NCBI GenBank assembly: GCA_021300195.1
Contig: JAJTIE010000032.1
Coordinates: 1-64,000 of the forward strand
Reading direction: 5' to 3'
DNA length: 64,000 nt
Source: Bacteroidota bacterium
GTDB lineage: Bacteria > Bacteroidota > Bacteroidia > J057 > JAJTIE01
Shown: positions 1-64,000 of the stretch, in pieces
Layout: each line of letters starts with the position of its first letter
Position numbering within the stretch: the first letter of the stretch is position 1
Position numbers and translations under genes: made by a program
The notes under the pieces: generated by a model
The model's input: the letters and a program-made list of their open reading frames with translations, nothing else
Told to the model about the DNA's origin: nothing
Database searches by the model: none

Positions 1-377
1 ACGTACTGGTTCCAGTGGCTGGCATACAGGCTCTGGATGAGCTGTAACTCGCCCACATGGGTGCCTCGGTACGTGCGCAACGAATCGGCCACCTGGTCTA
101 CCAGGGTATAGGTGCTTAGTTTTGCCTTTTCTTGTCCCTCGGCCGTGGTGTGGCTATCGCCCAGGTGCTGCTGGATAAGGTGGAGGGTAATGTTGCCTGC
201 GCCAGACTGATAACGGCCCATACGCGGCCTCCACTGTATGCTGTGTAGCTCGATAAAGGCTGCGGGCCAGGTATACAGATGATCGACATTGGTTTCTGGC
301 TGGCCGTTGTAGCGATCTACATACCTGAGGCCTAGCTGCTGTAGGCGGGCTGATAATTCGGTAATGATAGCTTGCAT
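1..377 (-). CDS. Hypothetical protein, C-terminus cut off by window edge
   Basis: An open frame starts with ATG at 377 on the minus strand and runs off the left edge with no stop, giving at least 125 residues. It begins MQAIITELSARLQQLG and continues with a mixed polar/hydrophobic soluble sequence (RYVDRYNGQPETNVDHLYTW near the start). No signal peptide, membrane segment or catalytic motif is visible. Codon use is like the surrounding core genes. The size and N-terminal pattern loosely resemble small phage tail-completion proteins of Bacteroidota, but I cannot assign it. Real coding is supported by the uninterrupted frame and sensible amino-acid composition. Confidence 0.6.
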   Translation of the reverse strand, partial: MQAIITELSARLQQLGLRYVDRYNGQPETNVDHLYTWPAAFIELHSIQWRPRMGRYQSGAGNITLHLIQQHLGDSHTTAEGQEKAKLSTYTLVDQVADSLRTYRGTHVGELQLIQSLYASHWNQY

Positions 378-822
378 GTTTGATGCTTGGGGTTAGGGGT
401 TGAGAATAGGAGAAATTGTTTGCGGTGCTGTTTGTGTGTGTGTTTGTAAGGAGGTAGCTTGTATTGCAAGTACGTGGCGGCAGGCAGCGGGCGCAAGACA
501 TTTTTTTGAGAGCGGTGGGCGCGTGCAGTGCCTGTGATAGGCGGGGCACGCGGCACCCGCGCAGGTTGTATGACATTTTGGGGAAATCGTGTAGGGAAAT
601 AAGGTAGAAGGAGGAGGAGTACCCGGAAAAGATGCTCGCAAAGGGAACCGCCGCAAAGCAATCGCAAAAGCCTGCTCCTGGCAAATAGCCCTTATTCATT
701 GGGGCAGAATCCGTACCGGGAGCGTCAGCTTTCGGTATCGGTACTGTACAGACGGGTAGAAAGGCAGCCTGCCAAGCGGGGTTCAGGCAGAAAAAAACGC
801 ATCTGCAGTGCTTTCAATTTTT
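378..822. other. Intergenic region, no gene seen
   Basis: About 445 bp lie between the start of the leftmost minus-strand gene and the mqnE promoter. The open frames here have low-complexity, implausible translations. A GT-rich stretch lies near 428-446. I see no tRNA, repeat or convincing hairpin. Confidence 0.5.
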
Positions 823-854
823 TTTGAAAATAGAAACCCCCCTCGGTATCTTTG
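823..854 (+). promoter_or_regulatory. Bacteroidota-type promoter of the mqnE operon
   Basis: A TTTG -33 element at 823-826 and a perfect TAnnTTTG -7 element (TATCTTTG, 847-854) are separated by 20 bp, which fits the Bacteroidota sigma-A consensus. The mqnE ATG is at 909, leaving an untranslated leader of roughly 45 bp. Confidence 0.7.
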
Positions 855-908
855 TGGTTAGGAAGAGAAGGACAAAACGGGTGCCCCGTACCCACAAATG
901 TGTTTATC

Positions 909-2060
909 ATGGAAGCCTATACCCCCTACATAGCCGAGGCCAAGCTGAGCACGGAGGAGCTGCAGATATGGCAAAAGGTGCGTGCAACACAGCGGCTTAC
1001 CGATGCCGATGCCCTGTATCTGTACAACAGCCACAACCTGCCCTATCTGGGTATGCTGGCACACCATGTACGCACGCGGCTGCATGGCAAGCACACGTAT
1101 TTCAACCGAAACTTCCACATCGAGCCTACCAACATCTGCATCTATACCTGTGCGTTCTGCGCCTTTGCGCGCCGCCCGGGCGAGGAGGGCGGCTGGGAGT
1201 ACCGGCTGGAGGAGATAGAAGACCAGGTGCGGGCCTACGAGGGCAAGCCCATTACCGAGGTGCACATAGTGGGGGGCGTGCACCCCAAGCGGGGCGTGGA
1301 GTACTATGGCGAGATGATCCAGCGTATAAAGGCCATCCGGCCCGGCATACACGTGAAGGCCTTTACGGCTGTAGAGCTGCGCGTGATGTTTGCCCGCAGC
1401 AAGATGACGACGGAAGAAGGCCTGCTGGCCCTGCGGGCGTATGGGCTGGATAGCCTGCCGGGTGGGGGGGCAGAGATCTTTCATCCGGACATACGCAGCA
1501 AAATATGCGACACGAAAGCCGACACCGAAAACTGGCTGAGCATACACGAAACGGCACACCGCCTGGGCATACCCAGCAACTGCACCATGCTGTATGGCCA
1601 CATAGAACAATACGAGCACCGCGTAGACCACCTGAGCCGCCTGCGCGAACTGCAAGACCGCACGGGCGGCTTTAATACGTTTATCCCACTGAAGTTTCGC
1701 GACGACAACAATGAGCTGAGCTACGTGGGAGAGACCACCCTGATAGAAGACCTGAAAAATTATGCCGTGTCTCGCCTCTATCTGGATAATATTGCCCACC
1801 TAAAGGCCTACTGGCCCATGATAGGCCGCGAAACCACCCAGATGGCCCTAAGCTATGGGGTAGATGACGTGGATGGTACCATAGACGATAGCACGCGCAT
1901 ATATAGCATGGCAGGCAGCGAGGAGCAAACCCCCGCCATGAGCACCCTGGAGCTGATTCACCTGATCAAGCAGGCTGGTTTCCAGCCCATAGAGCGAGAC
2001 ACCCTGTACAATACCCTGCACGACTATAGTGTGGAGGAGTTTGCCGAAATGGCCGTATAG
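909..2060 (+). CDS. mqnE: Aminofutalosine synthase MqnE (radical SAM)
   Basis: MqnE is a radical S-adenosylmethionine enzyme that joins the enolpyruvyl-benzoate product of MqnA to adenosine, making aminofutalosine in the futalosine route to menaquinone. The cluster-binding motif CIYTCAFC (CX3CX2C) lies about 60 residues from the start, after FHIEPTNIC. The downstream segments VHIVGGVHP, SLPGGGAEIF and FIPLKF are typical of the MqnE/MqnC family. The ATG at 909 is chosen because it follows the promoter at 823-854 at a sensible distance; an upstream start would overlap the -7 box. The protein is about 383 residues, normal for the family. It heads a plus-strand operon with a phosphatase gene and mqnA. 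Confidence 0.93.
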   Translation: MEAYTPYIAEAKLSTEELQIWQKVRATQRLTDADALYLYNSHNLPYLGMLAHHVRTRLHGKHTYFNRNFHIEPTNICIYTCAFCAFARRPGEEGGWEYRLEEIEDQVRAYEGKPITEVHIVGGVHPKRGVEYYGEMIQRIKAIRPGIHVKAFTAVELRVMFARSKMTTEEGLLALRAYGLDSLPGGGAEIFHPDIRSKICDTKADTENWLSIHETAHRLGIPSNCTMLYGHIEQYEHRVDHLSRLRELQDRTGGFNTFIPLKFRDDNNELSYVGETTLIEDLKNYAVSRLYLDNIAHLKAYWPMIGRETTQMALSYGVDDVDGTIDDSTRIYSMAGSEEQTPAMSTLELIHLIKQAGFQPIERDTLYNTLHDYSVEEFAEMAV

Positions 2061-2102
2061 CCCCACACCAGCCCATCTGTTGTACCAAGTCTTGTACCAA
2101 GC

Positions 2103-2717
2103 ATGAACCCCCTCCGCCTGTATTTGTTTCGGCATGGCCAAACGGACTATAACCAGCAGCAGATCATGCAGGGAGGGGGGATAGATAGCGACCTGAACGA
2201 GGCAGGACAGCAGCAGGCCCGGGCCTTCTTTGAGTATTACAAAGAAACCCCCTTTGTGGCCTGCTACAGCAGTGGGCTGCGGCGCACACGCCAAACCCTG
2301 AAGCCCTGGGCCGAAGTGGGGCTGCGGCCCGTGCCGCTGCTGGAGCTAAACGAGCTATGCTGGGGGGTGCTGGAGGGCAAACAGCGCGATCCACAAGTAA
2401 ACCAGCTGCTCAGCCACGCCATACAGACCTGGAGTGGCGGCGACACGCACTACGCCGTGCGCGGTGGCGAAAGCCCCGAGCAGGTGTGGGCACGCCTGGC
2501 CCCGCGCATGGACTACCTGCTGCAGCAGCACACACAGGGCAATGTGCTGATCTGTACCCATGGCCGCACACTGCGCATCCTGCTGTGCCAGCTGCTGGGC
2601 TATGGCCTGCCGCAGATGCAACTATTTGCCCACACCAATACAGGCCTCAACATCCTGCGCCGCAGTGGCGACCGTTTTATACCCGAGCTCATTAACGATA
2701 CCGCCCATTTGTCATGA
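2103..2717 (+). CDS. Histidine phosphatase family protein (phosphoglycerate mutase-like)
   Basis: This 204-residue protein has the RHG signature (LFRHGQTDYNQ) with the phospho-accepting histidine near the N-terminus. SSGLRRTRQT supplies the second arginine motif and ICTHGRTLRILL the second catalytic histidine. Members remove phosphate from small metabolites or proteins, and the substrate cannot be read from sequence. It sits between mqnE and mqnA and overlaps mqnA by an ATGA, so it is translated with the menaquinone genes. A role in that pathway is possible but is only inferred from the neighbours. A cobalamin-type or 2,3-bisphosphoglycerate-type phosphatase cannot be excluded. Confidence 0.85.
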   Translation: MNPLRLYLFRHGQTDYNQQQIMQGGGIDSDLNEAGQQQARAFFEYYKETPFVACYSSGLRRTRQTLKPWAEVGLRPVPLLELNELCWGVLEGKQRDPQVNQLLSHAIQTWSGGDTHYAVRGGESPEQVWARLAPRMDYLLQQHTQGNVLICTHGRTLRILLCQLLGYGLPQMQLFAHTNTGLNILRRSGDRFIPELINDTAHLS

Positions 2718-3481
2718 CCCGCGTGTGCGCCGTTTCCTACCTGAATACCAAGCCCTTTCTGGAGGGGCTAAAGCAGGCCTTTGACCCCGGGGAACTGGCC
2801 GTGGACCTGCGGGTACCCTCGGCATGCGCCGAGGCCTTTGCCCAGGGGCAGTGCGAGCTGGCCCTGGTGCCCGCAGCTAGCCTGCTGCTGCTAGAGGAAC
2901 CCCAGCTGCTACCCCACTACTGCATAGGGGCCGAGGGGCAGGTAGACAGCGTGTATCTATTCAGCCAGGTGCCCATACAGGAGGTGGAAACACTGAACCT
3001 GGATGCCCATAGCATGACCAGCAATGCGCTGGCGCGCATCTTGCTACGCGAGCTGTGGCAGTGCCCCGTAGCATTTACGCACCACGACTGGCAACAGGCT
3101 ATAGGGGGCACCACAGCCGGGGTGGTAATAGGCGACAAAGCCGTGGCTGCCAAGGCACAGTACCGCTATGCCTACGACCTGGCAGCGGCCTGGCAGCAGC
3201 TCACGGGCCTGCCCTTTGTCTTTGCCGTATGGGTGTACGAAGCCAGTAGGATAAGCCAGCCCATGCTTGCACGCATCCTGGCCGCCTTTGCCCAAGGCCT
3301 GGCCCGGCGGCAGCAGGTAGCCCGCCAGTGGGCACCCCGTTTTTCGTTAAGCGAGGAACAGGCGCGGCACTACCTGGAGCACAGCATCAGCTATAACCTG
3401 GACGCGGCCAAGCAGCAGGCGCTCGATCTATTTCTGCAAAAGGCCAAGCCGCTTATGCAGATAGGCCAGGCCGACCGATAA
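2714..3481 (+). CDS. mqnA: Chorismate dehydratase MqnA
   Basis: MqnA removes water from chorismate to give 3-enolpyruvyl-benzoate, the first step of the futalosine menaquinone pathway. The N-terminus (VCAVSYLNTKPFLEGL) carries the family's SYLNTxP motif. It is followed by the periplasmic-binding-protein-like core seen in this family, including CELALVPAASLL and the Ser/Thr-rich segment HSMTSNALARILL. Its 255 residues are typical. The start overlaps the phosphatase stop as ATGA. With mqnE 650 bp upstream, the operon holds two enzymes of the pathway; mqnB, mqnC and mqnD are not in this window. Confidence 0.92.
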   Translation: MTRVCAVSYLNTKPFLEGLKQAFDPGELAVDLRVPSACAEAFAQGQCELALVPAASLLLLEEPQLLPHYCIGAEGQVDSVYLFSQVPIQEVETLNLDAHSMTSNALARILLRELWQCPVAFTHHDWQQAIGGTTAGVVIGDKAVAAKAQYRYAYDLAAAWQQLTGLPFVFAVWVYEASRISQPMLARILAAFAQGLARRQQVARQWAPRFSLSEEQARHYLEHSISYNLDAAKQQALDLFLQKAKPLMQIGQADR

Positions 3482-3504
3482 GCCCCACAGCCCGGTTGGT
3501 ATCC

Positions 3505-4497
3505 CTACTCGGCCAGCAAGCGGCGGATGATCTCATCTGCCGTAATGCCATCGGCCTCAGCGTTAAAGCTGGGTACGATGCGATGCCGCAGGGCGGGTAG
3601 CGCAATAGCCTCCACATCCTCTATATCGGGCGAATACTTGCCCCGCATAAGCGCATGCGCCTTGGCCCCCAGTACCAGGAACTGGCTAGCCCGCGGGCCT
3701 GCCCCCCAGCTGAGTAGATCGCGCACCCAGCCCGGCGCCTGTGGGGTGGTAATGCGGGTTTTACCCACCAACTGCACGGCATATTCCACCACGTTTTCAG
3801 CCACTGGCACCTTGCGCACCAGGTCCTGATAGGCCAGGAGGTCCTCCACCTTCAGTATGCTGTTCAGCTCTACTGCCCGGTCGCTGGTGGTGGCCTTTAC
3901 GATCTCTAGCTCTTCAGCCGGGCTTGGGTAGTCCACTTTCAGGTTGAACATAAAGCGGTCCAGCTGGGCCTCGGGCAGGGGATAGGTGCCCTCTTGTTCT
4001 ATGGGATTCTGGGTAGCCAGCACAAAGAAGGGATTACCCAGGGCCATGGTGGTGCCAGCCACGGTTACGCGCCGCTCTTGCATGGCCTCCAGCAGGGCCG
4101 CCTGGGTTTTGGGCGGGGTGCGGTTTATCTCATCGGCCAGCACGATGTTGGCGAAAATAGGCCCCCTGATAAAGCGGAAGTGCTTTTCCCCGCTTGCTTG
4201 GTTCACCTCCAGCACCTCCGAGCCCAGGATGTCTCCGGGCATCAGGTCGGGGGTAAACTGAATACGGCTGAAGCTCAGGCTCATGGTTTGAGACACCGTG
4301 CTTACCAGCAGTGTCTTGGCCAGGCCCGGCACCCCCACCAGTAGGGCGTGGCCCCTGCACAGGATGGCAATCAGCATCTGGTCCACCACTTCCTGCTGGC
4401 CTATGATGGCCTTTCCTATCTCGGCACGCAGTGCCTGCAGCGTACCCGCCAGCTCATCGGCCAGGGCTACTTCATTTTTTACTTCTTGGTTATTCAT
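3505..4497 (-). CDS. MoxR-family AAA+ ATPase
   Basis: This AAA+ chaperone-like ATPase of about 330 residues belongs to the MoxR family. The Walker A motif is GVPGLAKTLLV and Walker B is VLADEINRTPPKTQAALLEAM. The sensor-1 stretch FVLATQNPIEQEGTYPLPEAQLDRFMF and a C-terminal lid domain follow. MoxR proteins usually work with a DUF58/VWA partner in maturing envelope or metalloprotein complexes. Here the DUF58 gene is about 47 kb away (51797-52735). The ATG at 4497 overlaps the stop of the upstream surA-like gene as ATGA, fixing the start and showing translational coupling. It is the last gene of a four-gene minus-strand operon. Confidence 0.92.
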   Translation of the reverse strand: MNNQEVKNEVALADELAGTLQALRAEIGKAIIGQQEVVDQMLIAILCRGHALLVGVPGLAKTLLVSTVSQTMSLSFSRIQFTPDLMPGDILGSEVLEVNQASGEKHFRFIRGPIFANIVLADEINRTPPKTQAALLEAMQERRVTVAGTTMALGNPFFVLATQNPIEQEGTYPLPEAQLDRFMFNLKVDYPSPAEELEIVKATTSDRAVELNSILKVEDLLAYQDLVRKVPVAENVVEYAVQLVGKTRITTPQAPGWVRDLLSWGAGPRASQFLVLGAKAHALMRGKYSPDIEDVEAIALPALRHRIVPSFNAEADGITADEIIRRLLAE

Positions 4498-5888
4498 GGA
4501 CGTACCCAATTGGTCAATGCCTGGCTACAGGCCTCATCTCTTAGTTCGATATACACTTCCCCCCGCACTTTTTTCAGCCAACCCTCCAGAATCTCATTTT
4601 GCTTGGCCGTGAGGGCTGCGCCATGAAATTTTTGATAGTCTTGCTCCAGGGTAGCCTCATGGGGTGCGTAGCGGCGTATCAGGTAGATAAGCTTGTAGGC
4701 TTTTTGCACCTGTATGCCTTGCTTATCTATAAACTCTATCGGCTTGGATATCTCACCCGGCTTTAGCCGGTCTATCTCCAGAAATACGTCGCTCTCCAGC
4801 TGCTCCATGGGGATGCGGTACTCGCCCGATCGGCTGCGGAGGCGTCCGCCCACATCCTTGCTCTGCCGGTCTTCGCTATACTGCACCGCTGCTTTCGTAA
4901 AACTCAGGGTATCCTCCGTCAGGATACGCTGGCGCAGCTCCTCTATCCGGGCTTTCGCTTTTTGCTCATCCACGCTCTCTATCCGGGGCGATAGCAAGAT
5001 GTGTCGTGCATCAATGCAGTTGCCGATTCGTTTTTCCAGCTTGATGATGTGGAAGCCAAAAGGCGACTCGAAGATCTCGCTCACCTCGCCTGGGCTCAGG
5101 CCGTAGGCTACTTCCTCAAACTGTGGCACCATGTCTCCGCGGCAGAAGCGGGGGAGCATGCCCCCGTTGTTTCGGCTCCCGGGATCTTCGCTAAAGGCGC
5201 GTGCTACCGACTCAAAGGGCTCGCCCTCTACCAGCACCATGTTTCTGAACGTCTGCAGGCGCTCGCGGGTGCGCTGTTTGCTTTCATCCGAGGGCACAGG
5301 CTTGATGATGATCTGGGCCAGCTCCAGCTCGGCGGGTAGGTAGGGCAGGCTGTCGCGGGGTATGCTGCGGTAGTAGTCCTTAACCTCGTTTGGGGTAATG
5401 GTGGCATCGTTGTAAATCTTGTTCCGCATGTTCTGGGCCAGCAGCTGATCCTTTATCTGGGGGCGCAGGCCCAGCTTGAACTGCAGGTAAGACTTACCCG
5501 CCACTTCTTCGATGGCCTCGCGCGAGCCGAGCTGGCGCTCCATGGTGGACAGCCGGCGCTCTACCTCCGCATCCACCTGGTCATCGCTTACCTCCAGGCT
5601 GTCTATCTTGGCCTTTGCCAGCAGCACCTTGCCCACCAGCACCTCCTCCAGCACAGTGCAGCGCAGGGTACCGTCGTCCTTCTGTCCGCTTTTTTTGAGG
5701 TAATCAATTTGTGCATCCAGTTCGCTGGAGAGGATAATTTCATCGTCCACAATACCCAGGATGCGGTCTCCGGCCAGGGCCTGCGCCCGGCCGGCGGTGG
5801 GCAGGCAGCCTAGGGTACAGAGCAGGGCCACGTACAGGCCCAGCAGCCTGCTGCTACAGCTGCGCATCTTCCAGGATTTTCTTTTCAT
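4494..5888 (-). CDS. SurA-like periplasmic peptidyl-prolyl isomerase
   Basis: This is a secreted folding factor with a signal peptide (RSCSSRLLGLYVALLCTLGC, cut near AGRAQA). A SurA-type N-terminal chaperone domain follows (ILGIVDDEIILSSELDAQI). Then come two parvulin domains, one from about residue 190 (ELAQIIIKP ... GFHIIKLEKRIG) and one from about residue 300 (ARHILLSPRIES ... GGRLRSRSGEYRIP). SurA proteins escort outer-membrane beta-barrels across the periplasm. The start chosen (5888) lies inside the end of the upstream lipoprotein gene; 5867 is an alternative just ahead of the signal peptide. It is the third of three tandem parvulin-related genes. Confidence 0.9.
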   Translation of the reverse strand: MKRKSWKMRSCSSRLLGLYVALLCTLGCLPTAGRAQALAGDRILGIVDDEIILSSELDAQIDYLKKSGQKDDGTLRCTVLEEVLVGKVLLAKAKIDSLEVSDDQVDAEVERRLSTMERQLGSREAIEEVAGKSYLQFKLGLRPQIKDQLLAQNMRNKIYNDATITPNEVKDYYRSIPRDSLPYLPAELELAQIIIKPVPSDESKQRTRERLQTFRNMVLVEGEPFESVARAFSEDPGSRNNGGMLPRFCRGDMVPQFEEVAYGLSPGEVSEIFESPFGFHIIKLEKRIGNCIDARHILLSPRIESVDEQKAKARIEELRQRILTEDTLSFTKAAVQYSEDRQSKDVGGRLRSRSGEYRIPMEQLESDVFLEIDRLKPGEISKPIEFIDKQGIQVQKAYKLIYLIRRYAPHEATLEQDYQKFHGAALTAKQNEILEGWLKKVRGEVYIELRDEACSQALTNWVRP

Positions 5889-6669
5889 AGGCTCTGATAA
5901 AGTCTCGTGCCTTAATGTCGAGTAAGTTACGTTTAATTTTAGCACGTACCATAGCCAGGGGCAGTCGCTCTCCGGGTGCTAGCCTCAGGCGTATGCCAAA
6001 GGCGTGGTAGCGCATCCCCGCTGGGGCATAGCTGCTTTTGTAGAGGGGGCCATGCTGGCTGCTCAGGCGGTCCAGATCGGTCCAGCCCGTCTGCTCGCCT
6101 ATCCGGCGCAGCTGGGTGGCGGTAGCCAGTGCAGAGGGCAGCTCCATCTCGGCCTTGTGGATTGAGCACCATTCTCTAAGCCGAATATGATCCGCTACAG
6201 CCTGGCTGCACAGCAGGGCGAGCACGTCTGGCGGTAAGGGATCGGGGCTGTGAATATAGGTATACAAAAAAAGTACATTGCTGGCCCGGTAGGCATCTAT
6301 GTGCTGCTGGTAGTAGTGCAGGATTTCCTGGTCGTCTATCCGGAACTGCTGGCTAGCCAGCAGGTGCTGCTGCATTTCGCTGATCATCAGCCGGCGGGCC
6401 TGGGCCTGCATGCGTGCCCGTATCTTCTCGCTTACATCGGGTAGCAGGCTACGGGCATGGGCAGCCAGCAGCACCTCGCGGCGCCAGTTTTCTACATACT
6501 GTTGCGCAAAGTCTGCACTGTCCTGGCCTGCCAGCTCGGCCGGCACCACTGCTGCCACCTCCGAGGCCAGCAGCTGCTGGCCCGCCTCCTCTGCAATGGT
6601 GGGATCGGACGTACAGGCCGACAGGGGCAGGGTTAGGCTAATTATAGAGCTTGCCCAGCACTTTTTCAT
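5854..6669 (-). CDS. Parvulin-associated lipoprotein (SurA N-domain-like)
   Basis: This 271-residue lipoprotein has a short signal peptide ending in the lipobox LSAC (cysteine about residue 19). The body is helical, with a SurA/PpiD-like chaperone pattern (VENWRREVLLAAHARSL, ISEMQQHLLASQQFRIDDQEI, YYQQHIDAYRASN). A recognisable parvulin active-site domain is lacking. The start overlaps the end of the ppiD-like gene by 32 bp and its end overlaps surA, so the three are co-translated. It is probably an outer-membrane-anchored partner of the two isomerases; that role is inferred from gene order and domain pattern. Confidence 0.8.
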   Translation of the reverse strand: MKKCWASSIISLTLPLSACTSDPTIAEEAGQQLLASEVAAVVPAELAGQDSADFAQQYVENWRREVLLAAHARSLLPDVSEKIRARMQAQARRLMISEMQQHLLASQQFRIDDQEILHYYQQHIDAYRASNVLFLYTYIHSPDPLPPDVLALLCSQAVADHIRLREWCSIHKAEMELPSALATATQLRRIGEQTGWTDLDRLSSQHGPLYKSSYAPAGMRYHAFGIRLRLAPGERLPLAMVRAKIKRNLLDIKARDFIRAYEKKILEDAQL

Positions 6670-8641
6670 TTACCGTGGCAGGATAGCGTTTTGCCAGCTC
6701 GTCTAGCCAAGCCTGTTCCAGCTGATTCTGGTAGTCCGATATCACCTCCGATCGGGCTTCCTCCAGGGTTTTCGGGCCGGGGGGTATGTGCTCCATGAGG
6801 TAGAAGAAGGACCATTGGTTATCCTGCTTTTCGGGCTCGGTCATGTATCCTACGGGCTTTGCTGCGTAGTCAGCCGTTGCGGCCTTTTCTACGGAGAAAA
6901 TCAGCTCGCTTGAGCGCACATTCAATTGCTGGAGAACAATGTAAGCATTGGCGCTGTCTGTGCGTCCCGTCTGCTGCAGTTTGGCTACTACTTTTTTCAG
7001 CTCGCTGCTGTCGGGCCCCAGGTACTCCATCATGCGCACACGCTGGCCACCCTGGTACTTGTCTCGGTGCAGTGTGTAGTAGCCTGCCAGGCCGGCACTG
7101 TCCTCCACAGCCCGGCGCCACACTTTCTGCTCGGTAACGGTGAAAAGCAAAATGCCGTCTCGATACTCCTGCATCAGGTAACCAAACTCCGGGTAACGTT
7201 TGGCCAGCTGCTGCTCCTCATAGCCCATCAGGCGGTCTTTGGCTAGTTCGGCCACATCCTGGTCTATGGCCTTTTCCAGTGTGAGGCGGCTCACACTCCT
7301 GCCGCGGTTTTGGGCATTTTGGGCTAGCAGATCCTCCACGGTTGCTTGCTGGCCGGCAAAGCTGAAGAGTGTGGCCGCACGTAGGGTTTCGGATATCTCG
7401 GTACCTGGGTAATCAGGCTTCTGGTAGTCTGGTTTGGCGGTTTGCTTCAGTTCATTCAGCGTGGCCTCGTTCAGGCTAAAACTGTATTGTCGTTTCAGGC
7501 GATCGATCAGCTCCTGTTCCGCAATTTTTGCACGTGCATCTCTGGAAACGCGGGCCTTGAAGTCTGCCCGTACTTGCTCCAGGCTTGGTGCCGCCTCGGG
7601 CCCCTCCACCACCATCACGTGGTAGCCATAGGGGCTGGTGAAGGGCTGCGACAGCTCGCCCGGCACCTGGGTGTATTTGCGATCCTGCAGCGCAGGCACG
7701 CCTATGTAGCGGTCGCCCAGGTTGCCGCCCCGGTCTTTGGTATTGGGGTCGTCGCTGTATGCGGCAGCCACCTCGTCCCAGCTGCTGCCAGTACGCAGCT
7801 TCTGGTAGGCCTCATATACACGGGCTACGGCGGCCAAGCTATCCTTGGCCGCGTAGATCTTTCCCCAGCGCACCAGCAGGTGGCGCACCGTGCGCATGCC
7901 CGTTACGTCCATGCGGTCGTGCACCTTAATGAGGTGGTAGCCAAAGTCTGTGCGAATGGGGGCACTTACCTTGCCCACGGGCGTGCCGTAGGCGGCGCTT
8001 TCAAAGGGGTACACAAAGTCGAAAACGGAGAACCAGCTCAGGTAACCCTGGTTCTGGCGTGCGCTGGGGTCTTCGCTTTCGGCCTGCGCCACGGCGGCAA
8101 AGTCTTCGCCACCCTCCACCACACGCTTGCGCACGGCCAGGGCACGCTGGTAGGCGGCCAGGGTGTCTGCCGGGCTGGCATCCCGGGGCACATTCACCAG
8201 GATATGGCTTACCTTCATGGCCGCCTGGCTACGCCGGTGGGCCTCGGCTATCATGTCATTCAGCACCTCCTTCTCTATCAGGTAGGGCTGGGCCAGCTGC
8301 TTCAGGTATCCGGCCAGCTCTTGCTGAAAAGCCCGGGTGGTATCTATGCCCTGGGCCTCAGCATCCATCACCTTGCGTCTAAACTTGATGTAGAGGTCCA
8401 GATAATCACGATACGCGGCCTGTCCCTTTGTTGCCGCATCGGCATACCCGCCATTGTTTTTTTGAAATACGTACTCGAACTCGTCTTTGTACACCGTTCC
8501 GCCGTTTTCAAACTGAATGAGGGGCTTGCGCTGCTTGGCTGCTGCCTTTCCCTGGGCAGAAGCCGTAGTACAGATGCCAGTAGCGAAAACCAGGAGCAAC
8601 AGTGCTGGAAGCGTAAAGCGCCGCATAGGGGTCCAATTCAT
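6638..8641 (-). CDS. Large periplasmic peptidyl-prolyl isomerase (PpiD/PrsA-like)
   Basis: This secreted chaperone of about 667 residues has a signal peptide (FTLPALLLLVFATGICTTAS, cut before AQGKAA) and two consecutive parvulin domains. The first runs from MKVSHILVNVP to DFGYHLIKVHDR, the second from TVRHLLVRWGK to SPYGYHVMVVEG. A long C-terminal chaperone region follows (residues about 400-667). The longer open frame extends back to 8896, but that part is not signal-like; ATG at 8641 or 8650 is favoured. It is the first gene of the operon ppiD-lipoprotein-surA-moxR. It likely supports outer-membrane protein biogenesis. Confidence 0.88.
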   Translation of the reverse strand: MNWTPMRRFTLPALLLLVFATGICTTASAQGKAAAKQRKPLIQFENGGTVYKDEFEYVFQKNNGGYADAATKGQAAYRDYLDLYIKFRRKVMDAEAQGIDTTRAFQQELAGYLKQLAQPYLIEKEVLNDMIAEAHRRSQAAMKVSHILVNVPRDASPADTLAAYQRALAVRKRVVEGGEDFAAVAQAESEDPSARQNQGYLSWFSVFDFVYPFESAAYGTPVGKVSAPIRTDFGYHLIKVHDRMDVTGMRTVRHLLVRWGKIYAAKDSLAAVARVYEAYQKLRTGSSWDEVAAAYSDDPNTKDRGGNLGDRYIGVPALQDRKYTQVPGELSQPFTSPYGYHVMVVEGPEAAPSLEQVRADFKARVSRDARAKIAEQELIDRLKRQYSFSLNEATLNELKQTAKPDYQKPDYPGTEISETLRAATLFSFAGQQATVEDLLAQNAQNRGRSVSRLTLEKAIDQDVAELAKDRLMGYEEQQLAKRYPEFGYLMQEYRDGILLFTVTEQKVWRRAVEDSAGLAGYYTLHRDKYQGGQRVRMMEYLGPDSSELKKVVAKLQQTGRTDSANAYIVLQQLNVRSSELIFSVEKAATADYAAKPVGYMTEPEKQDNQWSFFYLMEHIPPGPKTLEEARSEVISDYQNQLEQAWLDELAKRYPATVNEKVLGKLYN

Positions 8642-9175
8642 CGTTATCATTTTGTTGTAGTGACCATACAGCCGGATTGACACCGGAGGGGCATGCAAAA
8701 ATAAGATAGCCCGCGTAACAAACGCGACCTCGGCAGATTTTATTCCGTGTAAGGGTGTAGCGAGCGGGGTCGCGCCCAGCCTACCCCCCAAAAAAATATG
8801 GGCACGCCTGGCAGCCGATAGGCCCAGCGTAGTGCTTCGAAAGCCCCCGCTAGGGATACACAAAAAAGGGAACTTCACCAGAACCATCTGCTGCAAGCCT
8901 TGGTATGGGGGCTATACTGAACGGGGTGTAAGCTTCCCCGAAAACTGAGCCATTCGAATGAGAGACGGGGGAAATTTAGCTGACTGGCTTAGACTCAGAA
9001 TAGGGTTAGATAGTTGAATGCTCTTTTGGGGAGGGGCGGTGGTAATTGCAATAGTGCGACCATATTTCTGGCTAAGATTCTTAACCCGGGCGGGCTTAGG
9101 CTTTGCCTCCCCAGGCTTCCGTGCTTCGCGTCCCTGCCCAGCAGGCCCTGCTCACTTTCCCCCGAGAAAGAAAAA
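8642..9175. other. Intergenic region between ppiD-like gene and the island
   Basis: About 530 bp without a convincing gene. It should hold the minus-strand promoter for the folding-factor operon and, near its right end, the old downstream flank of the tRNA-Ala gene. I find no clear TAnnTTTG box. Confidence 0.4.
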
Positions 9176-9212
9176 AGCCTCAAAACAGGCTGTAGAGGCC
9201 GATTTTGAGGCT
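9176..9212 (-). terminator. Intrinsic terminator, original tRNA-Ala terminator
   Basis: A perfect 10-bp stem (AGCCTCAAAA 9176-9185 paired with TTTTGAGGCT 9203-9212) is followed, on the minus strand, by a run of T (complement of the A-rich 9167-9175). It lies 4 bp beyond the left att repeat. Before the island arrived it would have sat directly behind the minus-strand tRNA-Ala gene. Confidence 0.7.
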
Positions 9213-9216
9213 GGAA

Positions 9217-9239
9217 GTGGAGGATAAGGGAGTCGAACC
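9217..9239. repeat. Left attachment repeat of the island (23 bp, partial tRNA-Ala 3' end)
   Basis: The 23 bases starting GTGGAGGATAAGGGAGTCGA are identical to 23313-23335, which is the 3' end of the tRNA-Ala gene; identity stops on both sides. It is a tRNA 3'-end fragment with no body attached, as left by tyrosine-recombinase integration. Confidence 0.9.
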
Positions 9240-9348
9240 TTTAGCCCTTATGAACTTTATTGAATTCTCCAAATATTGCGTTTAAGGTCATTACGACCCT
9301 ATATTGGGTTCGATTTGTGGGTTCGAGAGAAAATGAAGCCCCCATTTT

Positions 9349-9369
9349 TTGACTAACGTATTGACTAAC
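9349..9369 (+). promoter_or_regulatory. Two TTGACTAAC repeats, possible integrase arm sites
   Basis: TTGACTAAC occurs at 9349-9357 and 9361-9369, 12 bp apart, directly in front of the integrase ATG. A third copy lies near the other end of the island (23259-23267). Their position near both att repeats suggests arm-type binding sites, possibly also controlling int. Confidence 0.5.
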
Positions 9370-9372
9370 AGA

Positions 9373-10608
9373 ATGGCAACCATCAACTTTTATTTGCACC
9401 CGAAACGAGACCTGCAAGGCGACCAACTCATCATTTTGGTCGTGCAGCACAAAGGCCAAAAGCTTAACCACAGTACCGGAATAAAATTAAGTGCGAAGAA
9501 CTGGGATAAACGGCATCAACGTGTAAAGCCACAAGCCCGTTTTGCGCTAAACCAAAATCTGCTGCTCAATAATTTACGCGACAAAGCACAGAATGCCATC
9601 CTGCAGCTGCGTATGCAGGGAACGGAGCCCACTGTGGCCAATATACGCGGCGTGATGTTTCCTCAAAGCGAAGAGGTAGCGAAGGTATTGCCTAGTCTGA
9701 ATAAGTTCATTGAAAGCCACCGGAGTAGCCACAGCTTGGGTTTTTTGAACAAGTATAATACGCTTTATACGGAACTGGAAGCCATAGGGGGGCCAGAGGC
9801 GAGTGGACTTCATTTTACCCAGCTAGATGCAACTTTTATGGAGCGATATCACCATTATCTGCTGGAGGTAAAGCAGAACACCAACAATACCATTGCCAAG
9901 AAGTTGGGCTTTTTGCAGGCATTTTTGAATTGGGCGGCAAAAAACAAGCTGACCATTCAAAATGAATTGCCGGAGATACAGCTGCCGCCCAAACGCAGGG
10001 CTGTACACATTGCCCTAACACGGCAGGAGCTGGAGCGCTTGGCCTGTTTGCCACTAGGCGAGCTCCCAAAACTGGAGCGTGTGCGCGATGTGTTTTGCTT
10101 TGGGTGCTATACGGGTCTGCGGTACTCTGATATTGAGAACCTGAAGCCGGAGAATGTCGTGGAACTGTCCCGAGAGGTGGGTGCCACTACAAGGGGGCTA
10201 CGCATCCACATGGTAAAGACCCAAGACTTTCTAACGGTTCCGCTCATACCGCAGGCGCTGGGGCTGCTGGAGCACTACAACTACCACCTGCCCGTTATAA
10301 GCAACCAAAAGACAAACAAGTTTTTGAAGGAGCTGGGGCAGCTTGCAGGTCTGGACACGCCTGTACAACAAGTGCGCTTCAGGGGGCGTGAGCGCATAGA
10401 AAATACTCTGCCCAAGTATGAGTTGCTCACTACCCACACAGCCAGACGCACTTTTGCCACCCTTTCGGCATCCGGGGGTATGAATCTTGTGATACTTCAG
10501 CGCATATTGGGCCATGCCAACATCAAGCAAACAATGGAGTACATCAAAGAGGTGGAGGGTGCCAAAATAACCGAAATGGAAAAGGTATGGGGCGGACTAG
10601 ATGACTAG
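9373..10608 (+). CDS. Tyrosine recombinase/integrase of the island
   Basis: This 411-residue site-specific recombinase has the N-terminal arm-binding domain of Bacteroidota integrases (ATINFYLHPKRDLQGDQLII). A SAM-like core-binding domain and the catalytic domain follow. The active-site arginine is in TGLRYSDIENL, the HxxR box is HTARRTFATLSASGG, and the last box with the nucleophilic tyrosine is LGHANIKQTMEYIK. The ATG at 9373 is preferred over the upstream TTG at 9349. Two TTGACTAAC repeats lie immediately upstream. It lies about 130 bp inside the left att repeat, as expected for the enzyme that integrates this island into tRNA-Ala. Confidence 0.93.
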   Translation: MATINFYLHPKRDLQGDQLIILVVQHKGQKLNHSTGIKLSAKNWDKRHQRVKPQARFALNQNLLLNNLRDKAQNAILQLRMQGTEPTVANIRGVMFPQSEEVAKVLPSLNKFIESHRSSHSLGFLNKYNTLYTELEAIGGPEASGLHFTQLDATFMERYHHYLLEVKQNTNNTIAKKLGFLQAFLNWAAKNKLTIQNELPEIQLPPKRRAVHIALTRQELERLACLPLGELPKLERVRDVFCFGCYTGLRYSDIENLKPENVVELSREVGATTRGLRIHMVKTQDFLTVPLIPQALGLLEHYNYHLPVISNQKTNKFLKELGQLAGLDTPVQQVRFRGRERIENTLPKYELLTTHTARRTFATLSASGGMNLVILQRILGHANIKQTMEYIKEVEGAKITEMEKVWGGLDD

Positions 10609-10910
10609 GCGCAACGATTGTTGCTGTGATGGATTTAGCTGTACGGCTAGCCTACCCTACTCCTCGGCCCTGGTTACCGCCGGGTTTTTGGGTGCCTCTG
10701 CTTTGTATCTGGAAGTAATCTGCCACTCCGCTGGAAGTAATCTGGACGGTGCGCCATTGCCATACCAGTAGGCCGTCAAGTCCCACTCAGGACGATTAGG
10801 GGAGCATTGCGTCCGCATGGGCACTTTGTTTGTCAGGGGCACATTCAAGCGCATGCATTTGCCACTTTTAGAATATCTTGAGGCGTTAAAATTGCACGAA
10901 AACGAAAGTT
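10609..10910. other. Intergenic region with a 14-bp direct repeat
   Basis: This gap between int and hsdM has no convincing gene. It contains CTGGAAGTAATCTG twice, at 10709-10722 and 10731-10744. The repeat could be the end of a degraded insertion sequence, but no transposase is left. The hsdM promoter must lie in its right part. Confidence 0.45.
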
Positions 10911-12461
10911 ATGGCCAAGAAGGAGAAAGATCTAAGCCCGCAGCAGCAGGAAGACGACATGCGCAAAATGCTGTGGGCATCGGCAAACAAGCTGCGGAGC
11001 AACATGGATGCGGCCGAGTACAAGCATGTGGTGCTGGGCCTTATCTTCCTGAAGTACATCAGCGATGCCTTTCTGTACCTGTACCAGCAGCTGAAGGAGC
11101 GACAGGACACAGACTTTACCGACCCCGAAGACCCCGACGAGTACCTGGCTGAGCATGTCTTCTTTGTGCCCGAGATAGCCCGCTGGAGCTACCTGCAAGC
11201 CCGGGCCAAGCAGGGCGACATAGGCAAGTGCGTGGACAGTGCCATGCAGGCCATTGAGCAGGCCAACCCAAGTCTGAAGGGCGTGCTCCCATCCGGCTAC
11301 GCGCGCGAGCAGCTGGACAAAACCAAGCTGGGCGAACTCATCGACCTGTTTGGCAATGTGGGGCTGGGCACCAGGGCCGCGCAAGCCAAAGACCTGCTGG
11401 GCAGCATCTACGAGTACTTCCTGGGTATGTTTGCCGATGCAGAGGGCAAGCGCGGAGGCCAGTTTTACACCCCCGGCCACATCGTGCACCTGCTGGCCGA
11501 GATGCTGGAACCCTACAGAGGCCGCGTGTACGACCCCTGCTGCGGCAGCGGCGGCATGTTTGTAGCCAGTGAAAAGTTTGTGGCGCAGCACCAGGGCCGC
11601 ATTGGCGACATCTCCATCTACGGCCAGGAAAGCAACCCCACCACCTGGCGACTGGCCAAGATGAACCTGGCCATACGCGGCATAGAGGCCAATATAGCCT
11701 GGGGAGACACCCTGCTGAACGAACAGCACCGCGACCTGAAGGCCGACTACATCATGGCCAACCCGCCCTTCAACATCTCCGACTGGTATGCCGAGCGCCT
11801 GAAGCAAGACCAGCGCTGGAAGTATGGCCTGCCCCCGGCAGGCAATGCCAACTATGCCTGGCTGCAGCACATACTGCACCACCTTAGCCCCACGGGCACG
11901 GCGGGCGTGGTGCTGGCCAACGGCAGCATGACCAGCAACAGCAGCGGCGAGGGCGACATACGCCGCGCCATGATAGAAGACAGCGTGGTAGACTGCATGG
12001 TGGCCCTGCCCAACCAGCTCTTCTACAATACCCAGATACCCGTATGCCTGTGGTTCTTGGCGCGCGACAGGCGAAACCACAAGTTTCGCGACCGGCGAAA
12101 CGAAATCCTCTTCATAGACGCGCGCAAGCTGGGCACCATGGTGAGCCGCAAACACAAGGAGCTCACCGAGGCCGACATACAGCACATAGCGGGCACCTAC
12201 CACGCCTGGCGAAACCCCGACGGCCGCTACACCGACACGCCCGGCTACTGCAAGGCCGCCACCCTGGACGAAGTGCGCAAAAACGACTACGTACTCACCC
12301 CCGGCCGCTACGTGGGCGCCGAGGAAACCGAGGTGGACGAAGAAGCCTACGAAGCCCAGATGCAGCACCTCACACAGCAGCTGGCGGCACAGATGGCCGA
12401 GGGCGAACGGCTGAATGCTAAAATACTAGAAAACCTCAAGGAGCTGGGGTACGGAAATTAA
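10911..12461 (+). CDS. hsdM: Type I restriction-modification DNA methyltransferase subunit HsdM
   Basis: HsdM is the adenine-N6 methyltransferase subunit that works with HsdS to methylate the recognition site and with HsdR to cut unmodified DNA. An N-terminal helical HsdM domain ([22 protein letters not shown]) precedes the catalytic core. The core has [11 protein letters not shown], the SAM-binding motif [10 protein letters not shown] (residues 207-216) and catalytic NPPF (residues 284-287). The C-terminus (about 460-516) is a coiled coil for HsdS contact. The 516 residues are full length, with no lesions. It is the first gene of the RM operon, followed by the toxin-antitoxin pair rather than directly by hsdS. 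Confidence 0.95.
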
Positions 12462-12462
12462 A

Positions 12463-12477
12463 TAACCCAAAGGGTTA
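12463..12477. promoter_or_regulatory. 15-bp palindrome upstream of the toxin gene
   Basis: TAACCC (12463-12468) and GGGTTA (12472-12477) form a perfect dyad around AAA, 32 bp before the toxin start. A promoter-like TATACTTG lies between palindrome and start. It is a plausible binding site for the HigA-like repressor encoded two genes on. Confidence 0.5.
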
Positions 12478-12508
12478 ATCTATTTACGCAGAAAATACGT
12501 ATACTTGC

Positions 12509-12847
12509 ATGGATATTTCATTCAGACCTGCAAAACTGGAAAAGACAGTTGCCACACCAAGGGACGTAAAGAAGCACTATGGGGACAATACCAAAAGCAT
12601 CATTGCAAGGCTGGAAGATCTAGCCTCGGCACCCAACCTGGAGGTAATGCGCACCCTGCCGGGAAAGACACATGAACTGAAAGGGGACAGGGCCGGAGAG
12701 CTGGGCATACACGTATCGGCCAACCACCGTATCACCTTTCGGCCCAGTCATGATCCCCTACCCCGCAAAGCTGATGGGAGCCTGGACTGGCAGCAGGTAA
12801 CCGCAATAGTGATAGACGAAATAAACGAAGACTACCACCGCCGCTAA
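12509..12847 (+). CDS. HigB/RelE-like toxin
   Basis: This 112-residue protein of the RelE/ParE superfamily resembles HigB-type ribosome-dependent mRNA interferases (ARLEDLASAPNLEVMRTLPG, then HELKGDRAGELGIHVSANHRITF and a C-terminal IVIDEINEDYH). The conserved pattern of a late basic/aromatic strand (NHRITFRP) followed by an acidic IxDxxDYH-like tail matches the family. The stop overlaps the antitoxin's first ATG, as in higBA operons where toxin precedes antitoxin. It lies inside a type I RM operon between hsdM and hsdS. The gene is intact. Confidence 0.85.
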   Translation: MDISFRPAKLEKTVATPRDVKKHYGDNTKSIIARLEDLASAPNLEVMRTLPGKTHELKGDRAGELGIHVSANHRITFRPSHDPLPRKADGSLDWQQVTAIVIDEINEDYHRR

Positions 12848-13989
12848 TGCATACCGCCATGAGCTACAAAAACCTGAAAGAGATAGAGGAGGCAGCAGAA
12901 CTGCTCTCCCCACCGGGCGACACCCTGCGCGAAATGCTGGAGGAAAGGGGCATGACGGGTAAAGAACTGGCACGGCGCATGGGAGACCGCCCCGAAAAAA
13001 CCATTAGCGAAATACTGAACGGCAAGGCCGAGATAACGCCCGAAACGGCCCAGCAGCTGGAATATGCACTGGGAGCCCCGGCCGAGTTTTGGCTGGAAAG
13101 AGAGCGCCGCTACCGCCTGGAGCGGGCCCAGCTGCTCACCGCCCGGCAGCAGCTGGAGCAAGTAGAATGGGCAAATGAATTCCCCCTGGCCAAAATGAAA
13201 CAGCTGGGCTGGCTAGCCTGGAAGGGGAAAAATCCGGCAGACAAAGTAGACGCCCTCTACACCTTCTTTGCCGTAGCCAGCCCCGCCGGCTACCAGGCAC
13301 AGTATGCAGCGGCCACCGCTGCCTACCGCATGGGCAAGGCTGAGAAAAGCCCCCAGGCGGTAAATGCCTGGCTGCGCAGAGGAGAGGTGCAAGCCGCAGA
13401 ACTGGCAGCCCCGCAATATGATAGGGCTGCATTTAAAGCTGCCCTGGACGGCCCCATACGGCAGATGATGGTAAGCCAGCCCGACAAATTTTTTGACAGC
13501 CTGCAGCAGCTGTGCCTGGCTGCGGGCGTAAAGGTGGTGCACACCCCCTGCCTGCCCGGTGCACAGCTAAACGGGGCCGTGCGCTGGCTGGCCGACACCC
13601 CCCTGATACAACTAAGCAACCACTACAAACGAAACGACCTCTTTTGGTTTACCTTTTACCACGAAGCAGGCCACATACTGCTGCACGGAAAAAAAGACCT
13701 GTATGTAGAAGGCCTGCAGTACACCCACGATGGCAAAAAAAAAGAAGACGAAGCCGACAACCTGGCAGCCAGCTACACCTGCCCACCCCAGCACCAGCAG
13801 GCCCTACAGCAGCACCTGGCGCCGCTGAGCGACTGGACCGAAAAAGCCCGCGCCATAAAAAACTATGCCCCACAGGTGCCCACCCACCCCGCCATGCTAG
13901 CCGGGTGCCTAGCGCGCCTGGGCTACCTGGATCAGAATTTTGGCAATGCGGTAGGGTTTTACAAAAAAATAGAACTGGAAAATGCTTAG
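12847..13989 (+). CDS. HigA-type antitoxin fused to ImmA/IrrE metallopeptidase domain
   Basis: A 380-residue protein with two parts. An XRE-family helix-turn-helix lies at about residues 25-82 (GMTGKELARRMGDRPEKTISEILNG). A zinc-peptidase domain follows, with HEAGH at about residues 272-276 (FTFYHEAGHILLHGKKD) and the downstream acid in DEADNLAASY. HigA proteins neutralise HigB and repress their own promoter. The ImmA/IrrE half is a protease type that cleaves phage-type repressors. Fusion of both is common in long HigA proteins, but the substrate is unknown. The start may be ATG 12847 or 12859. The palindrome at 12463-12477 is a candidate operator. Confidence 0.88.
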   Translation: MHTAMSYKNLKEIEEAAELLSPPGDTLREMLEERGMTGKELARRMGDRPEKTISEILNGKAEITPETAQQLEYALGAPAEFWLERERRYRLERAQLLTARQQLEQVEWANEFPLAKMKQLGWLAWKGKNPADKVDALYTFFAVASPAGYQAQYAAATAAYRMGKAEKSPQAVNAWLRRGEVQAAELAAPQYDRAAFKAALDGPIRQMMVSQPDKFFDSLQQLCLAAGVKVVHTPCLPGAQLNGAVRWLADTPLIQLSNHYKRNDLFWFTFYHEAGHILLHGKKDLYVEGLQYTHDGKKKEDEADNLAASYTCPPQHQQALQQHLAPLSDWTEKARAIKNYAPQVPTHPAMLAGCLARLGYLDQNFGNAVGFYKKIELENA

Positions 13990-14035
13990 TGTAACTTCCG
14001 GCCACACACAAACCCCATTCTAGCCCCCCACCCAC

Positions 14036-14254
14036 ATGCACACCCCCACCCGCCTAGCCCTGCCCCGCTGCTCCGCCTACCTGCTGCGGATAGACTATGA
14101 AGGAGCGCTGTACTACCATGTGGGTATGGCGGGCGACCCCTACTACCCCTCGGCACACTCAGCTGTGCACCGCCTGAGTGGCCACAATGAGAATGAAATG
14201 TACAATGCCCTAGGTGCCTGTTATCTAATAACTGCTTGCATATTGGAGTTATGA
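14036..14254 (+). pseudogene. Truncated gene fragment, GIY-YIG-like N-terminus
   Basis: The first about 52 residues look coding. They include LRIDYEGALYYHVGMAGDPY and SAHSAVHRLSGH, resembling the start of small GIY-YIG-like proteins that read YIGMTGD-YPSA-HRLSGH. After about 14200 the GC-rich sequence gives way to AT-rich DNA and the frame loses sense before stopping at 14254, across the hsdS start. It is therefore a gene cut off where new DNA carrying the first hsdS target-recognition domain was joined. The family assignment is from memory of the motif and is tentative. Confidence 0.5.
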
Positions 14255-15420
14255 AAATTCTTCAACTTAAGGACATAGGAAAAGTGGTTACTGGTAAAAC
14301 ACCAGCAACGTCTAATATATCTAATTGGGGAGGATACCTATGTTTTGTAACGCCAACTGATTTCAAATATTTCAACAAAAATATCTACGAAACAGAACGA
14401 AAGATAACTTCAAAAGCTGCTAATAGTCTAAAGAATATTATACTCCCTAAAAACTCTGTGATTGTTACCTGTATAGGTTCTGATATGGGGAAGGTAGCCA
14501 TCAATAAGGTACCTGTAATTTCTAACCAACAGATCAACGCTATAATATGCAATAATGACATCGTTAACTATGATTACTTGTATTACCAACTTGCTTCTAA
14601 ATATGAGCTTCTTAGGTTGTTAGGAGCAGGTGGCTCTACAATGCCAATTGTAAACAAATCTACTTTTGAACAAATCCACATCCCCCTGCCCCCCCTGCCG
14701 GAGCAGGAGCGGATAGCGGGCATACTGAGTGCGTATGACGACAAGATCGCCCTAAACCGCCGCATGGCCGCCACCCTGGAGCAGATGGCCCGCACCCTCT
14801 TCAGGCAGTGGTTTGGCAGTATCGAGGGGGATCAAGTTTGCCTGGGTGATGTAGTAGGGATTGAACGAGGATATAGCTACAAAGGCTCCGGCCTGTCAGC
14901 AGAAGGAAGCGGCACACCCATGCACAATCTAAATTCAGTTTTGGAGGGTGGCGGTTACAAGTATGCAGGCATAAAATACTATAATGAGAAGGACCTAAAG
15001 GAAAGACATCTTGTTTACCCAGGTGAGCTAGTCGTTGCAAATACAGAGCAAGGGCATGAGCATTTGCTTATTGGGTATCCTGCCATTGTTCCAGAAGTAT
15101 ATCCTGATGGAATCTTCAGCCACCACCTTTACAGATTACGTCCCCACAATACAGGGTTTACATCTATTTTCCTTTATCATCTGCTGCTTCAGCCAGAAGT
15201 TCGTGGCCAAATAGAGGGCGCAACAAATGGCAGCACTGTAAATATGCTCTCAAAAAGCGGATTTGAGTCAGTCCGATTTTCGCTACCTGAAATAGAGCAT
15301 ATACAAGCCTTCTCCGTGCAAGCATCCATTCTACACAAAAAGCAAGAGCACATACAACAAGAGAACCAGCATCTCACCGCCCAGCGGGATTTATTGTTAC
15401 AGAAACTTTTTAACCGGTAA
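14251..15420 (+). CDS. hsdS: Type I restriction-modification specificity subunit HsdS
   Basis: HsdS reads the bipartite DNA target for the methylase and nuclease. Two target-recognition domains are visible. TRD1 is about residues 1-145 (LKDIGKVVTGKTPATSN ... STFEQIHIPLP). The central conserved helix is LPPLPEQERIAGILSAYDDK. TRD2 is about residues 190-345 and is followed by the C-terminal helix. TRD1 is encoded by strikingly AT-rich DNA, while the central conserved helix is GC-rich like hsdM. This shows TRD replacement by recombination. The start is ATG 14251 after GGAG. Length (389 residues) is normal and the frame is open. Confidence 0.93.
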   Translation: MKILQLKDIGKVVTGKTPATSNISNWGGYLCFVTPTDFKYFNKNIYETERKITSKAANSLKNIILPKNSVIVTCIGSDMGKVAINKVPVISNQQINAIICNNDIVNYDYLYYQLASKYELLRLLGAGGSTMPIVNKSTFEQIHIPLPPLPEQERIAGILSAYDDKIALNRRMAATLEQMARTLFRQWFGSIEGDQVCLGDVVGIERGYSYKGSGLSAEGSGTPMHNLNSVLEGGGYKYAGIKYYNEKDLKERHLVYPGELVVANTEQGHEHLLIGYPAIVPEVYPDGIFSHHLYRLRPHNTGFTSIFLYHLLLQPEVRGQIEGATNGSTVNMLSKSGFESVRFSLPEIEHIQAFSVQASILHKKQEHIQQENQHLTAQRDLLLQKLFNR

Positions 15421-15441
15421 TATTATGCCTATAATAAGGCT

Positions 15442-15476
15442 GAAGCCGCACAGGGCTGCTGAGCGGCTTCGTTTCT
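15442..15476 (+). terminator. Hairpin behind hsdS
   Basis: An 8-bp stem (GAAGCCGC 15442-15449, GCGGCTTC 15463-15470) with a 13-base loop is followed by GTTTCT. It is a weak intrinsic terminator that would partly separate hsdS from the downstream cassette. Confidence 0.45.
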
Positions 15477-15580
15477 CCTTCAACACATGGTCGCTGAGAT
15501 AGGGCAAATATAAACACGCAATCTTTGTTGCCAACAATCCATCCACTGTTCATACGAAAAATAAACCCACTTTGTTGCCC

Positions 15581-15610
15581 CCATGCCCCTCTACACCCCC
15601 AGACCAACTG
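15581..15610 (+). repeat. Imperfect copy of the hsdR translation start (remnant)
   Basis: CCATGCCCCTCTACACC at 15581-15597 is identical to 16851-16867, and GACCAACTG at 15602-15610 matches 16871-16879. The second copy is the true hsdR start. The first reads MPLYTPRPTDR and stops because one extra base shifts the frame. The two copies bracket the ATPase/STAS cassette. Confidence 0.8.
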
Positions 15611-15614
15611 ACCG

Positions 15615-16485
15615 ATGAAAATTAGCATTGGGCACAGCCCTAGCTGCCTGCTTAGGCTATACAAGGCGATAAAAGAGGAACGGAAGCGAGACGTTACACT
15701 GGACTTTGCGCACAGCGCCTATGTGGAGCCGGTGGTGCTGCTGCCCCTCACCCAGCTATGCATAGAGGGACTAAAGCGGGGCTTCAAGATAGGCTACGTA
15801 CCGCCTACAGACAAAGCTACCAACCAATACCTGGAAGAAGTAGGCTGGAAGGACTTTGTGGAGTAGGGCTACCGGCTGCCCGTGGTGTTTTGCGCTGCCC
15901 ACGCGCGAAACCACCCTGCCCATGTGGTGCGTGAGCAAAGACTACATTTACAGCTATCTGCAGCTTACAAACCAATACCTGAAAAGGATAGACAGCAGCA
16001 AAGACTGGACAGGCTTTGAAATGGTACTCAAGGAACTGCTAAACAACGTTTACGACCATGCCTCCGACCCCGGCAAGGAGCCGGCCTACGTATTTGCGCA
16101 GTATAGCAACTCACGAGAAAAGTTGAGCCTGGTAATATCTGACATAGGCATCGGTCTGGCCAATAAAATCAATTTGCATAGAGAAAATGCAAACGAAGCA
16201 GCCTTATCCACAGAGGACGCAGTAAAAAAAGCTTTTGAGAGTGGGTATTCTACGAAAAGCGTGCCTACTAACCGTGGGTTGGGCTTGGATAACGTCGCAT
16301 CCCTCGTACAAAGCACGAAAAGTGTGTTGCACTGCTATACCGGCGATCTACACATGGTGGTGAACAAGGACGGATTTTGCCCACAAAAGACAACTTTTGA
16401 GCCGATGGGTACGTTATTTCACATGGAATTAAATACTAAATTGCTACCGTCAGAAGGCGAAAGTGACGACGAATTAAGCTGGTAA
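15615..16485 (+). pseudogene. GHKL ATPase with N-terminal STAS-like region, broken
   Basis: Two open frames (15615-15866 and 15856-16485) read as one protein of about 290 residues with two lesions. The first part is STAS-like (VTLDFAHSAYVEPVVLLPL). The second is a histidine-kinase-type ATPase: N box ELLNNVYDHA, G1 box DIGIGLA, G2 box NRGLGLDNV. A TAG stop at 15864-15866 splits VE from GYRLPVV. A single extra T in the TTTT run near 15886 then moves the frame to PTRETTLPMW. Removing both lesions gives a continuous family-like sequence. The partner STAS gene follows 2 bp later. If functional it would switch a partner by ATP-dependent phosphorylation or binding. Confidence 0.75.
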
Positions 16486-16487
16486 TC

Positions 16488-16781
16488 ATGACCATTTCCA
16501 TACTCACACTTGCCCCAGGCACCTTTGACTACTCAGATGGCTTTGCCGTATTCAAGGAAGTAGAGCCCTATTTGGTTTCAGCGCAAGAGGTGCGTGTAGA
16601 CTATCATGGCACGGGTGGTTTGTCTACTTCTTTTCTGAATGGGTTTTTAGGCGAAGCATTTGACCGTTTTGGGGTAGAAAAGGTAAAAAGCTATGTAAAA
16701 ATGGCTCGCCTTAGTACGGCTCAGGCCGATATGCTGCGCCGCTATGCCGCCCAATACCTTGAGCTAAAAAACCGGGCTTAA
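16488..16781 (+). CDS. STAS-like domain protein (DUF4325-like)
   Basis: This 97-residue protein has the pattern of DUF4325, a STAS-like domain: a beta-strand (EVRVDYHGTGGLSTSFLNGFLG) carrying the conserved STSFxNG segment, then two helices. In anti-sigma partner switches, STAS proteins are bound and phosphorylated by GHKL ATPases. Here the gene starts 2 bp after the (broken) GHKL ATPase gene, so the two form a pair. Its own frame is intact. Similar pairs occur near type I RM genes, but their function is not known to me. The target of the switch cannot be read from the sequence. Confidence 0.75.
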   Translation: MTISILTLAPGTFDYSDGFAVFKEVEPYLVSAQEVRVDYHGTGGLSTSFLNGFLGEAFDRFGVEKVKSYVKMARLSTAQADMLRRYAAQYLELKNRA

Positions 16782-16797
16782 CGCGTATGAATCAGAT

Positions 16798-16849
16798 AGC
16801 TGTAACTTTGGATTAAGACCTTTAGGTCCAAACCATACAGTTACAAGCT
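16798..16849 (+). promoter_or_regulatory. hsdR promoter within a long imperfect inverted repeat
   Basis: A perfect TAnnTTTG -7 box (TAACTTTG, 16803-16810) lies in an imperfect inverted repeat spanning AGCTGTAACT to AGTTACAAGCT. Its centre is the perfect dyad GACCT-TT-AGGTC (16817-16828), where transcription would begin. The hsdR ATG is at 16853. The layout suits an operator controlling hsdR separately from hsdM and hsdS. Confidence 0.6.
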
Positions 16850-16852
16850 ACC

Positions 16853-19800
16853 ATGCCCCTCTACACCGAAGACCAACTGGAGCAGCAGGCGCTGGCACTG
16901 CTGGCCGACATGGGCTGGGCCTGCCACTATGGGCCCCACCTGGCGCCCGACGCTGCGCAGCCCGAGCGCAGCCGCTGGGAAGACGCCCTGCTGCCCGGCC
17001 AGCTGGCCTACGCCCTGGGGGTGCTGAACCCCACCCTGCCGCAGAGCGCCCTGGACGAGGCCGCGGCCAGGGTAACCCAGCTAGCACATGGGCCCGATGT
17101 GCTGGCCAACAACCTGACCCTGTACCGCTACCTGATAGAGCAGGGCGTGCCCGTGCAGTACAAAAACGCCGAGGGCCACACCGTGAACGACCTGGTGCAG
17201 CTCATCGACTTTGACCAGCCCGGCCGCAACAGCTGCTGGGCCGTCAGCCAGTTCACCCTAAAACCCAAAGACCCGCCCAACCGCAGGCCCGACATCATAC
17301 TGTTTGTCAACGGCCTGCCCCTGGTGGTCATCGAGCTGAAAAACCCTGCCAACGAAGAGGCCGACACCGAGGCAGCCTACCACCAGCTGCAGACCTACAA
17401 GGCCCTGCTGCCCCAGCTCTTCAGCTACAATGCGCTGATGGTGGCATCGGACGGCTTTTTTGCCCGCGCAGGCACCCTGTCGGCAGACTTTGAGCGCTTT
17501 ATGCCCTGGAAGACCGTGGACGCCCAGCCCGTGCCAGATAAAGTGATGCCCCAGCTGGAAGTGATGATACGCGGCATGCTGCGGCCCGATGTGCTGCTGC
17601 GCCTGGTGCGCCACTACACCGTCTTTGAGCAGGGCGAGGGCCGCACCCTCAAGAAGCTGGCCACCTACCACCAGTACAACGCCGTGGAAAAAGCCACCGA
17701 GCGCACCCGCGCCGCAGTGGCCCCCGGCGCCGAGGGGCGCTGTGGCGTGGTATGGCATACGCAGGGCAGCGGCAAAAGCCTTACCATGGTGTTTTATGCA
17801 GGCAAGATGGCGGTGGATGCGCCGCTGGGCAACCCCACCCTGGTGGTGCTGACAGACCGCGCCGACCTGGACGGCCAGCTGCACGAAACCTTCAGCAAAT
17901 GCAAGCTGCTGCTGCGCCAAGAGCCCGCCAAGGCCGAAAGCCGCAGGCACCTGCGCCAGCTGCTACAGGTGGCCAGTGGCGGCATCGTCTTCACCACCAT
18001 ACAGAAGTTTTTGCCCTTTGAGGACGAAGACCAGTACCCCTGCCTGTCGGAGCGGCAGAACATCATTGTGATAGCCGACGAGGCCCACCGCACCCAGTAC
18101 GGCTTCTTGGACGGGCTGGCTCGCCACATGCGCGATGCGCTGCCCCATGCCGCCTTCATCGGCTTCACCGGCACACCCATAGAGAAAGACGACCGCAACA
18201 CGCAGGCCGTATTTGGCGAGTACATAGACATATACGACCTGCAGCAGGCGGTGGAAGATGGCGCCACCGTGAAAATCTACTACGAAAGCAGGCTGGTACG
18301 CATAGCGCTAAGGGAGGGCATGCAGGAGCAGCTGGACACCCTGATAGCCGAGTATGTGGACGACGCCGACCTGACGGCCAGCCAGCGCGCCATTGCCAAA
18401 CATGCCAATCTGGAATCCATCATAGGCGACCCAGGCCGCATACACCGCATAGCCGAAGACATTGTGCAACACTACGGCCAGCGCGTGGCCACCCTGCCCG
18501 GCAAGGGGATGATTGTATGCTACAGCCGCAGGCTCTGTGTGGAGCTATATGAGGCCATGGTGGCCATGCGCCCAGACTGGCACAGCCCCGACGACACACA
18601 GGGCGTACTAAAGGTGGTGATGACCGGCAGCGCCAAAGACCCCGTGCACTGGCAGCCCCATGCACGCAACAAAGAGGGCAACGACCGCATAGCCACCCGC
18701 CTAAAGAATCCACAAGACCCGCTGCAACTCGTCATCGTGTGCGACATGTGGCTCACCGGCTTCGACGCACCGGTACTGCATACCCTGTATGTAGACAAAC
18801 CGATGAAGGGCCACAACCTGGCCCAGGCCATAGCACGTGTAAACCGCGTGTATGGCAAAGACAAAACCGGGGGCCTGGTGGTAGACTACATAGGCATAGC
18901 CCAAGACCTGAAGCAGGTGCTGCTGACCTACGCGGCCAGTGGGGGCAGGGGCAGGCCCACCTTTGACCAAGAAGAGGCCGTGGGCGAAATGCTGAAACGC
19001 TACGAGATAGTATGCCAGCTGTTTGCCGAGCAGCAGCCCGCCTTTGACTACCAGGCGTATTTTCAGCAAGACAAAGCGGGCAAGCTCCGCTTTGTTATCC
19101 AGATGGCCGACTACCTGCTGAACCCCGCCCTCACCAACGGTCGGCAGCGGTTCTTGCAGTTCACTACCGAGCTGCTCAAGGCCTTTGCCCTCTCTGTGCC
19201 CCACCCACAGGCGCTGGCCATACGCGACGAGGTGGGCCTGTTTCAGTATGTGATGACCTACCTGCGCAAGCTGGGCGAAAAAGACAAGAAGTATACCGAC
19301 CGGCAGGTAGACACAGCCATCCGGCAGATCGTGTCGGCGGCGCTGGTGACCCAGGAGATTGTGGATGTATTTGCCACCGCAGGCCTGCAAAAGCCCGAGG
19401 TGTCCATCCTGTCCGAGGAGTTTCTGGCCGAGGTGCAGGGCATGACCGCCCGCAACCTGGCAGCCGAACTGCTGCAGCGCCTGCTGGCCGACGAGATAAA
19501 GCTCCGCTTTGCTACCAACCTGGTGCAGAGTCGCAAGTTCTCCGAGATGCTGCAAGAGGCCGTAAAGCGGTACCAGAATAACCTGATCACCACCGCTCAG
19601 GTAATAGAAGAACTGATACAGCTGGCACGGGGGGTAGACGCTGCACAGCGGCGCGGCGAGCAGCTGGGCCTGAATGAAGCCGAAATGGCCTTTTACGATG
19701 CCCTTGCCACCAGCGAAAGTGCCGTAGCGGTGCTAGGCGACGAAATCCTGAAGGCCATAGCCCACGACTTGGCCGAACACATACGGCGCAATGCCTCCAT

Positions 19801-19942
19801 CGACTGGTCAATCAAAGAAAACGTGCGCGCCAAGATGCGTGTGCTCGTAAAGCGTATATTGAAGCGCTATGACTACCCACCCGACAAGCAGGCCGCCGCT
19901 ACCGAGCTCATCCTGCAACAGTCGGAAAGGTTGTTTGAGTGA
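16853..19942 (+). CDS. hsdR: Type I restriction endonuclease subunit HsdR
   Basis: This 1029-residue motor and nuclease subunit cuts unmethylated DNA after translocation. The N-terminal PD-(D/E)xK nuclease has PDIILFVNG (Asp147) and VVIELKNPA (Glu161, Lys163). The helicase core follows with Walker A HTQGSGKSLT (residues 302-310), DEAH at 409-412, motif III GFTGTPI, and motif VI AQAIARVNR. The C-terminal helical domain (about 780-1029) contacts the methylase. No lesion is seen. It has its own promoter and a duplicated start left upstream at 15581-15610, showing that the gene once sat next to hsdS. Confidence 0.96.
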   Translation: MPLYTEDQLEQQALALLADMGWACHYGPHLAPDAAQPERSRWEDALLPGQLAYALGVLNPTLPQSALDEAAARVTQLAHGPDVLANNLTLYRYLIEQGVPVQYKNAEGHTVNDLVQLIDFDQPGRNSCWAVSQFTLKPKDPPNRRPDIILFVNGLPLVVIELKNPANEEADTEAAYHQLQTYKALLPQLFSYNALMVASDGFFARAGTLSADFERFMPWKTVDAQPVPDKVMPQLEVMIRGMLRPDVLLRLVRHYTVFEQGEGRTLKKLATYHQYNAVEKATERTRAAVAPGAEGRCGVVWHTQGSGKSLTMVFYAGKMAVDAPLGNPTLVVLTDRADLDGQLHETFSKCKLLLRQEPAKAESRRHLRQLLQVASGGIVFTTIQKFLPFEDEDQYPCLSERQNIIVIADEAHRTQYGFLDGLARHMRDALPHAAFIGFTGTPIEKDDRNTQAVFGEYIDIYDLQQAVEDGATVKIYYESRLVRIALREGMQEQLDTLIAEYVDDADLTASQRAIAKHANLESIIGDPGRIHRIAEDIVQHYGQRVATLPGKGMIVCYSRRLCVELYEAMVAMRPDWHSPDDTQGVLKVVMTGSAKDPVHWQPHARNKEGNDRIATRLKNPQDPLQLVIVCDMWLTGFDAPVLHTLYVDKPMKGHNLAQAIARVNRVYGKDKTGGLVVDYIGIAQDLKQVLLTYAASGGRGRPTFDQEEAVGEMLKRYEIVCQLFAEQQPAFDYQAYFQQDKAGKLRFVIQMADYLLNPALTNGRQRFLQFTTELLKAFALSVPHPQALAIRDEVGLFQYVMTYLRKLGEKDKKYTDRQVDTAIRQIVSAALVTQEIVDVFATAGLQKPEVSILSEEFLAEVQGMTARNLAAELLQRLLADEIKLRFATNLVQSRKFSEMLQEAVKRYQNNLITTAQVIEELIQLARGVDAAQRRGEQLGLNEAEMAFYDALATSESAVAVLGDEILKAIAHDLAEHIRRNASIDWSIKENVRAKMRVLVKRILKRYDYPPDKQAAATELILQQSERLFE

Positions 19943-20010
19943 TTTTTTTAAAACTTAGCTGCGCAAAGTAGACTAAAATTGCCGATGGTTTTATTTGGAT
20001 AAACTATACT

Positions 20011-20805
20011 ATGAAAACAATTTTAATATTAGTAGGCGTTGGGCTTTTTATTTGTTTTCTGGCAAAGGTAAAGAAGAATCACAAAAAAGTGGCAATTGGC
20101 CAACGAGACAATGAATTTAAGTCCAAAATAAATGAACTCTATTTCCCCGACAGAGTTGATGCCATAAAATGGCATATTGCGGCAATAGACAGGGGATTTA
20201 AAAACGGGGACTTCGGACTTGTTAATCTTTCATATGCGAAACTCATCGAGAGTATTCGACAACAAAATGAAAATGAGAAGGGGAATTATGAGGACGTACT
20301 AAAAACAATAAAGAATGAATATACTAAATTCAGAAATGTCTATGGTTTTGAGTACCCTGAGCAATTCTTACCACCAGCAGAAAGAAGGTTCAAGTCAACG
20401 TCAAGTAAATTAGATTCATCTTCGAAAAACAAAAAAAGAGATTATACCTCATACCTAATCATTGACGGTAATGCAATACGTGATATGAAAGCTCTATTTG
20501 ACTTGGCTGGTAACAGTGACGGTTTTAATAGAGATTTTTGGATTACAGACAAGGGGAAATCTACTTTATTAGCTAAAGTATTAAGTGTTTATTCTTTCGA
20601 ATTGGACACAAAAAACTTCAGGTTGTTGATTAATAAAGCAAATAGGTTTATCAAGCAGATGAGAATAGAAGCTCCGGATTATTGGAATGAGTTTCCACTT
20701 TACAATATCGTCGACTTGAATGAGTCATATCCAATAAATATAACAACAGATATACTAACAAAACTTCAATATTTAAGTGTGAGTGAGCGGCTTTATTTTT
20801 TTTGA
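20011..20805 (+). CDS. AT-rich membrane-anchored protein of unknown function, 5' part
   Basis: This 264-residue frame starts with one membrane helix (ILILVGVGLFICFLAKV, residues about 4-20) and continues as a charged soluble protein that I do not recognise. The DNA is much more AT-rich than the RM genes, so it was acquired separately. The frame ends ...SVSERLYFF and stop in a run of eight T (20798-20805 region). Dropping one T joins it smoothly to the following frame (DISGDYWTSQ). The two frames are therefore best read as one gene of about 390 residues with a homopolymer frameshift. Function unknown. Confidence 0.6.
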   Translation: MKTILILVGVGLFICFLAKVKKNHKKVAIGQRDNEFKSKINELYFPDRVDAIKWHIAAIDRGFKNGDFGLVNLSYAKLIESIRQQNENEKGNYEDVLKTIKNEYTKFRNVYGFEYPEQFLPPAERRFKSTSSKLDSSSKNKKRDYTSYLIIDGNAIRDMKALFDLAGNSDGFNRDFWITDKGKSTLLAKVLSVYSFELDTKNFRLLINKANRFIKQMRIEAPDYWNEFPLYNIVDLNESYPINITTDILTKLQYLSVSERLYFF

Positions 20806-21187
20806 TATTTCGGGTGATTATTGGACTAGTCAAAGTAGCCATAAAACGAGAAGTATAGGTTTAGATGAGAAGAGTGCTCTTAGTAAATTTGTAAAGTTAG
20901 GCTTCTTCTCAGAATCAAAGGACCTGGAGAGCATTCCTGGCATTGTAGGCAAAAGAGAGCTTAAGGAATTCGCAGATAAATGCGAATTTGAATTAAAAAA
21001 ATCGTGGACAGTAGAGAAGATGTTCGACTATGCTATGGCTACGGAAAAGGGAAGGGAATTTTTGAGAAGTTTTTTGGACACAAAGCAGGTCTGGAAGTTT
21101 AACAGCATTTACAAAGAGGACTTCAATGCAATTGTTGCTCGTCAGGAAAAAATAAAAAAAGTGGCGGACCTGATATGTATGGTTTGA
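20783..21187 (+). CDS. AT-rich protein, 3' part of the frameshifted gene
   Basis: The frame is open from a GTG at 20783 (overlapping the previous stop) to TGA at 21187. The useful sequence begins after the T8 run with DISGDYWTSQSSHKTRS. It continues through GKRELKEFADKCEFELKK, which is faintly reminiscent of a SAP-type helix-extended-loop-helix, but that is weak. Codon use and base composition match 20011-20805, supporting a single original gene. It ends 18 bp before the left end of the IS3 element, so its C-terminus may have been altered by that insertion. No function assigned. Confidence 0.5.
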   Translation: MSGFIFFDISGDYWTSQSSHKTRSIGLDEKSALSKFVKLGFFSESKDLESIPGIVGKRELKEFADKCEFELKKSWTVEKMFDYAMATEKGREFLRSFLDTKQVWKFNSIYKEDFNAIVARQEKIKKVADLICMV

Positions 21188-22006
21188 GTGAAAAGAATAT
21201 AGCCTGTGTCTTCCCCCCTTTTTTTGATACAGATTAAAGTATTCGTTTGAGGTTAAGTCGTTGAGTGCTGAATGTGGTCTATAGTGGTTGTAGTGCTGTA
21301 GCCACTGTTGACTTATCATGCGGGCATGGTGCAGGTTTTCAAACACATGTGCGTCCAGCACCTCTCTTCGGTATGTGCCGTTAAATCGCTCTATAAGGGC
21401 ATTTTGCGTGGGCTTTCCAGGTTGCATGTACTGGATTTGGACGTGGTGTTTGTTGCACCAGTCTTCGAGTTCTTCGCTGATGAATTCGGGCCCATTGTCA
21501 GTACCGATGGCTTTGGGCAGGGTGTAGGTGTCGCGCAGCATCTCCAGCACGCGCAGGGCGGGCAATGAGGTGTCAATTTCCACGTGCAGCACCTAGCGGT
21601 TGTAGTCGTCCATGATATTCAGGGCGCGGAAACTGCGTCCGTTCCAGAGGCTGTCGTGTACAAAATCCATGCTCCACACCTGGTTGGGGCCCTGGGGCTG
21701 TAGGAGGGGCTGCTTAACGCGGGCAGGCAGGCGTTTTTTGGCCTTGCGGCGCAGATTTAAGCGCAACTGGGTGTACACGCGGTAGAGCCGCTTGTGGTTC
21801 CATGTATGGCCTTGCTGTCGCAGGCGACGGTAGCACATCCAGAAGCCAATGTACGGGTGGTGGGTGACCAGTTCGGTCAAAGCGTCGATGAGGGGGCCGT
21901 CGTTGCAGCGGCGGTGTTGATAGGCGTAGGTGCTGCGCGGCAGGTGCAAGAGCTTGCAGGCTTGCCGCTGGCTTACACCGTACGCTTCTATCATGTGTTT
22001 GCACAC
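20993..22006 (-). pseudogene. IS3 transposase OrfB with internal stop
   Basis: This is the DDE integrase domain of an IS3 transposase. The upstream frame (21593-22006) contains an HTH_21 region and the first catalytic Asp (VWSMDFVHD). The downstream frame (20993-21592) contains the second Asp (GTDNGPEF) and the Glu (NALIERFNGTYRREVLD). Between them DDYNR is followed by TAG (21593-21595) where a sense codon is expected before VLHVEIDTSLP. No frame change occurs, so this is a simple nonsense mutation. The C-terminal frame reads past the likely IS end into flanking DNA, so the true orfB end is uncertain. Confidence 0.85.
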
Positions 22007-22390
22007 GGAGCGCCGCTGTGTAGCCCCTAAAGCTTTTTTTCGACAGCGTCCTTAAAGGCGTGGTGCAGCAGGCTTAGCTCTGCATACATCTTTTTCAGCC
22101 GGGCGTTCTCCTCTTCCAGCTCACGTACACGTTTCAGTTCGCTGGCTTCCATGCCGCCATACCGTGCCTTGCAGCGGTGGAAGGTGGCGGGGCTGATGCC
22201 GTGCTCGCGACAAATGTCTGCAACTTTTACGCCTTGTTCGTGCTGCTTCAGCAGCTGTACTATTTGGGTCTCGGTGATTCTTATGCGCTTCATACTTCGG
22301 AATTTACAAATGAATGAAAAACTGACGCGCCCCATAAGGGGCTTGTCTTGGGGCTCTCAGATGAATGGCCGAAGAAGGGGGAAGCTTACA
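21205..22390 (-). mobile_element. IS3-family insertion sequence (inactivated)
   Basis: It carries orfA and orfB on the minus strand joined by a -1 slippery A7G. Candidate imperfect terminal inverted repeats are TGTGTCTTCCCCCC at 21205-21218 and TGTAAGCTTCCCCC (reverse complement of 22377-22390). No clear target duplication is seen, so the outer limits are approximate. A TAG codon inside orfB makes it non-autonomous. Confidence 0.7.
22027..22293 (-). CDS. IS3 transposase OrfA (HTH, leucine zipper)
   Basis: This protein of about 88 residues starts MKRIRITETQIVQLLKQHEQ. It has the HTH of IS3 OrfA (VADICREHGISPATFHRCKARYGG) and a leucine-zipper helix (LKRVRELEEENARLKKMYAEL). The end VEKKL and stop contains AAAAAAAG, the usual -1 frameshift site that fuses OrfA to OrfB; the -1 frame continues KKALGATQRRSVCKHMIEAY into OrfB. 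The fusion would still hit the TAG in orfB. OrfA alone can act as a repressor of transposition. Confidence 0.88.
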   Translation of the reverse strand: MKRIRITETQIVQLLKQHEQGVKVADICREHGISPATFHRCKARYGGMEASELKRVRELEEENARLKKMYAELSLLHHAFKDAVEKKL

Positions 22391-22451
22391 CTACTTTTCT
22401 GCATACGCACCTACCACCTCTTCTCTCTAGCCGCATCGCTGCGCAGCAGGT

Positions 22452-22607
22452 CTATTTGCGCAGGTAACGGTAGGTCCTATCTACCGTGCTGTGGCCGCAC
22501 CTCTGCTGTAGGGTAGGGATGGCCAGCCCGGCTATGCAGGCAGCCTCCTCCTCCCTGGCAGGTGTACAGTACACGGGCTGAAATAGCCAAATGCACTTCG
22601 GCTGCAT
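22452..22607 (-). pseudogene. Remnant of a tyrosine recombinase C-terminus
   Basis: A 51-residue frame too short for routine detection begins MQPKCIWLFQPVYC and ends with the segment RCGHSTVDRTYRYLRK. The ending resembles the last box of tyrosine recombinases (LGHSS..TT.RYL), including a candidate catalytic Tyr. Everything upstream of the C-terminal box is missing. It is probably the tail of an older integrase in the same attachment region. The assignment rests on a short motif. Confidence 0.35.
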
Positions 22608-22733
22608 ACATGCTCCAGGAAAAAGACCAAGCCGAAATGAGGCTAAGACCGCATCGGGTGGGGTACATCTCTTGCCTGCTTAAATCATACTGAGCGAATA
22701 CAGTTTTCAAGGCCCCAGGAGAATAGGAAAGAA

Positions 22734-22799
22734 TTGGTAATTCTTGGCAAGCGTTGGTAATTCTTGGCAAGCGTTGGTAATTCTTGGCAAGCGTTGGTA
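22734..22799. repeat. Tandem 20-bp iterons, three copies plus a partial
   Basis: The unit TTGGTAATTC-TTGGCAAGCG repeats exactly at 22734, 22754 and 22774, with a partial fourth copy at 22794. Each unit is itself two related 10-mers (TTGGTAA and TTGGCAA), giving a site every helical turn. It lies 67 bp upstream of the excisionase-like gene. Confidence 0.9.
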
Positions 22800-22866
22800 G
22801 GGGGATTGCCAGTCCAAAGCGGGGGGCACTCTGCGTGTGCTTATTTTTGGGCGTAGCAGAAGCGCC

Positions 22867-23127
22867 ATGAAAGAGGGTATTGTCGTATTAAGTAGCAAAC
22901 AGCTGGAGGCACTTATTGAGGAGGTGGTAGAGCGAATTTTGCAGCAAACCAATTCGCCAACCGTGCCCGAAGAGTGGCTTAGTCTGAAGGAAGCCTGTGC
23001 CTACCTCACTGTAAGCAAGCCCACACTGTACCGCATGCGCTTGAACGGCGTACTGAAGGGGAGAACAATTGGCCGCAAGGTACTTTTTCGCAGAAGTGAA
23101 CTGGATGCCTTTTTGGAGAAATGTTAA
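22867..23127 (+). CDS. Excisionase-like helix-turn-helix protein
   Basis: An 86-residue DNA-binding protein. An N-terminal helix (SSKQLEALIEEVVERILQQ) precedes a winged MerR/excisionase-type HTH (WLSLKEACAYLTVSKPTLYRMRLNG, then IGRKVLFRRSELDAFL). This architecture is typical of recombination directionality factors beside Bacteroidota integrases. The start is ATG 22867 rather than 22837, to match the family. It lies between the 20-bp iterons and the right att repeat, at the opposite end from the integrase. It probably binds the iterons and promotes excision; that is inferred from position. Confidence 0.8.
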   Translation: MKEGIVVLSSKQLEALIEEVVERILQQTNSPTVPEEWLSLKEACAYLTVSKPTLYRMRLNGVLKGRTIGRKVLFRRSELDAFLEKC

Positions 23128-23258
23128 GGCCCGACACATTTCTCATCCGTCTACCCACTGCGCACAAAAAGTTGAAGGCTCAGAACTGAATAGTCCTGGC
23201 ACAAGTACCCTATCAGAAAAAAAATAGGGGGAGCCAGTTTATTTTTGCGGATTAAAAT

Positions 23259-23299
23259 TTGACTAACAGGTAGACTAGCAAAAATCTAACTACCTGTTA
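23259..23299. repeat. TTGACTAAC copy and a 10-bp inverted repeat beside the right att site
   Basis: TTGACTAAC lies at 23259-23267, the third copy of the motif found before int. It overlaps the perfect inverted repeat TAACAGGTAG (23264-23273) and CTACCTGTTA (23290-23299), 16 bases apart, ending 13 bp before the att core. No T run follows, so it is unlikely to be a terminator. Confidence 0.65.
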
Positions 23300-23313
23300 A
23301 TCACGGTATTTTG

Positions 23314-23388
<75 letters not shown>

Positions 23389-23400
23389 GGAATTGGGCAG

Positions 23401-23431
23401 CAAATATACGAACAAGCAGCATACCTGCAAG
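23401..23431 (-). promoter_or_regulatory. Promoter of tRNA-Ala
   Basis: On the minus strand TATATTTG (complement of 23401-23408) is a perfect TAnnTTTG -7 box 13 bp before the tRNA 5' end. A TTG-type -33 element lies about 19 bp further upstream. Confidence 0.6.
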
Positions 23432-23639
23432 CGGAATATCGGTTTCCCCTACAGAAAAAATGAAGGATAGGTACCTGTGCCCCTACCCCACCCCCACTGT
23501 AGCACAATTGGCACAAAATAAACAGCGCCAAAAACCGCAAGCCGGCGCACCGGAACAGATAATGCATATATTACGTTGCGTACAAGGCTGCCCCAGCCTG
23601 TGGCTACCCCTAGCACCCCGTGATGTACTGAAAATACCG

Positions 23640-26099
23640 ATGCAAACTGTAGTAACCGAAACAAGGAAGGTGCCGGCCCAAACCGGCGATAGCGGTGCCC
23701 GCCACATCCGCCGCGTGGCGGTGCTGGGTGCGGGCATAATGGGCAGCCGCATAGCCCTGCACTTTGCAAACATCGGCGTAGAAGCCCTGCTACTAGACGT
23801 GCTGCCGCGCGAGCTGAGCGAGGCCGACCGCAAGGCAGGCCTGACTGAAGACAGCCCCAAATGGCGAAACGGGGTGGTAAACCGGCTGTTTCAGGAGGCG
23901 CTGAAGAGCAGCCCCAGCCCCACCTATGGCCAGGCCACAGCCGGGCGTGTAACGCTGGGCAACCTGACGGACGACCTGAACCGGGTGGCAGAGGCCGACT
24001 GGATCATAGAAGTAGTGGTGGAGCGGCTGGATATCAAGCAGCAGGTGTATGAGCGGCTAGAGCAGTACCGCCGGCCCGGCACCCTCATTACCACCAATAC
24101 CAGCGGCATCCCCATGCACATGCTGGCCCAGGGGCGGAGCGAAGACTTCCGACGCCACTTCTGCGGCACCCACTTCTTCAATCCGCCCCGCTACCTGGAG
24201 CTGCTGGAGGTGATACCCGCACCAGATACCGACCCCGCTGTGGTACGCTTCCTGATGCACTACGGAGACCTGCACCTGGGCAAGCGTACCGTGCTGTGCA
24301 AGGATACTCCCGCCTTTATAGCCAACCGGATTGGCATCTACGCCATCTGCCACCTGTTTCAGCTAACGGAGAAATACGGCCTGACGGTGGAGGAAGTGGA
24401 CAAGCTGACCGGCCCGCTGATAGGCCACCCCAAGAGTGCCACCTTCCGCACCTGCGACCTGGTGGGGCTAGACACCGCCGCCAAGGTAGCCCGGGGCATA
24501 CAGGAAAACTGCCCACAGGACGAGGCACGAGACGTATTCAGCCTACCCGAGTATGTGCAGTGGATGGTAGCAAATGAGTACTGGGGAGACAAAAGCGGGA
24601 AGGGCTTCTACCGAAAAGAGAAGCAGGGCGGCAAGACCGAAATCCTGAGCCTGAACCTGAAGGGCAAGGCCTACGCACCCCAGCAGAAACCCAGTTCGCC
24701 CACCCTGGCAGCCCTGAAGCCAGTAGACCGCGTAGAAGACCGGCTGAAGCTCATCATGCAGGGGCAAGACCCGCATGCGCGCTTCTTGCAGGAGTTTTTC
24801 TGGGGCGTATTTGCCTATGTATCCCACCGCATCCCCGAGGTGGCCGACCACCTGTACCAGATAGACGACGGCATAAAGGCAGGCTTTGGCTGGGGGCTAG
24901 GTGCCTTCGAGAAATGGGATCTGCTGGGGGTAGAACGCCAGCTGAAGGCCGCCGAGGCAGCAGGCTATAAGATTGCCCCCTGGGTGAGCGAGATGCTGGC
25001 CGCTGGGCACACCCACTTCTACCAGATACAGGGGGGTGCCCGTACCTACTATGACATTGCGCACAAAAGCCACCAGCCCATACCCGGCACCGAGCAGTTC
25101 CTCATCCTGGATACCCTACGGCATAGCCGGGTGCTGTGGGGCAATGCCGGCTGCAGCATCTTCGACCTGGGCGAGGGCATACTGGGCGTGGAGTTCCACA
25201 GCAAAATGAACACCCTGGGCTCCGAGGTACTGAGTGGCATACACCGGGCCCTCGACAAGGCCGAAAGCGAAGGCTACAATGGGGTAGTGATCGGCAACCA
25301 GGGCGAGCAGTTCAGCGCCGGGGCCAACTTGGCCCTCGTGCTCATGATGGCCATAGAGCAGGAGTGGGACGAACTGAACTATGCTATACAGTACTTCCAG
25401 AAAACCACCATGCGCGTGCGCTATAGCGATGTGCCGGTGGTAGTAACCCCACACGGCCTAACGCTGGGCGGCGGCTGCGAAATGACCCTGCATGCCGATG
25501 CCGTACAAGCCCATGCCGAAACCTACATCGGCCTGGTGGAGGTGGGCGTGGGCCTGATACCCGGCGGCGGCGGCACCAAGGAATTTGCCCTACGCCTGGC
25601 CGACGAGTACCGAAACGGCGATATCGAACTCAATGCCTTTAGCGACTACCTGCTCACCATAGCGCAGGCCAAAGTGGCCACCTCGGCCGAAGAGGCCTAC
25701 GACCTGCGCATCCTGCGCCGGGGGCAAGACTACTACAGCCTGAACAAGCGCCGCCAGCTGGCCGATGCACGGCAGCGCTGCCTGGGCCTGGCCCAGCAGG
25801 GCTACCGCCGGCCCAGCGAGCGCCAAGACGTACGCGTACTGGGCCGCAACGGCCTGGGTGCGGCCTATGCAGCCATCTACCAGATGCAGTATGCCGGCTA
25901 TGCCACCGAACACGATGCCACCGTAGCCCGAAAGGTAGCCTATGTGCTATGCGGCGGAGACCTAAGTGAGCCCCAAAACGTAAGCGAGCAATACCTGCTA
26001 AACCTGGAGCGCGAGGCCTTCCTGAGCCTGCTGGGCGAGCGCAAGACCCTGGAGCGTATACAGCACATGCTGAAAACTGGCAAACCCCTGCGTAACTAG
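23640..26099 (+). CDS. fadN: 3-hydroxyacyl-CoA dehydrogenase/enoyl-CoA hydratase (FadN type)
   Basis: This bifunctional beta-oxidation enzyme of about 819 residues has the dehydrogenase first and the hydratase last, the order of Bacillus FadN rather than FadB/FadJ. The NAD-binding motif VLGAGIMGSRIALHFANIG is near residue 30, with catalytic His in GTHFFNPPRYLELL. The crotonase half has the oxyanion loops GEQFSAGANLAL and GLTLGGGCEMTLHADAV, with Glu in GLVEVGVGLIPGGGG. The open frame extends upstream to 23460, but family similarity starts after ATG 23640. It leads an operon with fadA and fadE. Confidence 0.93.
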   Translation: MQTVVTETRKVPAQTGDSGARHIRRVAVLGAGIMGSRIALHFANIGVEALLLDVLPRELSEADRKAGLTEDSPKWRNGVVNRLFQEALKSSPSPTYGQATAGRVTLGNLTDDLNRVAEADWIIEVVVERLDIKQQVYERLEQYRRPGTLITTNTSGIPMHMLAQGRSEDFRRHFCGTHFFNPPRYLELLEVIPAPDTDPAVVRFLMHYGDLHLGKRTVLCKDTPAFIANRIGIYAICHLFQLTEKYGLTVEEVDKLTGPLIGHPKSATFRTCDLVGLDTAAKVARGIQENCPQDEARDVFSLPEYVQWMVANEYWGDKSGKGFYRKEKQGGKTEILSLNLKGKAYAPQQKPSSPTLAALKPVDRVEDRLKLIMQGQDPHARFLQEFFWGVFAYVSHRIPEVADHLYQIDDGIKAGFGWGLGAFEKWDLLGVERQLKAAEAAGYKIAPWVSEMLAAGHTHFYQIQGGARTYYDIAHKSHQPIPGTEQFLILDTLRHSRVLWGNAGCSIFDLGEGILGVEFHSKMNTLGSEVLSGIHRALDKAESEGYNGVVIGNQGEQFSAGANLALVLMMAIEQEWDELNYAIQYFQKTTMRVRYSDVPVVVTPHGLTLGGGCEMTLHADAVQAHAETYIGLVEVGVGLIPGGGGTKEFALRLADEYRNGDIELNAFSDYLLTIAQAKVATSAEEAYDLRILRRGQDYYSLNKRRQLADARQRCLGLAQQGYRRPSERQDVRVLGRNGLGAAYAAIYQMQYAGYATEHDATVARKVAYVLCGGDLSEPQNVSEQYLLNLEREAFLSLLGERKTLERIQHMLKTGKPLRN

Positions 26100-26137
26100 C
26101 CGTATAATAGCCTGAAAGCCACCCAAGCACAAATGCC

Positions 26138-26329
26138 ATGCAGGATGCCAGCCAGCACATGACCGCCGAGGCCTATGCCGCCCTACTGGAAACCCACCAG
26201 CCCATGCTGCTCATTCATGGCGAGTTAGTTATGAGCCTAAGCCCCCTACCCCAGCACCAACGCATTGTTCAAGAGCTGGCCAGAAGGCTCAGAACCTTTC
26301 CCATCCACCTGAAACCCATTTTCGCATGA
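26138..26329 (+). pseudogene. Truncated Uma2-like protein fragment
   Basis: This 63-residue frame resembles the N-terminus of Uma2-family PD-(D/E)xK-like proteins: MTAEAYAALLETHQPMLLIHGELVMSLSPLPQHQRIVQELARRL follows the family pattern MTxEEY...LIxGELVxMSPxPxHQRIV. The family is usually about 190 residues, so the catalytic half is missing. Its TGA overlaps the ATG of fadA (ATGA), so translation of the stub may feed fadA. It is a decayed insertion within the fad operon. Confidence 0.6.
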
Positions 26330-27498
26330 ACGCTTATATCGTAGCCGGATACCGTTCCGCCATTGGCAAGGCAGGCAAGGGCGGCTTCCGCTTTACCCGC
26401 CCCGACGACCTCTCCGCCCGGGTGATTCACCACCTGAAGGCCAGTTTACCCGGTTTCGACTGGGGCCGGGTAGAAGACCTGATCGTGGGCAACGCCATCC
26501 CCGAGGGCGAACAGGGGCTGAACTTTGCCCGCATGGTTGCCCTCCTCAGCTTTGGCAAAGAGGTGGCAGGTAGCACCGTAAACCGCTACTGTGCCAGTGG
26601 GCTGGATGCCATTGCCCTGGCAAGTGCCAAGATCCATTCCGGAATGGCAGACGTCATCGTAGCAGGTGGGGCCGAGAGCATGAGCCTCATCCCCATGGGC
26701 GGATACAAGATAGTACCCAACTACGAGGTGAGCATCAAAAACCCCGATTGGTACTTCAGCATGGGGCTTACGGCAGAGGCGGTGTCCGAAAAATACGGGA
26801 TCTCGCGCGAGGACTGCGATGTCTTCGGCCTGGAAAGCCACCGCCGGGCCGCTGCCGCCATAGATGCAGGCCGGTTCAAAGACGAAATTGTACCTGTTGA
26901 GCTAGAAGAGGTATACGTAGAGCGCGACAAGCGAAAAACGCGCAGCTACACTGTAGACACAGACGAGGGGGTGCGGCGCGATGCCAACCTGGAGGTCATG
27001 GCCAAATTGAAGCCTGCCTTCAAACTGGACGGGGTGAGTACCGCCGGAAACAGCAGCCAGACCAGCGATGGCGCTGCCTATGTGCTGGTGGTAAGCGAAC
27101 GAATCCTGAAGGAGTACAACCTGACCCCCATAGCCCGCCTGGCAGGCTATGCCGTTACGGGCGTAGACCCCCGCATTATGGGCATCGGGCCGGTGGAGGC
27201 TGTGCCCAAGGCGCTGAAAGGGGCTGGCCTAAAGCTGGCCGACATGAACACGATAGAGCTGAACGAAGCCTTTGCGGCACAGAGCCTGGCCGTTATGCGC
27301 GAGCTGGACATGGACCCCGAAAAGGTAAACCCAAACGGAGGTGCCATTGCACTGGGGCACCCACTGGGCTGCACCGGAGCCGTGCTTACCCTTAAGGCGC
27401 TAAGCGAGCTGAGACGTACCAACCAAAAGTACGGCCTGGTTACCGCCTGTGTAGGCGGTGGCCAGGGCATAGCCGGGGTGTTTGAGCGCCTCAATTAA
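26326..27498 (+). CDS. fadA: Acetyl-CoA C-acyltransferase (thiolase) FadA
   Basis: This 390-residue thiolase performs the last step of fatty-acid beta-oxidation, releasing acetyl-CoA. The nucleophilic cysteine is in [14 protein letters not shown] (about residue 90). The later active-site motifs are [27 protein letters not shown] (His) and [13 protein letters not shown] (second Cys). The length is typical. The start overlaps the stop of the Uma2-like stub. It is in the middle of fadN-fadA-fadE, the same gene order as Bacillus fadNAE. Confidence 0.95.
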
Positions 27499-27528
27499 AT
27501 TTTAACTCAAAAACAAAAGAAAACCACG

Positions 27529-29322
27529 ATGGAAGCCAACATAAAATCACAGGAAAACACACTACTACGAGGCGGCCAGTGGCTTGTACAAAAGCCTGGT
27601 ACGGAGAACCTGCTGATCCCGGAATCCTTTACCGAGGAGCAGCAGTCGATAGCGCAAATGTTCAGCAGCTTTGTGGAAACGGAGATACGCCCACATTTGG
27701 CCGAACTGGACAAAATGGACCCGCCTGGCCTGATGCTGCAAAAAATGAAAAAAGCCGGCGAACAGGGTATGCTGGGGGTAAGTATACCCGAGGCCTATGG
27801 CGGCTTTGGCCTGAAGTTTGACACCGGGCTGCTAGCCACCGAGGCCGTGGGTAGCGGGCACAGCTTCAGCGTAGCCCTAGCTGCACACACCGGCATAGGC
27901 ACCCTGCCTATCCTGTACTTTGGTAGTGAGGCACAGAAGGAGAAGTACCTGCCCAAGCTAGCCAGTGGCGAACTGATGGCCAGCTACTGCCTGACCGAAC
28001 CGGGTAGCGGAAGCGATGCCCTGGGTGCCAAAACCAAAGCCGTGCTGAGCGCAGATGGCAAGCACTATGTGCTGAACGGCCAGAAGATGTGGATCACCAA
28101 TGCCGGCTTTGCCGATCTGTTTGTGGTATTTGCCAAGATAGACGGCCAGCACTTTACCGGGTTTATCGTGGAGCGGGAGAGCGAAGGACTCAGCTTTGGC
28201 GAAGAAGAGCACAAAATGGGCATAAAGGGGAGCAGTACCCGCCAGGTATTCTTCAGCGATGTAAAGGTGCCCGTGGAGAACGTGCTGGGCGAAATAGGCA
28301 AAGGGCACTTGATTGCATTCAATATACTCAACATAGGCCGGATCAAGCTGGCAGCTGCCACCCTAGGTGCGGCCAAGCAGGTAGCCAGCGATGCCATCCG
28401 GTATGCCACCGAGCGCCAACAGTTTCAGACGCCCATTGCCCAGTTTGGGGCCATTCAGCACAAACTGGCCGAGCAGGCTATCCGAATCTTTGCAACCGAA
28501 AGCGCCACCTACCGCACCAGCCACTATATCCAGCAGTACGAGGAGCAGCTACAGGCAGCAGGCAAAACCTATGGTCAGGCAGTGCTGGGCGCCGCCCAGG
28601 AGTATGCCGCCGAGTGTGCCGCGCTAAAAGTATTGGGCAGCGAAACCCTGGACTATGTAGTGGATGAGGGTGTACAGATACTGGGAGGCTACGGCTTTAG
28701 TGCCGAATACCCCATGGATCGGGCCTATCGCGATAGCCGGATCAACCGGATCTTTGAAGGCACCAACGAGATCAACCGGATGCTTACGGTAGACTATCTG
28801 CTGAAGAAGGCTCTAAAGGGCGAACTGGACCTGCTGGGCCCAGCAATGGCCGTGCAGAAGGAGCTAATGGAGATCCCCGATTTTAACGAGCCAGAAGGCG
28901 AATGGGCCGCTGCCGAAAAAGCCGTGGGGCAGTTCAAGAAGGCCATTCTGATGGTAGCTGGCTATGCTGCACAGCGGTTTATGCAGAAGCTAACCGAGCA
29001 GCAGGAAATCCTGATGGCCATTGCCGATATGGTAATGTATACCTACACCACCGAGAGTACCCTGCTCCGCCTGCAAAAGCTGGCCCCGGAAACACCCTAC
29101 TATGAGGAAAAGAAGGCTATGCTGCACGTATACCTGTCCGACTCAGCAGATCGAATCCATCAGGCGGCCAGACTAGCCATAATCGCCATGGCAGAGGGTG
29201 ATGAGCAGCGCATGATGCTCATGGGTGCCAAACGATTTACGAAGGTCGCAGCGGTCAATACGGTCGCACTCAGACGCAAGGTGGCGCAAACCCTGATTGC
29301 ACAAAACCGTTATCCGTTCTAG
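27529..29322 (+). CDS. fadE: Acyl-CoA dehydrogenase FadE
   Basis: This 597-residue FAD enzyme introduces the first double bond in beta-oxidation. The N-terminal region contains GMLGVSIPEAYGGFGLKF. The FAD/substrate loops are YCLTEPGSGSDALGAKT and KMWITNAGFADLFVVFAKI. The C-terminal core has LGGYGFSAEYPMDRAYRDSRI and the family's INRIFEGTNEINRML. An extra C-terminal domain (about residues 430-597) makes it longer than the classic 380-residue enzymes and matches the FadE-type partner of FadN/FadA. The operon ends at the hairpin at 29348-29380. Confidence 0.95.
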   Translation: MEANIKSQENTLLRGGQWLVQKPGTENLLIPESFTEEQQSIAQMFSSFVETEIRPHLAELDKMDPPGLMLQKMKKAGEQGMLGVSIPEAYGGFGLKFDTGLLATEAVGSGHSFSVALAAHTGIGTLPILYFGSEAQKEKYLPKLASGELMASYCLTEPGSGSDALGAKTKAVLSADGKHYVLNGQKMWITNAGFADLFVVFAKIDGQHFTGFIVERESEGLSFGEEEHKMGIKGSSTRQVFFSDVKVPVENVLGEIGKGHLIAFNILNIGRIKLAAATLGAAKQVASDAIRYATERQQFQTPIAQFGAIQHKLAEQAIRIFATESATYRTSHYIQQYEEQLQAAGKTYGQAVLGAAQEYAAECAALKVLGSETLDYVVDEGVQILGGYGFSAEYPMDRAYRDSRINRIFEGTNEINRMLTVDYLLKKALKGELDLLGPAMAVQKELMEIPDFNEPEGEWAAAEKAVGQFKKAILMVAGYAAQRFMQKLTEQQEILMAIADMVMYTYTTESTLLRLQKLAPETPYYEEKKAMLHVYLSDSADRIHQAARLAIIAMAEGDEQRMMLMGAKRFTKVAAVNTVALRRKVAQTLIAQNRYPF

Positions 29323-29347
29323 GGGTAGGTCTGCCTACCACAACAAG

Positions 29348-29380
29348 AAAGCCCTGTACAATCTTTGTATAGGGCTTTTT
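29348..29380. terminator. Bidirectional terminator between fadE and the HIT gene
   Basis: AAAGCCCT (29348-29355) pairs with AGGGCTTT (29371-29378), with TTTTT on the plus side and an A-rich start giving T on the minus side. It serves the convergent fad and TonB/greA/HIT operons. Confidence 0.75.
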
Positions 29381-29432
29381 CGCTTAACAGCTAGGGTAGA
29401 GCAAGATACGACCAAGTCGGCATTCGATGTGG

Positions 29433-29840
29433 CTAGGCGACCATCTCGTCCAGATGCCGGGCTATCTCATCCGCTATTCCTTTAAACTCGGTCTCGCTGA
29501 GCTTCACCCGTGGCTGAGAGAAATTAAAGTCGCTAAGGGTATTCACCGGGAATAGATGGATATGGGCATGTGGTACCTCCAGGCCGATAACCGCCTCGGC
29601 CACACGCATGCAGGGGATAGCGGCCCGTATGGCGCGGGCAACCAGGCGTGTAAACACCTGTAGGCCCAGATACGTCTCCTCATCCAGGTCCCAGAGTGTA
29701 GCTACCTCCTCCTTGGGTATAACCAGGGTGTGCCCCCGCACAACTGGACTCACATCCAGAAAGGCAAGATACTTATCGGTCTCGGCTATTTTGTAAGCTG
29801 AAACCTCGCCCTGTACGATCTGGGTAAAGATGGAGGCCAT
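29433..29840 (-). CDS. HIT family nucleotide-binding hydrolase
   Basis: This 135-residue histidine-triad protein has the triad HAHIHLFPV near residue 95 and the N-terminal FTQIVQGEVSAYKIAETDKYLAFLD typical of Hint/HIT proteins, which hydrolyse nucleoside phosphoramidates or related compounds. It starts 6 bp after greA and is the last gene of a minus-strand operon. The adjacency of GreA and a HIT protein is common in Bacteroidota. Confidence 0.92.
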   Translation of the reverse strand: MASIFTQIVQGEVSAYKIAETDKYLAFLDVSPVVRGHTLVIPKEEVATLWDLDEETYLGLQVFTRLVARAIRAAIPCMRVAEAVIGLEVPHAHIHLFPVNTLSDFNFSQPRVKLSETEFKGIADEIARHLDEMVA

Positions 29841-29846
29841 AGTGGA

Positions 29847-30320
29847 CTATCGGGTTATTTCGAGAACTTCCAATTTAAGCTTGCCTGCGGGCACCTCTAC
29901 CTCCACGATATCGCCTACTTCCTTGCCCAGCAGGCCTTTTCCAATGGGAGAATCCACCGAGATCTTACCCTCCTTCAGGTTTGCCTCCGAAGCAGCTACC
30001 AATCGGTAGGTCATCTCTTTCTTCACATTGTGGTTTTTCAGCCGTACGTTACACAGGATGTATACCCTACTGGTATCCATTTGGCTCTCATCCAGTATTC
30101 TGGCATTGGCCAGCTGTCCCTCTAGCCGGGATATCTTTAGCTCAAGCATACCCTGCGCGTCCTTGGCAGCGTCATACTCGGCATTTTCGCTCAGGTCGCC
30201 CTTTTCTCGTGCCTCTGCTATTTGCTGCGATATCTCGTGGCGATCTACCGTCTTCATGCGGTGAAGCTCTTCCCGCAGCGCCTCATACCCTTCTTTTGTA
30301 TAATAGGTTATCTCCGACAT
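29847..30320 (-). CDS. greA: Transcription elongation factor GreA
   Basis: This 157-residue GreA rescues backtracked RNA polymerase by stimulating transcript cleavage. The N-terminal coiled coil ends in the acidic tip AREKGDLSENAEYDAAKDAQG, with the conserved DLSENAEY. The C-terminal FKBP-like domain contains SPIGKGLLGKEVGDIVEVEVPAG. It begins 21 bp after the PorV-like gene, so it lies downstream of the receptor operon, though a promoter of its own in this short gap cannot be excluded. Confidence 0.96.
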   Translation of the reverse strand: MSEITYYTKEGYEALREELHRMKTVDRHEISQQIAEAREKGDLSENAEYDAAKDAQGMLELKISRLEGQLANARILDESQMDTSRVYILCNVRLKNHNVKKEMTYRLVAASEANLKEGKISVDSPIGKGLLGKEVGDIVEVEVPAGKLKLEVLEITR

Positions 30321-30341
30321 AATGACATTAAAAGGGTAAAG

Positions 30342-31520
30342 TTACAGATTTAGCCTTAGACCAAAACTGTGTGTGCCTTCAAAGAACCAAGTATGCCGAT
30401 AGCTGTAGTCCACCGCAATCGTAGAAGTGGTCTTCGTACGCTCCTTTGTCTTTCCATCTCGCACACTGAAGGGGAACTCGAAGGTTGCCCCAGCGGTAAT
30501 GCCCGAGTAGGCATTCCGACTGTCGTCCTTATTCAGGCCGCCATTCTCCCACAGGTAGGCACCCCGCACCATAAACATCTCACGGAAACGGTATTCTAAG
30601 CCAAGGCCAATTTGATCGCGCTGAAAGGCGTTGGAAATAAAGCTGAAAAGCGGAAGAAGCTTATGATCATACACCGCTATGGAATCCAGCTTTCGCACCT
30701 CATATACCACAGAGTCAGCCAGGTCAGACCCCTGAACCGTTACCTCCCGCTTACTCACAATGTTCCGGTAGCTAGTAGGCTTACCAAAGGTAAGCTCATA
30801 AGAGGCACCTATGTAAAGCTGGCCCGGCAGTTCAAAGTCATCCGAAACGGTAGAGGTCGCATTGTCGAAGTTCGTGCCACCTGCATCTGCACGAAACGAA
30901 AGGCCATCACCACTATAGCGCATTTTCGGGCCTACGTTCCGCAGTGCTACGCCCAAGCGGAAACGCTGGTCGCGGTTACGATACTGCACACCTGCATCAA
31001 AGGCCACCCCATTAGCGGCCACGTCCGGAATCGACTCATGTACCAACTTCACCGTGGCCCCTACAAAAATCCGGTCGGCCACCATCTCTTTGGCATAAGA
31101 GAGCCCTACATTGAGGAAAGTAGGCGTAAAATAACCGATACCGCCATCGGGCTGATCAATGGTCGTGATCTCGATCTGTCCAATGTCAAAAGAAACAACA
31201 GAAAGCCCAAGCACCCCACCTTTTTTGCCTAGTCGCTGAGAAAAACCGAGTGAATTGATACGAATATCCGTGCCCACCAGCCATAGGGTGTGACTAAAAA
31301 CCACCTCGGTACGGCGGGTGGTGCTAATGCCCGCAGGATTGGTAATGGCACTCTCAATACCGGCTGTATTCGCCACGTTTATGCCCCCCACACCGGATGA
31401 CCGTGCGTAAGGGTTGACAAGCAGCTGAGTAGCCCCTGCCTGCCCTGCACGCTCCGGGTTACCGGCCATCGCCGCTCCGCACAGCAGGAAACTAAATATG
31501 AACACACGTAGGATCATCAT
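30342..31520 (-). CDS. PorV/PorQ-family outer-membrane protein
   Basis: A 392-residue beta-barrel protein with a signal peptide (MILRVFIFSFLLCGAAMAG). The family's start of the mature protein is LLVNPYARSSGVGGINVANTAG, followed by ITNPAGISTTRRTEV. Alternating strands end in the aromatic terminus SFGLRLNL. PorV-type proteins are shuttle or attachment components of the type IX secretion system. The gene lies 2 bp after the giant secreted protein gene, so it may deliver that protein to the surface. The link to type IX secretion is inferred from family and the neighbour's C-terminal domain. Confidence 0.85.
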   Translation of the reverse strand: MMILRVFIFSFLLCGAAMAGNPERAGQAGATQLLVNPYARSSGVGGINVANTAGIESAITNPAGISTTRRTEVVFSHTLWLVGTDIRINSLGFSQRLGKKGGVLGLSVVSFDIGQIEITTIDQPDGGIGYFTPTFLNVGLSYAKEMVADRIFVGATVKLVHESIPDVAANGVAFDAGVQYRNRDQRFRLGVALRNVGPKMRYSGDGLSFRADAGGTNFDNATSTVSDDFELPGQLYIGASYELTFGKPTSYRNIVSKREVTVQGSDLADSVVYEVRKLDSIAVYDHKLLPLFSFISNAFQRDQIGLGLEYRFREMFMVRGAYLWENGGLNKDDSRNAYSGITAGATFEFPFSVRDGKTKERTKTTSTIAVDYSYRHTWFFEGTHSFGLRLNL

Positions 31521-31522
31521 AA

Positions 31523-34500
31523 CTAAAAGGCATTGAGGTCAGGTTGTGGCATTACACAGAAGAACTTGAGAATCTTTTCCCCGGCACCCTCTGCATCGAT
31601 GTGCAGGATGTACAGCCCACTGGCAATGGGTACGCCAAAGTCATTCTTCAAGTCCCACTCCTGGCTAGGCTCCGGCGAATCCTTGCGGAAGACGCGAACC
31701 AAAGCCCCGTTCAGGGTGAATATGCGTATGGTACACTTGGGTGGCAAGTTGGTGATCTTCACACGGGTATCCAACTGGTCGTTTTCAAATCGACCCCGCC
31801 CCACACCGGAGCGGCCATAGAAAGGATTGGGTACAATATTGGCAATATCCAGGTTCTGCCGGGCCACGCTACCTTGATTTACCTGCACTGCAAAAGGCCG
31901 CATATCGAAGCGGAAGATCGCCCCGCAGTCCATCCTTTTCTTTACCCTAAGGCTCACTCGCGCATCGCTGGGTATATTCTGGTAGCAGCGGAAGAGATTG
32001 CTGGTCTCTGTCACCAGGGGGATACTGGTCCAAGCTACCCCCTGCCAGGCGGGCTTTATATCAAATCCACCCTGAAACTGCAGCGGTCTGCTAATGTAGG
32101 AAGCCGTTTGATTAATCAATTGGGCCGTAGGTGGCACGCGCAAAGACGCGGCAATCTGGGCACACTCATCGTAGGTGGTGTTGGAAACATATATATAATG
32201 GCGCCCTCCTACAGACTTACCGTCATTGCCCAGTGTACCTGTGGGGTTCCACAGCATATCATCCCCATTCTCGCTCTTGTGCCAGGTGCTCTCGCCAAAG
32301 AAGATATTGAGTCGGCGGCCCGAGTCCAGGTCGATGGCATAGCCCGGGAAGTAACTCATGCCATAATCCGTGCTGCCGGGTGACGGCGTTCCGGGTGCAG
32401 CGCAGGTCTGTACCTCCTGTATGCTCAGGCTGTTTCTCCACTTTGCCGTCATGATCCAGCTACCCGATCCCAGGTTTTTGTTTGGAGATGTCTCCACCAC
32501 CACACACCTACTCCACCTGGCAGGGTCTGAGGTAATGACAATGTCCACATTGGGTAGCTTATCCAGCGTTACGAAATTGGCTGGATCGCCTTCGAAAGTA
32601 GCCGTGGGACGGCCATTTGCCGGATCGTAAGGTGCCGGCACGAAGGTACCACCATCTACCCTGTCGTCGTTAAAGAAGAGTTTAATACGGGGAGCAATCA
32701 GATCCTTGATGGTATGAAAGCTAGCCGCCATAATGTAGGGAGACCAGGTGCCATTTATCACCTTCTCATACGCCTGAAACTTGTCGAAGAAGCGGAACCG
32801 TTTCACGATGTTTGCCACAGCTGAGTTTGTGGGCACACCCCAATAGTCAATCAGATCCAAATCTGCCTGGGCTGCAGGATTAATGGGTACATCGCCAGAT
32901 CGAATCCAGTTGTAGAGCGGTACATTGTCCTGATCCGGCAGGCCGCCCAGCCACTTCCGTGTAGGATCGGTGTAGGTTATAGAGCCGGAAATGAAGCCGG
33001 TAGCCGGGTTATCCAGGGTGTCGCCGGGGAAGGTGCTGCGGTCAATTCCGATGGAAAAGCCGTGGTCCAGTGGATTGGCTGAGCCCAGGCCCTGGATCAC
33101 CAGTTTCTCCTGTCCGTTCAGGGCACGTGTGGCCGTATAAGCAGCTATATTCGTGTTATCGGCGCGGAAAATGCTCTGATACACCAGGTCGCGCTGGCCC
33201 GGATTTGTTACCTCATACAGCCGCCAGTCGGTATAGTTCGCACTGTCTGCCTGGCCATTGGCGCGTGCGGCAGCATCTATGCCCAGAAACTGATCGCACA
33301 GCACCTCTACCTCATAGGCCCTAGGCAGAATAGACTTGGGGTTCACCACACGTACATCGATGGGGCCAGAGCCACCCTGATAGATGGGCTGCCCTACTGT
33401 GAAGGGCGGCTGTAGCAGCTGCGATTCTTGCTCAACGCGCAAGCTCAGTTCGTTCCCGCTGTTGCCACCCCCTTTTACCCGGGTGATCTCCGGCCCTGAT
33501 CCGTACGTAGAATTCAACACCGTACCAAAGTTCTCGAAAGCCGTTTTGTGCGGCGTAGCATCATAGCGCACCACATTTGAGCTGCTACGGATAAACTTGC
33601 GTCCGTCGGCCGAGGTATCGTTATAAGCGTAAGCTACAATGGTAAAATAATAGGTTCTATAGTTTACCAGCCGGTCGTCCGACCCCTCTGCAAAGGCATC
33701 GTTGAGCAGGGAAAGCGAATGGAAAAGGCCATCATCATTACCAGACACCATGATACGATCTGTAATTACGGGCTCCGTGGTACCATCAATCAAGATGCTC
33801 TCCCGGTTCACGATGCTGGTAACATTATTCTTAATGTCGCACTGGGCGATAAGTCGCGCCTTTGTGGCGTCTTCAATATCATTCACCGTTACACTACCAT
33901 CCCGCAATTGATAGACCATATAGCCCTCGAAATTGAAGGTGCAGTTTGCCGGGTTGGCATTGCACAGCACGGGGTCGCGCTGGGCATAGTTTTCGTAATA
34001 GTTATTGCTGGCCGTGCTGAGATATTGCCAGCTGAGCACCAGCTGACGATCATACTCCTCAATAGCCAGATTGGGCGCATCGGGGCCCTCCAGCAGCTCA
34101 AAACAAGCGTCAAACAGAGCCTGGGCAATGTCATCGGCCTGATACATCTTGCACACGGAGCCAAACTGCTGGACATCAAACTGGTTCAGCTGATCTCGAG
34201 CCCAAACCACCCCCACAATAAGCTCATTGAATGCGCCCGGGCGTAGGGTAAAGGGCCCTGCGCTTTGCAGCAGGCGCTTATCAGCGGGTACGCCCACTTG
34301 CGAGCCATTCTCAGACTCACCCCATTTATTGGAGTTGGAAGTGCCATAGGCCGTGAAAGCACAGCTAACACCGGGATAATCCGGAAACATATAGTCGGTA
34401 GGGGTGCCCGGCCCATCACCTGGATCCGGATAGCCATTTACGATACCACTGGCTGGGTCCCGATCATCCACCATATCTGCGCCATCGCGCCAGCGTCCAA

Positions 34501-35719
34501 TCAGGTAGTTGTAGTACTGGGTAGCCTGGCTGGGGTTTCCTACCAGAGAAGCGTCGTTGTTGTAATACACAAAGCGCTCCATGGGTATACGCTCCACTTG
34601 CTCGTCTATGCCGTCCCGGTCATTGTCCACCCCGTCCAGCGGATCGGCAAAGGGGCCCTGAAAGAAATCTATGCCGATGGCCGGAGGGCTGGAACCATAA
34701 CCCAGTGAAAGCGGCACATCCGCATTGTCGGCATTGTATACAAAGGCAAGCAGCCGGACTGTATCGCAACCGGCAAAGTCATCCTGCGCAACACCCAGGT
34801 CCGCATCCGTCCACTGGCCCATGTAGGTGTTGTTTAGCGACAGGGTACTGCGGTTAAAGACTTTTTCCTGGTAAAAGGTCATATCGTTCACCGCATTCGA
34901 GGCCGAATAGGCAAAAGCGGTCATCTGTATCTCCACGCCTAGCGGTTGTCCACCACTATTTGTGTGCACATCGCCATTGTCATTGATAACCCACCAGATG
35001 AACTGATTGGGCAAAATATCTGACGAACCACCTGCGCAGGTGGGCGATGTGATGCGAACCACCGGATAATCACCATCATCCGGGTTGTACTCCAAGTCCT
35101 TGTTTTCGTCATGAAAGGGAGCCAGAAAGCGTTCAAAATCCCCGGCAGCAGCATCCTCGTTGATGGCTGGCCAGTTGCGTATGCCGGCCGATATTGTACC
35201 GGAAGCGAGGAATTCATCGATCTCCGTACGATTTATCTTGAAGTGTCGGTCCCACTTCAGGCAGATATCCTGCTCGGTATCGGCAGAGCCGTTGACGCGC
35301 AGGGGGCCGGGCCAAAAGTCGCTACCCTCACGAAAGGTCTGTGCTGCCAAACGCAGCAAGCCTGAATTATCAATTCCGCCGATCCAGAGCGAACCGGAAA
35401 ACAGCGCGTGGCGAGCATCTGATGGGTTGGATACCTTGGGGATCTCGTAGCGCGGATTGCTCACCAGGTCCCACCACATATCACCTCCGTTGTGAATGAG
35501 CGCGCGTACGTTGTTGATATCCAGCTCGGAAGAAGAAGTGGAGGGCAAACACACCGCCGCAGTCCGAAATGTTTTTCCGGCCGACTGGGGTGTATTACGT
35601 CTTCCGTTTACATCCTCCCTTGCCTGGGCAAATGGCAGGCACAGCGAGATGCACGCAAGTACCAGGATCCCTTTCATATTTCGAAACATAAATAACATGC
35701 TTGGGTTCGACGATAACAT
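31523..35719 (-). CDS. Giant secreted protein with C-terminal sorting-like domain
   Basis: A protein of about 1,398 residues with a signal peptide (KGILVLACISLCLPFAQA). The C-terminus resembles a FlgD-Ig/type IX sorting domain: IVPNPFYGRSGVGRG, VKITNLPPKCTIRIFTLNG, then WDLKNDFGVPIASGLYILHI. The middle has calcium-site-like Asp-rich stretches (DGVDNDRDGIDE, NDRDPASG) and no recognised enzyme motif. The first ATG (35719) overlaps the receptor's stop as TAATG; ATG 35698 or 35677 would place the signal peptide better. It lies between a TonB receptor and a PorV-like porin, suggesting surface display. Substrate unknown. Confidence 0.8.
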   Translation of the reverse strand: MLSSNPSMLFMFRNMKGILVLACISLCLPFAQAREDVNGRRNTPQSAGKTFRTAAVCLPSTSSSELDINNVRALIHNGGDMWWDLVSNPRYEIPKVSNPSDARHALFSGSLWIGGIDNSGLLRLAAQTFREGSDFWPGPLRVNGSADTEQDICLKWDRHFKINRTEIDEFLASGTISAGIRNWPAINEDAAAGDFERFLAPFHDENKDLEYNPDDGDYPVVRITSPTCAGGSSDILPNQFIWWVINDNGDVHTNSGGQPLGVEIQMTAFAYSASNAVNDMTFYQEKVFNRSTLSLNNTYMGQWTDADLGVAQDDFAGCDTVRLLAFVYNADNADVPLSLGYGSSPPAIGIDFFQGPFADPLDGVDNDRDGIDEQVERIPMERFVYYNNDASLVGNPSQATQYYNYLIGRWRDGADMVDDRDPASGIVNGYPDPGDGPGTPTDYMFPDYPGVSCAFTAYGTSNSNKWGESENGSQVGVPADKRLLQSAGPFTLRPGAFNELIVGVVWARDQLNQFDVQQFGSVCKMYQADDIAQALFDACFELLEGPDAPNLAIEEYDRQLVLSWQYLSTASNNYYENYAQRDPVLCNANPANCTFNFEGYMVYQLRDGSVTVNDIEDATKARLIAQCDIKNNVTSIVNRESILIDGTTEPVITDRIMVSGNDDGLFHSLSLLNDAFAEGSDDRLVNYRTYYFTIVAYAYNDTSADGRKFIRSSSNVVRYDATPHKTAFENFGTVLNSTYGSGPEITRVKGGGNSGNELSLRVEQESQLLQPPFTVGQPIYQGGSGPIDVRVVNPKSILPRAYEVEVLCDQFLGIDAAARANGQADSANYTDWRLYEVTNPGQRDLVYQSIFRADNTNIAAYTATRALNGQEKLVIQGLGSANPLDHGFSIGIDRSTFPGDTLDNPATGFISGSITYTDPTRKWLGGLPDQDNVPLYNWIRSGDVPINPAAQADLDLIDYWGVPTNSAVANIVKRFRFFDKFQAYEKVINGTWSPYIMAASFHTIKDLIAPRIKLFFNDDRVDGGTFVPAPYDPANGRPTATFEGDPANFVTLDKLPNVDIVITSDPARWSRCVVVETSPNKNLGSGSWIMTAKWRNSLSIQEVQTCAAPGTPSPGSTDYGMSYFPGYAIDLDSGRRLNIFFGESTWHKSENGDDMLWNPTGTLGNDGKSVGGRHYIYVSNTTYDECAQIAASLRVPPTAQLINQTASYISRPLQFQGGFDIKPAWQGVAWTSIPLVTETSNLFRCYQNIPSDARVSLRVKKRMDCGAIFRFDMRPFAVQVNQGSVARQNLDIANIVPNPFYGRSGVGRGRFENDQLDTRVKITNLPPKCTIRIFTLNGALVRVFRKDSPEPSQEWDLKNDFGVPIASGLYILHIDAEGAGEKILKFFCVMPQPDLNAF

Positions 35720-38700
35720 TAAAACTCAAACTGACAGCCTAGGCGAATCTGACGCGGGCTGGAGAAATTTCCGGGGTCCTTCTCTCGCACACGGTATTGG
35801 TCTACAAAAGCCTGCGGGTCTATCTGGCTATTAATCAGTGCCCGCCCAAAGGAGGTTTGCAAATAACCACTGTCATCGGGCTGGCCACTAAAGGCATACA
35901 CACCCAGGATATTTCTAAGATTCAGTACATTGACAAACACAATGTACCACTCCATCTTCAGCGTCCGGGCCCTTCGGCGGAGCTCACCCTCGCGCGGGTG
36001 GCCGGCTCCAAAGGTTTGCTTCTCTAGCAGCTTGAGCGTGAACTGACGACGGAGTTGCAGATCGAAGTTGGCCAAGAAAGGAAGGCGAGCACCAAAGGGC
36101 TGACCCTCCGTCTGGAATACCTCGCCCACTCCGGCCTGTACGTCTGCCGGGTTGGGCAGGGCATTCTGGGTATAGGGGGCACCACTACCGAGGTTGTAAT
36201 TGAGCGAAATATAGAGATTCTTAAGTGGGTAAAAATCCCGGATATGCGGCCCGGCAAATTTGGCCTTGTTGAAGTCAAAAGCAAAGTACCCGTTTATGGT
36301 GTGGCGCTGATCGAAACTGAGGGGTAGCTGATTACGCAGCACCGTAAAACCACTGATGTTGTTCAGGGCACGAGAGCTGGAACCTACACCGGAACCCGTT
36401 CCCTCGGCAAACTGTAGGGTATAGCTGGCCCGCAGGCGTAGCATGCCCAGGTTGTTGGCATTGAACGCAAAAGTGAGCCCCTTTACCGTACCAAAGTCAA
36501 TGTTCTCGAAGGAGTCGTAGGTGATGGGGTAGGCGTTCAGATTGCGGACCACCTGCACCATATCTCGCATCTCTCGATAGAAACCATTGATGGAAAGGGC
36601 GGTGGTGCCCTGCTCGTCCAGTGCCTGGCTAAAGCCCAGGTAATAGGAGATGGTGGTAGCCAGCCCTAGGTCGGGGTTATTCAAAATACCCCCAGCATTG
36701 GCCTGCAAGAAGAGGTAATCCGAAAAATCTGCTACATTGCCAGCCTCCGGGCGTTGACTCAGCACATCGTAGCTAGCATTGAAATTGGCCCGGTCTGTAA
36801 TCGGGAAGGAGAAGGAGATACGGGGTAGTGCCTTTACGCGGGGTTTGTAGTCTTCGAATGCATCGAAACTAATAGAATCTGTCTTGATATATGGCTGAAC
36901 CCTACCCCCGGCAGCCTGGAGTAGACGAGGGTTTACAGGTGCCCCATTTTCGTCGTACCAATTTGATCCATCTCTGTAGCCAATTATCTCGGAAGGATTG
37001 GTAATTCTTTCCCCATTTCGGATTTCCCGGCTCAAGTAGGGCACCCAGTCATCCTGTACGTTGCCGGGTAGCTCAAAGCCACCCAGTGCTTTGGCATCGC
37101 CCGCATTGTAGGCGGGCACGAGGAGGAATTTATCCTTCAGCACCGGTATATTGTTGTCGAAGCGATCTATACGCAGGCCTAGGCGGATGTTGATGTTGTC
37201 CAGCTCAAAGCGATCTTCTATATACCCGGCTGCATAAGTAGGTGCATAGGCTGGGATAGGCCTATTCTTTGTATCAGTAAAGAAGTCTTCGCGTGCCGTT
37301 TGACCGGTACGCTCGCCCAGATAGTCGTATCCACGGTAGCTGACTACCCGAACATTCTGGCTGAAAAGCTCATCCAGCGAGAACATATCCAGGCTGTAGA
37401 AGTCAGGACCATACTGCTGGGGGTTTACGTAGTCCACGCCATTGGGATCCAGTCCCAGCTTGAGGCGCAGGTTCCGATCGAAAGTAGACTGAAGACCCGG
37501 GCTGTATAGAGGGTCGATGTGCACACGGCCGGTAAAGGCACCATCCTCATCATAAAGGGGCTGCAGGTTTGCAGTGTCCAGGTTTTGTATGTGGCGGTTT
37601 GCCAGCAGGGCTAGGAGGCCCCACAGACCAGCCCCGTTAACACTATAAGAACGTGAAAAACGCTGATCGAATTCAAAGCCTACTTTCAGGTTATGGTATC
37701 CTTTTTCTGAATCCTTTCGGGTCTCAGACTTTGCGCGCGTGGAATCGATCGACTTACGAGCCAGGCGGAATATGGCCTGACCCGTCATACGGAATACATC
37801 CGTCTGCGACCGGGAATAAGCCCAGAAGGGAGTGCCGGGCGCACTAAAAAGGCCATAGATCGAACTGGGAGCCGCCCCGTTATTCAGGCCGTTCAGCTGG
37901 TCCAGGTCGATGCTATTGAATACGTTGTTTCGGAGCTCGCCCTGCTCGGTTCCGGGGAAAAAACGGGCAGAGGGAAACTCTCTGGCGTTCTGCCCCACAT
38001 AGTTGTAGATGAAGTTATTGTAGTTAGCCAGCAGGGGGTTGCTGCTGTTGCTACCATCAAACACCCAGGCTGTATCCTGGTAGCCCGAGGTCTGCAGGTA
38101 GCTACCGGTGGCTATAGAGGGGTCGTGGCGGCTGTCGCCTGGGTTGATTACTTCGAAGGCCTCGGCCCGCGTGTTGGTAAAGCGGCCTATGTGGCCATAC
38201 TTGAAGTAATTATCCTTGAAATCCGGGTTCTCCGTTACATCCGTACGGCGGGAAAAATCAGCTTGTACGCGGTAGACGATGCTTTTCAGGATCGTGCTAT
38301 TCGGATCCTTTGGCTGGTACACCTGCTGGAAGCGTGCAAAACCCCTGTAGTCTTCTGAGCGAGTGAAGGGATTTGCGGCAGTTGCATAGAGCGAGTTACC
38401 CAGGTTCCAGCTATTACCCTGGCTGCGCTGGTAGGTTAGTCCACCATTGATGGTTGTATTTTGGTTCAGCTTGTAGTCCAGGCGACCAAAGAAATTGACA
38501 CCCCAGCTTTCGTCGTTGGGTCGGCGCTTTACGCGTTCCAGCTGATCCTGGGTTACAAAGCTGGCACGGTTTACAAAGTTAAAGGGCCCGGCCTCGCTAA
38601 TGGTCAATGGTGTGGCCTCCAGGTCTTTGCGCACCGCGTCTTTGGCTTTGTACACGCCGTTGAAAGCAGGGCGAGAGTCGGCCACATAATTGAACTGGCC

Positions 38701-39555
38701 GGCTGCAATAAAACCGAGTTTAGCGTTGTTTCGGTCCTTTTCCACCTTGCCTGTGCTATCGCGCAGTAGGCTGCCATCTTTATCGTACTTGGGCGCGTAG
38801 AGGATGGGGCCCGTTGCATTCAGTGCCGCTAGATGATTGCCATAGGGATCGAGAAACTGACTGGTAGAGAGCTCACCGCCGTAGATAAACTCATTGCTGG
38901 CACCCTTGGTAAAAATCTCTGTAATACCTGAAGTGAAGTCGCCGTACTCTACCGGGACCGCATCTGTAACAACGCTATAACTCTCATAAACGGCTCTCGG
39001 AAGCTGGGGATTTCCTACAATTCGAATACCATCTACGAATGTTTGCTGGGCACTGAAACGGCCGCCCCGAATCGATCCTCGTACGTTGCCCGGCACCAGC
39101 GAAAACAAGGTACCCGTGCCTCCCGCACCTATTCTTACCAGATCGGTACCAGAGAAAGTAACCTTCTGTGTTACCCCCCGCTCTATGGCCGGGGCTTTTA
39201 CTTCTACAACTTCGGTGGATCCGAGGCCGATGTCAATTGCCTCCACATAGGTGTTTTCTCCCGCTGATACTACAATTCCGTTTACAGTAACCGGCTTGGC
39301 ACCCGGGAAGCTGATCAGCAGCGAATAGGTGCCCACCTCCACGGCAGGGATGTTGTAGCGTCCGTCGTCCTCCGTATAGGCACCGGTTACGGTAGATTCC
39401 CCTTTCATCACGGATACGGTGGCAAAGCTTACGGGATTTCCGTCCTGTAACACACGACCCGAAATAGATCCCTGCGTTTGCGCCAGTGCAGCACCTGTGC
39501 ACCATGCTGATAAAACGAGGCCAAGTAGACCGGATTTCCAAATCATGCTTCGCAA
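35719..39555 (-). CDS. TonB-dependent outer-membrane receptor with carboxypeptidase-like domain
   Basis: This 1278-residue receptor has a signal peptide (SGLLGLVLSAWCTGAALAQ) and an N-terminal carboxypeptidase-regulatory-like domain (GSISGRVLQDGNPVSFATVSV). A plug follows (GRFSAQQTFVDGIRIVGNPQLPR) and then a long barrel ending in the aromatic IRLGCQFEF. It would import a substrate using TonB energy. No SusD-like lipoprotein lies next to it. Instead the partner genes encode a giant secreted protein and a PorV-like porin. The stop overlaps the next start. Promoter elements lie at 39611-39640. Confidence 0.9.
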   Translation of the reverse strand: MRSMIWKSGLLGLVLSAWCTGAALAQTQGSISGRVLQDGNPVSFATVSVMKGESTVTGAYTEDDGRYNIPAVEVGTYSLLISFPGAKPVTVNGIVVSAGENTYVEAIDIGLGSTEVVEVKAPAIERGVTQKVTFSGTDLVRIGAGGTGTLFSLVPGNVRGSIRGGRFSAQQTFVDGIRIVGNPQLPRAVYESYSVVTDAVPVEYGDFTSGITEIFTKGASNEFIYGGELSTSQFLDPYGNHLAALNATGPILYAPKYDKDGSLLRDSTGKVEKDRNNAKLGFIAAGQFNYVADSRPAFNGVYKAKDAVRKDLEATPLTISEAGPFNFVNRASFVTQDQLERVKRRPNDESWGVNFFGRLDYKLNQNTTINGGLTYQRSQGNSWNLGNSLYATAANPFTRSEDYRGFARFQQVYQPKDPNSTILKSIVYRVQADFSRRTDVTENPDFKDNYFKYGHIGRFTNTRAEAFEVINPGDSRHDPSIATGSYLQTSGYQDTAWVFDGSNSSNPLLANYNNFIYNYVGQNAREFPSARFFPGTEQGELRNNVFNSIDLDQLNGLNNGAAPSSIYGLFSAPGTPFWAYSRSQTDVFRMTGQAIFRLARKSIDSTRAKSETRKDSEKGYHNLKVGFEFDQRFSRSYSVNGAGLWGLLALLANRHIQNLDTANLQPLYDEDGAFTGRVHIDPLYSPGLQSTFDRNLRLKLGLDPNGVDYVNPQQYGPDFYSLDMFSLDELFSQNVRVVSYRGYDYLGERTGQTAREDFFTDTKNRPIPAYAPTYAAGYIEDRFELDNINIRLGLRIDRFDNNIPVLKDKFLLVPAYNAGDAKALGGFELPGNVQDDWVPYLSREIRNGERITNPSEIIGYRDGSNWYDENGAPVNPRLLQAAGGRVQPYIKTDSISFDAFEDYKPRVKALPRISFSFPITDRANFNASYDVLSQRPEAGNVADFSDYLFLQANAGGILNNPDLGLATTISYYLGFSQALDEQGTTALSINGFYREMRDMVQVVRNLNAYPITYDSFENIDFGTVKGLTFAFNANNLGMLRLRASYTLQFAEGTGSGVGSSSRALNNISGFTVLRNQLPLSFDQRHTINGYFAFDFNKAKFAGPHIRDFYPLKNLYISLNYNLGSGAPYTQNALPNPADVQAGVGEVFQTEGQPFGARLPFLANFDLQLRRQFTLKLLEKQTFGAGHPREGELRRRARTLKMEWYIVFVNVLNLRNILGVYAFSGQPDDSGYLQTSFGRALINSQIDPQAFVDQYRVREKDPGNFSSPRQIRLGCQFEF

Positions 39556-39610
39556 AATATAAAATAGGTTAGCAGCGTGAATCGTTATACTTCAGCGATT
39601 CAACACCGTA

Positions 39611-39640
39611 CAAAGGTATAGAAAAGTGGTAATGCCAAAA
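39611..39640 (-). promoter_or_regulatory. Promoter of the TonB receptor operon
   Basis: On the minus strand TACCTTTG (complement of 39611-39618) matches the TAnnTTTG -7 box, with a TTTTGG -33-like element at 39635-39640. The receptor ATG is about 56 bp downstream. Confidence 0.55.
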
Positions 39641-39804
39641 AATGAATTTTTGGAAAATTTGGGGGTAAATGCTGGGGAATCCGTACGAAATCTTCATTCC
39701 ACAGTGCTTTTTTAGCAAAAACACCTCGTTCTAATAAGCCTGTGTGGCGGGCTTTCATCCCGGGGACGCCCCTGTGGTCTTCGTTCTTTGCCTTTGCACC
39801 GGCC

Positions 39805-41064
39805 CTACAGCGCCCCCGCTGCACTGCTTATGCGCACCAGGTGTAGCAGCACCGGCCTGCCATGGCGGGCAGCCTCTATGGTAATGCGGTAGTCGGCCAG
39901 GTATAGGACCTGGCCCTTGCGCAGGCTGCCCGGCTCGGCAGCACACACCGCACCGCCCAGGGTGGCGTAGGGCCCTTCGGGTAGCTGTATGCCCAGCTGC
40001 TGCCGCATGCGGCCCAGTTCCAGCTGGGCACTCAGGCGGTAGGTGCCGGGGCCCAGCACCTGCACTACCGGGGGTTCGTCGTCGTCGTGCTCATCAGCTA
40101 TTTCTCCAAATATGACCTCTACCAGGTCCTCCACAGTCACCAGCCCCACCAGCTGCTGCCCTTGCATCACTACGGCTATGCTGCGGTGGCTGGCATTCAG
40201 CTCGGCCATCAGCTCGTGCGCACGGGTGTCGGGGCCCACGCGGCTAATGGGGCGCAGGGCCTGCCGTAGCTGCCGGGGAGGATCTAGCAGGCTCTGGCTA
40301 TGCACATAGCCCAGCACGTTGTCTTCGCTGCCCGCATACACCAGGATTCGGCTAAACTCAGTTCGCAGAAAAAGTGCCCGCAGCTGCTCCATAGATGCAT
40401 CCTGGGATACGGCCACCACCTCGGCGCGCGGTACCATAAACTCAGACACACATATCGTGTTGAAGCGCAGGGCATTGGCAAAGGTTTGGGCATCCAGCAC
40501 CTGGTGCAGGGGCCTGCTGGCCAGGTGGCTATGGATCATACGCTGCAGGTCGTGCTTGCTATACAGGGGGTCGGGTCTATCCTCTGTAGCCCTGCGCTGC
40601 CAAAAGAGGAGCAGGCGGTGCGTGGGGCCCGACAGCCACCACAGCGTGTAGGCAATGGGCACCAGCCGCTGCAGCACGGCCAGGGCATGGGCGCGGGCCA
40701 GAGCCTTGGGTAGCCACTCGGCCAGAATCAAAAAAACCAGGCCTGCACCCAGGGCACCGAGCACCAGCACCAGCAGGCTGCCAGGCACCGATGCACCTGC
40801 CTGCGCGGGCCAGGCGGCAGATAGCAAGGCGAGGAGCTGCCAGGCACCCAGGGCATATACAACCATAAAAAGTGTCTGAAAAGACAGAAGCGCCAGGTTC
40901 AGGCGGCCAGGGCTAGCCTGCAGCTGCTGCCATACACGGCTGCGCTGCTGCTGTAGCGCGGCACCCAGGCGCGCACGTGTGTGGTAGGCAGCCTCGAAGG
41001 CCGCCAGCACCGCATAGCTGAGTATGGCACAGCCCATGCAGAACCCTGATACTAGCCACGCCAT
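39805..41064 (-). CDS. CorC/HlyC-type membrane protein with CBS domains (CNNM-like)
   Basis: A 419-residue protein with about four membrane helices in a DUF21-type N-terminal domain (residues 1-160, including ALLSFQTLFMVVYALGAWQLL). Two CBS domains follow (about 205-325: FMVPRAEVVAVSQDASMEQL and HSQSLLDPP ... VGLVTVEDLVEVIFGEIADEHD). A C-terminal CorC/HlyC transporter-associated domain completes it. In Bacteroidota such proteins include GldE of the gliding apparatus; others act in Mg/Co efflux. The EIADEHDDD motif is typical. Which role applies cannot be told here. Confidence 0.88.
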   Translation of the reverse strand: MAWLVSGFCMGCAILSYAVLAAFEAAYHTRARLGAALQQQRSRVWQQLQASPGRLNLALLSFQTLFMVVYALGAWQLLALLSAAWPAQAGASVPGSLLVLVLGALGAGLVFLILAEWLPKALARAHALAVLQRLVPIAYTLWWLSGPTHRLLLFWQRRATEDRPDPLYSKHDLQRMIHSHLASRPLHQVLDAQTFANALRFNTICVSEFMVPRAEVVAVSQDASMEQLRALFLRTEFSRILVYAGSEDNVLGYVHSQSLLDPPRQLRQALRPISRVGPDTRAHELMAELNASHRSIAVVMQGQQLVGLVTVEDLVEVIFGEIADEHDDDEPPVVQVLGPGTYRLSAQLELGRMRQQLGIQLPEGPYATLGGAVCAAEPGSLRKGQVLYLADYRITIEAARHGRPVLLHLVRISSAAGAL

Positions 41065-41067
41065 ATG

Positions 41068-41274
41068 CTAGGCATCCTCCCCCCGGCCCGGCCCGCTGCC
41101 CTGCTGCCGCTTGTACTGGCTACGACGAAACCCATAGAGCAGGGCCGCCACAAACATGGCTATGCTGAGTATGAGGCGGGTTTTTTGGGTAAGCGTGCTA
41201 TAGGCAATAAAAAAATAGGCCGAGAGCGCCACCAGCACCGCCAGCCATAGGTAGGAAATCCATTTTGCCATCAT
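41068..41274 (-). CDS. Small two-helix membrane protein
   Basis: About 68 residues with two hydrophobic helices (YLWLAVLVALSAYFFIAYS and LILSIAMFVAALLYGF) and a basic, polar tail. It ends 3 bp before the start of the CBS-domain gene on the same strand, so the two form an operon. I do not recognise a family. Such small membrane proteins often precede GldE/CorC-like genes in Bacteroidota. Confidence 0.7.
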   Translation of the reverse strand: MMAKWISYLWLAVLVALSAYFFIAYSTLTQKTRLILSIAMFVAALLYGFRRSQYKRQQGSGPGRGEDA

Positions 41275-41420
41275 AGGCACAAAGATGGGAGGAAAACAGC
41301 AGCACCGGGGTGGCCTGCTACATATATATGCTGCAGGGCAAACAGATCATGCACAAGGCAGGCGGTGGACGACAAAGAATAGCTAACTTAGCTGTTTGAG
41401 TAGCCAAACGCACTACAACT

Positions 41421-44400
41421 GTGGCTGAAGATCTCGAACCCGGCGTTCAACCCGCAAGACCGGAACAGAAACCCGCGACAAGCGCTGAACAGCAGCGTGA
41501 ATGGCGGCTAACACCAATGCCGGAGGGCCCCCACCCCCCGGAGCAGGGCGCACTGCAAGCCCTGCAGGTGCAGATGGCGGCAGTGAACCAGGCCGCCAGT
41601 TTGATCGAGACCGATGCCGAAGGCCAGATTCTGTATGTAAATGACTATTTCTGCCGCCTGACTGGCTATGACCGGGACGAACTGATGGGTAAAACGTACG
41701 GCCTGCCGGGGGCAGTATCGCTACGGGCGGAAGAAGTGGCCAGGCAGTGGGATAGCCTGCGCAGGGGCCAGGTGTGGCGGGGGCAGTACCAGAACCGAAC
41801 CCGCGACAATAGCCACTACTGGGTAGAAGCTACCACCCTGCCCGTGCTGGATGAAGCCCAAAAGCTGGTGAAGCTCATAACCATTGAGTTTGACATTAGC
41901 CTACAGAAAAACCAGGAAGAACAGATACGCACCCAGCTGGAGCTGAGTATGGCGCAAGAGGAAGAACTGCGCCAAAATGCCGAAGAGCTGGAGGCCCAGC
42001 AGGAAGAAATGCGCCGTACGCAGATAGAGCTAACCGGCCAGATCAATGCCCTGAACAACTCGGCCATCGTATCCACCTCCGACCTGCAGGGCCGAATCAT
42101 TAGCGTGAATAGCCAGTTTCTACACATATCCCACTACACCCGAGAGGAGCTGATTGGCCAAAACCACCGTATGCTGAAAAGCGGGCACCAGGCCGACGAT
42201 GTGTTTGAGGAACTATGGAGCACCATCCTACACGGAGAGGTATGGAGGGGAGAAATCAAGAATAAGGCAAAAAATAATACCTATTACTGGATAACAGCCA
42301 CCATCACCCCCGTGCTGGACAGCCGGGGCAAGCCGGTCAAGTACATATCCGTAACCTTTGACATAACGGCACAAAAGCTACAAGAGGAACAGATACGCGC
42401 CGCCCTGGAGATCAGCCAGGCCCAGGAGGTAGAGCTTAGGCAGAATGCCGAGGAGCTGCAAGAGGCGCAAGACGAGATGCGCAAAACGCAGATCGAGCTA
42501 CGTGGGCAGATTCGCGCCGTAAACAACGCGAGCATTGTGGCCGAAACGGACCTGAAGGGCAACATCATCCAAGTGAACGAGGCCTTCTGCCGCATAACCG
42601 GCTACAGCATGGACGAACTGACAGGCAAAAACCACCGCCTGCTGCGTAGCAATGAGCGGCATGACCCCGCCTTTTACGCCACGCTATGGAGCACCATATC
42701 CAGTGGCGAGGTATGGAGTGGCATATTTAAAAACAAGGCCAAGGATCAATCCTGCTACTGGGTAAAAACAACCATCACCCCCGTGCTCGGCTTTGATGGC
42801 AAGCCGGTAAAGTATATATCTGTAAGCTTTGATATCACAACCCAGATAGAGCAGCAGCAGCTCAGCCACATGCAGTCTATCGAGCTGGCAGGCCAGATCA
42901 ATGCGGTAAACAATGCGGCCCTGGTAACCGTAACCGACCCCGAGGGCATCATTACCTTTGCCAACGAAGAAGCCCTTCGCACCTGGGGCTATGAGCGCGA
43001 AGAGCTAATAGGCCAGCCGCACGGCATCGTAAAAAGTACGGATGGCGAGCACGACGAGGCCTTTTACCACCAAATGTGGGAGACCCTGAGAACGGGAGAG
43101 GTGTGGCGCGGAGAGATAAAAAACCAGAGCCGAACCGGCGAGCAATACTGGGAACGGCTCGCCATTACCCCCGTAAAGGATGAAGATGGCCGGGTACTGA
43201 AATACATTGGCGTAGGGTTTGACATTACACGGAACAAGCGCCAGGCCAGCCGGATCAAGATGCTGTTCCATGAAAGCCAGGAACAGGAAAAAAAACTACG
43301 CGCTACGCAGCGCGAACTGGCCGCACAGATCAGCGCAATAAACAACGCGGCCATTGTAAGCGAAACTGATGCTACGGGCACGATCACCTTTGTAAACGAC
43401 GAAGCACTCTACATATGGGGATATAGCCGGACGGAATTGATCGGGCAGCCGCACAGCATCATCAAGCACCCAGACGGTCATCCCGATAAATTCTATAAGC
43501 GGATGTGGGAGAAAATCAGCCAGGGCCACATCTGGCAGGGGCAAGTACTAAACCGAACCAAGCAGGGAGACGGCTTCTGGGTACAGCTCACCATCACACC
43601 CGTACCCGGCGAAGATGGCATCCCGGCCAAATACATAGGCGTAGCCTTTGACATCACCGGCCAGAAAGCACAAAGCATCCGCATAAAGGCTGCCCTGGAG
43701 GCTGCCGGCACCCAGGAAGAAAGCTTTCGCCGGCAGATTAGCCAGCTGCAAACCCAACTAGCCGACAGGGGGCTAGCCCTGCAGCCCACAAGCACCGCAT
43801 CCACCCCTGCCGGTGCCACCGGCAGCCTGCAGCAGCTGCCCCACGCAGCGGCACAGCTGGACGCAGCGCTAAACATACAGGCGGCCAACCTCTCACTGCT
43901 GAAGCTGACGGGCCTGCAAGCCCTGGCAGGCAAGCCACTGGCCAGCCTGCCAGGCAGCGCAAGCCTATTAAGCCCCGAAGACGTGCTGTATGACCTGGCT
44001 CGCCACGGCCACAGCACCCACATCCTGCACCTGCACACCCCCGCCGAGGAGAGCCAGCCCATGCTGGCCACCTTTGTACCCGCCGTGGATGCAGCTCAGC
44101 GACTCCTGCATATTGTGCTGATGCTGGTGCCCGTAAACACACCAACGGCAGCGCAACTCCTGCGGGCACAGTACCCGGCACCCGATAACACCCGTGAGCA
44201 ACAAAAAGAAGCGCCACCCACCAGCCAGGAAACCCGTAGGGACCCGGCTGTGGAGGAAGAGGCAAACCCCTTTGCAGCGGTGGTAGGCCCAGACATTGCC
44301 CTGGACGAGGCCGAGAATGACCGCGCTGCAATGCCAGAGGCACTGACTCCGACATCCCTACCCTATGGACTGGAAGCCCAGCGGCCTGGCGAATTTCGAA

Positions 44401-44762
44401 CAGACCGCACGGGCATCATCCTGGATGCAAACGGGGTCTTCTGTAGCCGCTATGGTTACCGCCTGAGCGAAGTCATCGGCCAGAACATCCGAATCTTGAA
44501 AAGTAAGCGCGTGAGCCCCGGTTATTTCTCACAGCTATGGGCCTCCATTAGCCAGGGCCATAGCTGGCGGGGTGAAATCCTGAATCAGGACAAAACGGGG
44601 GCCGAGCACTGGGCCTATCTGTGCATACAGCCGCTGCTAGATGTGGCGCAAAAGCCCAAGGCCTACGTAGCCCAGCTGTATGACATCCAAAACCACCAGG
44701 GAAACATAGCGAACCAAGACCAGGTGCTGGGTGTAAGCCAAGTGAAACAGCAGGAACCATGA
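41421..44762 (+). CDS. Multi-PAS sensor protein without output domain
   Basis: A 1113-residue soluble protein starting with GTG. Five well-preserved PAS-PAC units lie at about residues 50-170, 205-320, 362-472, 488-605 and 632-748. A degenerate one is at about 810-905 and a last one at about 985-1092. Each good unit has the NxxF/GY..EEL.G..H..L pattern and the PAC ending YI.V.FDIT. The first units are joined by a repeated coiled-coil linker (EEQIR..LE.S.AQE.ELRQNAEEL). There is no histidine kinase, GGDEF, EAL, PP2C or receiver domain. It is followed by cheR, cheB and two SiaB/SiaC-like pairs, so it probably feeds a signal to them. Confidence 0.9.
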   Translation: MAEDLEPGVQPARPEQKPATSAEQQREWRLTPMPEGPHPPEQGALQALQVQMAAVNQAASLIETDAEGQILYVNDYFCRLTGYDRDELMGKTYGLPGAVSLRAEEVARQWDSLRRGQVWRGQYQNRTRDNSHYWVEATTLPVLDEAQKLVKLITIEFDISLQKNQEEQIRTQLELSMAQEEELRQNAEELEAQQEEMRRTQIELTGQINALNNSAIVSTSDLQGRIISVNSQFLHISHYTREELIGQNHRMLKSGHQADDVFEELWSTILHGEVWRGEIKNKAKNNTYYWITATITPVLDSRGKPVKYISVTFDITAQKLQEEQIRAALEISQAQEVELRQNAEELQEAQDEMRKTQIELRGQIRAVNNASIVAETDLKGNIIQVNEAFCRITGYSMDELTGKNHRLLRSNERHDPAFYATLWSTISSGEVWSGIFKNKAKDQSCYWVKTTITPVLGFDGKPVKYISVSFDITTQIEQQQLSHMQSIELAGQINAVNNAALVTVTDPEGIITFANEEALRTWGYEREELIGQPHGIVKSTDGEHDEAFYHQMWETLRTGEVWRGEIKNQSRTGEQYWERLAITPVKDEDGRVLKYIGVGFDITRNKRQASRIKMLFHESQEQEKKLRATQRELAAQISAINNAAIVSETDATGTITFVNDEALYIWGYSRTELIGQPHSIIKHPDGHPDKFYKRMWEKISQGHIWQGQVLNRTKQGDGFWVQLTITPVPGEDGIPAKYIGVAFDITGQKAQSIRIKAALEAAGTQEESFRRQISQLQTQLADRGLALQPTSTASTPAGATGSLQQLPHAAAQLDAALNIQAANLSLLKLTGLQALAGKPLASLPGSASLLSPEDVLYDLARHGHSTHILHLHTPAEESQPMLATFVPAVDAAQRLLHIVLMLVPVNTPTAAQLLRAQYPAPDNTREQQKEAPPTSQETRRDPAVEEEANPFAAVVGPDIALDEAENDRAAMPEALTPTSLPYGLEAQRPGEFRTDRTGIILDANGVFCSRYGYRLSEVIGQNIRILKSKRVSPGYFSQLWASISQGHSWRGEILNQDKTGAEHWAYLCIQPLLDVAQKPKAYVAQLYDIQNHQGNIANQDQVLGVSQVKQQEP

Positions 44763-44940
44763 GGTACAAACACCCGAAGCCCCCAGCCTGTACGCCCCAG
44801 ACCCGCCAGAGACAAGGCCATACACCTATAACGTTTATGCCCACCCCCGCGTACAAGATAACGTTGCCAGCCACAGCAAAGACCCCGCAGTAGCCTAATA
44901 GTTAGATCTCCCCCCCACCCTTACGCCCCCCACCCAGCCC
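44763..44940. other. Gap between the PAS gene and cheR
   Basis: 178 bp, C-rich, with no clear promoter, terminator or reading frame. Confidence 0.4.
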
Positions 44941-45792
44941 ATGAATATGTATAGTCCCCCCAGCGATTCAGAAATCGACATAGAGCTTTCGGAACTCGAG
45001 CGGCTGACAGAGGCCATTCTCACCAAATACGGGTACGACTTCAGCGACTATGCCATGTCTTCCTTCAAGCGGCGCATCATCATGGTGCTCAAAAAGCATG
45101 CCATACGCACGGTAGAGCAGCTCATCAAAAAGCTGCTGCACGATGCCTCGTTTTTCGATCAGTTTATCCTGGATGTAACCGTAAACACAACCGAGATGTA
45201 CCGCGACCCCTCCTTCTGGCGGGTACTGCGGCACCAGATACTGCCTATCCTGAATACCCGCCCGGAGTTCAACATCTGGCACGCAGCATGTAGCACGGGC
45301 GAGGAAGTGGTGAGCATGGCCAGCGTGCTGCGCGAAGAAGGCATGCTACAGCGAGCCAAGATATATGCCACCGACATTAACCATGTCGTATTAAAAAAGG
45401 CACAGGAGCTGCGCTACCCCGTACGCAACCAGGAGATCAGCCTGCAAAACTATGCCCAGACCGACCCAAAAGCCCGGCTGGAAGACTACTATGAGCTGAA
45501 GGATGGCGAAATGGTATTCGACAAGAGCCTGATCGAAAACATCAAGTTCAAGCACCACGACCTGGCCATAGACCACCACTTCTTCAAGTTTGACCTCATC
45601 CTGTGTCGAAACGTCATGATCTACTTCAACCAAAAGCTGCAGAACCGCGTGTTTGAGCTGCTGCACAACAGCCTGTTCCTCGGTGGTTTTGTGGCACTGG
45701 GTGCCAAGGAGTCGCTCATCTGGTGCAAGATTGCGGACAAGTTTGAGGCCGTAAACGATGCAGAAAAAATCTACAAAAAGATTAAACTGTAG
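44941..45792 (+). CDS. CheR-type protein-glutamate methyltransferase
   Basis: A 283-residue CheR. The N-terminal helical domain (YGYDFSDYAMSSFKRRIIMVLKKH) includes the usual RRI. The SAM-binding Rossmann domain has IWHAACSTGEEVVSMASVL, YATDINHVVLKKAQ and FDLILCRNVMIYFNQKLQ. CheR methylates glutamates on chemoreceptors. No methyl-accepting protein is in the window, so its target may be the multi-PAS protein or another receptor. The next gene (cheB) starts within 10 bp of its stop, so the two are co-translated. Confidence 0.93.
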   Translation: MNMYSPPSDSEIDIELSELERLTEAILTKYGYDFSDYAMSSFKRRIIMVLKKHAIRTVEQLIKKLLHDASFFDQFILDVTVNTTEMYRDPSFWRVLRHQILPILNTRPEFNIWHAACSTGEEVVSMASVLREEGMLQRAKIYATDINHVVLKKAQELRYPVRNQEISLQNYAQTDPKARLEDYYELKDGEMVFDKSLIENIKFKHHDLAIDHHFFKFDLILCRNVMIYFNQKLQNRVFELLHNSLFLGGFVALGAKESLIWCKIADKFEAVNDAEKIYKKIKL

Positions 45793-45801
45793 GTGCCGCG
45801 C

Positions 45802-46380
45802 ATGTTCTACATCAAGGACAAGAATAAATATCAGGCCCTGGTAATCGGCGGTTCTGCGGGCAGCTTCCCGGTTATTAACCGCATCCTCGAGAGCCTTACG
45901 CCCGGCTACCGCCTGCCCCTCATCATGTGCCTACACAGGCTGAAAGATAAACGGGAGGGCTTTCAGGAGGCACTGCGCATAAAAAGCAAACTGCCCGTGA
46001 GCGAGCCCGATGACAAAAGCCCAATCGAACACGGGAACGCCTATGTAGCACCGGCCAACTACCACCTGCTTGTTGAAAAACCCGGCCTCTTTGCCCTGGC
46101 TACTACAGAGCTGGTGCAGTATAGCAGGCCTAGTATAGACGTACTGTTTGAGAGCGCTGCCGACGTGTATCAGGATCGGCTGATCGCCCTACTGGTAAGT
46201 GGTGCCAACCGGGATGGTGCCTACGGCATGTACAAGGTAAAAAAAGCCGGCGGGCTATGCGTGGTGCAAGACCCCGAGGAGTGTGGAATGGCCACCATGC
46301 CCGAGGCGGCAATAAAGGCCACCCGAATAGACCACGTACTACCTGTTGAAAAAATCATTGAGCTCCTGCAGTCCGTTTAG
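45802..46380 (+). CDS. Stand-alone CheB methylesterase
   Basis: A protein of about 192 residues formed only by the CheB catalytic domain, without a receiver. The catalytic Ser is in IGGSAGSFPVI, the His in IMCLHRLKDKREG and the Asp in LLVSGANRDGAYGMY. NAYVAPANYHLLV and the C-terminal region match CheB methylesterases, which remove methyl groups placed by CheR. Loss of the receiver means activity is not set by CheA phosphorylation in the usual way. The start is ATG 45802; a GTG at 45793 directly after the cheR stop is an alternative. Confidence 0.92.
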   Translation: MFYIKDKNKYQALVIGGSAGSFPVINRILESLTPGYRLPLIMCLHRLKDKREGFQEALRIKSKLPVSEPDDKSPIEHGNAYVAPANYHLLVEKPGLFALATTELVQYSRPSIDVLFESAADVYQDRLIALLVSGANRDGAYGMYKVKKAGGLCVVQDPEECGMATMPEAAIKATRIDHVLPVEKIIELLQSV

Positions 46381-46606
46381 CAAGGCAGGCCAGCCTGTAT
46401 AGCGCCCCCGAAACCGACAGGCCCAAAACCCCAAATGCACCAGATCCGTAGTCTGCATAGAAGCCGTTGCCCCAGGCACAAGCAGGGTGCACGCGTGCAG
46501 CAGGCATACGGTAGCCGGCGGCCTGTAGCCTCCCGGCCACTATTTTTCTTATCGAAATATCGTATATTGCACGCGCTATAATTTTTCTGCATCTATTGCA
46601 TTTGGT
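46381..46606. other. Gap between cheB and the first SiaB-like gene
   Basis: 226 bp with AT-rich DNA just before the gene, suggesting a promoter for the SiaB/SiaC genes, but no exact TAnnTTTG box is seen. No reading frame is supported. Confidence 0.4.
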
Positions 46607-47203
46607 ATGAGCGAGATAACAGCGACAGCCGACGGGCGTGTAAAGCGAGAACTGGGCTTTGTATATCCTTGCTACAAGGATATGGTAGACAATAACATTA
46701 TATTCTCGTTTCGCGGCAAGGTAACAGCCGACCTGGTAACCAATGTACTGGAGATGATGGGAGAAAAGCTGGAAGACGAAAACGAGACCAAAAAGATGTC
46801 GAAAAAGCTGAGCAACGTAATGGTGGAGTGCCTTACGAATGTGTATGCCGAAGAAACAACCCCGATAGAGAAGCCCCACTATGACCCTACCGCGCTGCTG
46901 CTGGTAAAAAAGGTGCTCGATGCCTATGTAGTTATTACCGGCAGTTTCATAGCCACAAACACAGTATCCAAGCTGAAGAAAGTACTGGATCACATCAATT
47001 CGCTGGACAAGGATGGGCTGAAGGACTTTTATGTAGAGCAGCTATCTTCCGAAACAAGGCATGCCCACAACGGGCTAACCGTACTGGGCATGGTAGACCT
47101 CGCACGCAAGAGCAAGCATCAACTAACCTACCAGTTCAAGCTTGAGGATGCAGCCTACACCTACTTTCTGCTAGAGGCACGTATCTCTCCCCAGAGCTTC
47201 TAA
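46607..47203 (+). CDS. SiaB-like protein kinase, copy 1 (DUF6272)
   Basis: A 198-residue protein with a GHKL-type fold related to SiaB, the kinase of the Pseudomonas SiaABCD system. The helix NVMVECLTNVYAE corresponds to the ATP-binding N box, preceded by IIFSFRGKVTADLVTNVLEMMGEKL. The C-terminal part contains NGLTVLGMVDLARKSKHQLTYQF. SiaB phosphorylates SiaC. Here a SiaC-like gene follows 29 bp downstream. The same pair is repeated just after. An N-terminal extension of about 14 residues distinguishes it from copy 2. Confidence 0.85.
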   Translation: MSEITATADGRVKRELGFVYPCYKDMVDNNIIFSFRGKVTADLVTNVLEMMGEKLEDENETKKMSKKLSNVMVECLTNVYAEETTPIEKPHYDPTALLLVKKVLDAYVVITGSFIATNTVSKLKKVLDHINSLDKDGLKDFYVEQLSSETRHAHNGLTVLGMVDLARKSKHQLTYQFKLEDAAYTYFLLEARISPQSF

Positions 47204-47232
47204 ATATCTCCCCTCGAAAACCACCCCAGCAT

Positions 47233-47613
47233 ATGGAACCGCTAAAAATTGAACCCACTCACAAAACGCCCAAGGTTTATTTTGACCCCAGCGAAAATGT
47301 ATTCGAGCTTAGTGGCCGCTCCATCCCCGAAGATTCGGTGGGCTTCTACAAACATGTGCTAGACTGGATAGATGAGTATGGCAAAGCACCCAATGCCGAA
47401 ACGGTTGTAACCTTTGAGCTAGAATACTTTAACACCAGTAGCTCAAAGAACATACTGGAGCTACTAAAAAAACTGGAGGCCATACATGAGGCAGGTAACA
47501 ACCTGAAGATTGTATGGTACTACGACGAAGATGACGAAGACATGGAGGAGACCGGAGAGGACTACAAAGCCCTGCTATCCGTACCACTGGAATTAAAAAT
47601 GAAAGTTTACTAA
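47233..47613 (+). CDS. SiaC-like phosphoprotein, copy 1 (DUF1987)
   Basis: A 126-residue DUF1987 protein. The conserved blocks are IEPTHKTPKV, LSGRSIPEDSVGFY, VLDWIDEYGK, LEYFNTSSSKN and DDEDMEETGEDYKALL. The threonine of YFNTSSSK is residue 68, the position recalled as phosphorylated in Pseudomonas SiaC. Phosphorylation state decides which partner SiaC binds, for example the diguanylate cyclase SiaD. No SiaD or SiaA-type phosphatase is present in this window. Its stop overlaps the promoter of the second pair. Confidence 0.88.
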   Translation: MEPLKIEPTHKTPKVYFDPSENVFELSGRSIPEDSVGFYKHVLDWIDEYGKAPNAETVVTFELEYFNTSSSKNILELLKKLEAIHEAGNNLKIVWYYDEDDEDMEETGEDYKALLSVPLELKMKVY

Positions 47614-47618
47614 CTTTG
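47611..47618 (+). promoter_or_regulatory. -7 box for the second SiaB/SiaC pair
   Basis: A perfect TAnnTTTG (TAACTTTG) covers the stop codon of the first SiaC-like gene, 53 bp before the second SiaB-like start. The -33 element is unclear. Confidence 0.5.
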
Positions 47619-47670
47619 CGAGTCCTTTTTGGTAATCATCTGAAAATCAGAACCTATCTACCCTGGTAAT

Positions 47671-48219
47671 ATGACTTACAGCTACTATAAAAACATGCAG
47701 CAGAACAACATCATCTTTGTATACCAAGGTGAAGTTACTGCTGATCTTGTATCGTCTATCCTCCATATGATGGAGAACAAGCTGGATGGTGATGGGGAAG
47801 ACAAGAAAATCAAGAAAAAGGTCTTCAACGTGATGGTAGAATGCTTGCAAAACGTATACCACCACCTGGATACCATTGATGTTTCGGTGTCGGAGGGCGA
47901 TATCAACGATCGTACCGCACTGCTTATGATCGGCAAAGAGGAAACAGACTACTATGTCATCACCGGAAATCATATCTACAACGATCGAATAGCAAACCTG
48001 AAAGATCGACTGGAGAAGGTGAACAAATGCGACAAAAATGAGCTGAAAGCACTTTATCAGGCTATCCTGAACGATGGCGAGCTGTCTGAAAAAGGAACCG
48101 CGGGGCTTGGTATGATTGATATTGCCCGAAAAAGCGGCCAAAAGCTCGGCTTCGACTTCCACCCGGTAAACGATAAGTACTCTTTCTTTAGCCTGGAAGC
48201 CAAAATTGCACGCAACTAA
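47671..48219 (+). CDS. SiaB-like protein kinase, copy 2
   Basis: A 182-residue paralogue of the gene at 46607. Matching segments are NNIIFVYQGEVTADLVSSIL, NVMVECLQNVYHH (N box) and GTAGLGMIDIARKSGQKLGF. It lacks the N-terminal extension of copy 1. A SiaC-like gene follows 19 bp downstream. The divergence between the two copies is moderate, so the duplication is not recent and the two kinases may answer different signals or act on different SiaC proteins. ATP-binding residues look intact. Confidence 0.85.
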   Translation: MTYSYYKNMQQNNIIFVYQGEVTADLVSSILHMMENKLDGDGEDKKIKKKVFNVMVECLQNVYHHLDTIDVSVSEGDINDRTALLMIGKEETDYYVITGNHIYNDRIANLKDRLEKVNKCDKNELKALYQAILNDGELSEKGTAGLGMIDIARKSGQKLGFDFHPVNDKYSFFSLEAKIARN

Positions 48220-48238
48220 TCACTCAGTCTTTACTTAG

Positions 48239-48613
48239 ATGAGAAACTTAATCATAGAACCCACCCCCAAGACACCAAAAGTTATCCTGAATGCCGATAT
48301 CAACGTATTCGAGGTGTCTGGTCGTTCTATTCCCGAAGACTCGGTAGGGTTTTATCGCAAAATCCTGGACTGGATAGATGAGTACAGCAAAACACCGAAC
48401 GCTAGCACGAACGTAAAGTTCCAGCTGGAATACTTCAATACCAGCTCTTCCAAATGCCTGCTGGACCTATTTCGCAAACTGGAGAAGCTTGCAAAATCCG
48501 GCAATGAAGTGTCTATCACCTGGTGCTATGATGCCGATGACGAGGATATGGAGGAAACCGGCGAGGACTACAAGGCACTGCTTGACATGAATTTCGAGCT
48601 TGTTTCCATATAA
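48239..48613 (+). CDS. SiaC-like phosphoprotein, copy 2 (DUF1987)
   Basis: A 124-residue DUF1987 protein sharing IEPTPKTPKV, VSGRSIPEDSVGFY, LDWIDEYSK, LEYFNTSSSK and DDEDMEETGEDYKALL with copy 1. The presumed phosphothreonine is again residue 68. It differs mainly at the N-terminal strand, the helix after the phosphosite (CLLDLFRKLEKLAKSGNEV) and the C-terminus, the places where partner choice could differ. It ends the SiaB/SiaC block before the hairpin at 48656. Confidence 0.88.
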   Translation: MRNLIIEPTPKTPKVILNADINVFEVSGRSIPEDSVGFYRKILDWIDEYSKTPNASTNVKFQLEYFNTSSSKCLLDLFRKLEKLAKSGNEVSITWCYDADDEDMEETGEDYKALLDMNFELVSI

Positions 48614-48655
48614 GATTTACACACAACACCCTGTGGGCTAAGAAAAAGTAAGATT

Positions 48656-48692
48656 GGCGTGTTCAAAAGTTTGACACGCCTTCTGTCTTTTG
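48656..48692 (+). terminator. Terminator behind the second SiaC-like gene
   Basis: GGCGTGTTCAAA (48656-48667) pairs with TTTGACACGCC (48670-48680), followed by a T-rich tail TTCTGTCTTTT. Confidence 0.65.
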
Positions 48693-48715
48693 GTTTAGCC
48701 TTAGTCCTAATTTTG
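48689..48715 (+). promoter_or_regulatory. Promoter of the coiled-coil membrane protein gene
   Basis: TAATTTTG (48708-48715) is a perfect TAnnTTTG -7 box; TTTG at 48689-48692 is a possible -33 element although the spacing (15 bp) is short. The ATG is at 48740. Confidence 0.55.
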
Positions 48716-48739
48716 AACTAATAACCTAAACATACGGAG

Positions 48740-49324
48740 ATGGCACAGAAGAAGGAAGAAGCGTTTCAACTAGAAAGTGTTGTACTGGAGAATGCGCGCA
48801 AGGCGCTGGAAAACCCCACCACTAATGCGGAACAGCTGCGCACAGAATACAGCACCCTGCTGGAGGAGTATGAAAAACTACTGGATGAGGCAAAATTCCT
48901 GACAAAAATCTCTGACAAACTGGAGGCCAAGCTGAACGCGAGCAACGAAAAACTGCAGCAATTCAACAAAGAACTGGCACAAGAGGCTGAATCGGCAAAA
49001 ACCGAGACCGAGAAAGTGCTAAAGAAGAACCGCCGCCTCTTTGAGCAGAAAACCGAAGCCGATATCAGCCGGAACCGCCTACAGCTTACCATGACAATCC
49101 TGATTGGTCTGCTCGTGGTGGTTATCCTGCTGTTCGTCTATCAGTTCCTGGGCTGCCGCCTGGGCCTGAAAACCGGACCTGAATGCCGAGGTGCAGCCCG
49201 TACAGAGCAGGTACAGGAGCCGGGAAAGGCCGAAAGCACGATAGAAAACCTGGAGAACAATACCAGCCAAGAGGAAGTAAAGGAAACCAAAGAAGCGGAA
49301 GAAACAGAGAACGAGTTTAAATAG
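48740..49324 (+). CDS. Coiled-coil single-pass membrane protein
   Basis: A 194-residue protein. A long coiled coil at about residues 10-110 (LLEEYEKLLDEAKFLTKISD, LEAKLNASNEKLQQFNKELA) is followed by one membrane helix at about 116-137 (MTILIGLLVVVILLFVYQFL) and an acidic tail (NNTSQEEVKETKEAEETENE). The large cytoplasmic coil could bind the soluble signalling proteins encoded upstream. It has its own promoter. I know no named family for it. Its link with the SiaB/SiaC genes rests on position and on the coiled-coil pattern. Confidence 0.8.
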   Translation: MAQKKEEAFQLESVVLENARKALENPTTNAEQLRTEYSTLLEEYEKLLDEAKFLTKISDKLEAKLNASNEKLQQFNKELAQEAESAKTETEKVLKKNRRLFEQKTEADISRNRLQLTMTILIGLLVVVILLFVYQFLGCRLGLKTGPECRGAARTEQVQEPGKAESTIENLENNTSQEEVKETKEAEETENEFK

Positions 49325-49351
49325 ACCTCCCTCTGTTCGGTGTTATACCTG

Positions 49352-49385
49352 GGGGCTGCTCCGTGCGGAGCAGCCCCTTTTTTTA
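49352..49385. terminator. Strong terminator after the coiled-coil gene
   Basis: GGGGCTGCTCC (49352-49362) pairs with GGAGCAGCCCC (49367-49377), followed by TTTTTTT. It separates the signalling cluster from the convergent ABC gene. Confidence 0.85.
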
Positions 49386-49411
49386 TACACCCAGTGTGTG
49401 GTGTTTGTGGC

Positions 49412-51007
49412 CTATCGGGATGCAAAGGCATGAGCGAGCAAGCGACGTGTAAGCGGTGCCTGCGGGCGGGCCAGTAGCGCATCGGCAGCCTGTAGCTCTA
49501 CAATGCGCCCACCATCCATTACGGCAATACGGTCGCTCATGTAGTGCACCACAGCCAGATCGTGGCTGATAAAAAGGAGCGAGAGGTTACAGGCTACCTT
49601 TAGTTCGTTTAGCAGATTGAGCACCTGGGCCTGCACACTTACATCCAGGGCAGCCACACTCTCATCACAGATCAGCAGCCGTGGCTGCAGTGCCAGCGCA
49701 CGGGCTATGCCCACACGCTGGCACTGCCCACCACTCAGCTGGTGGGGATAGCGCTGAAAAACTTCTGCCGGTAGCCCCACCTGCTCCAGCAGCTGGCAGG
49801 CGCGGGCCTGGGCCTGGGCCTGGGCCTGGGCACGCCCACAGCGCTGGTGCACCCGCTGTACCTCCATCAGTGCCGCTCCCACTTTCATCCGGGGATTCAG
49901 CGATCCGCTGGGGTCCTGAAAGATCATCTGTACATACTGCGGCCGTGGGCGGGCCACAGGCTGGCCCTGCCAATACAGCCCTCCGGCACTGGCAGCCTCC
50001 AGGCCCACCAGGATCCTGGCCAGGGTACTTTTTCCGCAGCCGCTCCGGCCCACCAAGCCCAGGGTCTCTCCGGCATGAATGGTCAGGCACAGGTCGTGCA
50101 GGGCCGCCACAGGCCCGTAGGCTTTGTGCAGGCCCTCTATGCGCAGTAGCTCCGCTGGGTTGGTGCGCGCATTCAGGTCTGCACGCGGCTGGGGCTGGGC
50201 CTCTGGCTGCCCAAAGTCTGCCACCGTCTGTAGCCGATATGGGCGGCTGGCAGGGCGCGGGCGTGCGTGTAGCAGGCCCTGGGTGTAGGGGTGGGTAGGC
50301 TGGCTCAGCAGGCGGGCCGCTGGCCCCTGCTCCACCAGCTTGCCCTGATACAGCACCGCAATCTCGTCTGCCAGCTGGGCCACCAGGTTTAGGTCGTGGC
50401 TAATGAAGAGCATCGCCCGCTCGGCCTGCTCGGTGTGTATGAGTGCCCGGCAGAGTGTCAGTATTTCCTGCTGTACCTCCACATCCAGGGCGGTAGTGGG
50501 TTCGTCGGCCAGGATGAGGCGGGGGCGCTTGGCCAGGGCCATGGCGATCATTACCCGCTGCAGTTGCCCGCCAGACAGCTGGTGGGGATAACGCCGCAGG
50601 ATTGCACCCGGCTGCGGCAGCTGTACGTCTTGAAAAAGACGCCGCATCTGCTCCATAGCCTGGCGCGGGCTGCCGGGCAGCCCCTCTATGGCCTGTTTGC
50701 CTATGCGCATCACGGGGTTCAGGCTGCTCATCGGCTCCTGAAAAATCATGGCTAAGTCAGCCCTTCGGGCTGCCGCCTGTAGCAGGGGCTGGCCCAGCAG
50801 GTTGGGGCCAGATTCCTCCAGCTGCACTAGGCCCGACACCCGGGCTGCCCTGGGTAGTAGGCCCATGATGGCCAAGGCCGTCATGCTCTTGCCGCTGCCA
50901 CTCTCGCCCACCAGGGCCATCACCTTGCCGGGCTTCAGGTCCAGGCTCAGCGACTCCAGCACCGGCTGGGTACCAAACTGTACGCTGAGCCTGCGTATGC
51001 GTATCAT
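49412..51007 (-). CDS. ABC transporter with two ATPase domains (oligopeptide type)
   Basis: A 531-residue protein joining DppD- and DppF-type ATPases. Domain 1 has Walker A GESGSGKSMTALAIMG, signature LSGGQLQRV and Walker B LILADEPTTALD. Domain 2 has GRSGCGKSTLARILVG, signature LSGGQCQRVGIARAL and LLICDESVAALD. It would power import of peptides or similar solutes, but no permease or binding-protein gene is nearby. An AQAQAQAQA stretch near residue 400 is encoded by tandem hexamers. It is co-transcribed with ispE and the DUF58 gene; ispE ends 5 bp upstream. Confidence 0.93.
   Translation of the reverse strand: MIRIRRLSVQFGTQPVLESLSLDLKPGKVMALVGESGSGKSMTALAIMGLLPRAARVSGLVQLEESGPNLLGQPLLQAAARRADLAMIFQEPMSSLNPVMRIGKQAIEGLPGSPRQAMEQMRRLFQDVQLPQPGAILRRYPHQLSGGQLQRVMIAMALAKRPRLILADEPTTALDVEVQQEILTLCRALIHTEQAERAMLFISHDLNLVAQLADEIAVLYQGKLVEQGPAARLLSQPTHPYTQGLLHARPRPASRPYRLQTVADFGQPEAQPQPRADLNARTNPAELLRIEGLHKAYGPVAALHDLCLTIHAGETLGLVGRSGCGKSTLARILVGLEAASAGGLYWQGQPVARPRPQYVQMIFQDPSGSLNPRMKVGAALMEVQRVHQRCGRAQAQAQAQARACQLLEQVGLPAEVFQRYPHQLSGGQCQRVGIARALALQPRLLICDESVAALDVSVQAQVLNLLNELKVACNLSLLFISHDLAVVHYMSDRIAVMDGGRIVELQAADALLARPQAPLTRRLLAHAFASR
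49804..49831. repeat. Tandem hexamer repeat GGGCCT in the ABC ATPase gene
   Basis: GGGCCT is repeated four times with a partial fifth, encoding the AQAQAQAQA linker. Changes in copy number would add or remove AQ pairs without shifting the frame. Confidence 0.7.
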
Positions 51008-51012
51008 CTCCC

Positions 51013-51786
51013 CTATAGGTAAAGCCCAAAGAGTGCGCTGCCGCTACCACTCAGCGCGGCATAGTCTGCCCCCTCGGCATACAGGCTCTGTAGCAGGGGC
51101 CGCAGCTGCGGGTAGCGCTGTAGCACCACCGGCTGAAAGTCATTTACCAGCAGGTCGGGCCACTTGGCTGTGGGCTGGTTCAAGATTGATTTCAGCTCCG
51201 TATCCGTATGGCAGTCGGCCAGGTTCAGCCAGCTGTAGGCTTCGGCAGTGGCTATGCGCAGCCCGGGCGTAAGCACCCGTATGGACTGGATGGCGGGCAG
51301 GCTGATGGGGGCCAGCTGCTCGCCCCGGCCGGTAGCGTACATCGGTTCGTCGTAGAAAAAGAAGGGCACATCCGAGCCCAGCCGGGCACCCAGCTCCGCC
51401 ATCTCCTCCCTGCCCAGATCAAGGGAAAAAAGCTGATTAATGGCCTTGATAACCCCTGCGGCATCACTGCTACCCCCACCCAGGCCGCTGCCCAGGGGGA
51501 TGCGCTTATTCAGGTGGATGCTTACATGCCCTACCCGATCGTAGTTTTCGGCCATCAACTGATAGGCACGCTGTACCAGGTTATCCGCTGTGCGGCCGGG
51601 TATGGGTAGGCCCTCGTAGGTAAAAACGGAAGGATACACCTTGCTTACGCGGTCCACAGTCAGCACATCGTACAGGCGGTGTACGGGCACAAATGCGGTC
51701 TCGATGTTGTGATAGCCATCCGGGCGTTTCCCTTTTACAAAGAGTCCCAGGTTTACCTTGGCGTGGCAGTTCAGGGTTATCAGCAT
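51013..51786 (-). CDS. ispE: 4-diphosphocytidyl-2-C-methyl-D-erythritol kinase IspE
   Basis: This 257-residue GHMP kinase phosphorylates CDP-methylerythritol in the non-mevalonate isoprenoid pathway. The N-terminal NCHAKVNLGLFVKGKRPDGYH, the ATP-binding loop PLGSGLGGGSSDAAG (about residue 95) and the C-terminal AALSGSGSALFGLY are all characteristic. Menaquinone made by the mqn genes needs the isoprenoid side chain this pathway supplies. It lies 10 bp after the DUF58 gene stop. Confidence 0.94.
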   Translation of the reverse strand: MLITLNCHAKVNLGLFVKGKRPDGYHNIETAFVPVHRLYDVLTVDRVSKVYPSVFTYEGLPIPGRTADNLVQRAYQLMAENYDRVGHVSIHLNKRIPLGSGLGGGSSDAAGVIKAINQLFSLDLGREEMAELGARLGSDVPFFFYDEPMYATGRGEQLAPISLPAIQSIRVLTPGLRIATAEAYSWLNLADCHTDTELKSILNQPTAKWPDLLVNDFQPVVLQRYPQLRPLLQSLYAEGADYAALSGSGSALFGLYL

Positions 51787-51796
51787 ATACTGTTGT

Positions 51797-52735
51797 TTAT
51801 TTCCTGGTTAGTTTTCTTCTTTTGATGAGATAGTCGGTCAGTGCTTTGTCATACGGCTGGCGAATATCTACTTCGATCAGGTCAATTTCCAGCTCCCTGC
51901 ATTTTTTCTTTACGCGCTGCTGGTAGGCCAGCATCAGCTCCTGATACTGGTCTCGTATTTCGTGGGGCAATACCCGCAGGGTTTCGCCGCTTTCCAGGTC
52001 CTTCAGCAGCAGGGGGGTATTGGGAAACTGAAAGCGCGACTCGGTTTCGGCATCCAGCAGGTGGAAGATCAACACCTCGTGCTTGCCGTGGCGCAGGTGC
52101 TGCAGGGCAGGGAAGAGCTGGTCCACGTCCTGCGGTGCCCCCAGCAGGTCTGTTATCAGCACCACCAGGCCACGGCGGCGGATGCGTGTAGCCAGCTGAT
52201 GTAGTACCTCGGGCGTGCTGGTGGTATGGGTAAAATCAGCAACCTGAGCAGCCACTTCCTGCAGCCTGGATAGCATGGGCACCAGGTAGCTACGCTTAGC
52301 CCTGGGTGGGGCATAAAAATGCAGCCGCTGGTCGAAGAGAGCCAGCCCGGCAGCATCCTTCTGCTGGATCATCAGGTAGCTGAGTGCTGCACACAGGTAG
52401 GCACCATACTCCAGCTTGCTCAGCCTGTCGGGGGCCTGCACGGGGTAGCGCATGCTGTCGCTGGTATCCAGTACCAGGGTGCACAGCAGGTTGGTCTCCT
52501 CCTCGTACTTTTTGGTGAACAGCTTGTCTGTACGGGCATACACCTTCCAGTCCACACTACGCAGTCCCTCGCCCGTATTGTAGGGGCGGTGCTCGGCAAA
52601 CTCTACGGAAAAACCGTGGTACGGACTCTTGTGCAGGCCGGTAATAAAGCCCTCCACAATCATGCGGGCCTTTACCTCCATGTTCTTCAGGCGACTGATC
52701 ACCAGGGGGTCCAGATACTTCAGGTCTTGCACCAT
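51797..52735 (-). CDS. DUF58 domain protein (VWA-like, MoxR partner type)
   Basis: A 312-residue DUF58 protein. The conserved start is KNMEVKARMIVEGFITGLHKSPYHGFSVEFAEHRPYNTGEGLRSVDWKVYARTD, followed by a VWA-like region with the MIDAS-like LVLDTSDSMRYP and LVVLITDLLGA. DUF58 proteins usually pair with MoxR ATPases. The MoxR gene here is at the other end of the window, so the pair is split. First gene of a minus-strand operon with ispE and the ABC gene. No membrane segment is visible. Confidence 0.9.
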   Translation of the reverse strand: MVQDLKYLDPLVISRLKNMEVKARMIVEGFITGLHKSPYHGFSVEFAEHRPYNTGEGLRSVDWKVYARTDKLFTKKYEEETNLLCTLVLDTSDSMRYPVQAPDRLSKLEYGAYLCAALSYLMIQQKDAAGLALFDQRLHFYAPPRAKRSYLVPMLSRLQEVAAQVADFTHTTSTPEVLHQLATRIRRRGLVVLITDLLGAPQDVDQLFPALQHLRHGKHEVLIFHLLDAETESRFQFPNTPLLLKDLESGETLRVLPHEIRDQYQELMLAYQQRVKKKCRELEIDLIEVDIRQPYDKALTDYLIKRRKLTRK

Positions 52736-52925
52736 AGGGGCAAATTACAGCCCGGGCCGCATCTTTACAAGCCACCGGCTGCTTTCGTGCTGTGCCAGCC
52801 TGGCGGATCAACCGAATGAGCAGGCAAGTCTTTTTTTCATTTTGTCCGGGCCTTGGCAGGGGGTTGGCAGCGTTTTTGCTTTACTACTACCTGGCAAAGC
52901 CTGTATAAATTCGCAATTTTGCAGC

Positions 52926-53753
52926 ATGAATAGGCCCGGCTTTTTTTCTGCATGGATAGGCCTGCTGAGTCTGGCAGCATTCCCGCTGTGGGCGCAGCCC
53001 GGGGGCCAAAGTCCGGCATCCCACGCCGTGGAGGTGCCGGACCCGCCGCAGAAGAATGAGGTGCCCGGATACTACGGCCCCATTGGCTGCCAGGGCCTGA
53101 TGGATCCGGCAGCACTGGCCATGGCCAGGCAGCGTATCCGCGCTGCGGGCTACCCCCAGCAGCAGAAGGAGGCGGGGCGGGACATACTGCGGCAGCACTG
53201 CCTGAGTACCAGCCAGCGGGTAGATCTACTCAGTGCCTTCGATTTCGAAACAGACCGGTTGGAGATGGCTAAGGAAGGCTACGCCAGCCTGTACGACCTG
53301 CACTATGCCTATCGGCTCATCCTGCTCTTTGGCCATGAGAGCAACGCGCTGGAACTGCTAGCCTGGCTAAGCACCCGGAACGACGCGGGAAAGTGGGTGT
53401 GGGCACGCCCCCTGCCCGGCGCACCCGCACCCGCGCAGGCCAGCTGCCAAAGCCCCCTGCTGACCGAAGAACTGGACGATGTGCTGAAGTATGCACAGGC
53501 CGTCAGCTTTCAGGAGACCCGACAGGCCCTGGTGCGCTACCTGGCCCACACCCGCTGCCTGCGCAGTGCCCAGGTGGTACGCATCCTGCAGCTCTTCGCC
53601 TTCGAAGACCAGCGCCTGGAGGCGGCCCAGTACCTGTATCCCTATACCTACGACCCCCAGAACTATGCCACTGTAGGCCAGGCCCTAGGGCTGCAGGAAA
53701 GCAAGGATCGGCTCGAGCGCTTCCTCGCGCAGCCGGATAGCGGCACAAAGTGA
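52926..53753 (+). CDS. Secreted protein with two DUF4476 domains
   Basis: A protein of about 275 residues with a signal peptide (MNRPGFFSAWIGLLSLAAFPLWA). Two DUF4476-type repeats follow, at about residues 60-145 (CLSTSQRVDLLSAFDFETDRLEMAKEGYASLYD) and 185-270 (CLRSAQVVRILQLFAFEDQRLEAAQYLYPYTYD). Each repeat shows the family pattern of a Q..L...F.FE..RL.AK/Q.LY segment. The longer open frame back to 52629 has no signal-like start and overlaps the divergent gene. Exported, function unknown. Confidence 0.8.
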   Translation: MNRPGFFSAWIGLLSLAAFPLWAQPGGQSPASHAVEVPDPPQKNEVPGYYGPIGCQGLMDPAALAMARQRIRAAGYPQQQKEAGRDILRQHCLSTSQRVDLLSAFDFETDRLEMAKEGYASLYDLHYAYRLILLFGHESNALELLAWLSTRNDAGKWVWARPLPGAPAPAQASCQSPLLTEELDDVLKYAQAVSFQETRQALVRYLAHTRCLRSAQVVRILQLFAFEDQRLEAAQYLYPYTYDPQNYATVGQALGLQESKDRLERFLAQPDSGTK

Positions 53754-53807
53754 AAGGCCGCCCGGCCCGCCCCCCCGCCAGTGTATAGATAACCCAAACC
53801 AAGCACC

Positions 53808-54242
53808 ATGTTTCTGTACCAACCCACCCCCAGCGAGCTGAATGAAAAATGGGTAACCCACATGCTACAGCATGTAGGCATCGAGTTTACCGAGGTGGGG
53901 CACAACTACCTGAAAGCCCGTATGCCCGTGGATGCGCGTACCCAGCAGACTTTTGGCATCCTGCATGGGGGTGCCTCGGTGGTGCTGGCCGAGAGTGTGG
54001 GAAGCATAGCGGCAAACCTGTGCGTGGCCCCAGACCGGCAGGCCTGCGTGGGGCTAGACATAAATGCCAACCACCTGCGCACAGTACGCAGCGGCTGGGT
54101 GTATGCCCATGCGCACCCCATCCACCTGGGCCAGAGCACCCAGGTGTGGCAGATAGACCTGACCAACGAAGACGGACAGGCTGTATGCGCAAGCCGCCTT
54201 ACAATGGCGGTAATAAACAAGGCCCAGCCTGTTTATTCCTAG
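53808..54242 (+). CDS. Hotdog-fold thioesterase (PaaI/YbgC-like)
   Basis: A 144-residue acyl-CoA thioesterase-like protein with the PaaI pattern: [27 protein letters not shown] contains the HGG motif and the acidic residue of the active-site helix. [16 protein letters not shown] follows. The family hydrolyses aryl- or acyl-CoA esters; in Bacteroidota these genes are often annotated as hotdog thioesterases that can serve menaquinone (DHNA-CoA) synthesis, but this genome carries the futalosine route, so that role is unlikely. The true substrate is unknown. Confidence 0.9.
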
Positions 54243-54268
54243 TTTGCGCACAAAAGCAGCCCAAACAG

Positions 54269-54299
54269 TTGGAACATTGGGCGCGGCTTGCTACATTTG
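54269..54299 (+). promoter_or_regulatory. Promoter of rpmG and the DUF4295 gene
   Basis: TACATTTG (54292-54299) is a perfect TAnnTTTG -7 box with a TTGG -33-like element at 54269-54272 (19-bp spacing). rpmG starts at 54325. Confidence 0.6.
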
Positions 54300-54324
54300 C
54301 CGTCCGTCTCTATTTGTACAAAAC

Positions 54325-54510
54325 ATGGCTAAGAAGAAAGGCAACCGCTTTCAGGTAATACTGGAATGTACTGAGCACAAAAACAGTGGTCAGCCCGGCA
54401 CATCGCGTTACATGACGCAGAAAAACAAGAAGAATACTCCGGAGCGCCTGGAGCTGAAGAAGTACAACCCCATCCTGAAGAAATACACCATCCACCGAGA
54501 AATTAAGTAA
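54325..54510 (+). CDS. rpmG: 50S ribosomal protein L33
   Basis: A 61-residue L33: [20 protein letters not shown] followed by [22 protein letters not shown] and a basic C-terminus. The motif [10 protein letters not shown] is diagnostic. The Cys pairs of zinc-binding L33 are missing, so this is the zinc-free form. The start is ATG 54325. The DUF4295 gene begins 6 bp after the stop, the usual Bacteroidota arrangement. Confidence 0.96.
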
Positions 54511-54515
54511 GCACT

Positions 54516-54677
54516 ATGGCAAAGAAAGTAGTAGCAACCCTGAAAGATAAAAATGCCGGACCTGGCGTAGCCAAGGTAATCCGTGCCATTAAAAACGAGA
54601 AGACTGGCTCCTACAGCTTCAAGGAGGAGATTGTGCGCGCCGACCTGGTGCAAGAAACCCTGAAAAAGACAAGCTAG
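54516..54677 (+). CDS. DUF4295 small basic protein
   Basis: A 53-residue protein beginning MAKKVVATLKDKN, with VAKVIRAIKNEKTGSYSFKE and a C-terminal LVQETLKKTS. It is a DUF4295-type protein that follows rpmG in many Bacteroidota and is presumably ribosome-associated. It is too short for the usual ORF length cut-off. A strong terminator follows. Confidence 0.92.
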   Translation: MAKKVVATLKDKNAGPGVAKVIRAIKNEKTGSYSFKEEIVRADLVQETLKKTS

Positions 54678-54701
54678 CCCCTCTCCACAGGAGCAAGCCC
54701 G

Positions 54702-54736
54702 AAGGCTGGTCTACTGCGTAGGCCAGCCTTTTTTTT
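54702..54736. terminator. Terminator after the L33/DUF4295 operon
   Basis: AAGGCTGG pairs with CCAGCCTT around a short loop, followed by a run of T (54729-54736). It also faces the convergent GlmU-like gene. Confidence 0.8.
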
Positions 54737-54746
54737 GCGCACGCTG

Positions 54747-55919
54747 CTACAGGCCTGCTGTAGCAGCTATCCAGCGCAGCAGCGCCTCCTCTGCCGGCTC
54801 CAGATGCTGGTCTCGGCGGGCCATTACCGCACGGGCGGTAGCCAGGGCCTTTTCCACCTCATAGGGCACCCACCCGCCTGCTCCACCCCACCGAAAGGAG
54901 GGTATGTACTTGGGCGGAAAGTCGGCCCCGAAGATGCTGGCCGATACCCCCACGGTGGTGCCGGTGTTGAACATGGTGTTGATGCTACTCTTGCTATGGT
55001 CGCCCATGATGAGGCCGCAAAACTGTAGGCCCGTCTCTACCATGGCCTGCTGCCGGTAGCTATAGGCCCGCACCGGGCTGTAATTGTTTTTCAGGTTCGA
55101 CGTGTTGGTATCGGCACCCAGGTTGCACCAGGCACCCAGCACGCTATTGCCCAGGAATCCATCGTGTCCCTTGTTGCTATAGCCCCACAGTACCGAGTTG
55201 GAAACCTCCCCGCCCACCTTGCAGTAGGGGCCCAGGGTGCTATCGCCCCGCAGCTTGGCACCCGCATTCACCACCGCGCCCTCGCACAGGGCATGCGCCC
55301 CCTGGATGATAGCGCCTGGCTGCACCTGCGCACCGGGTGCTATGTAGATAGGCCCATCGGTGCCATCCAGTATGGCGGCACGTACCTGGGCACCGGCCGC
55401 TACAAACACCTGGCCATACACCGCAGTGTGCGGATCTGCTACTGGCGGGCAGGCCCTGCCAGCGGTGAGGGCGGCATAGTCTTTCCGGATCCAGTCACCA
55501 TTTAGCCTAAACAGATCCCAGGGGGCGGCCAGGCTGCCAAAGGTGTGGGGATAGGTAGTGAGCCGCACGCGCGGGGGCAGCAGGCCATCGGCCGTGGGTG
55601 CAGCGCCTGCGCGAAAGGCCAGTGGCATGCCAGCGGGATCTTGCAGGCCCTCATCGGGGCCCAGCTGCTGTATGGCAGCACACAGGTCTGCATCGGGCAG
55701 CAGGTGCCCGGCTATGTAGGTGGCATCGGCAGGGGCGGGCAGGCATGTGCTGCGGTGAGCCAGTGCCCCGTAGGCCAGCAGCGGCACAGGTTCCCCCAGG
55801 CTGCGCATCCACTTATCCTGCACGCGGTCTATACCCAGGCGCAGGTCGGCCACTGGCCGTGTCAGCGTCAGCGGATACAGGTCTATCCGCGTGGGTGGGT
55901 CATACAGCACGTACGGCAT
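54747..55919 (-). CDS. GlmU-like sugar nucleotidyltransferase family protein
   Basis: A 390-residue protein. The N-terminal half is a reduced nucleotidyltransferase-like domain (PPTRIDLYPLTLTRPVADLRLGIDRVQDKW). The C-terminal half is a left-handed beta-helix of hexapeptide repeats (IYIAPGAQVQPGAIIQGAHALC, AVVNAGAKLRGDSTLGPYCK, then NSVLGAWCNLGADTNTSNLKNNY). Bacteroidota proteins of this type are called GlmU-family proteins, but the classical pyrophosphorylase motif LAAGxGTRM is absent, so uridyltransferase activity is doubtful. It lies downstream of murD on the same strand. Confidence 0.85.
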   Translation of the reverse strand: MPYVLYDPPTRIDLYPLTLTRPVADLRLGIDRVQDKWMRSLGEPVPLLAYGALAHRSTCLPAPADATYIAGHLLPDADLCAAIQQLGPDEGLQDPAGMPLAFRAGAAPTADGLLPPRVRLTTYPHTFGSLAAPWDLFRLNGDWIRKDYAALTAGRACPPVADPHTAVYGQVFVAAGAQVRAAILDGTDGPIYIAPGAQVQPGAIIQGAHALCEGAVVNAGAKLRGDSTLGPYCKVGGEVSNSVLWGYSNKGHDGFLGNSVLGAWCNLGADTNTSNLKNNYSPVRAYSYRQQAMVETGLQFCGLIMGDHSKSSINTMFNTGTTVGVSASIFGADFPPKYIPSFRWGGAGGWVPYEVEKALATARAVMARRDQHLEPAEEALLRWIAATAGL

Positions 55920-55946
55920 GGGGCAAAGGTATTCGGGTCCTTGTCA

Positions 55947-56120
55947 TCAGTCAAACAGCCCACGCACCAGGGGGCCCTTACGGTCCCTGCACAGGCGCTG
56001 TACCCGCAGCTCGCACTTCAGCTGCTGCAGGGTGGTGTTGGCCTGCCGCTCCAGGCTGCAGGAGCTGCGCCACAGATGCTGGGCCTGGTAGAACAGGGCT
56101 TGTACAGGGATCAGGCTCAT
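55947..56120 (-). CDS. Small hypothetical protein downstream of murD
   Basis: A 57-residue frame MSLIPVQALFYQAQHLWRSS ... GPLVRGLFD fills the gap between murD and the GlmU-like gene on the same strand. Composition is coding-like (helical, Gln/Leu/Arg-rich, Cys twice). No family is recognised. Supported by position, uninterrupted frame and codon use only. Confidence 0.45.
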   Translation of the reverse strand: MSLIPVQALFYQAQHLWRSSCSLERQANTTLQQLKCELRVQRLCRDRKGPLVRGLFD

Positions 56121-56156
56121 ACCAAATGAGGAATCAAAACCACCGGGCGCGTTTCT

Positions 56157-57518
56157 CTAGTCTTGGTTCAGCTTTAGCACCTCGGCCTTGAAGGCATCGC
56201 CCCGGGCCTCGTAGTTGTCGAACAGGTCGAAACTGGCACAGGCAGGGCTTAGCAGCACCGAGTCTCCCTCGGCAGCCAGCTCCAGGGCCATTTGCACCGC
56301 GCTCGTCATCTGCTCAGCATGCAGGATGGTCTTTACCGTACCGCGAAAGGCCTGCTCTATCTTGTCCTTTCCCTCACCCAGGATGACAATGGCTTTTACT
56401 TTTTCCTGCACCAGGGGCAGGATCATGCCATAGTCATTGCCCTTGTCTATCCCGCCCAGTATCCACACCGTAGGGCGGTGCATGCTCTGTAGGGCAAACC
56501 AGGCGGCATTTACATTGGTGGCCTTGCTGTCGTTGATGAAATGCACGCCCTGCACGGTGCGCACCGGCTCCAGGCGGTGGGGCATGCTGTCAAACTCCTC
56601 CAGGCTCTCGCGGATCACTTCCTTGCGGATGTCTACCAGGCGGCCTACCACGGCACTGGCCATGGCATTGTGCTGGTTGTGCTTTCCTTTCAGCTTCAGC
56701 GCATCCAGGGGTAGTTTTTCCGTTTTCTTAGCTTTTAACTTCTTATTCAGGTCTAGCATAATGTGTTGATTTTCAATATAAACAAGTACATCCTCGGCCT
56801 CTTCGAAAGCATAGGGTATCTGGGTAGCCTGTGTGGGGTTCCGGGCCAGCGCGTCTACCAGCACAGGGCTATCGGCACAGTATACCAGGTAGTCGTCCGG
56901 GCCCTGGTTCTGGCTGATTCGCATCTTGGCATCGGCGTAGCGCTGCATGCTGCCGCCATAGCGGTTCAGGTGGTTTTCGTAGATATTTGTGAGCACGGCA
57001 ATGTGTGGGCGGAAGTGCACCACATGGTCTAGCTGAAAGCTGCTGACCTCCACACAGTACCAGGCGTGGGGGTCCTGGGCCACCATGCGGGCAAAGCTGT
57101 TGCCTATATTGCCACACAGGCCTACGTCCAGTCCGCCTTTCTTCAGGATGTGGTAGATGAGGCTGGTGGTGGTGGTTTTGCCATTGCTGCCACTGATGGC
57201 AATGATGCGGCTATGGGTATGCCGGGCGGCAAACTCTATCTCGCTGATCACCTCCAGGCCGTGGGCCAGTGCCTGCTGTACCAGGGGGGCCTCCGTAGGG
57301 ATGCCCGGGCTTTTGACCAGGATGTCGGCCTGTAGCACCCGCTCGGGCGTATGGCCACCCAGCTCGTGGGCTATGCCCCGCTGCTGCAGCTCGGCCACAA
57401 AGGGCGCCTGCGGCAGGCCGGCATCGCTCACAAAAACCGAATAACCCAGCTGCTGGGCCAGCACGGCAGCCCCCAGCCCGCTCTCCTGGGCACCTAATAT
57501 GGAAATACGCATACTCAT
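56157..57518 (-). CDS. murD: UDP-N-acetylmuramoylalanine-D-glutamate ligase MurD
   Basis: A Mur ligase of about 453 residues that adds D-glutamate to UDP-MurNAc-L-Ala. The N-terminal Rossmann-like [21 protein letters not shown] is followed by the ATP loop [14 protein letters not shown] (about residue 115). The central [30 protein letters not shown] and the C-terminal [17 protein letters not shown] complete the signature. The ATG at 57518 overlaps the mraY stop as ATGA, so the longer frame to 57572 is not used. Last recognised gene of the cell-wall cluster here; ftsW, murG and murC do not follow. Confidence 0.96.
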
Positions 57519-58897
57519 CGCAGTTTCAGGGTAGCAAAGGCTAGCAGGGCCAGCAGTACGGTGATGATCCAAAACCGACTCACAATCTTGGCCTCGTGCC
57601 AGCCCAGTAGTTCATAGTGATGGTGCAGGGGGGCCATACGGAAGATGCGGCGGCCCTCGCCATACTTACGCTTGGTGTACTTGAAGTACACAACCTGTGC
57701 GATGACCGAGAGCGACTCCACAAAGTAGACCCCACAGATAATGGGCAGTAGCAGCTCCTTCTTCACCATCAGGGCCAGCACGCCCACTACGCCGCCCAGT
57801 GCCAGGCTGCCCGTATCGCCCATGAAGATCTGGGCGGGATAGGTATTGAACCACAGGAAGCCGATACAGGCACCCACCAGGGCAGCACAGAACACCAGCA
57901 GCTCGCCCGAGGCAGGGATGAAGCTGATGTGCAGGTAATCGGCAAAGATGGCGTTGCCCGACACATAGGCCAGGATGGCAAACACCATGGCCACAATGGC
58001 GGTGGTGCCTGCCGCCAGGCCGTCCAGCCCATCGGTCAGGTTCACCCCGTTGGAAACAGCCGTAACAATAAAGATGACAACCAGAATGTACAGGATCTTG
58101 CTAGCCAGGTTTTCGCCGCCGGTCAGCAGGGCGTAGTTAAAGGTCAGGTCTTTGAAAAAGGGTACATCCGTCTGGGTAACAAAGGAGAAGTCGCGCTTGC
58201 CAAACAGGCCAACACCTACGGTGTAGCGAGAGTCTTCGGGTATCAGCAGGGTCAGGCGGTCATTTCCGCGCTTCACCAGGTAGTGGTCAAAGGCCAGGCT
58301 ATCGGCCGGGCGTTCGGCCAGGCGGTAGGGGCCAGCCCGCATTACCTGGTCGCCGGCACGGAAGCCCAGGCTGGACAGGTAGGCACTCTTACGGAGGGTG
58401 CCATCTGCATCCATCTTCAGGTTGTCTCCGCGAAACTGGGGGTGATACAGCATGGTGAACCCCACAATGAGGCCCAGGCCCAGCTGGCCCACCACCTTGA
58501 ATTTTCCCTTCAGGCCGGCCTTATTTTTTTTGAATACCTTGATGTAGTCGTCCAGAAAGCCAATAAGGCCCATCCACACTGCGGCCACCATCACCAGGAG
58601 CACATACGCATTGGTAAGATCGGCCAGCAGGAGGGTAGGCACCAGCAGGGCCAGAAGGATGATAAGCCCCCCCATGGTGGGCGTGCCCGACTTGGCCTTG
58701 TGGGTGCTGGGGCCCAGTTCGCGTATCCGCTCGCCCAGCTTTCGGCTCTTCAGCCACAGGATGATGTGTCGCCCTACGAACAGCGACAGCAGCAGCGACA
58801 GCAGGGCGGCCAGGGCGGCCCGGAAGCTGAGGTACTGCAGCACCCCGATGCCGGGCAGGTCCAGGTCTTTTAGCCAGTGGGGTAGAAAGTAGAGCAT
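57515..58897 (-). CDS. mraY: Phospho-N-acetylmuramoyl-pentapeptide-transferase MraY with extra domain
   Basis: MraY makes lipid I at the membrane. The 460-residue protein has about ten membrane helices, the active-site aspartates in [15 protein letters not shown] and [15 protein letters not shown], and the conserved [20 protein letters not shown]. It is about 100 residues longer than E. coli MraY. The extra part lies at about residues 151-245, between the helix ending [10 protein letters not shown] and [11 protein letters not shown]. It includes a PDZ-like stretch ([19 protein letters not shown] ... [16 protein letters not shown]). Bacteroidota MraY often has a smaller insertion at this place. 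Confidence 0.94.
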
Positions 58898-58903
58898 AGT
58901 CAG

Positions 58904-60358
58904 TTAGTTAGCAGATTGGAAGGCCTTTTTCAGTTCTTCTCGGTCGTCAAAAGGGTGGCGCACCCCGCGTATTTCCTGGTAGGTTTCGTGGCCCTTGCCC
59001 GCCAGCAGGATCACATCCCCCGGCTTGGCCAGCTGGCTGGCAGTGCGGATAGCCTCTCGCCTGTCCATCAGGCGCAGCACCCTGCGCCGGGCTGTGGCGG
59101 GTACGCCAGCCTCCATATCGTCCAGGATGGCAGCCGGATCTTCGTCGCGCGGGTTGTCCGAGGTAAGGATTACCTGGTCGGCCAGCTCGCAGGCTATGCG
59201 TGCCATCTCGGGCCGCTTACCCTTGTCGCGGTTGCCGCCCGCCCCTATCAGCACAATCAGCCGGCCGGGTATCTGTATTTCCTTCAGGGTCTTCAGGCTA
59301 TTGTGCAGCGCATCCGGGGTGTGGGCATAGTCTACAATAGCGGTGATGGGGCCAAAGTGCAGCGTCTGGAAGCGGCCGTTGATGGGCAGCAGCTCGCTGG
59401 CATGCAGCAGCACCTCCGCCTCGGGCAGCTGTAGCTCTCGGGCGGCAGCCACTACGGCCAGCAGGTTGTAGGCATTGAAGGTGCCCAGCAGCCGGATCCA
59501 GATCTCCTGCCCGTTGATCTCCAGGAGCTGCCCCTCAAAGGTGCTCTCCAGGATGCGTGCCTGGTAGTCTGCGGGGCTCTTCAGCGCATAGGTGCGCTGG
59601 CGGGCCCGGGTGTTTTGCGCCATAAAGCGCCCATTCTTGTCGTCTACATTCAGCAGGGCAAAGGCGCTGGCGGGCAGTTGGTCAAACAGCAGTTTCTTGG
59701 CATTTCGATACTCGGCCATACTGCCGTGGTAGTCCAGGTGGTCGCGCGTCAGGTTCGTGAATAGGCCGCCAGCAAAGGGGATGCCCACCACACGGCGCTG
59801 GTGCAGGGCGTGGCTACTCACCTCCATAAAGCAGAAGGCACAGCCCTGGTCGCGCATTTGCGCCAGATAGGCCTGTAGCTGCAGGGGGTCGGGCGTAGTG
59901 TGGGTGGCAGGCAGCACCTGCCCGGCTATGCGCACCTCCACGGTGCCGATCAGCCCACAGGCATAGCCCATGCGGGTACACAGGTCGTACAGCAGGGTAG
60001 CCACGGTGCTCTTTCCATTGGTGCCCGTTACGCCTATGCAGGCCACCTCCTCGGCCGGGTTGTCGTGGTAGTTGGCGGCCATCCAGGCCAGGCTCTCGGC
60101 GGCATCGCGCACCTGGACGTAGGTGATGTTTTCATTTAACTGGGCTGGCAGCTGCTCGCACACAATGGCTACCGCCCCCTGGGCCTCTGCAGCCGGTATG
60201 TACTGGTGCCCGTCCGCCTGCGTACCCCTGATGGCAATGAAGACCGTGCCTGGGGCCACGTGCCGGCTGTCGAACTGCAGGGCCTGCACCTGCCGGTCTC
60301 GGGTACCTGCCACCTGCTGCAGGGGCACACGGTACAGGAGGTCTTTCAGGTTCTTCAT
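58904..60358 (-). CDS. murE: UDP-MurNAc-tripeptide ligase MurE
   Basis: This 484-residue MurE adds the third stem amino acid. The ATP loop is GVTGTNGKSTVATLL (about residues 109-123). The C-terminal motif DNPRDEDP is the signature of ligases that use meso-diaminopimelate rather than lysine. TTPDPLQLQAYLAQMRDQG and the carbamylated-lysine region (SSHALHQRRVVG) are present. The start overlaps the end of ftsI as ATGA. The predicted cross-link residue is therefore meso-DAP. Confidence 0.96.
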   Translation of the reverse strand: MKNLKDLLYRVPLQQVAGTRDRQVQALQFDSRHVAPGTVFIAIRGTQADGHQYIPAAEAQGAVAIVCEQLPAQLNENITYVQVRDAAESLAWMAANYHDNPAEEVACIGVTGTNGKSTVATLLYDLCTRMGYACGLIGTVEVRIAGQVLPATHTTPDPLQLQAYLAQMRDQGCAFCFMEVSSHALHQRRVVGIPFAGGLFTNLTRDHLDYHGSMAEYRNAKKLLFDQLPASAFALLNVDDKNGRFMAQNTRARQRTYALKSPADYQARILESTFEGQLLEINGQEIWIRLLGTFNAYNLLAVVAAARELQLPEAEVLLHASELLPINGRFQTLHFGPITAIVDYAHTPDALHNSLKTLKEIQIPGRLIVLIGAGGNRDKGKRPEMARIACELADQVILTSDNPRDEDPAAILDDMEAGVPATARRRVLRLMDRREAIRTASQLAKPGDVILLAGKGHETYQEIRGVRHPFDDREELKKAFQSAN

Positions 60359-62448
60359 TTCAGGTCGAGTACAATCAGTTGGTTTCTATACAGCCGGCTG
60401 CCGGCCTTCAGGCTTTGCCTATATACCTGGCCGTGGCCCCGCAGCGCCACGCGCAGGCCCAGGTTTTCCAGCAGGGCCATGGCATCCTTTGCAGGCATGC
60501 CCTTCACATCGGGCACCAGCTTATCCTGCAGGCGGTAGGCATGCAGGCTTACCCCCTGGGGGCTGGTGCGCACCCGCACATAGTCTGTACTGGGCTTGTG
60601 CTCGGTGGGGATGCGCAGGTGCTTGTACTGCACCTGTGCATCGTGCCGGTGCAGGGCGCGGCTGGCGGGCAGGCTGGGCCTGGCCCCGGCAGCCGGAACC
60701 GCCAGGTGGGCCTGCAGCGGCTGCAGGCGGGTGGCTTGTAGGGCCTCGGCTACCTCGCGCACCACCGGTGCTGCCACGTCTCCGCCGTAGTAGTCGCCCC
60801 CCTCGGGTTCGTTTATCAGCACGATGCAACTATACCGGGGCTGGTCGGCCGGGAAGTAGCCCACAAAGCTGGACACATAGGCCTTTGTATAATGTCCGTC
60901 CTTCAGGCGCTGGGCCGTACCCGTCTTGCCCGCTATGGGCACCTTGCTCTTGCGTATACTACGTGCCGTGCCGCGCTCTACCACCCCACGCAGCATGGCC
61001 TGTAGCTGGCTCAGCGTCTGCTCGCTACACATTTTGGGGTTCAGCACCTCGGCCTCATAGGTTTTCAGTACCTGCGTTTTACTGCGTATCTCTTTCACAA
61101 TCAGGGGCTGCAGCATCACCCCGCCATTGGCCAGGCCGTTGTAGAAGGTGAGCATCTGCAGGGGCGTGAGCGAGATGTTGTAGCCAATGCTGAGCCAGGG
61201 CAGGGTGGTGGCATTGTAGGCCTTGTCTTGTGGCCGGATGAGCTTGGGGAAGGGCTCGCCCTTTAGCTGGAAGTGCACCGGGCGGGTAATGCCCAGGGCA
61301 TCCAGCTGCAGGTAAAACTTCTCGGGGTTGTGCCGAAAGTGGGCATTTACCAGCTTGCTCACGCCCACATTGCTGCTGCGCTCTATGGCCTCTTGCAGGG
61401 ATATCCTTCCGGATATGTAGTCGTCTTTCAGCACACGGTCTGCATACTCTATGCGGCCATTTCCCACATCCACACTGTCATCGGGCTGTATCTGGCTGCT
61501 CTCCATCAGGGCCAGGGTGCTTACCAGCTTAAAGGTGCTGCCAATCTCGAGCCGGGTGGCCACGGCATGGTTGTACGACTCGGGGTAGTTTGCCAGTGCC
61601 TTTATCTCTCCGGTTTGCACCTCCATCACAATGGCCAGCCCCCACTTGGCACGATGCTTCTCCACCGCCTGGCGCAGGGCTGCATCGGTTACGTCCTGTA
61701 TGTTCACGTTCAGCGTGGTTTGGATGTCCAGGCCATCCTGTGCCTCTACCTCGTAGATGTAGTTGAGCGGCACCTCTACCCCGCCGCCCACACGCTGCAC
61801 CAGCATCTGCCCATCCCGGCCCCTCAGCTGTCGGTTGAAGCTGTACTCAATGCCCCTGCTGCCTACGGTGTCATTGCGCATGCTACCCAGGGTGATCTTG
61901 GCCAGGTTGTCCAGCGGATAAAAGCGGCTGTTGTTTACTTTTTCTACAATCAGCCCCCCCCGGTATCGCCCTTGGCCGAAGATGGGCATTTGCTCTATCT
62001 GCTTCAGCTCTCGTATGGTGCACAGCCGCCGGTAGGGGAAGAGATATACATGCCGGTCGCCCTCCTGGCGGGCATGCAGGATGAGGCGCTTGAAGTGCAC
62101 GATATCGGCCTCTCCCTCGCCAAACTGTGTGGCCAGAGCGGTGCACAGGGCATTCAGGCTGTCGGGAAAGTTGGGAAAATAGCGGGGATCCATGCGCGTG
62201 GCATCGATGGCTATGCGGAAGAAAGGAAGCGTGGTAGCCAGCACCGATCCATCATCGGCCAATATGCTGCCTCGGTCTGCCAGCATATTGCGCTTATACA
62301 CCCGCTCGCGGTTTTTGCGGGCCTCGTAGTAGTCGGCCTTGCCCCACTGCAGGCGCAGCACCTGCACACACACCAGCACCCCAAAAAAGATGAAACCGGC
62401 AAACAGCAGGTACACGCGCTTCAGTATGGTATCCGAGACCTTACTCAT
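60355..62448 (-). CDS. ftsI: Penicillin-binding protein FtsI with C-terminal PASTA domain
   Basis: This 697-residue class B transpeptidase makes septal cross-links. One N-terminal membrane helix (YLLFAGFIFFGVLVCVQVL) is followed by the dimerisation domain (MLADRGSILADDGSVLATTL). The transpeptidase has the active-site Ser304 in STFK, SSN at 358-360 and KTGT at 508-511. A single PASTA domain forms the C-terminus (about 635-697, VPDVKGMPAKDAMALLENLG). It overlaps ftsL upstream and murE downstream, within a coupled operon. Confidence 0.95.
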   Translation of the reverse strand: MSKVSDTILKRVYLLFAGFIFFGVLVCVQVLRLQWGKADYYEARKNRERVYKRNMLADRGSILADDGSVLATTLPFFRIAIDATRMDPRYFPNFPDSLNALCTALATQFGEGEADIVHFKRLILHARQEGDRHVYLFPYRRLCTIRELKQIEQMPIFGQGRYRGGLIVEKVNNSRFYPLDNLAKITLGSMRNDTVGSRGIEYSFNRQLRGRDGQMLVQRVGGGVEVPLNYIYEVEAQDGLDIQTTLNVNIQDVTDAALRQAVEKHRAKWGLAIVMEVQTGEIKALANYPESYNHAVATRLEIGSTFKLVSTLALMESSQIQPDDSVDVGNGRIEYADRVLKDDYISGRISLQEAIERSSNVGVSKLVNAHFRHNPEKFYLQLDALGITRPVHFQLKGEPFPKLIRPQDKAYNATTLPWLSIGYNISLTPLQMLTFYNGLANGGVMLQPLIVKEIRSKTQVLKTYEAEVLNPKMCSEQTLSQLQAMLRGVVERGTARSIRKSKVPIAGKTGTAQRLKDGHYTKAYVSSFVGYFPADQPRYSCIVLINEPEGGDYYGGDVAAPVVREVAEALQATRLQPLQAHLAVPAAGARPSLPASRALHRHDAQVQYKHLRIPTEHKPSTDYVRVRTSPQGVSLHAYRLQDKLVPDVKGMPAKDAMALLENLGLRVALRGHGQVYRQSLKAGSRLYRNQLIVLDLK

Positions 62449-62827
62449 GGCTTTTTACCTCCAGCTGAATGGGGGGTTCTTCGGGCCGCTGCAGGCCCAG
62501 GCTATCCATCTGGCCTACCAGGGTGCTCTGCTTGCGGATTCGGCTGAGCTGGGCATTCAGGGTGTTGTACTCACTCTCCAGCTCCTTTACCTCCTCGCTC
62601 AGGCGGTCTACCTGGCGGGCATGGCGCTCGGCCAGGTGGCTGCTCCATATATACGCCAGGCCGATGAGGGTAAGGAAGGCGGCAAACACCAGGTTCCGCT
62701 GCATCAGGCCCAGCAGGCTTATGCGGCCCGGCCGTAGCGAAAGGCGTACCTTGGGCCGCAGGCTTGGGCGTGCACGCTTGGGGGGTGGGGTATGGTCATC
62801 TCCCCGACGGATGCGGTTCTCTTTCAT
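62441..62827 (-). CDS. ftsL: FtsL-like cell division protein
   Basis: A 128-residue bitopic protein. A basic cytoplasmic N-terminus is followed by one membrane helix (LVFAAFLTLIGLAYIWSSHLA, about residues 47-66) and a coiled-coil periplasmic part (SEEVKELESEYNTLNAQLSRI). FtsL-family proteins are poorly conserved, but size, topology and place between rsmH and ftsI identify it. Both ends overlap neighbours. Confidence 0.85.
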   Translation of the reverse strand: MKENRIRRGDDHTPPPKRARPSLRPKVRLSLRPGRISLLGLMQRNLVFAAFLTLIGLAYIWSSHLAERHARQVDRLSEEVKELESEYNTLNAQLSRIRKQSTLVGQMDSLGLQRPEEPPIQLEVKSHE

Positions 62828-63702
62828 GCTTTTTCGGCGATTCGGAGTTTGGCAGAGCGGGCGCGGGGATTCTGCCGAATCTCGGCCTCATCGGGGGTAA
62901 TGGCCCGGCGGGTTATCAGCCGCCAGGGGGTATGGGGGTGGCCATAGGCATCCTTTTGCAGCTCGCCATCGGCGCGGCCGGCGCGCAGGTAGTGCTTTAC
63001 CAGCCGGTCTTCGTAGCTGTGGTAGCTGATGATGACCAGGCGGCCACCCGGCTTCAGCACCCGCAGGCTCTGCTGCAGCAGGTCTTCCAGCGCGGCCATT
63101 TCGTCGTTTACGGCTATGCGCAGGGCCTGGAAGAGGCGGCTCAGGTCGGCATACTCGTTATGGCGGGGCAGGAAGCTGCGCACCGCCGCCACCAGCTGGG
63201 TGGTGGTCTCGGGCTGTGCCGCCTTGATGGCGCGCGCCATGGGGCGGCTTTTACGAAAGTCGCCGTACTGATACAGGATGTCGGCCAGGGCCTCGGGCGT
63301 GCTCAGTGCTATCAGCTCGGCGGCCGTGGGCCCCTGCTGCTGCATGCGCATATCCAGCGGTGCCTCGGCCCGGTAGCTAAAGCCACGCCCAGGCTCATCC
63401 AGCTGGTGGCTACTTACCCCCAGGTCGGCCAGTATGCCATCCACAGGCGGATAGTCTGCCAGGCAGGTGTACAGCTGGCGAAAATTGCACGGAAAAAAGT
63501 GGAAACGCGTATCGTAGAGGCGATTTTTGGCCGCGTCCGGGTCTTGGTCAAAGGCATATAGCCGCCCCTCGCCCTGGCCCAGGCCAGCCATAATGGCCCG
63601 GCTGTGGCCACCGCCCCCAAAGGTAGCATCCACGTAGTGCCCCTCGGGCCGCAGCTGTAGCCCCTCCAGGGCCTCGGCTAGCAAAACGGGTGTATGGTAC
63701 AT
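62824..63702 (-). CDS. rsmH: 16S rRNA (cytosine-N4) methyltransferase RsmH
   Basis: A protein of about 292 residues that methylates C1402 of 16S rRNA. MYHTPVLLAEALEGL, YVDATFGGGGHSRAIMAGL (SAM loop), ILADLGVSSHQLDEPGRGFSY and GGRLVIISYHSYEDRLVKHYL are diagnostic. ATG 63702 is preferred over 63714 because the family starts at MYH-PVLL. It lies just after mraZ, in the standard mraZ-rsmH-ftsL order. Confidence 0.95.
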   Translation of the reverse strand: MYHTPVLLAEALEGLQLRPEGHYVDATFGGGGHSRAIMAGLGQGEGRLYAFDQDPDAAKNRLYDTRFHFFPCNFRQLYTCLADYPPVDGILADLGVSSHQLDEPGRGFSYRAEAPLDMRMQQQGPTAAELIALSTPEALADILYQYGDFRKSRPMARAIKAAQPETTTQLVAAVRSFLPRHNEYADLSRLFQALRIAVNDEMAALEDLLQQSLRVLKPGGRLVIISYHSYEDRLVKHYLRAGRADGELQKDAYGHPHTPWRLITRRAITPDEAEIRQNPRARSAKLRIAEKA

Positions 63703-63706
63703 GAGG

Positions 63707-64000
63707 CTAGGCATCGGGGGTGGGTGTGGGGCGGGTGCCGCCCATTACGCGCTCGGATATATCGGCCAGCCGGGGCAGGTGGTCTTGCAGCTGGGCCTCA
63801 AAGCGGGCCTGGCTCCAGATCTCAATCTTGTTGCCCGACCCGATCAGTACCAGCTCCTTTTCGATGCTGGCATGCTCGGCCAGCTTCTTGGGCACCAGCA
63901 GGCGGTTACTGCCATCCAGGCTAACGGGCACAGCCCCGGCCTGAAACAGGCGGGCAAAGGTTCGGTTTTCGGCTACAAACTGATTTTGGCTGTAGATCTT
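63707..64000 (-). CDS. mraZ: Transcriptional regulator MraZ, N-terminus cut off by window edge
   Basis: The frame is open to the right edge and encodes at least 97 residues. It reads QNQFVAENRTFARLFQAGAV, then VSLDGSNRLLVPKKLAEHA with the conserved DxxxRxxxP of the second MraZ/AbrB-like repeat, then VLIGSGNKIEIWSQARFEAQ. MraZ binds repeats upstream of the dcw operon it begins and represses it. A GTG at 63931 lies inside the domain and is not the start. The promoter lies outside the window. Confidence 0.93.
   Translation of the reverse strand, partial: KIYSQNQFVAENRTFARLFQAGAVPVSLDGSNRLLVPKKLAEHASIEKELVLIGSGNKIEIWSQARFEAQLQDHLPRLADISERVMGGTRPTPTPDA

Follow-up and report, generated by a model that had tools for sequence, protein, structure and literature searches.

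Chemotactic memory lies in receptor methylation, which classical systems link to the kinase CheA. A second signalling module is the SiaABCD partner-switching system of P. aeruginosa, in which SiaB is a kinase and SiaC is phosphorylated at T68 (PMC7647112, PMC8457831). Bacteroidota also possess hybrid HK-REC-CheR-CheB clusters and CheB-CheR-PAS-HK fusions, where CheR/CheB adjoin a GAF/PAS sensor that carries EE heptads, and an MCP is lacking. A literature search covering open-licence PMC papers yielded no description of CheR/CheB joined to a SiaC/PP2C partner switch.

CheR/CheB and SiaB/SiaC genes were found together at 41421-49324 of the window (the whole stretch of Bacteroidota DNA analysed, 64,000 nucleotides), with all genes on the + strand. 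The first gene encodes a multi-PAS protein (41421..44762, 1113 aa, GTG start) with six PAS stretches and neither an output domain nor a TM segment. After 178 bp follow CheR, a glutamate O-methyltransferase (44941..45792, CheR match 1.9e-37), and a CheB methylesterase without a receiver (45793..46380, CheB_methylest 4.3e-47, esterase domain only). A 226-bp gap (46381..46606) separates cheB from two kinase and phospho-acceptor pairs, SiaB1 (46607..47203) with SiaC1 (47233..47613, Thr68 codon 47434-47436) and SiaB2 (47671..48219) with SiaC2 (48239..48613, Thr68 codon 48440-48442). The SiaB copies matched SiaB_fam_kinase at 1.2e-33 and 1.9e-51, and the SiaC copies matched SiaC at 4.7e-43 and 5.9e-43. 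The last gene (48740..49324) encodes a coiled-coil protein whose single TM helix spans residues about 116-134. These Pfam/NCBIfam matches agreed with the first-pass annotation for every gene, in position and strand. As in SiaABCD, a SiaB-family kinase adjoins SiaC (DUF1987) with a conserved Thr68, and as in the classical chemosensory pathway, CheR and CheB are found together with their active-site residues. The residues intact in the window were CheB S21/H48/D141, SiaC T68 and SiaB E74/N78. Among the cluster proteins compared, no variation was seen at SiaC T68, in the CheB triad or at the PP2C aspartates.

The locus also departed from both systems. Profile searches of the window genome (98.6% complete), whose only CheR is that of the cluster, recovered no CheW domain (PF01584) and hence no CheA carrying one. 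No GGDEF domain was recovered by the same searches, and c-di-GMP was therefore rejected as the output. The lack of SiaD that the first-pass annotation had reported for the cluster is thus genuine at the genome level. Unlike the MCP-CheA-CheW-CheY pathway, the system has a receiver-less CheB, a Ser/Thr phosphatase as its probable output, and receptors in which, among those examined, Pfam detected no MCP domain, although they resemble classical receptors in being TM proteins with heptad-spaced Glu pairs. In contrast to SiaABCD, CheR and CheB are in the cluster, GAF and PAS domains are present in its phosphatase, and the taxonomic order to which the window belongs has two SiaB/SiaC pairs.

The same annotation had claimed that a SiaA phosphatase and a receptor were missing. 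The first claim held for the window locus but not for the system, since relatives carry a phosphatase inside the cluster and the window genome has 16 SpoIIE/PP2C matches; a phosphatase-free design was rejected on the evidence of the relatives. In a same-family relative, a transmembrane GAF-PAS-PP2C phosphatase gene (L037:5719-8880) lies between cheB and siaB, where the window has its gap, resembling SiaABCD in having a PP2C receptor phosphatase. The phosphatase was in this place in G019, and beside CheB in G003, G004 and G018. Homology searches of the window gaps found no remnants of the phosphatase or of a sensor half. Judging from these sequence comparisons, the SiaA-like phosphatase is a core member of the system that was lost from the window locus. 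The second claim was not supported, because in relatives the counterpart of the multi-PAS protein has the TM-HAMP-GAF-PAS build of a receptor. Homology to the window protein begins only at residue 350 of the relative's receptor, after HAMP and GAF, and the window protein is apparently a receptor minus its TM-HAMP-GAF half. Two proteins encoded elsewhere in the window genome, a PP2C receptor on contig C1 and a TM-GAF-PAS receptor on contig C58, both with the EE-heptad motif described below, probably stand in for the lost phosphatase and sensor. We regard it as fairly probable that the window holds a locally reduced version of a pathway that resembles chemosensory ones but has no CheA/CheW, and in which CheR/CheB tune receptors that feed a PP2C-SiaB/SiaC switch.

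Receptors and phosphatases of the system have in common a coiled coil, EEEMRQNxEELxATQEE, whose Glu pairs recur at seven-residue intervals, much as in the methylation helices of chemoreceptors. The multi-PAS protein has two copies on the + strand: EEELRQNAEELEAQQEEM (41958..42011, residues 180-197), a candidate methyl-accepting helix, and a weaker one, EVELRQNAEELQEAQDEM (42426..42479, residues 336-353). The motif sits in a continuous C-terminal helix of the receptors and is invariant in those of the system that have no output domain; across 11 receptors sharing just 24-28% identity with the first, E503-505, Q508, N509, E511, E512, L513, T516, Q517 and R522 did not vary. When compared with the MCP methylation consensus, only its C-terminal half, EExx[ASTG][ASTG] (PMC6829392), was fully matched. 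The strict pattern was present in 24/38 Cytophagales-type cluster phosphatases. In the taxonomic order of the window, the CheR-adjacent multi-PAS protein carried it, whereas none of the five cluster phosphatases did. EE heptads also occurred in CheR-linked histidine kinases and in 7/7 CheB-CheR fusions. Such heptads may also be the ordinary look of a charged coiled coil, a point that we counted against our model.

An alternative, which we consider unlikely, is that the coil is an oligomerisation or docking helix and that CheR/CheB modify another protein of the pathway, for example SiaC, SiaB or the coiled-coil protein. Strong conservation of Q508, N509 and R522, which are not expected methyl acceptors, would fit a docking helix, as would the half-matched MCP consensus and the cluster phosphatases without the strict motif. 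However, EE heptads accompany CheR in settings of three kinds, namely receptors, CheR-linked histidine kinases and CheB-CheR fusions, and in the taxonomic order of the window the motif tracks the CheR-adjacent gene rather than the phosphatase. Methylation of the motif, as CheR/CheB tuning of receptors would entail, is what we infer from this pattern.

In a different taxonomic order, cheR-cheB-GAF-phosphatase-siaB-siaC forms a conserved cluster. Among 47 informative phosphatase-type CheR loci of that order, chosen solely on CheR score and family spread, 37 loci in 13 families had SiaB-SiaC just downstream on the same strand, a recurrence beyond chance. The linkage was present in 5/5 further loci, and SiaB/SiaC were near none of the 14 HK-type CheR loci. 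In a set of 195 genomes, SiaC was present in 93 of the 94 having phosphatase-type CheR, and the EE-heptad motif was found in 90/94 of these versus 7/101 of the others; the motif query peptide came from a cluster phosphatase and its co-occurrence is therefore partly circular, while the relatedness of the genomes means that the Fisher values exaggerate independence. In the CheR tree, the HK-type clade stood apart (100/100), the CheRs of the window's taxonomic order formed a clade (100/100), and the window CheR grouped with phosphatase-linked CheRs outside the histidine-kinase-linked clade. Membership in the HK-CheR-CheB type, which has a histidine kinase output, was rejected given the separate CheR clade and the lack of a histidine kinase in the cluster. 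The linkage of CheR/CheB to SiaB/SiaC is solid. The coupling extends well beyond close relatives, so the proposal of the first-pass annotation is not contradicted by a lack of conserved order. Its suggestion that methylation and Ser/Thr phosphorylation act on one pathway is well supported by this evolutionary coupling, whereas actual methylation and the wiring would follow only by inference.

It is quite improbable that operon drift made neighbours of independent modules, with CheR/CheB serving other receptors and SiaB/SiaC other phosphatases. Drift would fit the unlinked halves in G001 (CheR-CheB on C26, PP2C-SiaBCBC-CC on C33) and, in the window, the missing phosphatase and the 226-bp gap between the halves. 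We counted these points against the preferred model too, along with the CheR-CheB of G002, G003, G004 and G018, which have no adjacent SiaB/SiaC. Mere drift is nevertheless difficult to reconcile with an order kept across so many families, with the near-complete co-occurrence of SiaC, or with the HK-type CheRs examined, which were never found with SiaB/SiaC. Least probable of all is that the window system is decaying into a partial or rewired relic, as the traceless loss of phosphatase and sensor half and the likewise phosphatase-free cluster of G020 (CheR-CheB-SiaBCBC-CC) might suggest, because the frames that remain are all intact and keep their invariant active-site residues, the motif is present in the C58 and C1 proteins, the latter with PP2C, and G020, from a different family, retains the same gene order.

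The coiled-coil protein adjoins SiaC in four genomes, and the window genome adds a diverged SiaC-linked paralog. The conserved core of this family, LTKISDKLEAKL (48899..48934, + strand), is like the SiaC-binding stalk motif of SiaD, where R80, I81, S82, D83, R84, Y85 and Q86 contact SiaC (PMC8457831), the likeness being a short visual match. This pattern was found only in the five SiaC-adjacent proteins, and PDB sequence searches with the coiled-coil protein returned chance coiled coils without recovering SiaD. Because the lineage has no SiaD or any other GGDEF protein, the co-encoded coiled-coil membrane protein is likely the SiaC target. Neither this motif nor the acceptor-like EE heptads had been noticed in the first-pass annotation.

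In the tuned-receptor pathway that we favour, TM receptors with a helical or Cache sensor, HAMP, GAF and often PAS, but no kinase or MCP domain, would carry the EE-heptad coil after GAF and between PAS domains. CheR would methylate and CheB demethylate the receptor glutamates, thereby setting receptor gain or adaptation. The receptor state would then reach, by cis fusion or in trans, a PP2C (SpoIIE-type) phosphatase that is itself built like the receptors and would oppose the SiaB kinase at SiaC Thr68. Unphosphorylated SiaC would bind and stabilise coiled-coil targets, here presumably the co-encoded membrane protein. In the window lineage, where the cluster phosphatase was apparently lost and the PAS protein has no membrane sensor, the C1 and C58 proteins probably substitute. 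Whether these loci represent a CheA-independent chemosensory class, with many output-less methyl-accepting GAF/PAS receptors, one CheR/CheB pair, a PP2C and SiaB/SiaC output, and methylation adaptation acting on a partner switch, widespread in Cytophagales-like Bacteroidota, seems to us evenly balanced.

Together, the clustering of CheR/CheB with a SiaA/B/C-type switch, without a chemotaxis kinase, points to an undescribed tunable sensor pathway in this branch of Bacteroidota. If the partner switch is tuned by methylation, adaptation by methylation would be a portable module, and the EE-heptad motif may help to recognise from sequence those CheR substrates that are not MCPs. Numerous GAF/PAS orphan receptors that are now unannotated in Bacteroidota would then be assigned to a pathway, with an acceptor site and with partners open to testing.

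The eight genes of the cluster (window 41421-49324, forward strand) lie at the positions and belong to the families named in the first-pass annotation, as checked by coordinates and family-profile matches, and CheB is receiver-less as claimed, its match covering the esterase domain alone. A gap of 226 bp separates the CheR/CheB half from the SiaB/SiaC half. Comparisons of 50 to 77 homologues showed that the active-site or phospho-acceptor residues are invariant in CheB (S21/H48/D141, by alignment to CheBs of solved structure), SiaB (E74/N78) and SiaC (T68, the residue phosphorylated in the P. aeruginosa protein; PMC7647112). The sole RNA gene found in the window was a tRNA-Ala (GGC) at 23313-23387.

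The window genome (2.67 Mb, 98.6% complete) contains one CheR, three SiaB, six SiaC and 16 SpoIIE/PP2C matches. Neither a CheW domain nor a GGDEF domain was found in it; accordingly, CheR/CheB have no CheW-domain CheA system to act in, nor SiaC a SiaD to act on. Since 16 PP2C matches stand against only three SiaB, several phosphatases may feed few kinases. Three solo SiaC genes have no adjoining SiaB (loci L033, L035, and L036 on contigs C34, C33, and C39).

The joining of the two enzyme sets, proposed from the window alone, recurs in another order of Bacteroidota, that of genome G070. From 195 genomes of this order, 48 phosphatase-type CheR loci were picked by CheR score and family spread, of which 47 were informative and one ended at a contig edge. 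SiaB-SiaC lay downstream on the same strand in 37 of the 47, representing 13 families, most commonly in the order cheR-cheB-GAF-PP2C-siaB-siaC-TerB/ABC transporter; five further loci (L050, L051, L053, L054, and L055) showed the same linkage. Given the handful of SiaC per genome, we estimate chance CheR-SiaC proximity at a few per cent at most. No SiaB/SiaC was found near histidine kinase (HK)-associated CheRs (0/14 loci), which formed a separate clade in the CheR tree (support 100/100). SiaC was present in 93/94 genomes with a phosphatase-type CheR versus 22/101 without, although these genomes are related and significance is indicative only.

The absence of a SiaA phosphatase, which the first-pass annotation listed among the traits of the system, held for the window locus only. 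Relative G019 (L037), of the same family, carries PAS-cheR-cheB-phosphatase-siaB1-siaC1-siaB2-siaC2-CC, where CC encodes a coiled-coil membrane protein and the phosphatase is a 1053-aa GAF-PAS-PP2C protein with two N-terminal TM helices. The cheR-cheB-phosphatase arrangement is also found in G003, G004, and G018, and in G001 phosphatase-siaB1-C1-B2-C2-CC lies on a contig other than that of cheR-cheB. G020, from a third family, has the same order as the window, likewise without the phosphatase. Among the matches listed for the window genome, no phosphatase orthologue extended beyond the PP2C domain, and no remnant was found in the window cheB-siaB gap. The absence in the window is therefore most simply explained by lineage-specific loss. 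In three loci of one genus (L117, L118, and L121), SiaB-SiaC-ABC directly follows CheR, and cheB and the phosphatase are missing from that place; elsewhere in G545 (L177) there is a second CheR match, accompanied by a motif-bearing PP2C.

No TM helix was predicted in the window multi-PAS protein, which aligns to its G019 homologue only from residue 350 of the latter onward. The G019 and G004 homologues carry one or more TM helices and a GAF domain ahead of the PAS array, with a HAMP domain in G019. Elsewhere in the window genome are a second, complete receptor with this TM-GAF-PAS architecture (contig C58, 1547 aa) and a PP2C receptor (contig C1, 1538 aa). In G020, a 3125-aa open frame (L039:1-9377) lies directly upstream of cheR on the opposite strand, a place occupied by a multi-PAS receptor in other members of the order.

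Cluster phosphatases share a conserved helix, LRQNAEEMxATQEEL, downstream of the GAF domain, which is a candidate site for methylation by CheR. A search with the helix peptide ranked the cluster phosphatase first, followed by more proteins of the same genomes, and most of those read were output-less TM receptors ending in the helix or in PAS domains. The glutamates of EEE-MRQN-x-EEL were invariant in 11 output-less receptors only 24-28% identical to the first. AlphaFold2 placed them within one long C-terminal helix behind the GAF domain, in a model whose mean pLDDT of 78 leaves domain packing unsure. Glu pairs in the receptor helix are spaced seven residues apart, and EExx[ASTG][ASTG] fits the C-terminal half of the adaptation-site consensus of methyl-accepting chemotaxis proteins (MCPs; PMC6829392), while the N-terminal half matches only in part. 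The window multi-PAS protein has two motif copies and the C58 receptor about six. In the window order, the strict pattern occurs in 0/5 phosphatases but is present in the multi-PAS proteins adjoining cheR.

The CC protein, with one TM helix, adjoins SiaC in four genomes, and a diverged paralog lies beside a SiaB-SiaC pair on contig C10. The conserved stretch at the core of the CC protein, LTKISDKLEAKL, is similar to residues R80-I81-S82-D83-R84-Y85-Q86 of the SiaD stalk, which contact SiaC around Thr68 (PMC8457831). When ORFs totalling 662,000 residues were scanned with a core-based pattern, the only matches were the five SiaC-adjacent proteins from which it was derived. We regard the CC protein as the probable SiaC target. 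In Cytophagales clusters, the place after siaC is taken by a ~1030-aa TerB-ABC-transporter fusion (L054:16042-19110; also most of loci L076-L112), a candidate output or SiaC target, and then by ~300-aa and ~145-aa genes.

In the proposed mechanism, receptors would sense the signal, CheR and CheB would tune them via the EE helix, receptor phosphatases would counteract SiaB at SiaC Thr68, and SiaC would bind coiled-coil targets. The analysis establishes the genes present, their linkage, the conserved residues and where the motif occurs, from which methylation, the coupling of receptors to phosphatases and the target of SiaC are inferred. Such a system resembles chemotaxis adaptation at its input end and SiaABC at its output end, but differs from the classical chemosensory system in having no CheW domain and from SiaABCD in having no SiaD. 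No published description of the CheR/CheB and SiaB/SiaC combination was found among the open-licence PMC papers searched.

EE heptads were also found in HKs adjoining HK-type CheR and in 7/7 examined CheB-CheR fusions, the latter with NEELQSxNEEL as the run. The runs in CheR-adjacent HKs and CheB-CheR-PAS-HK fusions (SEEELRVQQEELQQTNEEL; NEELQSxNEELQSTNEEL; L056-L064, L124-L128, L179-L184, and L089:14918-18517) lie within the coil ahead of the output. These observations suggest a possible general rule, by which heptad-spaced Glu pairs would accompany any CheR that acts outside MCP systems. EE-heptad runs may mark non-MCP substrates of CheR in general.
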